From NCBI GenBank assembly GCA_018063015.1, contig JAGORC010000003.1:1-45762 (forward strand): a stretch of DNA of 45,762 bases, given 5' to 3'. The notes under the pieces are model-generated. The model was not told the DNA's origin. It was given only the letters and a program-made list of their open reading frames with translations, and made no database searches. Shown here piece by piece: positions 1 through 45,762 of the stretch (position 1 is its first letter; the number at the start of each line of letters is the position of its first letter). The stretch is from Minisyncoccota bacterium. GTDB lineage: Bacteria > Patescibacteriota > Minisyncoccia > Phycocordibacterales > UBA9973. The position numbers were made by a program, and so were the translations under genes.

Positions 1-644
1 GGCAACTTGAAATCCTCTTTCTGTTTTTCTGATTTTAATACTGGTGAATACATATACAACCTTCTATTTTCTGTATCAAAATACACATTCCTATAACCAA
101 CTCCTTTGTGTTTCGGACCTTGTGCGATAGTAGGATAAAACCCTAACACCTTATAGCAAACTTCACTTATTTTCTGCATAGATTCTTCAAATTGAACATC
201 ATCTTCATTATTGAAATCTTTACTTCCTCCAAAAGAAACAACGTCTATAGAATTATTTTTAGAAAGACTTTTTATTTCTTCTAATTTTTCAGTTAACTTT
301 TTGTCGAAAGATTCTATTTCGTCAGTCATAGTATAGTTAGGATTTTCGTGTGTTAAGAAAGATATATTTTCCCCTGTTGTTCTATCTACACCCACTGCCA
401 CTACCCCATCACACACATAATAGTTCTCAGAATATTTATTTCTAGAATTAACAGGAGACATTACGTGAGATACAAGTTTCCCACTAAGATCAGCACCCTT
501 ATAAGGTGTGTCTGCATTCTCTTTAAACTTTTTTACAAACTCATCTTCATTACCTTTTTCATCGTTTACATCAAGACAAATCCTTATAGGAGATATTCCC
601 TTTTCCAAGTGGCTAAATTTAGAATGTATTTTAAAATCTTCCAT
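1..644 (-). CDS. Hypothetical protein, C-terminus cut by window edge
   Basis: An open frame on the minus strand begins with ATG at 642-644 and runs off the left edge with no stop, giving about 214 residues. It starts MEDFKIHSKFSHLEKGIS and contains VCDGVVAVGVDRTTGEN and the late segment KHKGVGYRNVYFDTENRRLY. There is no signal peptide or membrane segment. I do not recognise the family; the ending loosely recalls CheD-like folds (a Gly-rich turn before a strand and FDTE), which is only a guess. A TATAAT box 6 nt before the ATG (651-656 read on the minus strand) supports this start and suggests a leaderless mRNA. It is divergent from the PfkB kinase gene. Confidence 0.7.
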   Translation of the reverse strand, partial: MEDFKIHSKFSHLEKGISPIRICLDVNDEKGNEDEFVKKFKENADTPYKGADLSGKLVSHVMSPVNSRNKYSENYYVCDGVVAVGVDRTTGENISFLTHENPNYTMTDEIESFDKKLTEKLEEIKSLSKNNSIDVVSFGGSKDFNNEDDVQFEESMQKISEVCYKVLGFYPTIAQGPKHKGVGYRNVYFDTENRRLYMYSPVLKSEKQKEDFKL

Positions 645-650
645 AGAAAT

Positions 651-675
651 ATTATACCAAAATTTAAGATATAAT
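651..675. promoter_or_regulatory. Divergent pair of -10 boxes
   Basis: On the minus strand TATAAT (651-656) lies 6 nt before the ATG at 644. On the plus strand TATAAT (670-675) lies 7 nt before the ATG at 683. The spacing puts both transcription starts at or within a base or two of the start codons. No Shine-Dalgarno sequence is visible for either gene. Confidence 0.65.
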
Positions 676-682
676 ATTCAAT

Positions 683-1561
683 ATGAAAATAGCGGTATTG
701 GGACCACTGGCAAAAGATAAAGTAAATATAGATGGAGTAGAAGAAACATACCTAGGAGGCATACCTTACTACGAGGCCTGTGCACTTAGTGCTTTAGGAA
801 TAGACGTAGAAGCCTATGTAACCTATTCTAAACAAGACGAGGATTTAGTAAGAAGAAGTTTATCTGGAATTAAAGTACATCCAACATATACCGAAAAGAC
901 CATCACCCACGAACTTTCATACAGAAGCAAGGAACCTGATATGCGCAATGTAGAGGTAGTAGAGTACGATTCTAGTGTATTCCCTGTGGACGATACTATC
1001 TTAGAGGAGTTACGGAAGTTCGACTATATAATCTTAGGACCACTATACTATGAAAACATTCCTTATGAATTCTTTGAGAAGATGAAGGGTTCAAATTTAA
1101 TATTAAACAACTTCGGAATATTTACATATCTAGAAAATAATATCCCTATAAAGAAAAATAGAGAGAACCTTTCTCGTGTCGCTCCATTTATAAAATATCT
1201 CTTCTTAGATGAAGAAGAAATAAAATTCGGTTCAGGTAAGAATACAATAGAAGATAGTGCAGAATATTTCCTAGATTTGGGAATCACGCTTGTTGTGGTA
1301 ACACTGGGCTCAAAAGGTTCAGTAATATTTACAAAAGAAGAAAAACATATCATCCCTGCTTTCCCTCCTAAAGAACTGATAGATCCGACAGGTGCTGGAG
1401 ATACATATGTTGCAGGATTCATAGCTTCGGAGAAAATTTTCACCAAACTAGAAGACAGAGGTAGATTCTCCGCCATGGTAGCAACTATGGGGATAGAGAC
1501 CAAGGGTGCTTTCAGAAAAAGTTGTGATGAGGTACTAGAAAGACTGAAGAAAGAGAATTAA
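683..1561 (+). CDS. PfkB-family carbohydrate/nucleoside kinase
   Basis: A 292-residue cytoplasmic kinase of the ribokinase/PfkB family, which phosphorylates a sugar or nucleoside with ATP. The C-terminal signature DPTGAGDTYVAGF (about residues 235-247) has the anion-hole GAG and the catalytic Asp; the N-terminal region has a Gly-Gly substrate motif (ETYLGGIPYYEA). The length is usual for the family. The substrate cannot be told from sequence. The ATG at 683 is supported by a consensus -10 box 7 nt upstream. A second, only distantly similar PfkB gene lies at 33848-34840, so the window carries two kinases of this fold. Confidence 0.85.
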   Translation: MKIAVLGPLAKDKVNIDGVEETYLGGIPYYEACALSALGIDVEAYVTYSKQDEDLVRRSLSGIKVHPTYTEKTITHELSYRSKEPDMRNVEVVEYDSSVFPVDDTILEELRKFDYIILGPLYYENIPYEFFEKMKGSNLILNNFGIFTYLENNIPIKKNRENLSRVAPFIKYLFLDEEEIKFGSGKNTIEDSAEYFLDLGITLVVVTLGSKGSVIFTKEEKHIIPAFPPKELIDPTGAGDTYVAGFIASEKIFTKLEDRGRFSAMVATMGIETKGAFRKSCDEVLERLKKEN

Positions 1562-1569
1562 ATTTATAT

Positions 1570-1597
1570 TTGACATTTAAATAGAAAACGCTATTTT
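1570..1597 (+). promoter_or_regulatory. Sigma70-type promoter before lipoprotein gene
   Basis: A perfect -35 TTGACA (1570-1575) is followed after 16 nt by TATTTT (1592-1597). This would give a leader of roughly 80 nt before the ATG at 1687, unlike the apparently leaderless genes around it. Confidence 0.5.
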
Positions 1598-1615
1598 ATA
1601 CAAAGAATCGTTTGC

Positions 1616-1662
1616 TTGTTGGCTGTTCTAAGAGTTTACTGAATTCTTAGATTAGTCAACAA
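1616..1662 (+). terminator. Hairpin followed by CTTTT: terminator of PfkB gene or leader structure
   Basis: TTGTTGGCT (1616-1624) pairs with AGTCAACAA (1654-1662) with one G-U pair, and inside it CTAAGA pairs with TCTTAG. A CTTTT run follows. It lies between the predicted promoter at 1570 and the lipoprotein start, so it could be an intrinsic terminator for the kinase gene or a regulatory hairpin in the lipoprotein leader. Confidence 0.45.
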
Positions 1663-1686
1663 CTTTTAAAAACTAAATAAATCAAC

Positions 1687-2181
1687 ATGAAAAAGATTCC
1701 TCTCTCTTTCTATGTACTGTTAATCTTTCTAACCTTAGTCTTGTTATCTTGCGAAGAACTCGCAAGGCAAGAACAAAAGGAAACCAAAGAAAAAAACGAA
1801 AAGATATTTCGCCTGGAGGGTGAACATGATCTCGTCGTTAAAGACAGCTCTCTGGTCTATAAACGAATAGATCAGGAAGACAGATACATATCTAAGAAAA
1901 TATGCTTTTCCTGGAAAAAAGACAGCTTAACAACTTACTCGGCATACTTTGAAACAGCAAATTATTATTGGAACTGCCCGAATTGCTGTAAGGTAATAAT
2001 TGATTCCTCAGAATCCTACACCAAGCCAACGGTAAAATTTGTAGTGAGAGATCATGCATCTCTTCCCAGAAGTATTATATTTACAGGTGATGGAGAACTG
2101 CAGGATTACATTACTAACTTTGTGGATCATATTATTATAAAATGCCACAAAAAGGATGCTGGGTTGCTGAAATTAAATTAA
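1687..2181 (+). CDS. Predicted lipoprotein of unknown function
   Basis: A 164-residue protein with a clear type II signal: Lys-Lys at positions 2-3, a hydrophobic stretch, then the lipobox LLSC with Cys near residue 22 followed by Glu-Glu. The mature part starts with a charged linker (about residues 23-45) and ends in a soluble domain containing a WNCPNCCK motif, which could bind metal or form disulfides. It is expected to be membrane-anchored and to face outward. I do not recognise the soluble domain. It has its own promoter with a long leader and a strong terminator (2209-2232), so it is a single-gene unit. The LLSCEE-type signal resembles Bacteroidota lipoproteins; acquisition from elsewhere is possible but unproven. 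Confidence 0.75.
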   Translation: MKKIPLSFYVLLIFLTLVLLSCEELARQEQKETKEKNEKIFRLEGEHDLVVKDSSLVYKRIDQEDRYISKKICFSWKKDSLTTYSAYFETANYYWNCPNCCKVIIDSSESYTKPTVKFVVRDHASLPRSIIFTGDGELQDYITNFVDHIIIKCHKKDAGLLKLN

Positions 2182-2208
2182 CAAAGTAAAGGAGGAAGTA
2201 TTGCACCG

Positions 2209-2240
2209 CAATCCCGTTTAAAAACGGGATTGTTTTCGTT
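2209..2240 (+). terminator. Intrinsic terminator of lipoprotein gene
   Basis: A perfect 10-bp stem CAATCCCGTT/AACGGGATTG with a 4-nt loop (2209-2232) is followed by TTTTCGTT. It lies 28 nt after the lipoprotein stop. Confidence 0.85.
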
Positions 2241-2305
2241 GTGACCCTAATTGTACGAGATTGGAATGAACTGCTTAACCAAATAAAAGTTTTTTGGAAA
2301 TTGAA

Positions 2306-2343
2306 AAGCCCTATGAGAAGCTTAGAGCTTTCCAATAGGGCTT
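2306..2343. terminator. Hairpin between convergent genes
   Basis: AAGCCCTAT (2306-2314) pairs with ATAGGGCTT (2335-2343) around a 20-nt loop. Read on the minus strand the stem is followed by TTCAATTT, on the plus strand by only a weak T tract. It probably contributes to termination for the minus-strand gene ending at 2375. Confidence 0.45.
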
Positions 2344-2374
2344 AATAATAATTCATTTTTGACTATTCTCCTCT

Positions 2375-2905
2375 CTAAAAGGAAATTCGCCAGGATCGGA
2401 ATTTCCTTTTGTCCATTTTAGAAACCTCTATCAGCTCTTTTTCAAATTCTCCAAAAGAAAATACTGACTTAATATTACTTTCGACTTTTAATTCTATGCT
2501 TCTTAAAAAGTCAATAAATTCCTTTGTTTCCTGGTTGCGAGGCAAAATAACATAAACAGGCACCTCTTCTTCGGTGAGCTTGATGAGTGAATGTATTATC
2601 TCCTCCTTTTTGTTTTGCGATTTTGATTTAAATTTCCGAAATCTTTGGTCGTAAGGAAAATACTCCTTCAGGGGAACTTTGAGTAATGGTATATTCTGCT
2701 TTGAGAAAATGTTTTCAAAAAATTCAATCATGTCTACGATTATAAGATAGTAAAATGCAGAATGTTTTGAACCAGTAAGAGGGGGCATTCTCTTTTCTAG
2801 TTTAAAGAGTTGCTTGAATCCTAGTAAAGTGGCGAAATTAAGAATATTCATGGTTGTTTTGTTTAGTTTCCAGAAAAGACAAATTTTATCTTCTATGGGA
2901 ATCAA
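2375..2905 (-). CDS. Hypothetical protein
   Basis: About 176 residues if a TTG at 2905 is used, or about 158 if translation starts at the first ATG (2851, MNILNFATLLGFKQLF). Neither start has a convincing ribosome site. The protein is basic and mixed hydrophobic/charged, with a segment VPVYVILPRNQETKEFIDFL (about residues 114-133) that looks like a strand-turn-helix. No signal peptide, membrane helix or familiar motif is seen and I do not recognise it. Its last codons form one arm of a perfect hairpin (2377-2410) that would also act as its terminator. It lies between a lipoprotein gene and tRNA-Glu in a stretch of unassigned genes. Confidence 0.55.
   Translation of the reverse strand: MIPIEDKICLFWKLNKTTMNILNFATLLGFKQLFKLEKRMPPLTGSKHSAFYYLIIVDMIEFFENIFSKQNIPLLKVPLKEYFPYDQRFRKFKSKSQNKKEEIIHSLIKLTEEEVPVYVILPRNQETKEFIDFLRSIELKVESNIKSVFSFGEFEKELIEVSKMDKRKFRSWRISF
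2377..2410 (-). terminator. Perfect hairpin overlapping the end of the coding sequence
   Basis: AAAAGGAAATTC (2377-2388) and GAATTTCCTTTT (2399-2410) form a perfect 12-bp stem with a 10-nt loop. It overlaps the last eleven codons and stop of the minus-strand gene. On the minus strand the stem ends in TTTT, as in an intrinsic terminator. Confidence 0.55.
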
Positions 2906-2976
2906 ATAAAACTAAAAATCAAAGAACAGCCATTAGTATTATTAATAGCACAAAATAACTACTTAGTCAATGGTTG

Positions 2977-3048
2977 TGACCCCACAGAGAATCGAACTCT
3001 GATTACCGGATTGAAAACCCGATGTCCTAACCGTTAGACGATGGGGCC
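2977..3048 (-). tRNA. tRNA-Glu (UUC)
   Basis: A complete 72-nt cloverleaf on the minus strand. The acceptor GGCCCCA pairs with TGGGGTC, with discriminator A at 2977. The anticodon loop carries TTC, and the T-arm loop GTTCGATTC is standard. CCA is not encoded. Its 5' 26 nt plus the two preceding bases are repeated at 3315-3362, on the far side of a GIY-YIG gene. Confidence 0.93.
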
Positions 3049-3053
3049 ATTGT

Positions 3054-3305
3054 TTATAATCTTACACCAATTTTTTTTAATATCTTATCCTTTTCAAAAG
3101 AACTACTCTTTATCTTCCTTTCTCTTAATCTGGCTTTATGTATTGTTGGGTAAGATTCATAATAAACAAGGTCAAAAGGTTTATAAAAACTGGTTGATTT
3201 AACTTCTCCTTTATTATGTTGTTGAAACCTTACTTCCAGATTTACTGTTGACCCAACGTATACCCAATTATTTTTTATGCTCTTTATAAAATACACATAA
3301 TTCAT
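3054..3305 (-). CDS. Small GIY-YIG domain endonuclease
   Basis: An 83-residue single-domain GIY-YIG protein. NYVYFIKS gives the first catalytic strand and WVYVGSTVNLEVRFQQHNKG gives the YVG element, the Arg and the His-Asn region; the later LVYYESY with ARLRERKIK matches the conserved Glu/Lys end of YhbQ/UPF0213-like members. Such proteins are nucleases, some of them homing-type. I choose ATG 3303-3305: the frame stays open to 3362, but the extra 19 residues would translate a tRNA fragment and an inserted palindrome. It ends 5 nt before intact tRNA-Glu and is preceded by a partial copy of that tRNA, an arrangement expected of a small element that inserted at the tRNA gene. Confidence 0.82.
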   Translation of the reverse strand: MNYVYFIKSIKNNWVYVGSTVNLEVRFQQHNKGEVKSTSFYKPFDLVYYESYPTIHKARLRERKIKSSSFEKDKILKKIGVRL

Positions 3306-3314
3306 ATAAAGCAG

Positions 3315-3362
3315 TGTCCTAACCGTTACCTGCCTGTCGGCAGACAGGGACGATGGGGCCAT
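3315..3362 (-). repeat. Partial duplicate of tRNA-Glu 5' part, interrupted by an insert
   Basis: 3315-3328 plus 3349-3362 together reproduce exactly the 28 nt at 3023-3050: the tRNA-Glu acceptor 5' strand, the D-arm and two upstream bases. A 20-bp insert splits the copy. The two copies are direct repeats flanking the GIY-YIG gene. The fragment has no anticodon or T arm, so it is not a working tRNA. Confidence 0.9.
3329..3348. repeat. 20-bp imperfect palindrome inserted in the tRNA fragment
   Basis: CCTGCCTGTCGGCAGACAGG folds on itself with 10 pairs, one mismatch and one G-U. It interrupts the duplicated tRNA-Glu D-arm exactly, with no loss of tRNA bases. It is GC-rich compared with its surroundings. 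From memory, closely similar CCTGCC...GGCAGG palindromes occur dispersed in CPR genomes; this was not checked here. Confidence 0.75.
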
Positions 3363-3413
3363 AAATAACTGAACAAAAATATGATAACATTTTTTATATA
3401 AAATGCAAAAAAT

Positions 3414-3445
3414 AAAGGGGCCTCCGTGTAAACGGTACCCCTTTT
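3414..3445 (-). terminator. Intrinsic terminator of the minus-strand gene at 3540
   Basis: AAAGGGG (3414-3420) pairs with CCCCTTT (3438-3444), and the inner CCGT/ACGG forms a second stem. On the minus strand the stem is followed by the T-rich run TTTATTTTTT. Confidence 0.7.
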
Positions 3446-3451
3446 AAAAAC

Positions 3452-3472
3452 TCTCCAGTCTGGCACTGGAGA
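3452..3472. terminator. Short perfect hairpin downstream of the gene at 3540
   Basis: TCTCCAGT (3452-3459) pairs with ACTGGAGA (3465-3472) around a 5-nt loop. There is no T tract on either side, so it may be a mRNA 3' structure rather than a terminator. It accompanies the stronger hairpin at 3414-3445. The rest of 3363-3539 shows nothing else. Confidence 0.4.
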
Positions 3473-3539
3473 ATGAAAATCATTGAAAACGTTCTTTACA
3501 ATTCTGTATATATAATACCTATTATTAGAATAAAGTCAA

Positions 3540-4097
3540 CTAAGCATTCACTGCTTTGTGTAGTGAATCAAACGACTTAGCTAGATACCTCTCCACTTCA
3601 TTCCAATCCACATTCTTTTCATTCTTGTCATATAGCTCCATGGCACTTGCTCTAAAGTGCGCATAGTCCTTAAGCTTGTCGGGTTCTATAGAATACAGCA
3701 CACTTGCTTCTTCCCCTATCGCATCTCGTCTTGTTGTTTCGTATTTATATGGGTATCTATCTATCAGCCACCATTTGAGCTCTAACTCAGCGGTTTTCTT
3801 GTAATCAAATTTCTCAAGTGAATACTTGTTCACTATTTTATAAAACTTAGTTAGATTCTTTTTTATTCTTCTTTCATTCTCTCTCCCTCTTCCTAGGCGA
3901 AAGTGCATCGCAGATATAGCTAAGTAGAATGATGCCTTAAGAGTTAGAAAATAGTTAAGATGAAAATGCTTTTTAATAAGTTCTAGAACTATAAGGAATA
4001 GCTTAAAGAATCTATGCGAATAGTAGGCCTGCCACATACTGGTTTCAAGTCTGGCTACTTCTGTGGGATCAAACTCTTTAATGCTGTGTAATTTCAT
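3540..4097 (-). CDS. Hypothetical helical protein
   Basis: A 185-residue soluble protein from the ATG at 4095-4097; a TTG two codons upstream (4103) is possible but less likely. It is rich in aromatic and charged residues and almost wholly helical in pattern, for example YSHRFFKLFLIVLELIKKHF near residue 27 and KTAELELKWWLIDRYPYKYE near the middle. No signal peptide or catalytic motif is evident and I do not recognise it. The -10 box TATAAT at 4106-4111 (minus strand) is 8 nt before the ATG, supporting that start and a leaderless transcript. A strong terminator of the next upstream minus-strand gene overlaps this promoter. Confidence 0.7.
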   Translation of the reverse strand: MKLHSIKEFDPTEVARLETSMWQAYYSHRFFKLFLIVLELIKKHFHLNYFLTLKASFYLAISAMHFRLGRGRENERRIKKNLTKFYKIVNKYSLEKFDYKKTAELELKWWLIDRYPYKYETTRRDAIGEEASVLYSIEPDKLKDYAHFRASAMELYDKNEKNVDWNEVERYLAKSFDSLHKAVNA

Positions 4098-4105
4098 TAA
4101 CAAAT

Positions 4106-4111
4106 ATTATA
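4106..4111 (-). promoter_or_regulatory. -10 box of the gene ending at 3540
   Basis: TATAAT on the minus strand, 8 nt before the ATG at 4097. It sits in the T-rich tail of the preceding terminator, so the two signals are fused. Confidence 0.6.
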
Positions 4112-4112
4112 T

Positions 4113-4147
4113 CAAAAAAGGCGCTTACACTCATGTGTAAACGCCTT
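4113..4147 (-). terminator. Strong intrinsic terminator of the gene at 4164
   Basis: AAGGCG + TTACAC (4118-4130) pair with GTGTAA + CGCCTT (4135-4147), a 12-bp stem with one mismatch and a 4-nt loop. On the minus strand it ends in TTTTTT. Confidence 0.8.
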
Positions 4148-4163
4148 ACACCTCGTCAAGGTA

Positions 4164-4538
4164 TTACAACTTCTTATCAGGAAGTCTGACAAGGCGATAT
4201 CGCCCAGGAACTTCCTTAGACAGGAAATGAGTTAGGTATTCAGAGATGTGGTCGCTCTCCTCGCTAGCGAGAAGGGTTCTAAACTCATCCCTAACCTTAA
4301 TCTTAGGTCTGTCATCGACCCTAGAGAGGTACACGATTTCAATCGCTTGGATCGATGTGTGTATGGATAAGATGTCTAAAGTGATAAGAGAAGTAATTTG
4401 TTCAAGCGATTTATGAGTTCGCTTACTTATTACTCTTCCCTTTTCATTTATTATTCCCCATTGTTCTTTGCGTTCTTCTCCTATAATTTTTGCACCCTTG
4501 CAATTCTTAATAGGATAATACAGATTGTCTTCTGCCAT
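4164..4538 (-). CDS. Hypothetical protein
   Basis: A 124-residue soluble protein starting at ATG 4536-4538 (MAEDNLYYPIKNCKGAKIIG). The first part, KEQWGIINEKGRVISKRTHK, reads as a small beta-rich unit; the rest is mixed, ending VPGRYRLVRLPDKKL. There is no membrane segment and I do not recognise a family. It is followed by a strong terminator and preceded by about 265 nt of non-coding sequence with its own promoter-like and terminator-like signals (4612-4765), so its expression may be controlled in the leader. Confidence 0.7.
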   Translation of the reverse strand: MAEDNLYYPIKNCKGAKIIGEERKEQWGIINEKGRVISKRTHKSLEQITSLITLDILSIHTSIQAIEIVYLSRVDDRPKIKVRDEFRTLLASEESDHISEYLTHFLSKEVPGRYRLVRLPDKKL

Positions 4539-4611
4539 TTCTTATTGGTTTTTGGTTTACTAAAAATAACGAAATTACTAAGACAAGGTATCAATAATAG
4601 AAATTCCTGTC

Positions 4612-4730
4612 AAATAAAAAAGGGGTTGCTGCGAACAGCGAACCCCTGTTTGGCGACCTTCCACCTAAAGGCCACCGTACTTACACCCATTGGTGCTATA
4701 TAGAAAACCAAAACCAACCGAACTTATACT
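4612..4730 (-). ncRNA. Candidate small RNA or attenuator leader
   Basis: From a predicted start near 4730 to the terminator at 4615-4647 the minus strand would give about 118 nt with several short hairpins (CACC-AATG-GGTG, and a GGC...GCC stem). Near its 5' end, sequence at 4706-4718 is complementary to 4544-4557, just upstream of the next gene's start codon, with one bulge. This could be a free small RNA or a regulated leader of the 4164-4538 gene. No known RNA family is recognised. Confidence 0.35.
4615..4647 (-). terminator. Intrinsic terminator upstream of the gene at 4164-4538
   Basis: AGGGGTT + GCTG (4621-4631) pair with CAGC + AACCCCT (4636-4647, one bulged G) around a 4-nt loop. On the minus strand it ends in TTTTTTATTTG. 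No complete minus-strand gene lies just upstream, so it ends either a small RNA or an attenuated leader. Confidence 0.7.
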
Positions 4731-4736
4731 AAATAT

Positions 4737-4765
4737 ATCTTATCACAATTTATGGTAAAAGTCAA
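4737..4765 (-). promoter_or_regulatory. Predicted promoter of the candidate small RNA/leader
   Basis: On the minus strand TTGACT (4760-4765) is separated by exactly 17 nt from TAAGAT (4737-4742). Confidence 0.45.
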
Positions 4766-4790
4766 TAAAGAAACTTACCTGTCTCTGTCA

Positions 4791-4796
4791 TATAAT
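4791..4796 (+). promoter_or_regulatory. -10 box of the UDG gene
   Basis: TATAAT, 7 nt before the ATG at 4804; no ribosome-binding site lies between. Confidence 0.6.
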
Positions 4797-4803
4797 CTAG
4801 CTA

Positions 4804-5394
4804 ATGAGTAGTAAAGCTGAGCTAGAAAATATAAATAAAAGATGGGAGACAGACTGCACTTGCGAGCTTAGACACACAGCCACACAGGCAGTATTTGGTC
4901 ACGGCTCCCCTACTTCAGATATCGTGTTCATAGGAGAAGCTCCTGGCAAGAAGGAAGATGAGCAAGGTGTCCCTTTCATAGGAAGCGCAGGTAAATTCTT
5001 GGACGAGATGTTAAATGAAATAAATTTAAAGAGAGAAGATATTTATATTACAAACATAGTTAAGTACCGCCCACCGGACAACCGAGATCCCCTACCAGAA
5101 GAGAAAGCTTCTTGTAGAGACTGGCTTCTAGAAGAATTGAAAATAATAAAACCGAAATTAATTGTATTCCTTGGACGACATGCGATGAACAACTTCTTCC
5201 CCACCGAACAGATATCGAGCGTTCACGGTAAATTGTTGGTAAAAAAGTTCAACGGCATTTCAACAAAATACTTCTATGCTCTGTATCATCCAGCAGCAGC
5301 ACTATATAACGGAGGAATGCGAGCAACCCTTATGGAAGATTTCAAGAAAATCCCTAAAATCTTAAAGGAAATAACTGACAAGGAACCCTCTTAA
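4804..5394 (+). CDS. Family 4-type uracil-DNA glycosylase
   Basis: A 196-residue base-excision repair enzyme expected to remove uracil from DNA. Motif 1 is GEAPGKKEDEQGVPFIG (about residues 44-60) and motif 2 is the C-terminal YHPAAALY; NIVKYRPPDNRDPLP between them is family-typical. Family 4 enzymes hold a 4Fe-4S cluster with four Cys. Here Cys18, Cys20 and Cys104 are present, but the first pair is spaced CxC rather than CxxC and the Cys expected in the VKCRPP position is Tyr88. The cluster may be altered or lost. The start is supported by a TATAAT box 7 nt upstream. Confidence 0.85.
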   Translation: MSSKAELENINKRWETDCTCELRHTATQAVFGHGSPTSDIVFIGEAPGKKEDEQGVPFIGSAGKFLDEMLNEINLKREDIYITNIVKYRPPDNRDPLPEEKASCRDWLLEELKIIKPKLIVFLGRHAMNNFFPTEQISSVHGKLLVKKFNGISTKYFYALYHPAAALYNGGMRATLMEDFKKIPKILKEITDKEPS

Positions 5395-5434
5395 GAGCTT
5401 GGCAAAATAATTAAAAGTATTAATATAAACTCCT

Positions 5435-6199
5435 ATGGATAAAATAAATTTAAACAACGTTCAGGTCATAATACTAGCCGCTGGTAAAGGCAAGAGAATG
5501 CAGTCCGAAAATCCAAAAGCTCTTACAAACCTAAAAGGTAAACCATTTCTTAAACACATATTAGATACCTTATCTTCTGTTCACCTTACTCTCAGGCCAA
5601 TAATAGTAGTAGGTCACAAGAAGGAAGCCGTTATGGAAGCAATCGGTGAAGGATATCACTATGCTCATCAAGAAGAACAATTAGGCACAGGCCACGCTGT
5701 GTCTTCTGCTAAGCACAAGGTAGAAGATGGTACTGAAATAATTTTCGTTTTATCTACCGACCAACCGATGGTATCTAAGGAGACAATACTAAATATTATT
5801 AAACGTCACGAAGACAAGAAACCAACAGTCACTATAGGAACACTCGTACTTCCTGACTTCAATGAATGGAGAAAAGGTCTGATGGGCTTCGGTAGAATAA
5901 TAAGAGACGAGGGTGGAAAGGTAGTCAGAAATGTTGAATTCAAAGATGCAACAGATGATGAAAAGAATATAAGAGAAGTAAACCCAGCAATATATGCCTT
6001 CGATGCAAACTGGCTCTGGGATAACATAGACAAAATTAAAAACAATAATGCTCAAGGTGAATACTATCTTACTGATCTCATAGGACTTGCTTGTAAGAAT
6101 GGTAAGGGAGTAGAAGCAGTGCCAATAGACAATTTATTAGAAGGATTACAACCTAATTCTAAAGAAGAGCTTGAGATACTAGAGTCACTTACTATATAA
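5435..6199 (+). CDS. GlmU-type sugar nucleotidyltransferase (single domain)
   Basis: A 254-residue enzyme matching the N-terminal pyrophosphorylase half of GlmU. The nucleotide-binding signature LAAGKGKRMQSENPKAL lies at about residues 15-31; EEQLGTGHAV, LSTDQPMV and NPAIYAFD follow as in UDP-N-acetylglucosamine uridyltransferases. It should join UTP and a hexosamine-1-phosphate to give a UDP-sugar for wall or glycan synthesis. The left-handed beta-helix acetyltransferase half of GlmU is absent, so it cannot do the acetyl transfer step. The exact sugar is inferred. It follows the UDG gene by 40 nt and precedes gdhA by 10 nt. A TAATAT box lies 8 nt before the ATG. Confidence 0.85.
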   Translation: MDKINLNNVQVIILAAGKGKRMQSENPKALTNLKGKPFLKHILDTLSSVHLTLRPIIVVGHKKEAVMEAIGEGYHYAHQEEQLGTGHAVSSAKHKVEDGTEIIFVLSTDQPMVSKETILNIIKRHEDKKPTVTIGTLVLPDFNEWRKGLMGFGRIIRDEGGKVVRNVEFKDATDDEKNIREVNPAIYAFDANWLWDNIDKIKNNNAQGEYYLTDLIGLACKNGKGVEAVPIDNLLEGLQPNSKEELEILESLTI

Positions 6200-6209
6200 T
6201 ATAAAGATT

Positions 6210-7427
6210 ATGCAAAACCCATTTCAAAACGCAATGAAGCAGTTAGATAAAGTCATCGCAATCACCAACTTCGGAGATGATTTTATAGAAAAATTAAAAC
6301 ACCCAGACAGAGATATAAGAATTTCTATTCCCGTAGAGATGGACAACGGTAAGGTTAGAGTTTTCGAGGGTTATAGAGTTGAGTACAACAACGCTCGTGG
6401 ACCATACAAAGGAGGAATAAGATATCACAAAGATACAGAAATAAATGAGGTGAAGGCTCTCGCCTTCTGGATGGCACTAAAGTGTGCTGTTGCTGATATT
6501 CCAATGGGTGGAGGTAAGGGTGGTATAACAGTTGACCCTAAAGATTTATCAGCTAGTGAGCTTGAGAAACTTTCTCGTGGATGGGTAAGAAAGCTAGCAG
6601 ATGTATTGGGACCAAAGAAAGACGTCCCTGCTCCTGATGTAAACACTACTCCAGAAATAATGGACTGGATGGCAGATGAATTTGAAAAAATAACCGGAGA
6701 TAAAACAAGAGCAACATTTACAGGTAAACCTGTCGGCAAGGGTGGCTCAGAAGGACGAGGACCTGCTACTGGACTTGGAGGTTTTTATGTATTTGATTCT
6801 CTTCGTGAACAGCTCGGATTGCCAGAGCAATGTAGTGTAGTCGTTCAAGGTTTCGGAAACGTAGGTCAAAACGGAGCAGAAATATTTAAGAAAAATGGAC
6901 ACAAGATAGTAGCTATTTCGGATTCAAAAGGAGGTGTGTATGATGCAAACGGTATCGACATAGAGAAGCTTGCCGAACACAAGAAAAGAACTGGATCCTT
7001 GGCTGGATTTCTAGGTACAAAGAACGTAACCAATGAAGAGCTTTTAGCCCTAGAATGTGACGTTTTAGTGCCTGCTGCCTTCGAGAATGTAATAAACGAT
7101 ACCAACGCAGGCAATGTACGCGCTAAGGCCATTTTAGAGCTTGCTAACGGCCCTATAACACCCGAAGCAGATGAAATCCTATTCCAGAAGAACATCCCTG
7201 TAATACCTGACATTCTAGCTAATTCTGGAGGTGTTACTGTCTCCTACTTCGAGTGGGACCAGAATCTAAAAGGAGAAAAGTGGACAGAGAAAGAAGTCTT
7301 CGCTAAATTACTTCCAATGATGAATGACGGGGCTCAAGCAGTCTACAAAAAAGCTAAATCACTAAGCACAGACTTACGACGTGGAGCATTCGCTCTCGCT
7401 CTTGAAAGAATTCAAGAAAAAATGTAA
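6210..7427 (+). CDS. gdhA: Glutamate dehydrogenase (Glu/Leu/Phe/Val family)
   Basis: A 405-residue enzyme that interconverts glutamate and 2-oxoglutarate plus ammonia with NAD(P). RGPYKGGIRYH and the catalytic-Lys motif PMGGGKGGI (about residues 97-105) are present, and the Rossmann motif VVQGFGNVGQNGA lies near residue 212. ATG 6210 is backed by -10-like TAATAT/TATAAT 7-9 nt upstream. It is followed by tRNA-Val after 15 nt with no terminator between, so tRNA and gene may share a transcript. This is a clear family member with no missing residues seen. Confidence 0.95.
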   Translation: MQNPFQNAMKQLDKVIAITNFGDDFIEKLKHPDRDIRISIPVEMDNGKVRVFEGYRVEYNNARGPYKGGIRYHKDTEINEVKALAFWMALKCAVADIPMGGGKGGITVDPKDLSASELEKLSRGWVRKLADVLGPKKDVPAPDVNTTPEIMDWMADEFEKITGDKTRATFTGKPVGKGGSEGRGPATGLGGFYVFDSLREQLGLPEQCSVVVQGFGNVGQNGAEIFKKNGHKIVAISDSKGGVYDANGIDIEKLAEHKKRTGSLAGFLGTKNVTNEELLALECDVLVPAAFENVINDTNAGNVRAKAILELANGPITPEADEILFQKNIPVIPDILANSGGVTVSYFEWDQNLKGEKWTEKEVFAKLLPMMNDGAQAVYKKAKSLSTDLRRGAFALALERIQEKM

Positions 7428-7442
7428 CATCACTCAGTAGCC

Positions 7443-7515
7443 GGGCGGTTAGCTCAGTTGGTAGAGCGACCCCTTGACGTGGGGTAGGCCACAGGTTCGA
7501 ATCCTGTATCGCCCA
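7443..7515 (+). tRNA. tRNA-Val (GAC)
   Basis: A 73-nt cloverleaf: acceptor GGGCGGT pairs with ATCGCCC, discriminator A at 7515. The anticodon stem ACCCC/GGGGT holds loop TTGACGT with anticodon GAC; the T loop is GTTCGAATC. CCA is not encoded. The start codon of tsaD lies only 7 nt (CTTTTTT) beyond the 3' end. Confidence 0.95.
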
Positions 7516-7522
7516 CTTTTTT

Positions 7523-8665
7523 ATGAAAATACTTTCAATTGAAACATCTTGCGATGAAACAGGGATAAGCTTGCTTGAATGTAGTGGTGGGGTTAAAAAC
7601 CCAACCTTCAAAGTTCTGGCCAATGCGCTATCCTCTCAGGCGAAGCTTCACTCCCCTTATGGTGGTGTGTATCCGAACCTTGCCAAGAGAGAACATATTA
7701 AAAACCTCCCAATCCTTTTAGAAAAAATTTCTAAAAAAACTAAATTAAAGAAGCCAGATGTAATAGCCGTCACTTCAGGACCTGGACTTGAACCAGCACT
7801 ATGGACTGGAATAGTTTTCGCACAAGAACTATACAAAAAGTGGAACGTCCCAGTAGTACCCGTAAACCACATGGAGGGACACATAATATCTCCCTTCGGG
7901 AGTGTAAAAGGAAATTTCAAAATACCGAAAATAAATTTCCCTGCAATTTCACTTCTAGTATCTGGAGGCCATACAGAATTAATACTTATAAAGGATTGGA
8001 TGGACTACAAACTCATAGGAGAAACATTAGATGATGCAGCCGGAGAGGCATTCGATAAGGTAGCTCGGATGATGGAGCTCCCCTACCCAGGAGGACCCGA
8101 GATATCTAAAATTGCAGAAGAAAGAAGGACCTTGCTTTTGAAAAAACTTGGGAGCGCGACGGCGCGAGCACGAGGAATTTTTCAACAGGAAAATATCCGT
8201 GTTTTTCAAGAGCAAGGTCCTGAAATTTCTTTACCTCGTCCTATGTTGAAGAGTAAAAATTATGATTTCTCCTTTTCTGGACTTAAAACAGCGGTACTTT
8301 ATTTAATAAAGAAAATAAATTCAACAAATGAATTAGGAAAACTTGATGAAAAAACAAAATCAAAGATTGCCCTAGAATTTGAAAACGCAATAGTAGAAAC
8401 TCTAGTTTATAAAACCAAGAAAGCTATGGAAGAATACAAATCATCAACTCTCATAATAGCTGGAGGAGTAGCTTCTAATACTCATCTTAAAAGAGTTATG
8501 AAGAAAGAACTAGGAAAGAAAATAAATATCCTATTACCCGGGAAAGGTCTCGCCACGGACAACTCTATCATGATAGGAATGGTTGGATATATGAAATATT
8601 TAAAGAAAGGAGGTAAATTTGGTAATCCTAAAAACATAAAGGCAGAAGGAGGATTAAGGTTATAG
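7523..8665 (+). CDS. tsaD: tRNA N6-threonylcarbamoyladenosine transferase TsaD
   Basis: TsaD transfers the threonylcarbamoyl group to A37 of ANN-decoding tRNAs, together with TsaB and TsaE. The start MKILSIETSCDET, the metal-binding HMEGH (about residues 116-120), SGGHTEL and the late GGVASNTHLK are all intact. The 380 residues exceed the usual ~340. The excess is explained by a 96-bp (32-codon) palindromic element at residues 202-233, between GGPEISKIAEE and PRPMLKSKNYDFSFSGLK, in a loop where homologues run straight through. Without it the protein would be 348 residues. The start codon is 7 nt after tRNA-Val, so the mature mRNA may begin where tRNA processing cuts. Confidence 0.95.
   Translation: MKILSIETSCDETGISLLECSGGVKNPTFKVLANALSSQAKLHSPYGGVYPNLAKREHIKNLPILLEKISKKTKLKKPDVIAVTSGPGLEPALWTGIVFAQELYKKWNVPVVPVNHMEGHIISPFGSVKGNFKIPKINFPAISLLVSGGHTELILIKDWMDYKLIGETLDDAAGEAFDKVARMMELPYPGGPEISKIAEERRTLLLKKLGSATARARGIFQQENIRVFQEQGPEISLPRPMLKSKNYDFSFSGLKTAVLYLIKKINSTNELGKLDEKTKSKIALEFENAIVETLVYKTKKAMEEYKSSTLIIAGGVASNTHLKRVMKKELGKKINILLPGKGLATDNSIMIGMVGYMKYLKKGGKFGNPKNIKAEGGLRL
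8126..8221 (+). repeat. In-frame palindromic element inside tsaD
   Basis: AGGACCTTGC + TTTTGAAAAAAC (8126-8147) is the reverse complement of GTTTTTCAAGAGCAAGGTCCT (8201-8221), with one mismatch and one length difference. The 96-bp element is exactly 32 codons with no stop. Its centre (GAGCGCGACGGCGCGAGCAC) is much more GC-rich than the surrounding gene. These features point to an inserted MITE/REP-like element tolerated within the protein. Confidence 0.82.
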
Positions 8666-8698
8666 AATAAGCTATTATTTTATGATAATATATGGGTT

Positions 8699-10900
8699 AT
8701 GAACGACAAGCTGTTAAAACCCTACGATCCAAAAGAAACAGAAAGTAGAATCTACAAGCTCTGGGAAGAGAGCGGTTTTTTTAATCCAGACAAATTACCA
8801 GGAGAACGAAAAGAGTCTTTTACAATCATCATGCCTCCTCCCAACGTAACTGGAGTGCTCCATATGGGTCATGCAATGATGCTTACTATTGAAGATATTC
8901 TGATTCGTTACAAGAGAATGCAAGGATTCAAGACATTATGGCTACCTGGAACAGACCACGCAGCTATAGCAACTCAGTCAGTTGTAGAAAAAGAAATTTC
9001 AAAAAAAGAAGGAAAGTCTAGGTATGATCTGGGGCGTGAAGAACTTTTGAAAAGGATTGAGAACTTCGCAAAATCTTCTCACGACACGATAACTTCACAA
9101 GTTAGAGTTATGGGTTCTTCTTGTGATTGGTCACGAGAAGCATTTACTTTCGATGACAAGAGAAATCTAGCTGTCAGAACAATGTTTAAGAAAATGTATG
9201 ACGACGGACTTATTTATCGAGGACATAGAATAGTAAACTGGGATCCTAAGGGTCAAACGACAATATCAGATGACGAGATAGTTTATGTAGAGGAGAAAAC
9301 TAAATTTTATTATTTCAAATATGGACCTTTCACCATAGGTACTGCTCGCCCAGAAACAAAATTCGGTGATAAATATGTAGTAATGCATCCTAAGGACGAG
9401 AGATATAAGGAATACACTCATGGTCAAAAGATAGATTTAGAATGGATAAACGGCCCAATACAAGCAACCGTAATAAAAGATGAATCTATCGATATGGAAT
9501 TCGGTACTGGGGTTATGACTATTACTCCATGGCATTCGACCATGGACTTCGAGATAGCAGAGAGGCACAAGCTAGACAAGGAACAAATCATAGATGAACG
9601 TGGCAAGCTACTTCCTATTGCAGGAGAATTTGCTGGTCAGCACATATCTAAGGCACGAAGTTTAATAGTTGAAAAACTAAAACAAAAAGGTTTACTAGAA
9701 AAAGAAGAAGACTATACACACAATGTAGCTACTGCTGAGAGAACAGGCGGAATGATAGAACCTCAGATTAAACTTCAATGGTTTATAGACGTAGATAAAA
9801 AAATACCAGACAGAGATAACAAATCTCTTAAGGAGTTAATGCGTGAACCAGTAGAGAAAGAAGAAATAAAAATAATCCCTGACTACTTCAATAAAACCTA
9901 CTTTCACTGGATAGACAACCTCCGACCTTGGTGCATATCACGCCAGATATGGTACGGGCATAGAATTCCTGTATGGTATCAAGGAAATGAAATTTACTGT
10001 GGAGTAAATGCCCCTGAAGGAGACGGCTGGGTTCAAGACGAAGATACACTCGACACATGGTTCTCCTCTGCGTTGTGGACTTTCTCAACTCTAGGCTGGC
10101 CTGAAAAAACAAAAGATTTAGAGTTCTATCATCCTACCGACGTATTAGAAACTGGGTATGAGATATTGTTCTTCTGGGTTGCTCGTATGATTCTAATGAC
10201 TAAATACGCTATCAACACAATCCCTTTCCATACTGTATATCTACACGGTACAGTTCGCGATGCCCAAGGGAGAAAAATGTCTAAGTCTCTAGGTAACGGA
10301 ATAGACCCTATAGTAATAGCAGAAAAATTCGGAGCTGATGCAGGTAGAATGGCTCTCATAGTGGGAACAGCTCCAGGTACAGATAGTAGAATCTCAGAAG
10401 ACAAAATAAAAGGTTATAAACATTTTGCCAATAAACTTTGGAATATAAGTCGTTTTATACTAACTAATACAAATGAAGAAGGTATTGATACATGGAAATT
10501 AAATCCCGCTGATAAAAAAATCTTAGATGAATTAGACGAAAAAATTAATGAGATAACAAAAGAAATGGATGAATATAAATTTTATATAGCAGGAGAAAAA
10601 ATATATCATTATATATGGCATGAATTTGCTGATAAGATACTGGAAGACAGCAAGCCACTAATACAAAAAATAGTACCTCAAGACTTAGATGATACGAAAC
10701 GAATACTTACAGATCATATGAACCCATATCCTGACACAAGAGGTTCCAGACAAAAACTTTTAAAAGAAATGCTGAGAAAAATACTTATCATATTACATCC
10801 ATTCATGCCTTTCGTAACAGAAGAAATCTGGAGCATATTACCTCAAAAAGAGAAGAATTTATTACTAGTAGAACAGTGGCCCCTTGAGGCTTCTATATAA
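8699..10900 (+). CDS. valS: Valyl-tRNA synthetase
   Basis: A 733-residue class I synthetase that charges tRNA-Val. The HIGH-type motif is PPPNVTGVLHMGHAM (about residues 49-63) and the KMSKS motif is GRKMSKSLGNGIDP (about residue 525). The editing domain lies between, with TARPETKFGD. It is shorter than the 950-residue E. coli enzyme; the long C-terminal coiled coil is missing, as expected in streamlined CPR genomes. It ends in TAATG, overlapping the start of the next gene by 1 nt. A GATAAT/TAATAT box lies 7-9 nt before the ATG. Confidence 0.95.
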   Translation: MNDKLLKPYDPKETESRIYKLWEESGFFNPDKLPGERKESFTIIMPPPNVTGVLHMGHAMMLTIEDILIRYKRMQGFKTLWLPGTDHAAIATQSVVEKEISKKEGKSRYDLGREELLKRIENFAKSSHDTITSQVRVMGSSCDWSREAFTFDDKRNLAVRTMFKKMYDDGLIYRGHRIVNWDPKGQTTISDDEIVYVEEKTKFYYFKYGPFTIGTARPETKFGDKYVVMHPKDERYKEYTHGQKIDLEWINGPIQATVIKDESIDMEFGTGVMTITPWHSTMDFEIAERHKLDKEQIIDERGKLLPIAGEFAGQHISKARSLIVEKLKQKGLLEKEEDYTHNVATAERTGGMIEPQIKLQWFIDVDKKIPDRDNKSLKELMREPVEKEEIKIIPDYFNKTYFHWIDNLRPWCISRQIWYGHRIPVWYQGNEIYCGVNAPEGDGWVQDEDTLDTWFSSALWTFSTLGWPEKTKDLEFYHPTDVLETGYEILFFWVARMILMTKYAINTIPFHTVYLHGTVRDAQGRKMSKSLGNGIDPIVIAEKFGADAGRMALIVGTAPGTDSRISEDKIKGYKHFANKLWNISRFILTNTNEEGIDTWKLNPADKKILDELDEKINEITKEMDEYKFYIAGEKIYHYIWHEFADKILEDSKPLIQKIVPQDLDDTKRILTDHMNPYPDTRGSRQKLLKEMLRKILIILHPFMPFVTEEIWSILPQKEKNLLLVEQWPLEASI

Positions 10901-11595
10901 TGAACCCAGGAGATCCTAAAATACTCTTGTTATCTTTAGCTGGTGGGGTTATTCCTGCATTGGTTTGGCTTTGGTTCTGGCTCAAGGAAGATAGAAAGAA
11001 ACCAGAGCCTACAGGACTACTCGCAATAATATTTATAGTAGGTATGATTGGTGTATTTTTCGTTATACCAATTCAGAAATTAATCAGGTCAGCATTTGAC
11101 TCAAGTAATACAGAAATAATACTCTGGGCAGCAGCCGAGGAAGTAATCAAATATCTAGCAGTTTTAATAATCCTATTCAGAAGCCACTATATAAACGAAC
11201 CGTTGGACTGGCCAATATATCTTATAACCGCTGCTTTGGGATTCGCCGCACTTGAAAACACTTTATTCCTAATGAAACCTCTATCACTTAACGAAACAAC
11301 AGTAGGACTCCTTACAGGACAGCTTAGATTCCTTGGCTCTACCCTACTACACGCGGTAGCCAGTGGAATGCTAGGTATCGCTCTTGGACTTTCTTTCTAT
11401 TTAAATAAATACAAGAGAAGATTTTACTTGTTTTCTGGATTAATAGTCGCTACTGCCTTGCACAGCACGTTTAATTTCTTTATAATGAAGAATAATGGAA
11501 GCGAATTTTTAAAAGTGTTCGGCTTCTTGTGGGTCGTCACAATTATATTAATGCTCCTTTTTGAAAAATTAAGGAGAATGGATGGTATAAAATAA
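10900..11595 (+). CDS. prsW: PrsW-family intramembrane protease
   Basis: A 231-residue membrane protein with about seven hydrophobic segments. It carries the PrsW motifs: AAAEEVIKY (Glu-Glu, about residues 78-86), GFAALENTLF (near 115), LLHAVASGMLG and a final ALHSTFNFF. Family members are membrane-embedded glutamic proteases; Bacillus PrsW cleaves an anti-sigma factor. The substrate here is unknown, but a sigma factor and a membrane-anchored DUF5667 protein are encoded at 32.4-33.8 kb, so a similar role is conceivable. Translation is probably coupled to valS through TAATG. Confidence 0.82.
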   Translation: MNPGDPKILLLSLAGGVIPALVWLWFWLKEDRKKPEPTGLLAIIFIVGMIGVFFVIPIQKLIRSAFDSSNTEIILWAAAEEVIKYLAVLIILFRSHYINEPLDWPIYLITAALGFAALENTLFLMKPLSLNETTVGLLTGQLRFLGSTLLHAVASGMLGIALGLSFYLNKYKRRFYLFSGLIVATALHSTFNFFIMKNNGSEFLKVFGFLWVVTIILMLLFEKLRRMDGIK

Positions 11596-11599
11596 TTTT

Positions 11600-12073
11600 A
11601 TGGAACAAAAAAGAAAAAGAAGTTTTTTTGAAAGGTTGACTGGTAGTATTCGAGCAAGCGACGAGTATGAAGAATTAGAAGAAAAGCTCGAGAAAAGTGA
11701 CAAGAAAGAACCTGGAGGTAAGTGGATGGCTGAAGAAGCTGAGGAGGCTGAGCTTGCAGTAGATGTGTATCAGACTTCTTCTGAAATCATAATACAAACC
11801 ATGGTTGCAGGAGTTAAGCCAGATGACCTAGACCTAACGATAGCTCGCAATATGATAACAATCAAAGGCAAAAGAGACGACAATAGAACAATAGACGAAG
11901 AAGACTATTTTACAAAAGAATTATATTGGGGAGCATTCTCTAGAACCATTCTCCTTCCTCAGGAAGTTGAACCAGAAGAAGCTGAAGCTATTGAGAAACA
12001 AGGACTACTAACTATAAAGCTTCAAAAGATAGATAAAGAAAAGAAAACAAATCTAAAAGTAAAATCAGCCTAG
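11600..12073 (+). CDS. Hsp20/alpha-crystallin small heat-shock protein
   Basis: A 157-residue ATP-independent holdase chaperone. The alpha-crystallin domain spans about residues 50-145: LAVDVYQTSSEIIIQT, VKPDDLDLTIARNMITIKGK, YWGAFSRTILLPQEVEPEEA and the GLLTIKLQK strand. The N-terminal arm is short and highly charged (KRKRSFFERLTG, then an acidic stretch). It follows prsW by 4 nt; a TATAAA/TAAAAT box straddling the prsW stop, 6-8 nt from the ATG, may give it a separate start. A strong terminator follows at once. Confidence 0.93.
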   Translation: MEQKRKRSFFERLTGSIRASDEYEELEEKLEKSDKKEPGGKWMAEEAEEAELAVDVYQTSSEIIIQTMVAGVKPDDLDLTIARNMITIKGKRDDNRTIDEEDYFTKELYWGAFSRTILLPQEVEPEEAEAIEKQGLLTIKLQKIDKEKKTNLKVKSA

Positions 12074-12105
12074 ATAAATAAAACCCCTTACGGGGTTTTA
12101 TTTAT
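12074..12105. terminator. Bidirectional intrinsic terminator after hsp20
   Basis: ATAAATAAAACCCC (12074-12087) and GGGGTTTTATTTAT (12092-12105) form a perfect 14-bp stem with a 4-nt loop. The stem base is A-rich on one side and T-rich on the other, so it can stop transcription in both directions, including from tRNA-Phe. Confidence 0.88.
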
Positions 12106-12107
12106 TG

Positions 12108-12180
12108 TGCCGAGGACCAGATTTGAACTGGTGACATCTCCCTCTTCAGGGGAGCGCTCTACCAACTGAGCTACCTCGGC
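12108..12180 (-). tRNA. tRNA-Phe (GAA)
   Basis: A 73-nt cloverleaf on the minus strand: acceptor GCCGAGG/CCTCGGC, discriminator A at 12108. The anticodon stem CTCCC/GGGAG encloses loop CTGAAGA with anticodon GAA. CCA is not encoded. Confidence 0.95.
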
Positions 12181-12187
12181 AAAAGTA

Positions 12188-12469
12188 TTAAAACTTTTTC
12201 AATATATCACCTATTGGAATACCTCCACTATTTAGATCCTTCTGCATCCCTCCAATAGAAACAAAGAAATCCATAATCTTGTTTAAGTATGGTTCTAGGT
12301 AGTAGAAAACTCCGAAAGCCACACCTACTATGATTAAAAATCTAAGAAAGCCAAAAAAGGCCATTCTCTTCTGGACACCTCTTACTTTATGAAGCATGGC
12401 ATTGTTCTCTTTTGTGAGTTCCAATGTCTTCTCTAACATTCTTCTTGTTTCAGGATCCATGAAAGACAT
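12188..12469 (-). CDS. Small single-pass membrane protein
   Basis: A 93-residue protein from ATG 12467-12469 (MSFMDPETRRMLEKTLELTK); the frame is open further, but that part overlaps tRNA-Arg. An N-terminal charged helix (about residues 5-35, possibly coiled coil) precedes one transmembrane helix, FGFLRFLIIVGVAFGVFYYL (about 39-58), and a short polar end. No catalytic motif is present and the function is unknown. Its stop lies 7 nt before tRNA-Phe on the same strand. MDPETRR at 12460 is an alternative start. Confidence 0.7.
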   Translation of the reverse strand: MSFMDPETRRMLEKTLELTKENNAMLHKVRGVQKRMAFFGFLRFLIIVGVAFGVFYYLEPYLNKIMDFFVSIGGMQKDLNSGGIPIGDILKKF

Positions 12470-12535
12470 TTTAGCATAAAAAAACATAAAATCCAGCTTT
12501 GGACTATTAGCTTTATATGCTAAATTATATCTATT

Positions 12536-12607
12536 GTCCCTGTAGTTCAATGGATAGAATAGTTCCGTCCTAAGGAATAGATGCACGTTCGATTCGTGCC
12601 AGGGACA
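12536..12607 (+). tRNA. tRNA-Arg (CCU)
   Basis: A 72-nt cloverleaf: acceptor GTCCCTG/CAGGGAC, discriminator A at 12607. The anticodon stem GTTCC/GGAAT holds loop GTCCTAA, anticodon CCT, reading AGG. CCA is not encoded. It is convergent with the glutaredoxin-like gene, whose stop is 6 nt away. Confidence 0.93.
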
Positions 12608-12613
12608 CAGTAT

Positions 12614-12850
12614 TTAGATAAATCCTAGAAGTTTAGAGATTTTTGGTTTATCGAAACCAACAGTAATATCTCCATCTATCACAATCACAGGCACTCCTAA
12701 TTGACCTGATTTTTCTACCATTTCCTTTCTTTTATCTAGGTCGCTTGCTACGTCAAATTCTGTGTAGCTTACGTTATTTGTCTTAAAAAACTCTTTTGCC
12801 ATATGACAGAAATGGCAGGTAGGTGTTGAATATATAGTTACGTTATGCAT
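12614..12850 (-). CDS. Glutaredoxin-like thiol-disulfide protein
   Basis: A 78-residue single-domain glutaredoxin/NrdH-type redox protein. The active site is PTCHFCHMAKEFF (CxxC at Cys12 and Cys15), the cis-Pro motif is LGVPVIVID, and the GFDKPKISKLL end binds the thiol partner. It likely reduces disulfides in the cytoplasm. The His-Phe pair between the cysteines differs from the CPYC of classic glutaredoxins. A promoter lies at 12901-12929, leaving a leader of about 45 nt. Confidence 0.9.
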   Translation of the reverse strand: MHNVTIYSTPTCHFCHMAKEFFKTNNVSYTEFDVASDLDKRKEMVEKSGQLGVPVIVIDGDITVGFDKPKISKLLGFI

Positions 12851-12900
12851 AAAAAATATAAATTCCGGATATCCCGGGTTTCTTAACTTCTAATAAACTA

Positions 12901-12929
12901 ATTATAACATACCCGTCAAGTGACTACAA
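12901..12929 (-). promoter_or_regulatory. Promoter of the glutaredoxin-like gene
   Basis: On the minus strand TTGTAG (12924-12929) is followed after 17 nt by TATAAT (12901-12906). Unlike its neighbours this gene has a leader. Confidence 0.6.
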
Positions 12930-12934
12930 AATTG

Positions 12935-13005
12935 TGCGGGTAAGGAGAATCGAACTCCTGTCTCAACCTTGGGAAGGTCGCATTCTACCACTAAACCATA
13001 CCCGC
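12935..13005 (-). tRNA. tRNA-Gly (CCC)
   Basis: A 71-nt cloverleaf on the minus strand: acceptor GCGGGTA/TACCCGC, discriminator A at 12935. The anticodon stem CGACC/GGTTG holds loop TTCCCAA, anticodon CCC, reading GGG. CCA is not encoded. Confidence 0.92.
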
Positions 13006-13011
13006 AAAAAA

Positions 13012-13392
13012 TTATTTAAACCAATTTTTTAAGAAATGCATGAACTTCCCATCTTCTTCATCTTCTTCGGATTCTTCTTTTTCGTTTTTCTCCTCTACTA
13101 TTACAACAACCTCTTCCCCTTCTTTGGCAAACCCGAATTTATCTCTTATGCTCTCTTCTTGTCCCTTTTCTGTATTCAAACTAGCTATGTTTTCTGATAA
13201 TTCCTGTTTCATTTGCTTGAGCTCTGTTACTTTCTTTTCAGCTATATTTTTATTTTTAGAAGTTTCCATCATTTTCCCTATAAAACCAAACACATTCCAA
13301 GCAAACAGTAATATAATCCCCCCAAGTAAAAAAAGAGCGAATTTCGACTCCATAAATCTACGCATTCCTTTTTTCCTTTTAAAATCTCTCAT
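13012..13392 (-). CDS. FtsB/DivIC-like septum formation protein
   Basis: A 126-residue bitopic membrane protein: a basic N-terminus (RDFKRKKGMRRF), one transmembrane helix (FALFLLGGIILLFAWNVFGF, about residues 18-37), a coiled coil (about 45-80) and the conserved IRDKFGFAKEGEEVVVIVEE that marks FtsB/DivIC. These act with FtsL and FtsQ at the division site. The C-terminal tail is very acidic. A -10 TATAAT is 8 nt from the ATG. Its stop lies 7 nt before tRNA-Gly on the same strand. It is divergent from a 37-residue membrane protein gene with an overlapping -10 box. Confidence 0.85.
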   Translation of the reverse strand: MRDFKRKKGMRRFMESKFALFLLGGIILLFAWNVFGFIGKMMETSKNKNIAEKKVTELKQMKQELSENIASLNTEKGQEESIRDKFGFAKEGEEVVVIVEEKNEKEESEEDEEDGKFMHFLKNWFK

Positions 13393-13399
13393 ATTATGA

Positions 13400-13406
13400 T
13401 ATTATA
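13400..13406. promoter_or_regulatory. Overlapping divergent -10 boxes
   Basis: The same bases serve both strands: TATTAT on plus (13400-13405, 6 nt before ATG 13412) and TATAAT on minus (13401-13406, 8 nt before ATG 13392). Simultaneous binding at both would be impossible, so the two genes should compete for polymerase. Confidence 0.6.
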
Positions 13407-13411
13407 CCAAC

Positions 13412-13525
13412 ATGCTTTTCAATAAAAAACATCAGAAGAAGGTGCAGTTAATCTGGTCTATCTTGTGCGTACTTGTTATCGTAAGTATGATACTTCTTTA
13501 CGCTCCTATCTTCACCGTTAAATAA
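13412..13525 (+). CDS. 37-residue single-pass membrane protein
   Basis: This short frame has ATG 13412 and stop TAA 13523-13525. It encodes MLFNKKHQKKVQ, then a hydrophobic helix LIWSILCVLVIVSMILLYA (about residues 13-31), then PIFTVK. The basic N-terminus suggests a cytoplasmic start with one membrane pass. Support comes from a -10 box 6 nt before the ATG, the clean basic-then-hydrophobic layout, and the way it fills the gap up to the convergent lepA stop (adjacent at 13526). The function is unknown; a role near division or translation factors would be guesswork. Confidence 0.62.
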   Translation: MLFNKKHQKKVQLIWSILCVLVIVSMILLYAPIFTVK

Positions 13526-15343
13526 CTATTCTCCCTTTTGCATCATTTTAAGGAAAACATCCTGTGGAATGTTTATTTTTCCTTTTCCTTGTTCTTTCAT
13601 TCTAGCTTTTCCTCTCTTTTGCTTCTCTAGAAGTTTCTTCTTACGAGATACGTCTCCACCTCCCACAACTTTACTTCCATGCATCAACACATCCTTCCTA
13701 AATGCTGAAACACCTTCTGAGGCGATTATCCTTCCTAGAGCCTTGGCTTGAATCTTGAATGCAAATTGCTGTCTAGGTATAACCTCTTTCAATCTTTCTA
13801 CTTGAGCTCTAGCATCTTCTTCTACACGTCTTCTAGATATTACCCTTGAGAAGGGTATCTGAATCTCATCAGCAAGTAGTATATCCATTCTAACAACATC
13901 AGCTTCTTTATAATCCCCTAGTTCATATGAAATCGATCCATAACCAGAAGTTATACTCTTAAGGTCGTCAAAGAAGTTGCGCATAAGTTCTCTTAACGGC
14001 ATTTCAAAATGAATATTAGAACGATTCTCTCCGAAGTTATCTGTAGTTCCTACTATAGCCTCATGGTCAAAAAGAAATGGCATCAGTACACTCGAGTATC
14101 TAGCTGGAGTAATTATTTTTACTTTTATCCATGGCTCGTAAACTTTTACTATTTGACTATCATCTGGGAATAGGTGTGGAGAATATATTATTTCTTCTTT
14201 ATTATTTTTTAGAGTAACTTTATATGTAATAGATGGTGTTGTAACCACTAGATTAAGATCGAACTCTCTCTTTAATCTCTCAGTTATAACTTCCAAGTGT
14301 AGCATTCCTAAGAATCCACAACGAAAACCTTTACCGAGTGCTCCAGACGCCTCTTCTTCATAGGAAAACGCTGAGTCAGTAAGGCGTAGCTTACCTAGGG
14401 CTAATTTGAGATTAGGAAAGTCATCCGCATCTTCTGGATAGACAGAGGCCCATACTACCGGCTTAGGATTCATATATCCTGGAAGAGCTTCTTCTGGCTT
14501 TTTACTGAGAGTTATCGTATCTCCGACAGAAGCTATACCTGATTGCTTCACCCCTGTGACAATATACCCTATCTCCCCAGGATTAATAGAACTCATAGGT
14601 CTCTCTTCAGGAGAAAATATTCCTACTTCGGATGCTATAAACTTAGCTTGAGATACCGCAAACAGTAGTGAGTCCCCTTTTCTTATACTTCCTTCAAATA
14701 CTCTAACGTAGACGATAACTCCTCTATGGTTATCGTATTTGAAATCAAATATTAGTGCTTTAAGGGAATCCTTTTTCTCTTCGAATTTTTTTGGTGGAGG
14801 AATTCTTTTTATAATTTCTGTTAGTAGATTTTCTACTCCCTCTCCTGTCTTACCAGAAACTCCTAGAATGCTATCTGGATCAATATCAAAAAGTAGAGCT
14901 ACTTCCATCTTTACTTCTTCAATTCTTGCAAGAGGAGAATCAATCTTGGATAGCACTGGTATTATAACCAAGCCACTTTCCTTTGCCATTTCAAGTGTTG
15001 TAAGCGTCTGAGCTTGAACTCCTTGAGTAGAGTCAACAAGTAAGATAGAGCCTTCCACTGCCTTTAGTGCTCTTGATACTTCATAAGAAAAGTCTATGTG
15101 CCCAGGAGTATCTATCAGGTTTAAGATATAATTCTCGTTTCCTGATTTGTGCTCCATTCTAACTGGTTGCATTTTTATAGTTATTCCCCTTTCTCTTTCT
15201 AGCTCCATAGAATCCAGAACTTGTTCTCGCATTTTTCTCTCAGGAATTGTCTTGGTTATTTCAAGCATCCTGTCTGCCAAGGTAGATTTACCATGATCTA
15301 TGTGAGCTATTATTGAGAAATTTCTAATATTTTTTAATTCCAT
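13526..15343 (-). CDS. lepA: Elongation factor 4 (LepA) GTPase
   Basis: A 605-residue ribosomal GTPase. From ATG 15343 (MELKNIRNFSIIAHIDHGKST) the P-loop lies at residues 13-21, DTPGHIDF is the switch II motif, SKID the G4 motif. The C-terminal LepA-specific domain with GSKVVGGGDVSRKKKLLEKQKRGKARMK is intact. A longer frame exists, but starting at 15343 gives the family's usual beginning and leaves a 4-nt gap after the ABC transporter stop. LepA acts on stalled or badly translocated ribosomes. It is the last gene of a minus-strand run with the exporter and murJ. Confidence 0.96.
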   Translation of the reverse strand: MELKNIRNFSIIAHIDHGKSTLADRMLEITKTIPERKMREQVLDSMELERERGITIKMQPVRMEHKSGNENYILNLIDTPGHIDFSYEVSRALKAVEGSILLVDSTQGVQAQTLTTLEMAKESGLVIIPVLSKIDSPLARIEEVKMEVALLFDIDPDSILGVSGKTGEGVENLLTEIIKRIPPPKKFEEKKDSLKALIFDFKYDNHRGVIVYVRVFEGSIRKGDSLLFAVSQAKFIASEVGIFSPEERPMSSINPGEIGYIVTGVKQSGIASVGDTITLSKKPEEALPGYMNPKPVVWASVYPEDADDFPNLKLALGKLRLTDSAFSYEEEASGALGKGFRCGFLGMLHLEVITERLKREFDLNLVVTTPSITYKVTLKNNKEEIIYSPHLFPDDSQIVKVYEPWIKVKIITPARYSSVLMPFLFDHEAIVGTTDNFGENRSNIHFEMPLRELMRNFFDDLKSITSGYGSISYELGDYKEADVVRMDILLADEIQIPFSRVISRRRVEEDARAQVERLKEVIPRQQFAFKIQAKALGRIIASEGVSAFRKDVLMHGSKVVGGGDVSRKKKLLEKQKRGKARMKEQGKGKINIPQDVFLKMMQKGE

Positions 15344-15347
15344 AAAT

Positions 15348-17108
15348 TTACATAAACCCACCTGTTTGATGATTCCACAGACTAGCGTAGAATCCATTCT
15401 TCTTTAATAATTCTCCGTGATTACCTTCTTCAACAATTTTTCCATTATCTAGCACTATTATTCTATCCATTTTCTGAATTGTAGAAAGTCTGTGAGCAAT
15501 AACTATAGTAGTCTTGTCTTTCATAAGGTCATTAAACGCCTGTTGTATATATGCTTCACTAATACTATCTAGAGAACTCGTAGCCTCATCTAGGACTAGT
15601 ATTGGTGCAGGTTTTATCATAGCTCTTGCTATAGCTACCCTCTGTCTCTCTCCACCTGATAGCTTAACTCCCCGTTCACCTACCTTTGTATCATAGCCTG
15701 ATTTAAGTTTAACAATAAAATCATGTGCATAAGCTTTCTTAGCTGCGTTAGTTATCTCTTCATCGGTTGCAGTTGGATAGCTGTAAGAAATGTTTTCTTT
15801 AACACTTCTATGAAACAAAATAGGTTCTTGAGATATATAAGAAATATTTCTTCTTAAATCACCCTGAGTTATTCTTCTTATGTCTTGGTTGTCTATGTAT
15901 ATTCCCCCAGAATCTATGTCGAGGAATCTCATTAGGAGCTTAGTTATTGTTGATTTACCACTTCCGGAATGTCCTACTAATCCTATCTTCTCTCCAGGTT
16001 TTATAGCTAGAGAAAAATCATTGAATACTTCGGTTCCGTTCTGATAATTAAAATTAACATTTCTAAACTCTATTAGACCTTTTTTGATCTGGCACTTTTC
16101 TGGATTTGGGTCATCTAATACGTCTGGAACTTGATCAAATATATCTGACATCTCCTTCATATCTGACATACCTTTAGTAAATTTAGTCATTGCCCTACCA
16201 AGATCCCAGAACTGATTTCCTACGGCAATAGAGTAACTCTGTACAAGAACGAATACACCGGCAGATATTTCTCCATTCAACCACAAACTAGCCGTAACAA
16301 AAGTTACAGTAACTTGAGTTATCATAGTCATAAGTGACTGAATAGCGTTTAATTTATTACCAAACATCCAAGCTCTTAATCTTTTTATAGCTTCAGTTTC
16401 TGTTACTTTTTTAAAACCACCAACTTCTCTTTCGCTTGCAGATGAAGCTTTGACGGTTAGCACGTTGGTTATAGAATCTGCTAGATATGCTGTAACTCTA
16501 GTATCTGCTTTCGCTTCTTCCATATCGTAATCTACCTTCTTTCGTGACATGGCAAATATAACAATTAAATAAAATACTGATATGGATAGAAAGATGAACC
16601 CGATCTTGCTTGATGTATTAAACAACACAAAGAAAACAGAAGAGAAGACAACAATAGAACTCCAGAAGTTGTCTATGGTTACATCATGCATAACCTCAAA
16701 CGCTCTTGAGAATTTCCTAGCTTTACTAACTAGTGCTCCAGAGAAGTTGTTGGCAAAGAATGTATAAGAGTGGTTTTGAAGTTGAGTAAACGTAAAATCA
16801 TGCAACTCTTTTATTACTTTAGATTGAAACTTAGAAATAACGTATTGGGTAGAACGGCCAAATATCCAAGCTAGAGGTAGCATTATGGCTATAGCATAAA
16901 CATTTCTATACAAGCTATCTTCTGTTAGAACTCTGTCTAGTCCGGATTTTGATATTGTATCGATAATACCTTTATAAAAAATAGGATTAACAACCACAGA
17001 AATACCCATTCTAAAAGCATGAAGTATGAAAATACCGAAAAACATCCATTTGTATTTGGATATTATAGGCCACAGATATTTAAAAAAGATTTTTCTAAAA
17101 TCAGACAT
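15348..17108 (-). CDS. ABC exporter, fused membrane and ATPase domains
   Basis: A 586-residue half-transporter of the MsbA/multidrug type, probably a homodimer. The N-terminal part (to about residue 320) has six hydrophobic segments; the ATPase part has Walker A GLVGHSGSGKST (about 375), Q-loop, signature LSGGERQRVAIARA (about 485), Walker B ILVLDEATSS and the H-loop AHRLSTI. The substrate is unknown; a lipid or peptide is plausible given murJ and the O-antigen-ligase-like gene upstream. The 53-nt gap from murJ holds a small TACCG/CGGTA hairpin. lepA follows after 4 nt. Confidence 0.93.
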   Translation of the reverse strand: MSDFRKIFFKYLWPIISKYKWMFFGIFILHAFRMGISVVVNPIFYKGIIDTISKSGLDRVLTEDSLYRNVYAIAIMLPLAWIFGRSTQYVISKFQSKVIKELHDFTFTQLQNHSYTFFANNFSGALVSKARKFSRAFEVMHDVTIDNFWSSIVVFSSVFFVLFNTSSKIGFIFLSISVFYLIVIFAMSRKKVDYDMEEAKADTRVTAYLADSITNVLTVKASSASEREVGGFKKVTETEAIKRLRAWMFGNKLNAIQSLMTMITQVTVTFVTASLWLNGEISAGVFVLVQSYSIAVGNQFWDLGRAMTKFTKGMSDMKEMSDIFDQVPDVLDDPNPEKCQIKKGLIEFRNVNFNYQNGTEVFNDFSLAIKPGEKIGLVGHSGSGKSTITKLLMRFLDIDSGGIYIDNQDIRRITQGDLRRNISYISQEPILFHRSVKENISYSYPTATDEEITNAAKKAYAHDFIVKLKSGYDTKVGERGVKLSGGERQRVAIARAMIKPAPILVLDEATSSLDSISEAYIQQAFNDLMKDKTTIVIAHRLSTIQKMDRIIVLDNGKIVEEGNHGELLKKNGFYASLWNHQTGGFM

Positions 17109-17161
17109 AAAAATATACCGTATTTCGGTACTTTTTCAATATAACAGAAAATAGCTTTATT

Positions 17162-18841
17162 TTAAAGCCCTTCCTCAACAGAGGATATAACCTTGGTCTT
17201 CCAGAACTTAGTCTTTAGGGTTAGTGCTAAGTCTTTCAATTCCTTATTACCTAGTAGATAAAGCACAGCAACCCCAGCACCTATTCCTAAAATACCTGAA
17301 ACCAAACCTTGGAATAAAATTGACCAGAATGTGTTTGTGTAGAAAACAGAAGAGAATAAGTTTAAGCTTAGATAAGAAACAATTCCAATGAAAAATGATG
17401 CTCCTAAACTCTGGAAAAACACAGTAATCAGAAACCTCTCTCCTTTCATGAAATCTTGTTTTATAAAATACCATAGAAGTCCCGCGTTCAATATTGTTCC
17501 CAGAGAGTATGCTAATGGTAGCATTAATACTTCTGTACCCTTTATTCCCGATAGCTTCAATATATTTTCTATAAAAAATCTAAAGAATTCTGAATTCTTA
17601 AACAAATTCAAGAACACAAATGAGAAAATTATTATAGATATGGAGGACAATAAATTCACATACAAAGGTCTCTTGGTATTACCACTCGCATAATAAGCTC
17701 TAGCAAAAAGTGCGATAAGTCCCTGAGCCATAATAGATATTGAGAACACTGCAAGCGAAGCTGCGACAAGTCTAGTGTTATCCCATGAGAAAGATCCTGA
17801 ACCCAGTATTACCCTAACTATCTGAGCTCGCAGGACTATAAACAAGAATGTAATTGGCAAAGACCAAAAAACAATGGACCTAGCCGTCGCCTTAAGACTA
17901 TCTTTGAAATCTCCTATCTTCCCAGAAGTATATGACCTAGTTAAGTTAGGAAAAGCTGCAACAGCATAAGATAGTCCGATTATTCCTAGAGGGACTGATT
18001 GCAAGTTTAGAGATAAGTTAAAGATAGAAATTGATCCGTGAGATAAATACGAGGCAAAAGACACTATAACTATCAAAGAAATATTATTGAGTGACAACCC
18101 AAGCGTCCTAGGTAGTGATATAAGTACAACTTTCTTTATTTCTTTAAACTTTATGTCGCTTATAAATCTAGGATGAAAACCGGAATTCATTGAGGCGAAC
18201 ATCTGAATCAAGAAATGCATAAGTGCTCCAAGCACAACACCAAACGCTAATCCTCTAATCCCCCATGATGGATATAGAAACAAAATTCCAATTATTATTC
18301 CAAGATTATAAAATATAGGACTCAGTGCATAAATGAAAAACTTACGAAACAACTGAGTTATACTTCCAAATAAATTTGATAATCCTAGAAGAAGTGGAGA
18401 AAGTAACATTATCCTTGATAGCTCAACCACTTTGTCTTGCATCTCTATACTAAATCCAGGAGCAATATAAAAAGATATATTAGGCATAAGTATAAATGCA
18501 AAGACCGACACCAATATCATGACAGAAAAGAACACAGTGAATATGCTATTCAAGAATGTTTTAGCTTCTTCGGTAATTACCCCGTTTTGCATCCTGTTTA
18601 GGATAAAAGGGATAAGAACGGTTATAGAGGCCAAGGAAGCGATAGAAATAAATATAAAGTCAGGAATCCTAAAGGCTGCATAATAAGCGTCTAGCGCCTC
18701 TCCAGGGCCTATAAAATGAGCTATAAACCTATCTCTAAACAACCCTAGTATCTGAGACAAGAAAGCAAATGAGCCAAGGAGAAGTGCGGCCTGGTTTATG
18801 TTCCCATATTCCTTGCCGAAAATTCTTAAGATCTTCTCCAT
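17162..18841 (-). CDS. murJ: Lipid II flippase MurJ (MviN)
   Basis: A 559-residue multi-pass protein with about 14 hydrophobic segments, which flips the peptidoglycan precursor lipid II across the membrane. The start AALLLGSFAFLSQILGLFRDRFIAHFIGPGEALDAYYAAFRIPDF is diagnostic: the RDRFIAHFIG and DAYYAAFRIP motifs match MurJ. It implies the cell makes peptidoglycan. It follows the O-antigen-ligase-like gene by 14 nt and precedes an ABC exporter, forming an envelope block. Confidence 0.93.
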   Translation of the reverse strand: MEKILRIFGKEYGNINQAALLLGSFAFLSQILGLFRDRFIAHFIGPGEALDAYYAAFRIPDFIFISIASLASITVLIPFILNRMQNGVITEEAKTFLNSIFTVFFSVMILVSVFAFILMPNISFYIAPGFSIEMQDKVVELSRIMLLSPLLLGLSNLFGSITQLFRKFFIYALSPIFYNLGIIIGILFLYPSWGIRGLAFGVVLGALMHFLIQMFASMNSGFHPRFISDIKFKEIKKVVLISLPRTLGLSLNNISLIVIVSFASYLSHGSISIFNLSLNLQSVPLGIIGLSYAVAAFPNLTRSYTSGKIGDFKDSLKATARSIVFWSLPITFLFIVLRAQIVRVILGSGSFSWDNTRLVAASLAVFSISIMAQGLIALFARAYYASGNTKRPLYVNLLSSISIIIFSFVFLNLFKNSEFFRFFIENILKLSGIKGTEVLMLPLAYSLGTILNAGLLWYFIKQDFMKGERFLITVFFQSLGASFFIGIVSYLSLNLFSSVFYTNTFWSILFQGLVSGILGIGAGVAVLYLLGNKELKDLALTLKTKFWKTKVISSVEEGL

Positions 18842-18855
18842 CTATATTTATTTAA

Positions 18856-20886
18856 TTAGTTTCCAGAACCTTTAAGAGAATTTACGTATTGGATCAAATC
18901 CTTGTTTGTAGGTGAAAGAGAAAGTGCTGTTTCAGCATAAGATATAGCGCTTGTTAGATTACCTTCACTCTTTGCTATTTGTGACAAAACCACAAGAGCA
19001 TCTATGTAGTTATTCTTAAGTTCAAGAGCCTTAGTAGCATATTCCTTTGCTTCCTTTAACTTACCTTCTACAAAAGATATTCTAGATATTGCTAATTGTA
19101 ATCCAGGATTATTTGGACTAAGTTCAGATGCCTTGAGGTATGCCTCAACTGCCTTGTCATAAGCACCATCAACACCGTAAGAACCCACAGTCTCATAAAC
19201 AGCACCTAATGTTCTGTGGTTTATGTAATTAGTACTATCAGCATTGGTTGCAAGCTGTGCTCCAGCAATAGCTTTATCGAAGCTTGATTGTAAGTCTTGT
19301 TTCTCTTGTTCAGTTAAGTTTGCACCCTTAGAAGCAAGAGTGTTTAATTTTACTAAGTAGACTTGTGAGTATGTTCTTAGGTATAAGTCATTCTGATAGA
19401 TAGATACAGCTCTGTTAATAGATGATTCAGCACTTTCTATTGTCTGTGCAGATACTGCTCGTCCAAAATATGAAACTGAGATAAATCTTTCAAGGAATTT
19501 AAATCCAGCTGCTGCAGCTAAGATAATAATCAGAACCATAGCAAGAATAGAAATAAATGTTTTCTTTGAGTTGTTTAAGAAAGAATAATTTATTTCTCCA
19601 TTTGGTCGGCTAGCAGAATACAGACCTACGAATATACCAGTGAAAGCAAATGCTAGTAAGATTAGAACTGAACCTACTGAGTAGAAGAATGCAGCTATAA
19701 TTAGGAACAATGCTCCTACGAAAAATGTTGCCAATTCAGATTCAGAATTATTCTTTATGCTTGAGAACATGGCTTTCAATCCATTCTTTAAGAAGAAGAA
19801 TATGAATGCTAGCCAAGCAAGTATTCCTAGAGAACCTGTTGTTGCAGCAAATGTAGGTATAGATCCAGAACCAGAATCAAATGTAGCATCCCAGAATTGA
19901 GTTGAGTTTATTATTTGTGGCTTATACATTGACCAAGCCTCTCCAAATCTATTTGGTCCAATACCGAAAAGTGGGTCCTTTGCTAAAGTAGCTTTGGTGA
20001 CACTCATGGTTGCATTAAATGATGGCCCGATCTCTACGCTAGCTAATCCGAATTTAGAAGGAAGATAAGTACCTATGAATTGACCAGCCATTATAAATAG
20101 AAGAGAAATCATAACTACAGCCAGAGAGAATGTTGGGAAACGTCTACTGCCTTCTTCTCCACCAACAGAAGCTGAAACTTTATAAACAAATATAATCAAA
20201 GCAAATAATCCAAGAAGCTTCCAAACTAGTGAGAAGTTAACCAAAGCTGCCATAAATAGAGCGAGCACGATAGCTGCACTAAGAACCTTCTTCATCTTGT
20301 TAGATACAGAGAAGAATTCTATAGCAAACAGTGATAGCACTCCCATGAATCCAGCAAATAATCCGAAAGCGCTCCATGAACCGAATATGTTTGCAGTCTT
20401 TCCAGAAAGAACACCTAGGCTTAGAGTGTTAGGCATTAACACGTGAAGGAATTGAAATACTGATACAGCTATGAAAGAAAATACTACTCCCCATAAAACC
20501 TTCCTAGCATTATTAGGGTCCTTTAGGACTAGTGCAGAAACAAGCATAAGCATAAATGCCGCAAAGGTGAACCAGAAAGTTCCTACATCAAACATGATTC
20601 CAAACATTGAAACCTGTGGGTTTGAGGAGAGAAGTGCAGAAACTAAGAAAGACAAAACTATACCTAAAGCAGAAACAGCTATCCAAGACTTAGGTAAAGT
20701 TAGGTTTCCTTTTGAAAATCTAGCTGCTACCCAGAATATTAATGAGACAGCCAATCCTATAACAACTAATAATCCCTTTGATGTCTCAACAGGAATCTTA
20801 CTGAAAGGCAGGAAAAATAAAGGTAAAAGAACGATAGTCACATATAGAGACCAAAAAGAAATTTTTTCTAAAACGTTTGAAATCAT
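18856..20886 (-). CDS. O-antigen ligase/polymerase-like membrane protein with TPR domain
   Basis: A 676-residue protein. Residues 1-470 hold about 12-13 membrane segments with the Wzy_C-type motif DPLFGIGPNRFGEAW in an outside loop. The C-terminal 200 residues form tetratricopeptide-like helices (AYDKAVEAYLKASELSPNNP, ALVVLSQIAKSEGNLTSA). Such proteins polymerise or attach glycans outside the membrane; the TPR part probably docks partners. The glycan is unknown. It starts a transcription unit: a good promoter at 20948-20977 lies at the very end of leuS, leaving a 60-nt leader. murJ follows directly, linking it to envelope building. Confidence 0.85.
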   Translation of the reverse strand: MISNVLEKISFWSLYVTIVLLPLFFLPFSKIPVETSKGLLVVIGLAVSLIFWVAARFSKGNLTLPKSWIAVSALGIVLSFLVSALLSSNPQVSMFGIMFDVGTFWFTFAAFMLMLVSALVLKDPNNARKVLWGVVFSFIAVSVFQFLHVLMPNTLSLGVLSGKTANIFGSWSAFGLFAGFMGVLSLFAIEFFSVSNKMKKVLSAAIVLALFMAALVNFSLVWKLLGLFALIIFVYKVSASVGGEEGSRRFPTFSLAVVMISLLFIMAGQFIGTYLPSKFGLASVEIGPSFNATMSVTKATLAKDPLFGIGPNRFGEAWSMYKPQIINSTQFWDATFDSGSGSIPTFAATTGSLGILAWLAFIFFFLKNGLKAMFSSIKNNSESELATFFVGALFLIIAAFFYSVGSVLILLAFAFTGIFVGLYSASRPNGEINYSFLNNSKKTFISILAMVLIIILAAAAGFKFLERFISVSYFGRAVSAQTIESAESSINRAVSIYQNDLYLRTYSQVYLVKLNTLASKGANLTEQEKQDLQSSFDKAIAGAQLATNADSTNYINHRTLGAVYETVGSYGVDGAYDKAVEAYLKASELSPNNPGLQLAISRISFVEGKLKEAKEYATKALELKNNYIDALVVLSQIAKSEGNLTSAISYAETALSLSPTNKDLIQYVNSLKGSGN

Positions 20887-20947
20887 AATATTTATTATCT
20901 TAATAAATTAGTAATATAAAAACACGACTTTAATATCTAATGCCAAA

Positions 20948-20977
20948 ATTATACTACTTTTCTTCTAAAAAGTGCAA
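20948..20977 (-). promoter_or_regulatory. Promoter of the envelope gene block
   Basis: On the minus strand TTGCAC (20972-20977) is separated by 18 nt from a perfect TATAAT (20948-20953). It lies just past the leuS stop and would drive the O-antigen-ligase-like gene, murJ, the exporter and lepA with a leader of about 55 nt. Confidence 0.7.
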
Positions 20978-20978
20978 G

Positions 20979-23924
20979 CTATATAACGATGTTGATAAGT
21001 CGGTTCTTGACGTAAATGATTCTCTTTGGTGTTGTAGAGCCTAAATGCTTTATTACAGAGTCTTCCTTGAGGGCTTGAGCCTTTGCCTCATCTTCGCTTA
21101 AGTCAGCATTAATCATAAATTCCCCTCTTACCTTGCCGTTTATCTGAATTACAATCTTAACTTCATCATCTTTAAGAAGTTTCTCGTCGTATTTAGGCCA
21201 AGGAGATAGATTTATATATTTCTTCTCTCCTAAGGTTTGCCAGAGTTCTTCTGCAACATGTGGAGCAAATGGCGACAGAATTTGTAAAAACATTTTGAAA
21301 TCTCCTAAAGAAACTGATTTAGAATTCTGCATTTCAGTTGCAAGTATCATCATAGATGAAATAGCAGTGTTAAACCTCATAGCTTCAATGTCTTCCCCAA
21401 CCTTTTTTATAGTTTTATGTAGAAGTTTAGTTAGCTTACTGGCTGAGTCTGCATGCTTTTGCGAATGGTGACGTTGCGAAGCAGGATATTCCTGAGCAAA
21501 AGCACCAGACGAAGCAACTTTCCAAACTTTTTCAATAAATCTTCTAGGACCTATTATAGATTCCTCACTCCAAGCCACATGCTCTTCAAATGGACCCATG
21601 AACATTGTATATAGACGTAGAGTGTCTGCACCAAAGGTCTTCACTATCTCATTTGGATTTACAACATTACCTAGAGACTTAGACATCTTGATACCTCCTT
21701 TTCCTAAGATAAGCCCATGAGAAGTTCTCTTCTTATAAGGCTCCTTGGTAGGAACAAGCTTGAGGTCATATAGGAACTTATGCCAGAAACGAGAATATAG
21801 TAAGTGAAGTGTAGTATGTTCCATTCCTCCGTTATACCAGTCAACGGGTGTCCATTGTTTAAGATTTTTCTTAGAGGCAAACTCTTTCTTGTTTGTAGGG
21901 TCAACATATCTTAAGTAATACCAAGAACTACCTGCCCAGTTGGGCATTGTATCTGTTTCTCGCTTTGCATAACCCTTACACTTAGGGCACTTTGTATTTA
22001 CCCAAGATGCTACATTCGCAAGTGGACTCTCTCCACTATCAGTAGGTTGATATTTCTTAACCTTTGGAAGTTCTATTGGCAAATCTTTCTCAGGGACTGG
22101 AACGATTCCACATTTTTCACAATGAACAACAGGTATAGGCTCTCCCCAATATCTCTGACGAGAGAATACCCAATCACGAAGTTTGTATTTTGTGACAATC
22201 TTACCTCCAACAGCCTTTGTTATTTTCTCACGCGCTTCTTCTGAAGTAAGTCCATCAAATTCTCGAGAGTTTAATAAATAACCAACCCCAGAATAAAAAT
22301 TCTCATTTTTTTCCATTAAGTATAAGACTAAATCTTTTTCCGGTAAAAATAGAAAATCTTTTAATTCATTTTTATTTTTCCATAAGACATCATGTAGATT
22401 TTTTTCTTCGTTTGAAATTTCCTCTTTCTCTCCGTTTGCTAATTCAAAGTACAGATATTGCATATCAGCTCGTCTATTTAGTTTCTTTTGCTGATGCCAA
22501 AATTCAATAAAATAATGCCCACCTAATTGCTTCTTAAAAACTGGATTTTTATAACCTGATTCTTCAAGAATTTCTCTTTTTCCAGCCGTAACAACATCTT
22601 CTCCTTCAGTACCACCAGAAATGAAAGTTCTGACTTTTGAATCAAGTTTCCACTGTAAAACAAGATATTCGTCTTTACTCCAATGCCTAACCACACACAT
22701 AATGGCTTCTCTAAAAATTGGCGGCTCGTCAGGACGATAGGCACTTTCTCCATTTGTCTGACGAATAACCTGACCAACTACTTGCTTTATCGGTAAATCA
22801 TATTTCTTAGCGAAAGCATAATCTCTCTCGTCATGAGCAGGCACTGCCATGATAGCTCCAGTACCGTAATTAGCTAATACATAATCAGCTATAAATACCG
22901 GTATTTCTTCTTTGTTCCCAGGATTTATAGCTTTTATACCTTTTAATTCTATCCCGGTTTTTTCTTTGTCTTCAGATGTTCTCTCTATCTCAGTTTTGTT
23001 TTTTACTTCATTTATATATTTCTCTACCTCGTCCCAGTTTTGTATTTCAGATTTTAATTTATTTACTAATTCATGTTCAGGAGCTAGAACCATGTAGGTT
23101 GCTCCGAAGAGTGTGTCTGCGCGAGTGGTGAAAACTTTAATTAATGTCGAATCGGTATGCTTTTGCGAATGGTGATGTTGTGAAGCAGGAACCTTAGCAG
23201 AAGCATCCGATGAGACTACAACTTTAAAATCAATTTCACTACCCTCGGACTTTCCTATCCAATTTCTCTGCTGAGTCTTAATCTTTTCCATGTAGTCCAC
23301 GTCATCCAAATCTTTATCCAACCTATCTGCATATTTAGTTATAGCTAGCATCCATTGTTCTTTCTCTCGCTTCTCTACTCCTGTTCCACAGCGTTCACAC
23401 TTACCATCTATCACTTCTTCATTTGCTAGACCTATTTTATCCTTTGGACACCAGTTTATGTTTATCTTTGCCTTGTAAGCAAGACCCTTCTTAAGAAACT
23501 GCAAGAAAATCCATTGGGTCCATTTATAGTACTTTGGATCAGTTGTGTTTATTTCTCTATCCCAGTCGAAAGATATACCAAGAGATTTTATTTGGTTTCG
23601 GAAATTGTCACTATTTTCCTTGGTGACAAATCTTGGGTCTTTACCTGTCTTGATTGCATAGTTTTCTGTAGGAAGTCCGAACGCATCCCAACCGATAGGA
23701 TAAAGCACGTTATACCCTTCCATTCTTCTCTTGCGAGAAATTATATCCATACCTATGTATGGCCTAGGATGACCCACGTGGAGACCTTGCCCAGAAGGAT
23801 AAGGAAATTCTATAAGAGAATAAAACTTAGGCTTCTTGCTTCCAGTAGTTGTTTTATAAACTTTATTTTTATCCCACTCTTTCTGCCACTTTTTTTCAAT
23901 TTTTAAATGATTGTATTCTCTCAT
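20979..23924 (-). CDS. leuS: Leucyl-tRNA synthetase with inserted Nudix-like domain
   Basis: A 981-residue class I synthetase that charges tRNA-Leu, about 120 residues longer than E. coli LeuRS. HIGH motif PYPSGQGLHVGH (residues 41-52), editing motif AVPAHDERDYAFAKKY, and KMSKS at 746-750 are intact. The extra length has three sources. A Nudix-like domain (about 378-545) sits between the editing-site segment DLPIKQVV and LLNSREFDGLTSEEA, with Nudix helix REILEESGY (450-458) and the upstream Glu442. Two copies of a short palindromic element encode PASQHHHSQKHTDS (about 238-258) and PASQRHHSQKHADS (about 805-826). The gene follows a DUF5671 gene by 6 nt. Confidence 0.95.
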   Translation of the reverse strand: MREYNHLKIEKKWQKEWDKNKVYKTTTGSKKPKFYSLIEFPYPSGQGLHVGHPRPYIGMDIISRKRRMEGYNVLYPIGWDAFGLPTENYAIKTGKDPRFVTKENSDNFRNQIKSLGISFDWDREINTTDPKYYKWTQWIFLQFLKKGLAYKAKININWCPKDKIGLANEEVIDGKCERCGTGVEKREKEQWMLAITKYADRLDKDLDDVDYMEKIKTQQRNWIGKSEGSEIDFKVVVSSDASAKVPASQHHHSQKHTDSTLIKVFTTRADTLFGATYMVLAPEHELVNKLKSEIQNWDEVEKYINEVKNKTEIERTSEDKEKTGIELKGIKAINPGNKEEIPVFIADYVLANYGTGAIMAVPAHDERDYAFAKKYDLPIKQVVGQVIRQTNGESAYRPDEPPIFREAIMCVVRHWSKDEYLVLQWKLDSKVRTFISGGTEGEDVVTAGKREILEESGYKNPVFKKQLGGHYFIEFWHQQKKLNRRADMQYLYFELANGEKEEISNEEKNLHDVLWKNKNELKDFLFLPEKDLVLYLMEKNENFYSGVGYLLNSREFDGLTSEEAREKITKAVGGKIVTKYKLRDWVFSRQRYWGEPIPVVHCEKCGIVPVPEKDLPIELPKVKKYQPTDSGESPLANVASWVNTKCPKCKGYAKRETDTMPNWAGSSWYYLRYVDPTNKKEFASKKNLKQWTPVDWYNGGMEHTTLHLLYSRFWHKFLYDLKLVPTKEPYKKRTSHGLILGKGGIKMSKSLGNVVNPNEIVKTFGADTLRLYTMFMGPFEEHVAWSEESIIGPRRFIEKVWKVASSGAFAQEYPASQRHHSQKHADSASKLTKLLHKTIKKVGEDIEAMRFNTAISSMMILATEMQNSKSVSLGDFKMFLQILSPFAPHVAEELWQTLGEKKYINLSPWPKYDEKLLKDDEVKIVIQINGKVRGEFMINADLSEDEAKAQALKEDSVIKHLGSTTPKRIIYVKNRLINIVI
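21447..21510. repeat. Palindromic in-frame element, leuS copy 1
   Basis: The outer arm GTCTG (21447-21451) pairs with CAGAC (21506-21510), and TGCTTTTGC (21454-21462) with GCAAAAGCA (21496-21504). The 33 nt starting at 21454 match the second copy at 23158 with two differences. It encodes residues of the anticodon-binding-domain linker. Confidence 0.8.
23151..23211. repeat. Palindromic in-frame element, leuS copy 2
   Basis: The outer arm ATCGG (23151-23155) pairs with CCGAT (23207-23211), and ATGCTTTTGC (23157-23166) with GCAGAAGCAT (23197-23206). The outer arms differ from copy 1 yet remain self-complementary, which argues that the palindrome itself matters. It lies at the entry to the editing domain. 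Confidence 0.8.
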
Positions 23925-23930
23925 TCAGTA

Positions 23931-24971
23931 TTAATACTTAACTGATTTCTCAAATGGTGGAAACATGTCTTTGTCTATTGTTCTTTCGAAGCATGTTTTA
24001 CCAGCCTTGTGATCCCATGATTCATTTGTTCCTCCTATAGGGGATGGATATGACGAAACTGCTATATCTCTATCCATCATTGGCATAACTCCTCCTCCAT
24101 TATTGTATTCTCTCCAACCCTTAGGCATATCAAGTGAGAAATCAGCACATAGTTCAAACTTCAAACCTTTAGCATCTAAAACGTTGTATTCATATGTCTT
24201 GCCTTTCTCAAATTCTGGCTCAGTAGGAAGTGTATATCCTGACAATGGATTAGTTAGGTCTGTAAGTTTTTCAGGGAGTTTGGATTTTTGTTGATAATGA
24301 TTGATTATCTGCCATTGAATATTCTGTAAATCACTAACCCTTCTGTCGTCCAACCTAAGGAATCTCTGCTTAACTGGAGAACCCATAACAGAAAAACTAA
24401 ACCAAACAATTAAAACAACAAGTACAGAAGATTTTATTATAGCTGCTAGACCTATCGGAAAACCGAAAACTTTCTGCTTATTTCTAAGTTCAAATACATA
24501 ATATACTCCCACATAAAGTGCTACAACTAAAACTGCTAAAACTTTAAGTAGGAATCGTGTAGTGATTTCTCCAGAAATAAAGTATTTTACTAATGTTACA
24601 AGATCTATGACTAGAGTAAGAGATGATAGGAATAATACTATGTATATCAACCACTTCTTAACTAGAGTATCTTCATGACTTAGTCCGCTTATCATGAACT
24701 TCTTCCAGAAATAAGAAACTATAAGAAAAACTGGAAAGAAAATAACTAGAGTTGCTAGCGACATCCTTATCCCCTCATAGTCATAAGTAGAATACCCGTA
24801 CTGATAGCTTGAGTTTAGTACATCAGGAAATCTCTTTTCTAGAGTTCCAAATACTAAATTCAAGAAAGATACGACTGTTGTTATTAATGTTATTAATACA
24901 CCGAGCGAAAGGAAGAAGAATCCTAAGCTCATTTTAGACTTTTCCCCTTGTAAATTTTGTTGTGTTTCCAT
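23931..24971 (-). CDS. DUF5671-type multi-pass membrane protein
   Basis: A 346-residue protein with about six hydrophobic segments in residues 15-215 (for example SLGFFFLSLGVLITLITTVV and WLIYIVLFLSSLTLVIDLVT). A soluble C-terminal domain follows, starting DDRRVSDLQNIQWQIINHYQQ and continuing KLPEKLTDLTNPLSGYTLPTEP. This resembles the pseudopilin-like domain that commonly follows DUF5671 in Parcubacteria. The function is unknown. Its stop is 6 nt before leuS. It has a TATATT box 7 nt before the ATG and is divergent from the DUF1003-like gene. Confidence 0.78.
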   Translation of the reverse strand: METQQNLQGEKSKMSLGFFFLSLGVLITLITTVVSFLNLVFGTLEKRFPDVLNSSYQYGYSTYDYEGIRMSLATLVIFFPVFLIVSYFWKKFMISGLSHEDTLVKKWLIYIVLFLSSLTLVIDLVTLVKYFISGEITTRFLLKVLAVLVVALYVGVYYVFELRNKQKVFGFPIGLAAIIKSSVLVVLIVWFSFSVMGSPVKQRFLRLDDRRVSDLQNIQWQIINHYQQKSKLPEKLTDLTNPLSGYTLPTEPEFEKGKTYEYNVLDAKGLKFELCADFSLDMPKGWREYNNGGGVMPMMDRDIAVSSYPSPIGGTNESWDHKAGKTCFERTIDKDMFPPFEKSVKY

Positions 24972-24978
24972 ATTTAAT

Positions 24979-24988
24979 AATATATCAT
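24979..24988. promoter_or_regulatory. Divergent -10 boxes sharing 2 nt
   Basis: On the minus strand TATATT (24979-24984) is 7 nt before ATG 24971; on the plus strand TATCAT (24983-24988) is 7 nt before ATG 24996. With only 24 nt between the two start codons, neither mRNA can have much of a leader. Confidence 0.55.
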
Positions 24989-24995
24989 ATTAATA

Positions 24996-25460
24996 ATGAA
25001 TAAAAAAATGACGAAATTCTCAGAAAAACTCATCACCTGGATAGGATCTATGCAGTCCTTGGTTGTGCATACAATATTTTTTTCAAGTATTTTCATACTT
25101 GGCTTTTCAGGAATAGTAGATGCCGAAAAAGTTTTCTCCGTAACAACTAATATATTGTCTATTGAAGCAATTTACTTGGCTATTTTTATTCAAATGACTG
25201 TTAGTAAGCACAGCGAAGACCTCGAAGAAGTTTCTGAGGACATCGATGAAATTCAGAAGGATGTTGATGAGATTCAGGAAGACGTGGATGAAATTCAGAA
25301 GGATGTTGATGAGATTCAGGAAGACGTGGAAGACATAACAGAAGACGTAGAAGAGCATGGTGAAAACATACAGAACCCACTTTTTGCAAAGATAGAAAAC
25401 AACCTAGCAGAACTAATGAAAGAAATAGCAGAACTCAAAAACAAAAAAGGTTCTAATTAG
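24996..25460 (+). CDS. DUF1003-like membrane protein with heptad-repeat tail
   Basis: A 154-residue protein. Residues 1-70 carry two membrane helices (VVHTIFFSSIFILGFSGIV and ILSIEAIYLAIFIQMTV); SIEAIYLAIFIQM resembles the end of DUF1003. Residues 71-118 are a highly acidic coiled coil of heptads DEIQKDV/DEIQEDV, encoded by a perfect 42-bp tandem duplication. The tail (about 130-150) is another helix. The function is unknown; a membrane-tethered coiled-coil scaffold is a reasonable inference. The last 8 nt overlap the end of the convergent methyltransferase gene. Confidence 0.72.
   Translation: MNKKMTKFSEKLITWIGSMQSLVVHTIFFSSIFILGFSGIVDAEKVFSVTTNILSIEAIYLAIFIQMTVSKHSEDLEEVSEDIDEIQKDVDEIQEDVDEIQKDVDEIQEDVEDITEDVEEHGENIQNPLFAKIENNLAELMKEIAELKNKKGSN
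25245..25328 (+). repeat. Two perfect 42-bp tandem repeats
   Basis: 25245-25286 and 25287-25328 are identical. Each holds two 21-bp units encoding one heptad each, so the copy number can change the coiled-coil length by 14 residues without a frameshift. Confidence 0.92.
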
Positions 25461-26337
25461 AAATCCACAGAGCTGTTCGGGCAAGAGATATATCTCTACC
25501 TGTTGATTTCTCTTTTATGCATATTTCTCCTTGTGTTACTTCCCCATTCAGGCCTTTCATTGCGTCTTCTAGTGAATATCCAAGGGATAGAGATGACGTA
25601 TCGTTAGCATATGAAGTAAGTATCACGAATAACGGCTTATCTGAGAGAACTCTCCTAACAAGAGAGAGCAGTTTGGGTAAGCCACTCTCTATCTTCCATA
25701 CTTCACCTTTTGTACCTCTACCGAATTTAGGAGGGTCCATTATGACACAATCATATTTATTCCCTCTTTTTATTTCTCTCTCTAAGAATTTAACAGCGTC
25801 ATCTAGTATTAATCTCATTGGTGCATTCTCTAACCCAGAAATTTTTTGATTTTCTTTTGCAAGGTTTAAGCTCTGCTTAGATGCATCTAAGTGGGTCACA
25901 TCTCCCCCAGCTGAAAGAGCAGAAAGGCTAGCCACTCCTGTGTAGCCAAATAGATTCAAAAATTTAACAGGTTTTGGGGATTTAGAAATATTTTCATAAA
26001 TAAAATCCCAATGCACCCTCTGTTCAGGGAAAAATCCTAAATGTCTAAATGGCGTCGGTGTTGCATTCCACTTTATATCTTTATATCCAAGAGTAAAATT
26101 TTTATCTATCTTTTTTATGAAATCCCATCCACTTTTCTTGGCCTCTTTAGAAGTGACAAATCTACCTTCTGCCTTCTGCCAGATATTGCTGGGCAGTGTT
26201 TTCTGCCAAACTGCATCCTCGTAAGGTCGGACAAAGGTATATTTACCAAATCTCTCTAACTTCTCTCCGGCACCTGTATCTAGAAGCTCGTAATCTTCCC
26301 AACCAAGTGTTTCAAAAATTTTTATTTCATCTTTCAT
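25453..26337 (-). CDS. RlmI-like class I SAM-dependent methyltransferase
   Basis: A 294-residue enzyme. The SAM-binding motif is KFLNLFGYTGVASLSALSAGG (about residues 123-143), followed by the acidic loop THLDAS and the catalytic MDPPKFGRG (about 199-207), typical of rRNA methyltransferases of the RlmI/RlmK kind. An N-terminal region precedes the domain, but a PUA domain is not evident. The likely substrate is a cytosine of 23S rRNA, inferred from family. The -10 box TATAAT is 6 nt before the ATG and includes the stop codon of the upstream hydrolase gene. The 3' end overlaps the convergent gene by 8 nt. Confidence 0.88.
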   Translation of the reverse strand: MKDEIKIFETLGWEDYELLDTGAGEKLERFGKYTFVRPYEDAVWQKTLPSNIWQKAEGRFVTSKEAKKSGWDFIKKIDKNFTLGYKDIKWNATPTPFRHLGFFPEQRVHWDFIYENISKSPKPVKFLNLFGYTGVASLSALSAGGDVTHLDASKQSLNLAKENQKISGLENAPMRLILDDAVKFLEREIKRGNKYDCVIMDPPKFGRGTKGEVWKIESGLPKLLSLVRRVLSDKPLFVILTSYANDTSSLSLGYSLEDAMKGLNGEVTQGEICIKEKSTGRDISLARTALWISN

Positions 26338-26343
26338 ATATTT

Positions 26344-26349
26344 ATTATA
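26344..26349 (-). promoter_or_regulatory. -10 box of the methyltransferase gene
   Basis: TATAAT on the minus strand, 6 nt before the ATG at 26337. It contains the TAA stop of the upstream gene, whose last codons read GTA TAA. Confidence 0.55.
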
Positions 26350-27097
26350 CCTTTTCTACAAAAGCTACTACGGCTCTGTGATCACTTATTCCACTCTCGA
26401 GTCTTACATTAGATAATGAATAAATAGGAGTGGAGAACAATCCGTCAACGACATACCTTTTAGAACCTTTTAATCTATGTATCTCATCATCAAGACTTGA
26501 ATCATATTCTAGTGGAATATTGTCTTTAAAATTTTTAGTAAGCAAATCAAAGGCTTCTTGTCCACGAGGAGCATTTAAATCTCCAACTAAAACGAAATTT
26601 TGTAACTTTTCTTCTAAAGTATTTTTTAGTTTTCTTATATCCTCCATCTGATATTCTGTTGTCGCACCTTCAGGTGTCCAAGTAAAGTGAGTTGTGGCTA
26701 TCCTGTAAATAGAACCATCTTCTGCTTTAATGTCGCCCCAGATGAGAACTATGTTAGTTATATTCCTTTCTTTATAAGAGTCTTCTGGTTTGGCAAAATT
26801 AGGAATATCGTTCTCCTCTCCAACTATATATTTGAAATCAAAATTACTATCATATTTAGTAAGTATTGCTGGACCAAATAATTTTTTAGGGGAATTCTCT
26901 CCAGAAACTGGGAAAAAACATTCTGGTTTGAAAAAACCTTTCATGCCTGTTAGCTTCTCGTATATAGGTAATTCATCTTGAAATATTTCCTGTAAACACA
27001 ACACGTCAGGTCTCTCCTTTTCTAAGAAAGGAAATATAGTTTCGTGATGCTTGCCCCACTCTGCATTTATTGAAATAAGTTTAATCATATTAAACAA
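26345..27097 (-). CDS. Endonuclease/exonuclease/phosphatase-family hydrolase
   Basis: A 250-residue metal-dependent hydrolase of the EEP fold. It has the N-terminal ISINAEWG, the metal-binding Glu in DVLCLQEIF, the central ATTHFTWTP, the Asp-Asn pair in LVGDLNAPRG and the final SDHRAVVAFV with the catalytic Asp-His. Substrates of this family range from DNA to phospholipid heads and cannot be told here; there is no signal peptide, so it is cytoplasmic. Its ATG lies inside the end of ychF (8-nt overlap), indicating translational coupling. Confidence 0.88.
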   Translation of the reverse strand: MFNMIKLISINAEWGKHHETIFPFLEKERPDVLCLQEIFQDELPIYEKLTGMKGFFKPECFFPVSGENSPKKLFGPAILTKYDSNFDFKYIVGEENDIPNFAKPEDSYKERNITNIVLIWGDIKAEDGSIYRIATTHFTWTPEGATTEYQMEDIRKLKNTLEEKLQNFVLVGDLNAPRGQEAFDLLTKNFKDNIPLEYDSSLDDEIHRLKGSKRYVVDGLFSTPIYSLSNVRLESGISDHRAVVAFVEKV

Positions 27098-28085
27098 GAA
27101 ATTCTATTACATCACCATCTTCTACTATATATTCCTTACCTTCTGTTCGTAGCCATCCTTTCTCCTTAGCTTTAGCATAAGACCCTGCTTCTAGTAGTTT
27201 CTCTGTAGATATTACTTCTGCCCTTATGAATTTATCTTTGAAGTCATTGTGTATCGCGCTTCCTGCTACTGGTGCAGTTGAACCTTTCTTTATGGTCCAT
27301 GCTCTAGTCTCATCTTCCCCAGTGGTGAAGAAAGTTTCTAGGCCGAGTAGTTCATAACTTTTTTTTATAAGTTCATCAAAACCTTTTTCAAAAACAGGAT
27401 CAATTTTTACATACATGCCAGGAATATTTACGTCCACATTTTCATTAGCTTCTGACGTATTGAGTGCATACAGCATTGGCTTAAGTGTAAGAAGGTTTAA
27501 TGATTTTATTTGAAACTTTTCTTCTTCATGTAAATTCGTCTCTGTTGCCATTTTGCCTTCCTCTAAAACCTTTTCTACTTTCTTTAAAATGGCTTCTTCT
27601 TTTATCGCTTCTTTATCTCCTCTCTTTACATCTTTGTTTAGATTAGCAATTCTCTTAGATACAGTTTCAAAATCTGCTAAAACAAGTTCTAGATTTATAA
27701 CTCCCACATCTTTCATTGGATCAACTTTATTGTTCACGTGGATTACAGAAGAATCTTGAAATGTTCTTACCATATGAAGTATGGCATCGACTTCCCTAAT
27801 ATTTGTTAGAAATTTATTACCTAATCCTTCTCCTTTTGAGGCACCTTCCACTAGTCCCGCAATATCTACGAACTCAACTACAGCTGGAATTGTTTTCTTA
27901 GATTTAGACAACTCACTTAATTTATACAATCTCTCATCAGGCACAGGTACAATACCCACAGAAGGATCAATGGTACAAAATGGATAATTTTCAGCTGGAA
28001 CACTCTTCTTTGTTAGTGCGTTAAAAAGCGTGGATTTCCCCACGTTCGGCAAACCTACTATTCCAATGGATAATTTAGTACTCAT
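27090..28085 (-). CDS. ychF: Ribosome-binding ATPase/GTPase YchF
   Basis: A 331-residue Obg-family P-loop protein. The Walker A motif is GLPNVGKSTLFNAL (about residues 11-24), followed by YPFCTIDPSVGIVPVPDERL, the G3 motif DIAGLVEGASKGEGLGN, and the C-terminal TGS-like region ending IVEDGDVIEFLV. YchF binds ribosomes and is linked to stress responses. At 331 residues it is a little shorter than the ~363-residue E. coli protein. It follows the giant repeat protein gene by 2 nt (TAATCATG), which suggests shared translation despite unrelated roles. Confidence 0.95.
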   Translation of the reverse strand: MSTKLSIGIVGLPNVGKSTLFNALTKKSVPAENYPFCTIDPSVGIVPVPDERLYKLSELSKSKKTIPAVVEFVDIAGLVEGASKGEGLGNKFLTNIREVDAILHMVRTFQDSSVIHVNNKVDPMKDVGVINLELVLADFETVSKRIANLNKDVKRGDKEAIKEEAILKKVEKVLEEGKMATETNLHEEEKFQIKSLNLLTLKPMLYALNTSEANENVDVNIPGMYVKIDPVFEKGFDELIKKSYELLGLETFFTTGEDETRAWTIKKGSTAPVAGSAIHNDFKDKFIRAEVISTEKLLEAGSYAKAKEKGWLRTEGKEYIVEDGDVIEFLV

Positions 28086-28087
28086 GA

Positions 28088-31000
28088 TTATGGATTAAAA
28101 AGCGATTGAAAACAGACTATAGCATTTATCTTTTTTGCTGTATAGCCAGCCACTATTCCTGTAGGTTTCTTGAATCCTTGTGATCCAAGTATCTCGTTGA
28201 AATACAGATATTGTAAGTCCTTCACCGCTTTCTCTGTTCTTGGACCATAATACCCCGTAGAAGGTAAATCATATTGTATCCCGTACAAACTTAGAAATCT
28301 CTGAAGCTTCATAACGGTATCAGGATTATTCACCCTCTTTCTAGATAAATATGTATCTACAGGCAAATATGGTTCACACACTCCATTTTCATTTGATGGT
28401 ATTGGAAGTTCTGTGTTTTCATTTATTTTTACTTTTGTTCTTCCACCTCCACCACCAGAAGATAGAATACTCCTACCTCCTCCAGAATCACTAGAATTAA
28501 GTGAAAGAGAGGATAAGAAAATATCTCTTCTGGCATTTGTGTCAGTTTGAACTAGGTTTGTTAAATTTGAAGAGAAAATAACATAAGCTCCATCAGGAGA
28601 AATCATAAATACATTATCATCATCAAGTTCGTCCCCTGCTATCTCACCCCCAGCATAAGTTCTAATAACTCTTATAACTTCATCTGTTTCTCGGTCAACT
28701 ACAAATAAATCAGCTGTTGCATTGGTGTCATCTTCTACTAGATTTGTCGCATATGAATAAAATCCAACATGTCTTCCATCGGATGAAATCGATAAACTTC
28801 TTGATTCATCATCTCCTTGCACTCCATCTACATTCTTACTTACAAGCTCAATCTCCCCATTACCTCTTGTGTAAGAAAATATATCAGAAGATAGATTGCT
28901 ATCGTTTTGTATCAACTTTGAAGAATCAGATTCAAAGAATATATAAGCTCCATCTTCTGATATGACAGGATTATTAGAACCATCATCGTTATCAACTATA
29001 GTTGCATCAAAATTTATAATAAAATCAGTAGTATCGAGTTCTCTATCTCTTATAAATATATCGCTCCCATTATTAAAATCTTCATCCTTTATTAGTTCAT
29101 CTCCAGAATCAAATATTACATACCTACCATCAGAAGATACATCTGGTCTATCTGAAGAATTGTCTATTTCGTCTCCATTATTGCGCAAGCTGACTCTCTC
29201 TGTTGTATCTAGTTCTCTGTCTCGTATAAATATGTCTCCTGCATCATTCGTATCTCCTGAAATTAAGTTTGTAGCTTCAGAATAAAAAGTAACGTACCTT
29301 CCATCTGAAGAAACTGAAGGCTTGTATGATTGATCATTTCCTTGTATTTCATTACTAGAAATACTTAAAATTTCAGTAGTTCCCAATTCCACATCACGAA
29401 TAAATACATCTTGAACCAGATTAGTATCGTTAGCTGTTAAATTAGTAGAATACGAGGCAAAGACAACATATCGTCCATCTGAAGAAATCGCAGGGGCTTC
29501 TGAAGTTACTTCAAGGTCCCCTTCAACTTCTTCACTTGAAACACTAATCCTTTGAGTAGTGCCACCATTTCTATCACGAATAAACACATCTGGTTGTGCA
29601 TTCGTATCTCCTACTACGAGATTTGTTGCGTTAGAAATAAATGTAATGATTTCTCCATCAGCTGATATATTTGGATATAATGAGCTTCCATTCCCTTCTG
29701 CCTCTCCATCTGTAACACTTACACGGATTGTGGTATCAAGTTGTAAATCACGAAGAAATATATCCCCTGCAATATTTGTATCTCCTGCCACAAGATTTGT
29801 TGCATTAGAATAAAAAACAACGTAACGCCCATCTCCAGATATTGGTGCAAATCCACTTGATTCATCATTAGCTTCAGATTCATCATCAGTAACACTCACC
29901 CTCTCTGTTGTATTTGTTTGCCTATCATGAACAAATATATCTTCAGTAGCATTCGTGTCTCCTGCAACAAGGTTAGTAGCGGAAGAAGGAAAAGTAACGT
30001 ACCTTCCATCTGAAGACACTGAGGGGTAATAGGAATGACCATTTGCCTCTATACCTCCAGTTGCTACGCTCACTCGTTCTATGCTTCCACTAAGACGATT
30101 AATAACGAAGATATCTGAGGAACCATTTGTATCATCTTCTACTAGATCTGTAGCATCAGAGGCAAAGGCAATAAAATTGTCATCACCAGAAAATCTAGGT
30201 TCTGTGGTTCCTCCATTGCCGTGAGGAATTATAGTATTCTGACTAACTCTAATGGTGTCACCGGTATGGGTATCATGCATAAATATATCTCTTACACCAT
30301 TAGTGTCATCGTCCACTAGATTAGTAGCATCTGATTCAAAAGTTATAAATCGTCCATCACCTGAAATACTCGGGTTATCTGCTCCATCATCACCTTCCAC
30401 TCCATTACTTGAAACGTTTACTCTAGATATAAAAGAGAGGTCTATGTCATAAAGAAATATATCTGATGATAAATTATTATCGTTATCCACTAAATTTGAT
30501 GCTTCAGAATAAAACACCACATATTTACCATCTGAAGATATTGTCACATTCCTTGATTCACTATTTGCTTCAGCGTCAGAATTTGAAACACTTATCCTAG
30601 TTGTAGTATCATTGGTCAAATCACGAAGAAATATATCCGAAAATCCATTCGTGTCTCCTGAAACTAAATTTGTTGCGCTAGAAACAAAAGCTACATACCT
30701 TCCATCTGAAGAAATACTCCCTCCAGAGCTAGCATTATTACCTTGAGTTCCATCAGTTGCAACACTTACGATTTCATACTCTCGTGTCATCCTGTTAAAC
30801 AAAAATACATCTTGATAAGCATTAACGTCGCTAGAAACAATATTTGATGCCTCAGAATCAAATACAACATATTTATTGTCCTCGGTTATACTAGGATTAT
30901 ATGAATGTCCGTTGAGTCCAGTACTACTATCTTCAAATTCTATTGCCCACTGCGTGGTATCAAGTAATGTATCTCTAATAAATAAATCATTTGCACCATT

Positions 31001-32296
31001 AGTATCGTAACTGATAAGATTACTGCCATTATTGTTAAACAACACGTATCGCCCATCTTGCGAGAGATTTGCAATCGGAGAATCACTGTTTGGTTGTCCA
31101 CCACTTGAAGTTAAACTGACTCTCTCTGTAGTGTTGGACTGTCTATCTCTTATAAATAAATCACCGAATCCATTCGTGTCTCCTGTAACTAAGTTTGTGC
31201 CAGTAGAATAGAACAACACATATCTTCCATCAGAAGACATATTTACCCCATTACTTGCTCCATTTCCTTCTACGCCACCAGTTGAGATACTAACTCTTTC
31301 TGTTGTCCCATCTTGTAAATCCCGGACGAAAGCATCGAAAACTGCATTAGTATCGCCTGCTACTAGATTTGTAGCGCTAGAGCTAAACACAACATAACGA
31401 CCATCAGGTGTTATATATGGTGTAGAGGATTCATTGTCAGCTTCAACCTCAGAGGAAGAAACGCTAACTCTCTCTGTTGTGTCCAATTGTGTATCTCTTA
31501 TAAATATATCTATATCCCCATTGGTGTCTCCTGCTACAAGCGTAGTGCCCGCTGAATAAAAAACAACATACCTTCCATCAGAAGATGAAACACTTCTAAA
31601 TACATAAGAGTGGCCATCAGATTCCGCTCCAGCGGTACTTACACTTAATCTTTCTGTTGTATCCAAATCTCTATCGTGAACAAAAACATCAGCAAGTCCG
31701 TTAGTATCTCCTGCAACTAAGTTAGTTGCGCTGGAATAAAAATATACATATCTACCATTCGCAGAGATTGAAGCCCCGTAAGAATCAGCGCTAGATTCTG
31801 CTCCTCCAGTAGCTATACTTACTCGCTCAGTTGTATCTGTATTTCTGTCATGAACAAATATGTCATGGCTAGCATTGGTATCTCCTGCGACAAGATTACT
31901 TGAAGATGAAGAAAAGGCTACATACCTTCCATCGGAAGATATGCCTGACTCACTAGACGAATTATTACCTTCCACACCTGCCGAGGATACACTGACTCTT
32001 TCTATGACTGAAGTGTTTAAGTTCTTAACAAAAATATCATCAACCCCATTTGTATCTCCTGACACTAGATTAGAAGAAGAAGATTTAAATACTATGTAAT
32101 TATTGTCTTCCGAGAAGGAACCGTAGATAGATTCCCCGTTTCCTGACTGAGGAAAGGAATCTGTTGAGTTGGTTATTTTATCAATAGACAGAAGAGAAAA
32201 ATCTACTGCATTAGAAATAAAATGATACCCTAAAAAAGCTACAACTAAGGCAGATACAGCTATAAAAAATTTATCGTAAAAAAGACCTTTCTTCAT
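28088..32296 (-). CDS. Giant secreted beta-propeller protein with PG-binding-like end
   Basis: A 1402-residue surface protein. A signal/anchor helix lies at about residues 10-27 (FFIAVSALVVAFLGYHFI). From about 60 to 1280 come 21 repeats of ~58 residues with the pattern SSDGRYVVFYSxATNLVAGDTNG-x-x-DIFVRD, then TTERVSVS: PD40/TolB-like propeller blades with Asp/Asn-rich, possibly Ca-binding turns. A Gly-rich linker follows (GGGRSILSSGGGGG). The last ~100 residues (NNPDTVMKLQRFLSLYGIQY, TGYYGPRTEKAVKDLQ) resemble a peptidoglycan-binding domain. It is probably anchored to the wall and may mediate attachment. It is transcribed away from the sigma-factor gene; a GATAAT box lies 6 nt before the ATG. 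Confidence 0.88.
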   Translation of the reverse strand: MKKGLFYDKFFIAVSALVVAFLGYHFISNAVDFSLLSIDKITNSTDSFPQSGNGESIYGSFSEDNNYIVFKSSSSNLVSGDTNGVDDIFVKNLNTSVIERVSVSSAGVEGNNSSSESGISSDGRYVAFSSSSSNLVAGDTNASHDIFVHDRNTDTTERVSIATGGAESSADSYGASISANGRYVYFYSSATNLVAGDTNGLADVFVHDRDLDTTERLSVSTAGAESDGHSYVFRSVSSSDGRYVVFYSAGTTLVAGDTNGDIDIFIRDTQLDTTERVSVSSSEVEADNESSTPYITPDGRYVVFSSSATNLVAGDTNAVFDAFVRDLQDGTTERVSISTGGVEGNGASNGVNMSSDGRYVLFYSTGTNLVTGDTNGFGDLFIRDRQSNTTERVSLTSSGGQPNSDSPIANLSQDGRYVLFNNNGSNLISYDTNGANDLFIRDTLLDTTQWAIEFEDSSTGLNGHSYNPSITEDNKYVVFDSEASNIVSSDVNAYQDVFLFNRMTREYEIVSVATDGTQGNNASSGGSISSDGRYVAFVSSATNLVSGDTNGFSDIFLRDLTNDTTTRISVSNSDAEANSESRNVTISSDGKYVVFYSEASNLVDNDNNLSSDIFLYDIDLSFISRVNVSSNGVEGDDGADNPSISGDGRFITFESDATNLVDDDTNGVRDIFMHDTHTGDTIRVSQNTIIPHGNGGTTEPRFSGDDNFIAFASDATDLVEDDTNGSSDIFVINRLSGSIERVSVATGGIEANGHSYYPSVSSDGRYVTFPSSATNLVAGDTNATEDIFVHDRQTNTTERVSVTDDESEANDESSGFAPISGDGRYVVFYSNATNLVAGDTNIAGDIFLRDLQLDTTIRVSVTDGEAEGNGSSLYPNISADGEIITFISNATNLVVGDTNAQPDVFIRDRNGGTTQRISVSSEEVEGDLEVTSEAPAISSDGRYVVFASYSTNLTANDTNLVQDVFIRDVELGTTEILSISSNEIQGNDQSYKPSVSSDGRYVTFYSEATNLISGDTNDAGDIFIRDRELDTTERVSLRNNGDEIDNSSDRPDVSSDGRYVIFDSGDELIKDEDFNNGSDIFIRDRELDTTDFIINFDATIVDNDDGSNNPVISEDGAYIFFESDSSKLIQNDSNLSSDIFSYTRGNGEIELVSKNVDGVQGDDESRSLSISSDGRHVGFYSYATNLVEDDTNATADLFVVDRETDEVIRVIRTYAGGEIAGDELDDDNVFMISPDGAYVIFSSNLTNLVQTDTNARRDIFLSSLSLNSSDSGGGRSILSSGGGGGRTKVKINENTELPIPSNENGVCEPYLPVDTYLSRKRVNNPDTVMKLQRFLSLYGIQYDLPSTGYYGPRTEKAVKDLQYLYFNEILGSQGFKKPTGIVAGYTAKKINAIVCFQSLFNP
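28490..32120 (-). repeat. 21 tandem ~174-bp coding repeats
   Basis: The repeats encode the ~58-residue blades of the giant protein; borders are approximate. Units are diverged in DNA but keep the core words for SDGRYV and GDTN, so the array is old rather than recently amplified. Confidence 0.85.
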
Positions 32297-32302
32297 TAAT
32301 TT

Positions 32303-32308
32303 ATTATC
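32303..32308 (-). promoter_or_regulatory. -10 box of the giant propeller gene
   Basis: GATAAT on the minus strand, 6 nt before the ATG at 32296. It lies in the 106-nt region shared with the divergent sigma-factor gene. Confidence 0.5.
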
Positions 32309-32365
32309 TATTACCTCTAATTATATATTAAATGCCTTAAATCTCAATATATGTTAGAATATAAA

Positions 32366-32398
32366 GACGTTTTGTAAGAAAAAGATAGCCAAAACGTC
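32366..32398 (+). promoter_or_regulatory. Hairpin in the sigma-factor mRNA leader
   Basis: GACGTTTTG (32366-32374) is the exact reverse complement of CAAAACGTC (32390-32398), with a 15-nt A-rich loop. A -10-like GAATAT/TATAAA lies just upstream, so the hairpin would sit at the 5' end of the mRNA and stop 4 nt before the ATG. It could be an RNA structure or an operator for a dimeric regulator. Confidence 0.5.
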
Positions 32399-32402
32399 CT
32401 AA

Positions 32403-32921
32403 ATGAAGGAGGCAAATCATCAAAATTTAAAACACGAATTCGCACAAGCTTACGAGGATTATTCAGACGCTATATTTAGATACTGCTATATGCAGGTTAA
32501 AAATAGGTCAAAGTCAAAAGATATCACCCAAGACACCTTTATTAAGACTTGGGAGTATCTATCTTCTGGTAAAGAAGTGGAGAACTTGAGAGCATTCCTT
32601 TATCGAGTAGCTAAGAACTTGATAATAGATGACTCTCGTAAAAAGAAATCCTATTCCTTAGAAGAAATGACGGAACAAGGATTCGATGTGAAAAACGACA
32701 AAGATGAAATTGCCCTTCATGAAAGTCATTTTGAAAAGCAGGCAACCTTAGAACTCATAAACAGGCTAAAACCTAAGTATAGAGACGTTATCGTCTTTCG
32801 ATTCGTAGAAGACATGAGTGTTAAGGCAATTGCAGAAATGCTAGGAGAAAATGAAAACAACATTTCTGTGAGAATACACCGAGGATTAGATAAATTAAGA
32901 GATATTATAGAAGAAATATAA
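32403..32921 (+). CDS. ECF-type sigma-70 family RNA polymerase sigma factor
   Basis: A 172-residue sigma factor with only regions 2 and 4. Region 2 contains AIFRYCYMQVKNRSKSKDITQDTFIKTWEYL (about residues 24-54); region 4 ends with PKYRDVIVFRFVEDMSVKAIAEMLGENENNISVRIHRGLDKL, a helix-turn-helix that reads the -35 element. It is followed after 1 nt by a DUF5667 membrane protein, an arrangement like sigma/anti-sigma pairs. It is divergent from the giant surface-protein gene, a candidate target. A leader hairpin precedes the ATG. Confidence 0.92.
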   Translation: MKEANHQNLKHEFAQAYEDYSDAIFRYCYMQVKNRSKSKDITQDTFIKTWEYLSSGKEVENLRAFLYRVAKNLIIDDSRKKKSYSLEEMTEQGFDVKNDKDEIALHESHFEKQATLELINRLKPKYRDVIVFRFVEDMSVKAIAEMLGENENNISVRIHRGLDKLRDIIEEI

Positions 32922-32922
32922 A

Positions 32923-33798
32923 ATGGAGGAAAAGTTTAAAAACTTAATCAATACAATCAAACAAGCTCATCTTACTTCTGACGAGAAGTCAGAAATGTTA
33001 AAGAAGATAAGCGCGTTCGTAGAATATAATCCAGGAAGAAAACATTCTTTCATTTTTTACCGTGTCTCTCCATATATAGTTAGATCCCCTATCGCAATGG
33101 TGGGTAAATTCGCAAGTATCTTGCTACTCATATCTGTTGTTGGAACTGGAGGACTATCATACGCATCTGCTGGCTCACTACCAGGAGATTTTCTTTATGT
33201 AGTAAAGACTAACCTAGTAGAGAAACTAGAGGAACAGCTAGCTGTTACCCCTGAGAAGAAAGTTGCCCTAAGACAGAAAAGAATAGAAACAAGATTCGGA
33301 GAAGTTGAAACATTAATCAAAGAAAAGAAAATAACAAAGGAAAAGCTATCTCTAGTTCAAAATAAAATAGAGAAGGAAAAAGAGAAAGTAAGTAATGACC
33401 TAATAGAACTCAAGAAAGAAGACACAGGAAAGGCTCTTATTGCAGAGAGCACTATTGAAGCAAGCATAGAGGAACACAAGGAAACCATAAGCTCGCTAGT
33501 TGACATAAAGAAAGAAGAACCCGTAGCTACTCTAATGACAGCTACAGAGATAGTAGAACCTACTCCAACAGAAACAGATTTCTATGGAGATGTTGAGAGT
33601 GATTTAAATATAACGGAAGAAGATTTAAATATTTTATTGAATAGTGATTCAAATGTAGGAGAAGAAGTACCACCTACACCATCAGAGGTCACTGATCTCG
33701 AAATCATCCCCCTCCCTATCCCCGAGATCGTTCCTCCTGTCCTTGTTAATCCAGGAGACGAACCTGTAACCGATATACAACAAGAGACCAAGGAGTAG
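32923..33798 (+). CDS. DUF5667 membrane protein, possible anti-sigma factor
   Basis: A 291-residue protein with a cytoplasmic N-terminus (about 1-60, EEKFKNLINTIKQAHLTSDEK), one transmembrane helix (GKFASILLLISVVGTGGLSY, about 65-84), and an outside part. SAGSLPGDFLYVVKTNLVEKLEEQLAVTPEKK then a long helix (RQKRIETRFGEVETLIKEKK) is the DUF5667 pattern. The C-terminal third is rich in Pro, Glu and Thr and looks disordered. The position 1 nt after the sigma-factor stop and the single-span topology suggest that it holds the sigma factor at the membrane; this is inference. Confidence 0.8.
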   Translation: MEEKFKNLINTIKQAHLTSDEKSEMLKKISAFVEYNPGRKHSFIFYRVSPYIVRSPIAMVGKFASILLLISVVGTGGLSYASAGSLPGDFLYVVKTNLVEKLEEQLAVTPEKKVALRQKRIETRFGEVETLIKEKKITKEKLSLVQNKIEKEKEKVSNDLIELKKEDTGKALIAESTIEASIEEHKETISSLVDIKKEEPVATLMTATEIVEPTPTETDFYGDVESDLNITEEDLNILLNSDSNVGEEVPPTPSEVTDLEIIPLPIPEIVPPVLVNPGDEPVTDIQQETKE

Positions 33799-33834
33799 TA
33801 GAATTAAAATTTGTTTTTGCATACATCTATATTG

Positions 33835-33840
33835 TATAAT
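33835..33840 (+). promoter_or_regulatory. -10 box of the second PfkB kinase gene
   Basis: A perfect TATAAT 7 nt before the ATG at 33848, with a TTGTTT 18 nt further upstream as a weak -35. Confidence 0.65.
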
Positions 33841-33847
33841 CAAACTA

Positions 33848-34840
33848 ATGAAAAATATAGATTTTTTAGCTATTGGTGACACTGTGGTGGATGCTTTTAT
33901 TAGACTAAAAGATGCCCACGTGCATTGCAGACTAGACACAGACAGCTGTGAGCTATGTGTTAGATTTGGGGACAAGGTGCCTTATGAATCAGTAGATGTT
34001 ATAAATGCCGTTGGTAATGCAGCTAACGCAGCAGTATCTGCTAGCAGGCTAGGTTTAAACTCAGCGCTAGTAACCAATATAGGAGATGACAAAGAAGGAC
34101 AGGATTGCCTTGAATCATTAAAAAATGATGGGGTCATTACAGATTTCGTAAAAGTAAACAAAGGTATAAAAACAAACTACCACTATGTACTTCTATATGA
34201 AGTAGATAGAACCATATTAATCAAACACGAAAAATACGAATACAAATTAGAAGACATCGGTGAACCAAAGTGGCTGTACTTCAGCTCGGTTGCAGAATCA
34301 GCATATCCATTTCATGATGAAGTGGCTGATTACTTAGACAAACATCCAAATATAAAACTAGCATTTCAGCCAGGTAAAAATGAAATAAAACTAGGTAAGG
34401 AAAAAATGGCAAGGCTCTACAAGAGAGCTGATATATTCTTCTGTAATGTTGAAGAAGCTGAAGTAATTTTGGGAAAAGAAACAAAGGACGTTCTAGAATT
34501 ATCAAAAGGAATCACAGAGCTTGGACCGAAAATAGTCTCTATAAGTGATGGTCCAAACGGCGCATATCTTTATGTAGATAATGAGCTTTGGCATCTACCT
34601 ATATTCCCTGATATCGCTCCACCTGTAGACCGTACTGGAGCTGGAGATGCATTTGCATCAACATTTACTGCTGGGCTAGCTATGGGGCTTACACCAATAG
34701 AGGCATTTACTTGGGGACCTGTAAACTCTATGTCTGTTGTTCAGAAGATAGGGGCTCAAGCAGGACTACTAACAAAAGATAAATTAGAAGAATATTTATC
34801 AAATGCGGAAGAAGTTTATAAGCCTAATAAAGTAAACTAA
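33848..34840 (+). CDS. PfkB-family carbohydrate kinase
   Basis: A 330-residue ribokinase-fold kinase. VNAVGNAANAAVSASRLG-type substrate-binding sequence lies near residue 57 (written here as INAVGNAANAAV), and the ATP/anion-hole signature DRTGAGDAFASTFTAG lies near 260 with the catalytic Asp. An unusual Cys-rich segment near the start (HCRLDTDSCELCVRFGDK) may bind metal or form part of a lid. The sugar is unknown. It begins with its own -10 box after the DUF5667 gene and is followed by a small coiled-coil gene after 4 nt. Confidence 0.9.
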   Translation: MKNIDFLAIGDTVVDAFIRLKDAHVHCRLDTDSCELCVRFGDKVPYESVDVINAVGNAANAAVSASRLGLNSALVTNIGDDKEGQDCLESLKNDGVITDFVKVNKGIKTNYHYVLLYEVDRTILIKHEKYEYKLEDIGEPKWLYFSSVAESAYPFHDEVADYLDKHPNIKLAFQPGKNEIKLGKEKMARLYKRADIFFCNVEEAEVILGKETKDVLELSKGITELGPKIVSISDGPNGAYLYVDNELWHLPIFPDIAPPVDRTGAGDAFASTFTAGLAMGLTPIEAFTWGPVNSMSVVQKIGAQAGLLTKDKLEEYLSNAEEVYKPNKVN

Positions 34841-34844
34841 TTTT

Positions 34845-35189
34845 ATGATGGAAAGAGATTACGGCCAAGAAAAAAGAGATATAGCGTCAAAAATTGCCGA
34901 GAAAAAGAATCAAGAAATTATAGATAAAAAATTAGATCGAATAAATTTCCTTTTAGAAAGAAATAAAAAATTAAACGACGAAAAGAACTCTATTATAGGG
35001 AGTCTTTCAGTAAAAATTGCAGACCAAGGAGAAGAATATAATATTGAGGAACAAAGAATTATAGAAAATATTGATCATCATCCAGAAAGCAGTCCAATAA
35101 CTTATAGAATATCTGAAATAGATCTGGAAATAAAAAGAAATGAGGAAGAACTAAAAAAGATAAAAGAAAATCTAAGTAAGATTACTTAA
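34845..35189 (+). CDS. Small coiled-coil protein
   Basis: A 114-residue, very charged, wholly helical protein with two heptad-rich stretches, KLDRINFLLERNKKLNDEKN and ISEIDLEIKRNEEELKKIKE, separated by a short HHPESSPITYR turn, so it could fold as a helical hairpin. There is no signal or membrane segment. The family is not recognised. Two adjacent ATGs (34845 and 34848) are possible starts. Its stop overlaps the convergent transketolase gene by 8 nt. It is 4 nt after the PfkB kinase and probably shares its transcript. Confidence 0.65.
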   Translation: MMERDYGQEKRDIASKIAEKKNQEIIDKKLDRINFLLERNKKLNDEKNSIIGSLSVKIADQGEEYNIEEQRIIENIDHHPESSPITYRISEIDLEIKRNEEELKKIKENLSKIT

Positions 35190-36177
35190 CTTTCGCGAGT
35201 TTCTTCACTGCCTCCTTTATACTCTTTGTCCCCATTCCATAGTACTCAATGAGTTCTTCTGGTGCACCTGATTGCCCGAATTTATCCTGAACTCCAACAA
35301 ATTCTATCTGTACTGGGAATTCACTCGCTAGCAATTCAGCAACTGCGCTTCCCATTCCACCATGAACTTGGTGTTCTTCTACTGTGACAATCTTTTTTGT
35401 TTCTTTAACTAGTGCGATAATAGCATTTTTATCTAATGGCTTAATCGAAGGTAGATTCATTACCTTAGTCTTGATTCCCTCTCCTTCGAGCTCCTTTGCA
35501 GCTAGAAGCGCCTTGTAGGTTAATCCTCCTGTTACAATAATACCAACTTCTGCGAGTCCTACATCAGGCATCCAATACACTTCTGCCTTTCCTAACTCGA
35601 AAGGTGTTTCTTCGGTGGTTATTATGGGAGTTTTCTCACGAGCAAGTCGCAGATATGCTGGAAGTTTGCTCTTTGCAAGCGCAAGAGTGGCTTTCTTGGC
35701 TTCTATTGCGTCACATGGAGAAACTACATCCATATTAGGAATTATCCTCATTAGAGCCATATCCTCGAGAGCCTGATGTGTTCCTCCATCTGGACCCACT
35801 GAGATTCCTGCGTGACTTCCTACTACTATTACCTTTCTTTCATTGTAGGCAATAGTGGTGCGAATTTGTTCCCAGTTTCTACCAGGAGAAAACATTGCAT
35901 AAGAGGAGCAAAACGGAATCTTGCCCATAGCAGACATACCTGATGCGACAGTCACAAGATTCTGCTCTGCTACTCCCACTTCTACGAATCTTTCAGGAAA
36001 TTTCTCTTTAAATAAATGCATCTGGGTTGATTCAGTTAGATCTGCACAGAGGGCGACAACATTCTTGTCTTCTTCCCCTGCCTTAAGCAGTCCCTGACCG
36101 AAGCCTTTCCTTATTGGTGCTTGGTCAACATCTTCATTAAACAATTTTGGATTTAATTTTAATTTTGGATTAAGCAT
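35182..36177 (-). CDS. Transketolase, C-terminal subunit
   Basis: A 331-residue protein holding the pyrimidine-binding and C-terminal domains of a split transketolase. VALCADLTESTQ, FVEVGVAEQNLVTVASG (with the Glu that activates thiamine diphosphate) and the C-terminal IVTGGLTYKALLAAKELEGEG are typical. Together with the adjacent N-terminal subunit it moves two-carbon units between sugar phosphates in the non-oxidative pentose phosphate pathway. Split transketolase is usual in archaea and CPR. It is the last gene of the carbon operon and lies 10 nt after tktN. Confidence 0.93.
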   Translation of the reverse strand: MLNPKLKLNPKLFNEDVDQAPIRKGFGQGLLKAGEEDKNVVALCADLTESTQMHLFKEKFPERFVEVGVAEQNLVTVASGMSAMGKIPFCSSYAMFSPGRNWEQIRTTIAYNERKVIVVGSHAGISVGPDGGTHQALEDMALMRIIPNMDVVSPCDAIEAKKATLALAKSKLPAYLRLAREKTPIITTEETPFELGKAEVYWMPDVGLAEVGIIVTGGLTYKALLAAKELEGEGIKTKVMNLPSIKPLDKNAIIALVKETKKIVTVEEHQVHGGMGSAVAELLASEFPVQIEFVGVQDKFGQSGAPEELIEYYGMGTKSIKEAVKKLAKVK

Positions 36178-36187
36178 ATTTTATATC

Positions 36188-37051
36188 TTATGATTTTATT
36201 CTTGCCTTAAGTTCTGCGATTGCTTTCTCAGCCTGCTCTTTGTTCGGTGGCATGCCGTGCCATTTATAATCTCTCTCCATGAAGCTTACTCCTTTACCTG
36301 GAATAGTGTGAGCAATTATTACTATGGGCTTCTCGTATACCCCCTTTGCTTCGCTTATAGCTTCGTCTATTGCTCTCATATCATGTCCTCCGACTTCTAT
36401 AACGTGCCAATTAAAAGCTCTCCATTTATCTGCTAATGGTTCAAGAGGCATAATATCCTCAGTGACACCATCTATCTGAATATTGTTTCTATCAATTATT
36501 GCAATAAGATTTCTGAGTTTATATTTACCTGCAAGCATTATCCCCTCCCATGAATTCCCTTCATTTAATTCCCCATCTGATATTAAACAATAAATATATT
36601 TATCAGTATTAGCTCCATAATCTATCCTCTCAGCTAAAGCCATACCAGCAGCTTGAGAAAGTCCTGATCCTAGAGGACCAGAAGAGCTCTCAAGCCAAGG
36701 CATAAATTCTCTGTGTGGATGACCCTGAAGTCTAGATCCAAAATGTCTTAATGTCTTCAATTCTTCAATTCCGAAATATCCTGCATGCGCCATTGTCGCA
36801 TAGTACACAGGACAGATATGACCATTTGATAGGAGTACTCTGTCTCTATCTTCCCAGGATGGATTCTTGGGATCATGCTTCATTCCATGGAAAAATAAAT
36901 AGGTAAATATATCTGCCATTCCCAGTGGCCCCGCGGTGTGTCCGGAAGCAGGATATTTATCTGTAGCAGAAGAAACCAGAGACTCTATTATAGAAATCCT
37001 GATTTCATTCGCCTTTTGTTCTAACTCAAAAACTTTTTTATCTGTAAGCAT
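36188..37051 (-). CDS. Transketolase, N-terminal (TPP-binding) subunit
   Basis: A 287-residue protein with the diphosphate-binding domain: SGHTAGPLGMADIFTYLFF, DRVLLSNGHICPVYYA, GSGLSQAAGMALA and the thiamine-diphosphate motif ISDGELNEGNSWEG ending near IDRNNIQIDG. It pairs with the downstream C-terminal subunit to form one active enzyme. Its ATG overlaps the rpe stop by 1 nt (TAATG), so the two should be translated together. Confidence 0.94.
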   Translation of the reverse strand: MLTDKKVFELEQKANEIRISIIESLVSSATDKYPASGHTAGPLGMADIFTYLFFHGMKHDPKNPSWEDRDRVLLSNGHICPVYYATMAHAGYFGIEELKTLRHFGSRLQGHPHREFMPWLESSSGPLGSGLSQAAGMALAERIDYGANTDKYIYCLISDGELNEGNSWEGIMLAGKYKLRNLIAIIDRNNIQIDGVTEDIMPLEPLADKWRAFNWHVIEVGGHDMRAIDEAISEAKGVYEKPIVIIAHTIPGKGVSFMERDYKWHGMPPNKEQAEKAIAELKARIKS

Positions 37052-37746
37052 TATAAATTTTGAAAATCCTCTATTTTCCCTATTATATCATCGCTTCCGA
37101 AAATTGCCGAACCTGATACTAATCTATTGGCCCCTGCCTGAACCAACATGGAACCTGTCTCTAGATTAACACCTCCATCTACTGAGATTATTAAATCAGG
37201 ATACTTTTCTCTTAGAATTTTAATGTAGTCTAACGACTTCTCGGTAAATTCTTCACCTTGATAACCAATTCTCTCAATACCCATAACTTGAACAAATTCT
37301 ACAAGAGATACGAGTGAGTTCACCTTTTCTATGTCTGTATTCACAGTCACAGCAATTCCTATTTCGAAACTATCTCTTATATATGGGTCTATGCCTTCTA
37401 GAAAATGTTTAAACTCTTCTAAATCCTTAAAGGCATCAACGTGAAAAATAATCCTTCTTGGTCCTAGCTTTGTATAGATATCGAAGTTCTCCATTGCATC
37501 AGACACCATTAGGTCCAGCTCAAAATCAATCTCCTCCCAGAAAGGCATTCCTTCCTCTTCTCGTAATATTCCTGCGAAGTGTGATCTAGAATTTTCTATT
37601 TCATCAAAAGGCCATGTCTTAGACTGAACAAAAACCCCATCACACAAATCAACCTGCACAACAGGAACCCTGCCCTTTATCATCGCGAGCTTGTTCTTTA
37701 AATCTTCATAATCTTTTGGCAATATTGCCGGTATTATTGTAGTCAT
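37051..37746 (-). CDS. rpe: Ribulose-phosphate 3-epimerase-like protein
   Basis: A 231-residue TIM-barrel protein of the Rpe family, expected to interconvert ribulose-5- and xylulose-5-phosphate. VVQVDLCDGVFVQ (residues 29-41), MGIERIGYQGEEF, ISVDGGVNLETG (near 187) and LVSGSAIF match. Classic Rpe binds its metal through two His and two Asp. Here the first His is Gln31 and the second is Asp78, while Asp33 and Asp190 remain, so metal use may differ. A charged insertion (about residues 48-74) precedes the second strand. The operon context still points to pentose phosphate metabolism. The start is ATGA, overlapping the upstream TGA stop. Confidence 0.8.
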   Translation of the reverse strand: MTTIIPAILPKDYEDLKNKLAMIKGRVPVVQVDLCDGVFVQSKTWPFDEIENSRSHFAGILREEEGMPFWEEIDFELDLMVSDAMENFDIYTKLGPRRIIFHVDAFKDLEEFKHFLEGIDPYIRDSFEIGIAVTVNTDIEKVNSLVSLVEFVQVMGIERIGYQGEEFTEKSLDYIKILREKYPDLIISVDGGVNLETGSMLVQAGANRLVSGSAIFGSDDIIGKIEDFQNL

Positions 37747-38537
37747 ATATTTAAATTTTGTTTTTGCTTCTTAAGCTCTTCTACTAATAAATCATGAAAT
37801 ACCCCATTTGATGCAATAAATTTATTTTCTGGAAAATGCCATGGACTACCGTCATGGTTGGTCACTTTTCCCCCAGCTTCTAATACTAGCAACACCCCAG
37901 CTGCAAAATCATAAGTCTGCAAACCAAGTTGAATATTTGCTTCTAGTCCACCACGAGCTACATATGCTAGATGAACAGCTGTTGAACCTAGGTCTCTAAT
38001 AGATCTAAATGTCGCAGGTAAGCTTCTATAAAGTTCCCTACGTAGTTTCTTCTCTTCTTCTTTCTTACCAGGGTCTGCTGTCACTATGGAGTGGCTAGCA
38101 TCATCTTTGGATACTAGTATCTTTTTGTCATTCAGATATGCTCCCTTATTTTTCTCTGCATAGAAAAGTGAGTTACTTACAGGATTATAAACTACTCCTA
38201 CAACCACCTCGTTGTCTTTAACTAACGCCAAAGAAACTCCAAAGAAAGGAATCCCGTTTGCAAAATTTCTTGTTCCATCTAGTGGGTCTATGTGCCAAGT
38301 GTAGTTTCCTTCTTTTTTAGTATGGCCTGTTTCCTCTCCGAGTAAAGAATGGTCTGGGAAATTTTCAGAAATTATTGTTTTTATTACAGCTTCTGCCTCT
38401 CTATCTGCCTTTGTGACAGGAGTATCATCTTCTTTATATTCCCTTAGGATTTCTGTATCGAAATATTTCTCTAATATCTTACCTGCTTCTTTAGCTGCTA
38501 GTATAGCTACTTCAAGTTCGTGTGACTTATTCTCCAT
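37743..38537 (-). CDS. Inositol monophosphatase-family phosphatase
   Basis: A 264-residue Mg/Li-type sugar phosphatase. Metal-binding motifs GEETGHTK (about residues 67-74) and WHIDPLDGTRNFANG (about 81-95) are intact. The later motif is YDFAAGVLLVLEAGG, with Tyr where Trp is common. Family members act on inositol phosphate, fructose-1,6-bisphosphate, PAP or histidinol phosphate. Because it sits among gap, rpiB, rpe and transketolase, a sugar bisphosphatase role is likely, but this is inference. It is the only gene examined here that ends in TGA, forming ATGA with the rpe start. Confidence 0.88.
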   Translation of the reverse strand: MENKSHELEVAILAAKEAGKILEKYFDTEILREYKEDDTPVTKADREAEAVIKTIISENFPDHSLLGEETGHTKKEGNYTWHIDPLDGTRNFANGIPFFGVSLALVKDNEVVVGVVYNPVSNSLFYAEKNKGAYLNDKKILVSKDDASHSIVTADPGKKEEEKKLRRELYRSLPATFRSIRDLGSTAVHLAYVARGGLEANIQLGLQTYDFAAGVLLVLEAGGKVTNHDGSPWHFPENKFIASNGVFHDLLVEELKKQKQNLNI

Positions 38538-38538
38538 A

Positions 38539-39015
38539 CTACTTGTTGGTTATATCTTCAATCTTCTGAAGTCGTCTTATGTGTCTCTCTCCCTGAGAAA
38601 ATTCAGTTTCTAGCCATTGGTCAACGGCTCTTATGACTTGATCATCTGTTAGATATCTTGCTCCAAGGGATAAAATATTTGCATCATTATGTTCTCTAGA
38701 CCTAAGTATTATGTTTGCCTCATCATCTACCACGCACTTAGCTTCTCCGTAATACACTACGGCCCTTACATGAGGAAACTTATTTGCACAAATAGCCTCT
38801 CCTTGACCAGTAGCTCCTAGAATTACTCCTCTAGAATTCTTAGGGTCTTTAGATACCTCTTCTGCAACAGGAACAATGAAGTCTGGATAATCATCTGCTT
38901 CGTCAAACTTAAACGCCCCCTTATCAACTACTTCGTGCCCTTTGTTTTTCAAATGTGGCACTAGAACCTCCTTAAGCCCAAACCCTGCATGATCTGTTCC
39001 AATAAATATTTTCAT
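38539..39015 (-). CDS. rpiB: Ribose-5-phosphate isomerase B
   Basis: A 158-residue enzyme that interconverts ribose-5- and ribulose-5-phosphate. IGTDHAGFGLKE at the start and REHNDANILSLGARYL near the end are signatures. The active-site loop reads GATGQGEAICANKF; the Cys of E. coli RpiB (CGTGIG) is missing and a Glu follows instead, as in the mycobacterial type (GNGEQ), where Glu is the catalytic base. It starts 1 nt after the gap stop and ends 1 nt before the next gene, deep within a tightly packed operon. Confidence 0.93.
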   Translation of the reverse strand: MKIFIGTDHAGFGLKEVLVPHLKNKGHEVVDKGAFKFDEADDYPDFIVPVAEEVSKDPKNSRGVILGATGQGEAICANKFPHVRAVVYYGEAKCVVDDEANIILRSREHNDANILSLGARYLTDDQVIRAVDQWLETEFSQGERHIRRLQKIEDITNK

Positions 39016-39016
39016 A

Positions 39017-40042
39017 TTATTTTATTGTATTACCTGTCTTAATTACATGCTCTACTAATGTATATGTATATCCCATTTCATTGTCATACCAGCCCATCAC
39101 CTTTACTAGATTTCCACCCACTACGCGAGTCATAGCGAGGTCTGCGATTGAAGCGTGCGGGTTGCCCAATATATCAGAAGATACTAACGGCTCATCTGTA
39201 ACACTGAATATTTTATTCCATCGGTCTTCCTTAGAAGCCTTCTTTAATATTTCATTTACTTCTTCGGCAGTAGTTGCTTTCTTAGAGATGAAAGTTATAT
39301 CTACAATAGAACCAGCTGGCACTGGCACCCTGATAGAGATTCCATCAAAGAGTCCTGTAAGAGATGGGTACGCCTTGGTTACAGCTATCGCCGCACCAGT
39401 TGAAGATGGCACTATGTTTTGTGCTGCTGCACGACCTTCTCTTAGATCTTTCTTGCTTGGACCATCCACAAGGGCCTGAGATGCGGTGTATCCATGTACT
39501 GTATTTAAAATTGCTTTCTCAATTCCTAGAGCATCATCCATTATTCCTATGAGAGGTGAGGCTGCGTTTGTAGTGCAGGATGCATTTGAGGTTATGTCAC
39601 ATGTTCCGAATTTATCTTCATTTACAGACATTAGTATTGTCTCTCCAGGGAAACTTCCATCCCCTTTAGCCGGAGCAGAAATCACAACCTTCTTTGCTCC
39701 TTGGTCAAGATGAAACTTTGCTTTTTCAAACGAAGTAAATAGTCCAGTAGATTCTATAACAACATCAACCTCGATGTCTTTCCATGGGAGTTTAGTTGTA
39801 TCTTTTTCTGAAATAAATTTCACAGTTTTACCATCTATAACTAAATCCGTTCCAGAAATTTTGACATCATGGCCCCAAGTTCTGTAAACAGTGTCGTATT
39901 TTAGAAGATAAGCCAAGCTCTCTATTGAGCCAAGGTCATTAACCGCAACAATCTCAATTTCTGGTCTCTCCCAAGCAATCTTAAGAAAGGCCCTACCTAT
40001 CCGACCAAAACCATTAATAGCTACCTTAATTTTTTTATTCAT
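39017..40042 (-). CDS. gap: Glyceraldehyde-3-phosphate dehydrogenase
   Basis: A 341-residue glycolytic enzyme that makes 1,3-bisphosphoglycerate with NAD(P). NAD motif INGFGRIGRAFLK (about residues 9-21), catalytic SNASCTTNAASPL (Cys near 156), the phosphate-binding SSTGAAIAV and the final WYDNEMGYTYTLVEHV are intact. It is the first gene of a six-gene carbon operon (gap, rpiB, IMPase, rpe, tktN, tktC) with gaps of 10 nt or less. TATAAT 8 nt before the ATG marks the likely operon promoter. Confidence 0.97.
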   Translation of the reverse strand: MNKKIKVAINGFGRIGRAFLKIAWERPEIEIVAVNDLGSIESLAYLLKYDTVYRTWGHDVKISGTDLVIDGKTVKFISEKDTTKLPWKDIEVDVVIESTGLFTSFEKAKFHLDQGAKKVVISAPAKGDGSFPGETILMSVNEDKFGTCDITSNASCTTNAASPLIGIMDDALGIEKAILNTVHGYTASQALVDGPSKKDLREGRAAAQNIVPSSTGAAIAVTKAYPSLTGLFDGISIRVPVPAGSIVDITFISKKATTAEEVNEILKKASKEDRWNKIFSVTDEPLVSSDILGNPHASIADLAMTRVVGGNLVKVMGWYDNEMGYTYTLVEHVIKTGNTIK

Positions 40043-40050
40043 ATTGATTT

Positions 40051-40056
40051 ATTATA
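40051..40056 (-). promoter_or_regulatory. -10 box of the gap/pentose phosphate operon
   Basis: TATAAT on the minus strand, 8 nt before the ATG at 40042. No other promoter is apparent until the end of the operon. Confidence 0.6.
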
Positions 40057-40066
40057 ACACGAAAAT

Positions 40067-41224
40067 TTAACGTATAACTCTACTTAAAAACCTAATTAAT
40101 GTAATTATTATAATTAAAATTCCTAATATACTACCTAAAAAGCTAACGAGATCGACGTTAAAATCCCTGCTTTGTGGATTAATCACAACTTTTATTATTT
40201 CTTTGATAATAGTATTGTCGCTTGGTACCTTTAGTTTATCTGGTATAAAAGAGTACGAAACTAAATCAATATTGCCTTCATTGAGCTTAATGTTTTCTAT
40301 TGGTTTTTCAGATATACTAAAAATGCATAATCCTCCATCTAATAAAAATCCATTAGGTATAACCTCCTGAAATCCTTCAAGATTTATACATAAATCATCT
40401 GGAGACATGACACACTCACCATTATTAGAAATAATGAAACCTTTTGGAATAACACTTTGTTCTCCTAGGATATTAGAACAGAAATCGACTGGATCTGAAA
40501 TTAACAATTCACATTGGTTGATGTCGCGTATTTTAAATCCAGTAGGAATCTCTGTTTGGTATCCTGAAATATTAGTGCACACATCTACTACAAGAACACA
40601 ATCAGTATCGTATATTGTATAGCCTATTGGAATATCGTTCTGAAAACCATCAATATTAGTGCAAACATCATATGATATTTCACCAAGAACTCCACCTGAA
40701 GAAATTATTTCTCTTTCAGAAGCATCATTATTTCTCCAAGAGGTTTTGATGCAGGAATTCACATCATCACAATTAAACTTAATCCATCCTCCATAAGCAC
40801 CTCCTGCCCATGCCCATCCAGAAAATTCTCCAGTAGATGGGTTGATTATCACTTGTTGCCCGGTAGGGGCAAAGTTAATCCACCCAGCAACCTGACTCCA
40901 GGCTTTCCCTGCTAGTGTTCCACTGGACGGATCTGAAAAATAGACACCATCAGGACCTGTAGGATTTAAAGTAATCCATCCTAGTTCATTTCCCCATATT
41001 TTACCTGAAAGTCCCGTATCATCGTCTATTATTACATCAGCCTGACCAGTTGGTTTCCAGTTTATTACCCCAGGAGTCGGTGTTATGCATGTAAAATCAT
41101 GACATACTTTGTTTGTATCAAAAGATTCTATGATTGTACCCGTACTTGCTTCAGTGAAATAAAAAAAAGTAAGTTGAACAAAAAATATCAAAATTATAAT
41201 TTTTATAAATTTTTTTTTATTCAT
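40067..41224 (-). CDS. Secreted, membrane-anchored Cys-repeat protein
   Basis: A 385-residue protein from ATG 41222-41224; a longer frame exists, but only this start puts the signal peptide (NKKKFIKIIILIFFVQLTFF) at the end, and it overlaps the upstream stop by 8 nt. Residues 35-150 hold Trp/Gly repeats (GNELGWITLNPTG, AWSQVAGWINFAPTG, GGAYGGWIKFNC). About 170-300 hold four ~37-residue units of the type C-x-N-I-x-G-x-Q-x-x-IP-x-GF...C, two Cys each and likely disulfide-bonded. The C-terminus is a transmembrane anchor (VSFLGSILGILIIIITLIRF) with a basic end. The adhesion-like role is inferred from layout and coupling to the giant S74 protein. Confidence 0.8.
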   Translation of the reverse strand: MNKKKFIKIIILIFFVQLTFFYFTEASTGTIIESFDTNKVCHDFTCITPTPGVINWKPTGQADVIIDDDTGLSGKIWGNELGWITLNPTGPDGVYFSDPSSGTLAGKAWSQVAGWINFAPTGQQVIINPSTGEFSGWAWAGGAYGGWIKFNCDDVNSCIKTSWRNNDASEREIISSGGVLGEISYDVCTNIDGFQNDIPIGYTIYDTDCVLVVDVCTNISGYQTEIPTGFKIRDINQCELLISDPVDFCSNILGEQSVIPKGFIISNNGECVMSPDDLCINLEGFQEVIPNGFLLDGGLCIFSISEKPIENIKLNEGNIDLVSYSFIPDKLKVPSDNTIIKEIIKVVINPQSRDFNVDLVSFLGSILGILIIIITLIRFLSRVIR

Positions 41225-44200
41225 TTGTTGTCTGGTCTGAGGAAGATTCATCTGATTGTGATTGTTGCTGTTCATTTTCAGAAATATTTGATTCTGTATT
41301 GTCTTCTTCTGTCACTTCCGGTGTGGGCTCATCTTGTGGTTCAGTATTATTTTGTTGATCATTAATGTCTGGTGTTTCTTCTTGGCTTTCATTAACTACA
41401 TCAATTTGTGAATTATCTGATTCTGGTATTTCTTCGCTTTCTGAATTAGAAGAGTCATCATTGTCGCTTGAATCACTTCCTACACTATTACTTAATAAAC
41501 TTTTCAATTCAGTTAGCTGAGTCCTATTTAAGCATTCTGAAGTCCCGTCTGGATCTGTTAAGCATATTTCTCCAGTAAATATACGTGTTATCTTATTGCC
41601 TGCATTAGCAAACCAAGACCTAACCTTACCCCAGAAACTTGTATCACTTTCGTCTTCGAAATTTTCTATATCTTTAATTTTTAAATCAAGTTCTTGAATT
41701 GCTTTAATGATTTGCCATTGATTTGGCAACTCTACAGAATACATACCGTCCACACCAACAGTAACTAAATTGGGATGTAGTTGCATTACCTCTTGTGCAA
41801 TCACTCCAGTCATTAGATCTCCAGATGCTATGACATTGTATTCTCGAACTCTAAAAGAATTGAAGTACTCAAGAACTGATGGTGCATCTACGATGTTTTC
41901 CTTTAATCGTTCATCAGAGGAGCACGATACTGTTACCGAACCTGACTCTGGATCATAAAGACATTCTCCATCTGAATCTGTAAGAGAAAAGATATTTCCA
42001 TCAACCCCAGTATTCGCAACATCTAAAAGATAGTCTGGTGTATTATCTCCTATTCCTAATTTACCTGTAGTATCAATTACGAGACGTATTGCAGTCTGGT
42101 CATAATCATAAATATAAAATTTATCAGCAACACTTTGGGCTGTTTCTGTACTGTTTCCTACTCCAATACTCCATGTATTGCCTGTACCCATAAGTCCTAA
42201 CTGAGTATATCCGTCTGTGTTGGTATTAGAAATTTCTATTATCGGACTAAATGCGGTACCTTCGTCTGTAATAATATCAAGTGGTGCATCAGGCGTAGTA
42301 GTACCTATACCAACAGAGCCAGATTCAAACACTGCTCCATAATCCCATCCAGTTCCAATTGCTAAAGCTATCTCCGTACTTGCAGTACTGGTAAGATTGT
42401 CAACAAAAACCCCTCTAACTGTTCCTGCGTCTGCATCTGATAATCCTTCAATACGAAGTCCATTAAATACTGACGTTCCAGCCCCTGCAGTTACGTTTAC
42501 TGATCCGAAATCTATATCAGCTCCATTCCATGTGAACGTACCTGACCCAGGTTCTGTTACAGTTAAATTTGGCTCAATTCCAAGTTCTATTGCAGTCGCT
42601 GCGGCAGTACCAGTAAAATTTCCAGTTCTAATAACATCAACAGCACCGATATTAGATGTATATAATGTAGGGCCGATTTCAACACGTCCTTGATTATTCG
42701 TAGTAAATGCAATAGTAAGATTCTGACCTGCGGTTGGAGCAAGAGTTATTCGTCCTGTGTCAGATACGGTAAATACATCTGTGGTTCCATCTTCAATTAT
42801 AAAATCTCCCGTTGAGGTTAGGCTAAACGTTGAATTTGTTGATGTATTAGCATCAAAATCAAAAATCCCTGTTGATGTTAAACCTGTAGCTGCCGCTATT
42901 GCACCAGAAGAGTTAATTTGGAATACATCTCCTGACCCAACTGTAAATAGTGACAAGGGTGTGCTATCTCCTACACCGACGTTACTCTCTATATATGCAC
43001 CGTAGTTGTTTGTCGCACCAGTAACTGTTGGTATATAAATACCGTATTGATTTGTAATAGTACCACTTGTCATCGTAGGACTATAGTGGTAGTAACCGTA
43101 CAAATCCGTAATAGTTCCTCCTGTTATCTCAGAAACCGCATTTACAAAACCGTATACTTTAGAAAAATTGTTTGTTCCACTTTTTTTCCACACATTCTGA
43201 AATGCAGCATAGTGATCTTGATCAGTGGCACTATTTCCAAACTCTACGAAGGACCCAAAGGAGTTAAACGCTGCTGCCCCTGTTTGAAATATTGTTTGGT
43301 CAGTATATCCGTGAGCATTATTTCCTGTCACTGCATAAGGGTATGTACGCTGAATCGTAAATGCTCCTTGATAGTTTGATGGTATAGATAAGGTTGATGC
43401 AGTGACCAACCCTTTCAATTCGTTGTATAAAGTACCCGAACCTGAATAAAATCTAGCAAGCATTGAACCTCCGGATATCTGATCATAGAAATTTACAGAT
43501 TTATAGGTAGCACCACCATATATACTAGCTCCGGAACCAGAACCAAAAGCAGGGTTGTTTGTAAGTGTAGCAGATGGGCCTATATATATAAGTGGATCAC
43601 TACCTGTTATTACCATAGTTGGATATAAATTATCATTAAAAACTAGCTTAGATGAACTAGTCATAAGGTTGCTACCATCTCCAAACGCTATCCTCGTAGC
43701 AGTAAGTGATGGAGTTCCACCTCCACATGATTGCCAAGCAAGAAGAGCTCCGCCTCCTGTTTCTGATGTTAGACAATATTCATCTGTTGCGGTACCTTGC
43801 GTGGTAAGATCACCTAGTTCTATACCTGCATCAAGAATATTGAACTCAGATGCAGATACAGTAGTACCATTAAGAACGAAGGATGAAGAAGAATTACCTG
43901 TAAGAGTAATAGTGTCGAGAGCAGAGCCGATAGCTATTGTATCTAGTGTGGTGTTGTCTGTTGCAATATTTATTGTATTACCTGCAGTACCGGTACCTAT
44001 TGAAATTGTCTTTGCGTTATTTCCTGTACCAATATTTACGGCACCCGTAGTACCAGAATCTAATGTAATTGTACCAATAGTACCAGAGGTTATAGCTAAA
44101 TTCTCTGCTGCGACCGTTGTAATATCTCCTGAAGAATTAATTTGGAACAAATCACCTACTCCTACAGTAAATAATGCATCGGGTGTAATATCACCGATAC

Positions 44201-45762
44201 CCACATTTCCACTTTCAAAAATAGCACCATAATCCCAGCCAGTACCGACACGAATAGCTGTCTCAATGCCTTCTGCATCAGCTGAAGCTAAGCCCTCGAT
44301 ATCTAAACCTATAACTAAGTCAGTTGAGGCATTATGGTTAGTTGAAGCCACATCAATAACTAGAGCTCTTTGATCAACGTTATTTCCAGTAGTGGCATTA
44401 AATACAATCTCTAACCCTTCTTCTGCAAGAGTACCTGTAGCTGTTTTGCTAATAAGTGCATCATCTGTACCATCTAGAGTTATGTTCCAATCACCGCCCG
44501 AAAGATCGAAGTCACCATTTGAAAGTAAAATATCACCTGAAGTAAGGGTCAGAGCATCTGTACCATCATTAGAGCCTTCAATAACTAAAGCACTGGAGAA
44601 CCAAGCATCGCCTGAGACTTGAAATATACCCAAATCATTATTTGCTTGTGTTCCAATAATAACTTCCCCACCATAAGGATTTAAAAGTATCGGAGTGTAC
44701 TCTACTCCTTGGTTTACAGATGAAAGTGACCATCCTACTGATGCTCCTTCTTGAGCAAATATAAGCTGTGTTGGATAAGTTGGAGAACCTGTTTCAGTAG
44801 AAGAGAGCGAAAATACTTGATTTGCAAAAGTGTTTTTTGTTGCAAATGAAGAAATATTGATACGTGCTGGAGCGTAGTTCTCAGGTAATGGTCCAATATA
44901 TAACCTATCGTTTATATGTAACTTACCATTTACATCTAAAGCAAAACTAGTATCTGGTGTCGTTGTCCCTATGCCAACAGTTCCACTTTCAAAAATAGCC
45001 GCATAATTATTTGTTCCTCCTGATGCTGTTGCATAGAGACCGACATTGGTGGAAGTACCTGTCTTTGTGTTTGAAAGATATGCACCGTATGTAGTCTGTG
45101 CTCCTGTAGCATTTGCTCCTGAGAGAGAGATGTTTAATCCTTTTTGTCCTGTGAGAGCACCTGTACCTGTAGTGACAAGACTAAGGAGTGTACCTGAAGT
45201 GAGAGTAGAAGAAGAGATAGTTTGGAATGTTTCGGTATCAGAAGATACTGTCCAAGTATTTAGTTCTGCATCATCGAAAGTGAGTGTCTGTGTTCCTGTT
45301 GGACTAGTAATCGCATTCCATGCTACAGCTGAAGCTACACAAGTACTACCAGAAACACAAACTGTTCCCGAAGCATCAGGGAAAGTATAAGTTCGATCTC
45401 CTGATAAATCTCCTACATCAAATATCCCAAAAAATGTAGCACCAGCGCTTTCTAAAATCTTAAGTTCAGACGATGCATTATTCAGAGAGACATCAAATGC
45501 TCCTGTTTGGTTCCAGTTTCCTGTGAGAGCAGAGAGAGCAATAGTTGGAGTTGAACCTTCTCCTGTTGCAGTAGCTGAGATACCGTTTCCTGAAGTAATT
45601 GTTGAGACATAGTCTCCTGTTGTGTCGGTACCTAGAGCAACTGAATCTGCATCGATTGTCCAAGTAGCACCAGAACCTGATACTGTGATGTCTCCTTTGT
45701 CTCCATCAGTAACTCCTGTATCAGAATCAGATGAACATGCCCACACATCTGTAGTCTCATTC
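41217..45762 (-). CDS. Giant surface/fibre protein with S74 chaperone domain, N-terminus cut
   Basis: The frame is open to the right edge, so the start lies outside; about 1514 residues are visible. Most is low-complexity, Thr/Ser/Gly-rich beta sequence with repeated blocks: GTGWDYGAIFESGNVGIG and GTGWDYGAVFESGSVGIG, and two copies of FTVG-x-GD-x-FQINSSG. About 1277 residues from the visible start comes SDERLKENI, the start of a Peptidase_S74 intramolecular chaperone, with TGVIAQEV typical of it; such domains trimerise the fibre and cut themselves off at the Ser. A coiled coil and a Ser/Asp/Glu/Gln-rich acidic tail follow. The stop overlaps the next gene (ATGAATAA). Confidence 0.88.
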   Translation of the reverse strand, partial: NETTDVWACSSDSDTGVTDGDKGDITVSGSGATWTIDADSVALGTDTTGDYVSTITSGNGISATATGEGSTPTIALSALTGNWNQTGAFDVSLNNASSELKILESAGATFFGIFDVGDLSGDRTYTFPDASGTVCVSGSTCVASAVAWNAITSPTGTQTLTFDDAELNTWTVSSDTETFQTISSSTLTSGTLLSLVTTGTGALTGQKGLNISLSGANATGAQTTYGAYLSNTKTGTSTNVGLYATASGGTNNYAAIFESGTVGIGTTTPDTSFALDVNGKLHINDRLYIGPLPENYAPARINISSFATKNTFANQVFSLSSTETGSPTYPTQLIFAQEGASVGWSLSSVNQGVEYTPILLNPYGGEVIIGTQANNDLGIFQVSGDAWFSSALVIEGSNDGTDALTLTSGDILLSNGDFDLSGGDWNITLDGTDDALISKTATGTLAEEGLEIVFNATTGNNVDQRALVIDVASTNHNASTDLVIGLDIEGLASADAEGIETAIRVGTGWDYGAIFESGNVGIGDITPDALFTVGVGDLFQINSSGDITTVAAENLAITSGTIGTITLDSGTTGAVNIGTGNNAKTISIGTGTAGNTINIATDNTTLDTIAIGSALDTITLTGNSSSSFVLNGTTVSASEFNILDAGIELGDLTTQGTATDEYCLTSETGGGALLAWQSCGGGTPSLTATRIAFGDGSNLMTSSSKLVFNDNLYPTMVITGSDPLIYIGPSATLTNNPAFGSGSGASIYGGATYKSVNFYDQISGGSMLARFYSGSGTLYNELKGLVTASTLSIPSNYQGAFTIQRTYPYAVTGNNAHGYTDQTIFQTGAAAFNSFGSFVEFGNSATDQDHYAAFQNVWKKSGTNNFSKVYGFVNAVSEITGGTITDLYGYYHYSPTMTSGTITNQYGIYIPTVTGATNNYGAYIESNVGVGDSTPLSLFTVGSGDVFQINSSGAIAAATGLTSTGIFDFDANTSTNSTFSLTSTGDFIIEDGTTDVFTVSDTGRITLAPTAGQNLTIAFTTNNQGRVEIGPTLYTSNIGAVDVIRTGNFTGTAAATAIELGIEPNLTVTEPGSGTFTWNGADIDFGSVNVTAGAGTSVFNGLRIEGLSDADAGTVRGVFVDNLTSTASTEIALAIGTGWDYGAVFESGSVGIGTTTPDAPLDIITDEGTAFSPIIEISNTNTDGYTQLGLMGTGNTWSIGVGNSTETAQSVADKFYIYDYDQTAIRLVIDTTGKLGIGDNTPDYLLDVANTGVDGNIFSLTDSDGECLYDPESGSVTVSCSSDERLKENIVDAPSVLEYFNSFRVREYNVIASGDLMTGVIAQEVMQLHPNLVTVGVDGMYSVELPNQWQIIKAIQELDLKIKDIENFEDESDTSFWGKVRSWFANAGNKITRIFTGEICLTDPDGTSECLNRTQLTELKSLLSNSVGSDSSDNDDSSNSESEEIPESDNSQIDVVNESQEETPDINDQQNNTEPQDEPTPEVTEEDNTESNISENEQQQSQSDESSSDQTTNE

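Follow-up and report, generated by a model that had tools for sequence, protein, structure and literature searches.

The copies of a Rickettsia palindromic element share one consensus over the whole element, arms included. Each of these elements spans approximately 150 bp and codes for a conserved peptide (Ogata et al. 2000, 2002; PMC10969869). The CGTC-tagged REPs, to which RPE-4 and RPE-6 belong, have a terminal CGTC and a stem of 8–9 bp that almost always starts with AT, and mostly carry a CCA tail (PMC3733652). In nematomorph mitochondria, inverted repeats are found in coding genes and their arms evolve in concert, for which template switching has been proposed as a possible cause (PMC6649704); further, the repetitive hairpin-forming (or double hairpin) elements of mitochondria are described as small hairpin repeats that invade genomes (PMC2800124). 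Known short mobile palindromes carry their own inverted repeats; in the family described below, the repeats belong to the site.

The window, that is, the whole stretch of 45,762 nucleotides that was analyzed, derives from a genome of 618,675 bp in 38 contigs. On its plus strand, tsaD (7523–8665) encodes the tRNA threonylcarbamoyladenosine transferase subunit TsaD, a protein of 380 residues, which is matched by the NCBIfam profile TIGR03723 with 339 bits; the predicted (AlphaFold2) model retains the TsaD fold, and Foldseek relates it to 6z81 and 4ydu (TM approximately 0.83–0.84). A tRNA-Val (GAC) is located at 7443–7516 and ends 6 nt ahead of the tsaD start codon. Elsewhere in the window (28088–32296, minus strand), a protein of 1402 residues is encoded in which a 58-residue repeat (SSDGRYVxFxSxATNLVxGDTN) occurs about 18 times, and which has an N-terminal segment resembling a membrane anchor.

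Inside tsaD lies a palindrome of 96 nt (8126–8221) which, as reported in the first-pass annotation, is stop-free and in the codon phase of the gene, where it encodes residues 202–233. Two arms of 20 nt (8126–8145 and 8202–8221), complementary at 19 of 20 positions with a single T·G wobble on the plus strand, enclose a core of 56 nt (8146–8201). The annotated near-perfect pairing of the arms is real, but their extent had been given too generously (8126–8147 and 8201–8221), as positions 8146, 8147, and 8201 fall outside the symmetry; likewise, the core is GC-rich as described only in its first hairpin, P2 (8154–8165, with the loop GACG), while the second one, P3 (8168–8201), is AT-rich. The inverted-repeat score of the palindrome, determined within 289 kb of the window's genome, is 17; Markov-shuffled sequence of the same 289 kb contained no inverted repeat scoring 14 or more with a spacer of at most 160 nt, and palindromes as long as the arms are expected by chance approximately zero to one time per 100–300 kb.

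In keeping with the proposed insertion, about 6 residues of the TsaD proteins of E. coli and Salmonella stand opposite approximately 35 of the window's TsaD. Insertion-free versions, the existence of which had been anticipated, do occur in relatives of the genus, and distant TsaD proteins show no conservation of the 32 residues in question. The idea that excising 96 bp would restore a typical enzyme nevertheless overstates the size of the insertion; the loop comprises 44 residues in the window's genome and 19–25 residues in the uninserted relatives, which means a net gain of approximately 57–75 nt. Residues 211–233, a stretch encoded entirely by the element, are disordered in the AlphaFold2 model (pLDDT below 50).

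A search of the window's genome with the whole element led to six further places where the type B core recurs. Aligned, the seven copies have a core of 55–57 nt in common (ACTTGsGAG-stem-GAC-stem-CGAGCACGAGGAATTTT-loop-AAAATATCCGTR), one of them being divergent. Arms and core had initially been taken for one repeated unit; in fact it is the core alone that repeats, and because the arms differ at each site, the genome-wide search for the arm sequence that had been suggested would have found nothing. The divergent seventh copy (L007 1501–1552, corresponding to G000:C11 11586–11637) adjoins the end of dprA and is flanked by two near-identical sequences, GATTAGrCTAGATrCCTAATCGC. Two models were built, R1 for the core type of the window and R2 for a sister type from tsaD of relatives. 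Across the family the core measures approximately 55–65 nt and folds into two hairpins, which the arms close to form a three-way junction. Paired changes vary the stems of both core hairpins as well as the arms; among 82 distinct copies, changes on both sides were observed in 25 of 25 pairs, and the covariation score of 0.620 compares with 0.189 in shuffles (0 of 500) and about 0.15 with slid partners, although fitting the alignment to the model biases it towards the structure. A special design of the cores for open reading frames was considered and rejected; a weak excess exists for type B (4.0 open frames versus 3.2 in shuffles), and none for type A. A separate core type, GCCTTCGCCCTCGGAGaCATaGGACAGGGgACcCACGACGCC, also with its own arms at each site, is present at L205 and L208 (both pheT) and at L154 7629–7726.

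In the window's genome, alignment of the copies shows arms that are different at every copy and continue into the local sequence. For 29 type B copies in which the boundaries of the core are clear, the complementarity between the arms is 0.76–1.0 up to nucleotide 20–21 from the core and is near background by nucleotide 26–28, while the identity of arms among the type B copies is only 0.375. Another 85 copies, identified via the core alone and previously unused, gave the same picture, with complementarity mostly 0.7–0.95 up to nucleotide 19 and a slower fall thereafter, and with an inter-copy arm identity of 0.33. Arms are typically 20–25 nt long, near-perfect within a copy and unrelated among copies, and no single consensus spans the whole element, the arm identity being 0.33–0.375 while the arms pair within each copy. 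A model-free census of inverted repeats in 289, 295, and 100 kb from three genomes recovered the same class, namely several types of core whose arms are unrelated; it also recovered coreless palindromes, which are mostly terminator-like and unlike the arms.

Arms of orthologous copies change together. In UvrD, they pair at 0.60–0.76 within each of twelve type A genomes, compared with 0.435 when arms are mixed across genomes, and none of 5000 permutations reached the observed mean pairing (14 uvrD genes with a 54-residue site). An exception to site-specific arms is found in G046, where at least 11 copies have constant arms of approximately 45 nt (TGAATTACGAAACTC..AGGCATGTCTTTTTTAG; for example, L137 8730–8827 and L139 9839–9935), and in this subfamily arms and core apparently move jointly. 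Another repeat family of G046 and G062 has arms of the form ATCCCGTTAGA.. and ..TCTAACGGGAT with AT-rich spacers of 55–97 nt (L148 11222–11304, L155 8294–8412, and L146 6258–6387).

In-frame copies reside in tsaD, pheT, pcrA/uvrD, tgt, dusB, leuS, ileS, mnmA, and the genes for a cysteine desulfurase and the CCA-adding enzyme; they occupy variable loops, with both core orientations and several reading frames represented, and other copies are located outside genes. The insertion in tsaD is not an isolated case but lies in a hotspot, as 41 of 52 TsaD proteins encoded in the genus have at least 29 residues in this loop and most of the long loops contain a palindromic insert, the core of which belongs to one of several types and may point either way. 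Sister species differ there: G008 carries type A and the loop of G009 is empty, G071 has type A versus type C in G042, and G000 has type B versus a small hairpin in G069. Likewise, at least five sorts of insert are found in the PheT loop across species. Strain-level pairs of filled and empty sites were not found, the best identities among the genomes of the genus being approximately 75–80% and the closest genomes reaching about 78% in DNA. Short coreless hairpins, too, sit in frame in the same loops as the cores, namely a AAGGTCTTGCCTT type, a GTCAAAGAGACTCTTTGAC type, and a perfect 22-bp hairpin (L192 and L193 in dusB of G066 and G059; L219, L222, and L210 in pheT of G066, G012, and G088; L018 in tsaD of G013). 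One could argue that the segment in TsaD is an ordinary lineage-specific protein loop whose codons are palindromic by chance, as it is translated and in frame; however, the core recurs across genes in several frames and on both strands, the loop content varies between sister species, and the copies outside genes refute this explanation, the probability of which we consider negligible.

Which strand of the element folds can be approached through the arm mismatches. Read on the core strand, the mismatches of type B copies comprise 27 G·T versus 8 A·C, those of the 85-copy set 37 versus 16, and those of UvrD, where cores lie at the same place in both orientations, 14 versus 1. The bias follows the core strand whatever the strand of the gene. 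A polarity that reverses with core orientation within one gene provides a clean natural test of the folding strand, and because the bias flips when the core does, irrespective of the gene, the wobble excess is ruled out as a sign of mRNA folding. Together with the co-evolution of the arms, the preponderance of G·T over A·C suggests that one specific single strand folds; candidate causes of the bias are core-sense single-stranded DNA, an antisense RNA, and C-to-T damage to a core strand that lies exposed.

These data bear on whether the element might be a functional structured RNA, such as an attenuator, a ribozyme, or a riboswitch, in the service of its host genes. The conserved three-way junction with its compensatory changes would be in keeping with such a role. 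However, no Rfam covariance model matches the element at the gathering score, the host genes are unrelated to each other, both core orientations occur at the same place of the same gene, the mismatch polarity tracks the core strand rather than the mRNA strand, and sister species may lack the insert altogether (as in the case of G008 and G009). A function of this kind is, in our estimation, very unlikely.

We somewhat favor, at slightly better than even odds, a non-autonomous selfish palindromic element that builds its own arms from the target by fold-back synthesis. Its mobile or maintained form would be a single strand of core sense, DNA being likelier than RNA. At insertion, the folded core might prime fold-back (template-switch) synthesis, which would copy approximately 22 nt from one side of the core to the opposite flank, such that the arms would derive from the target itself. 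Later rounds of fold-back correction could keep the arms alike and permit the core to invert or to be swapped between arms; deletion of the core may sometimes occur. Selection would remove the copies that break a frame, which would leave in-frame copies in disordered loops, for example, residues 202–233 of TsaD.

Filled and empty sites allow this scenario to be compared with another one, in which the core enters the loop of pre-existing hairpins, the arms being old palindromes of the host, and movement, flipping, and swapping concern the core alone. At the UvrD site, 20–25 residues are present when it is empty and mostly exactly 54 with type A, with either orientation of the core; the gain of approximately 31 residues corresponds to the core together with roughly one arm, as would be expected if one flank were copied by fold-back synthesis. 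The constancy of 54 residues with cores in both orientations also fits a core that enters existing hairpins, as does the coreless palindrome AGGACTTTGCTTTTACAGCAAAGTCCT in tsaD of G010, which matches the arms of G000 and G045, and as do the similar KEKQ/GFSF arms that enclose A+, A−, and B cores in tsaD of different species. Yet the empty UvrD sites of relatives contain no palindrome, and neither do their DusB loops without insert, which are only 7–9 residues long. The filled DusB loops (G046 and G054) have gained approximately 25–27 residues, with arms of 21 nt; there, the right arm covers the conserved SLKE/PLKE and thus represents host sequence, and the left arm is without counterpart. Further, the coreless palindromes of the genomes mostly resemble terminators and not arms, chance palindromes of arm length are rare, and cases like that of G010 fit loss of the core as well, tsaD of G075 resembling such a remnant. 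Entry into old palindromes appears rather unlikely to us, albeit worth serious consideration, and fold-back synthesis of the arms is the reading we retain.

The core is dispersed, with many copies per genome, across species of these tiny, uncultured bacteria. Within the genus, which appears to be one of Nomurabacteria-like Patescibacteria, R1 matches 57 and R2 matches 56 of the 60 genomes sampled, with 0–37 copies in each at the threshold chosen. In a phylum-wide set of 287 genomes, 13 have matches; these comprise the window's own genome and a second one from the genus, a single further genome from its family, four from its order, and six whose families are more distant. The exact core pattern is found in named GTDB genomes of Nomurabacteria, Taylorbacteria, Yonathbacteria, Zambryskibacteria, and Vogelbacteria, as well as Wildermuthbacteria, Nealsonbacteria, Giovannonibacteria, and Moraniibacteriota; the family is present beyond the genus in related Paceibacterota. 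No match to the exact pattern was found in viral contigs.

As to the mobilizing agent, small dispersed palindromes call to mind elements of the REP/REPIN type, which are mobilized by RAYT, a Y1 tyrosine transposase, and Y1_Tnp (PF01797) is indeed encoded in 26 of the 41 genomes searched. However, Y1_Tnp is absent from the genome of the window, no R1 or R2 copy adjoins ten of the best Y1 loci, the copy number does not track the number of Y1 genes (rho of −0.25 and 0.00), and GTAG is present in just 3 of 44 distinct cores. Mobilization by RAYT is not supported by these findings and must be regarded as highly improbable.

The set length of the arms and a complementarity kept over evolutionary time point to a mechanism that inserts or maintains DNA without requiring element-specific ends. 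Across a radiation of bacteria with tiny genomes, the family has reshaped surface loops in the essential proteins TsaD, PheT, PcrA/UvrD, Tgt, DusB, LeuS, and IleS, which bears on the question raised by the Rickettsia elements, that is, how coding palindromes originate and spread when no transposase is involved. In agreement with the first-pass annotation, according to which no such element was established for this lineage, a literature search for palindromes in these bacteria found no report; nor did it find a constant core with site-specific arms, which is weak evidence of novelty since most subscription papers were outside its coverage.

The resemblance to Rickettsia palindromic elements that had been pointed out holds for the in-frame placement in an essential gene. 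It extends to their being short palindromic elements of several families, many of them in frame in housekeeping genes, without a known transposase (PMC10969869); the differences are that only the core is common to the copies, the arms being specific for each site, and that the lineage is unrelated. With the CGTC REPs, the elements share a small palindromic form, some intragenic copies, and the lack of an associated transposase (PMC3733652), but CGTCAT is present in none of the 44 distinct cores on either strand, and these fold into a three-way junction. GTAG REPs and REPINs are small dispersed palindromes as well, some of them intragenic (PMC3733652); unlike those, the cores generally have no GTAG tag at the foot of the hairpin and no association with RAYT. 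A MITE of a DNA transposon would have constant terminal inverted repeats in common with an autonomous element, whereas the outer arms here, apart from the G046 subfamily, differ at each site. The coding palindromes of nematomorphs (PMC6649704) are comparable in that they lie within genes and their arms evolve in concert, as the UvrD arms do, yet for these no constant core has been reported, they do not form a dispersed family, and their arms are nearly always perfect. The mitochondrial hairpin elements differ in being described as intergenic, and the abstract of that report makes no mention of site-specific arms (PMC2800124). It is possible, if a little less than an even bet, that a new kind of mobile element is at hand, of which only a folded core of approximately 60 nt is inherited and the inverted repeats of 20–25 nt are made afresh from the target via a strand-specific single-stranded fold; we read it as a selfish element akin to those of Rickettsia, yet of a new type.
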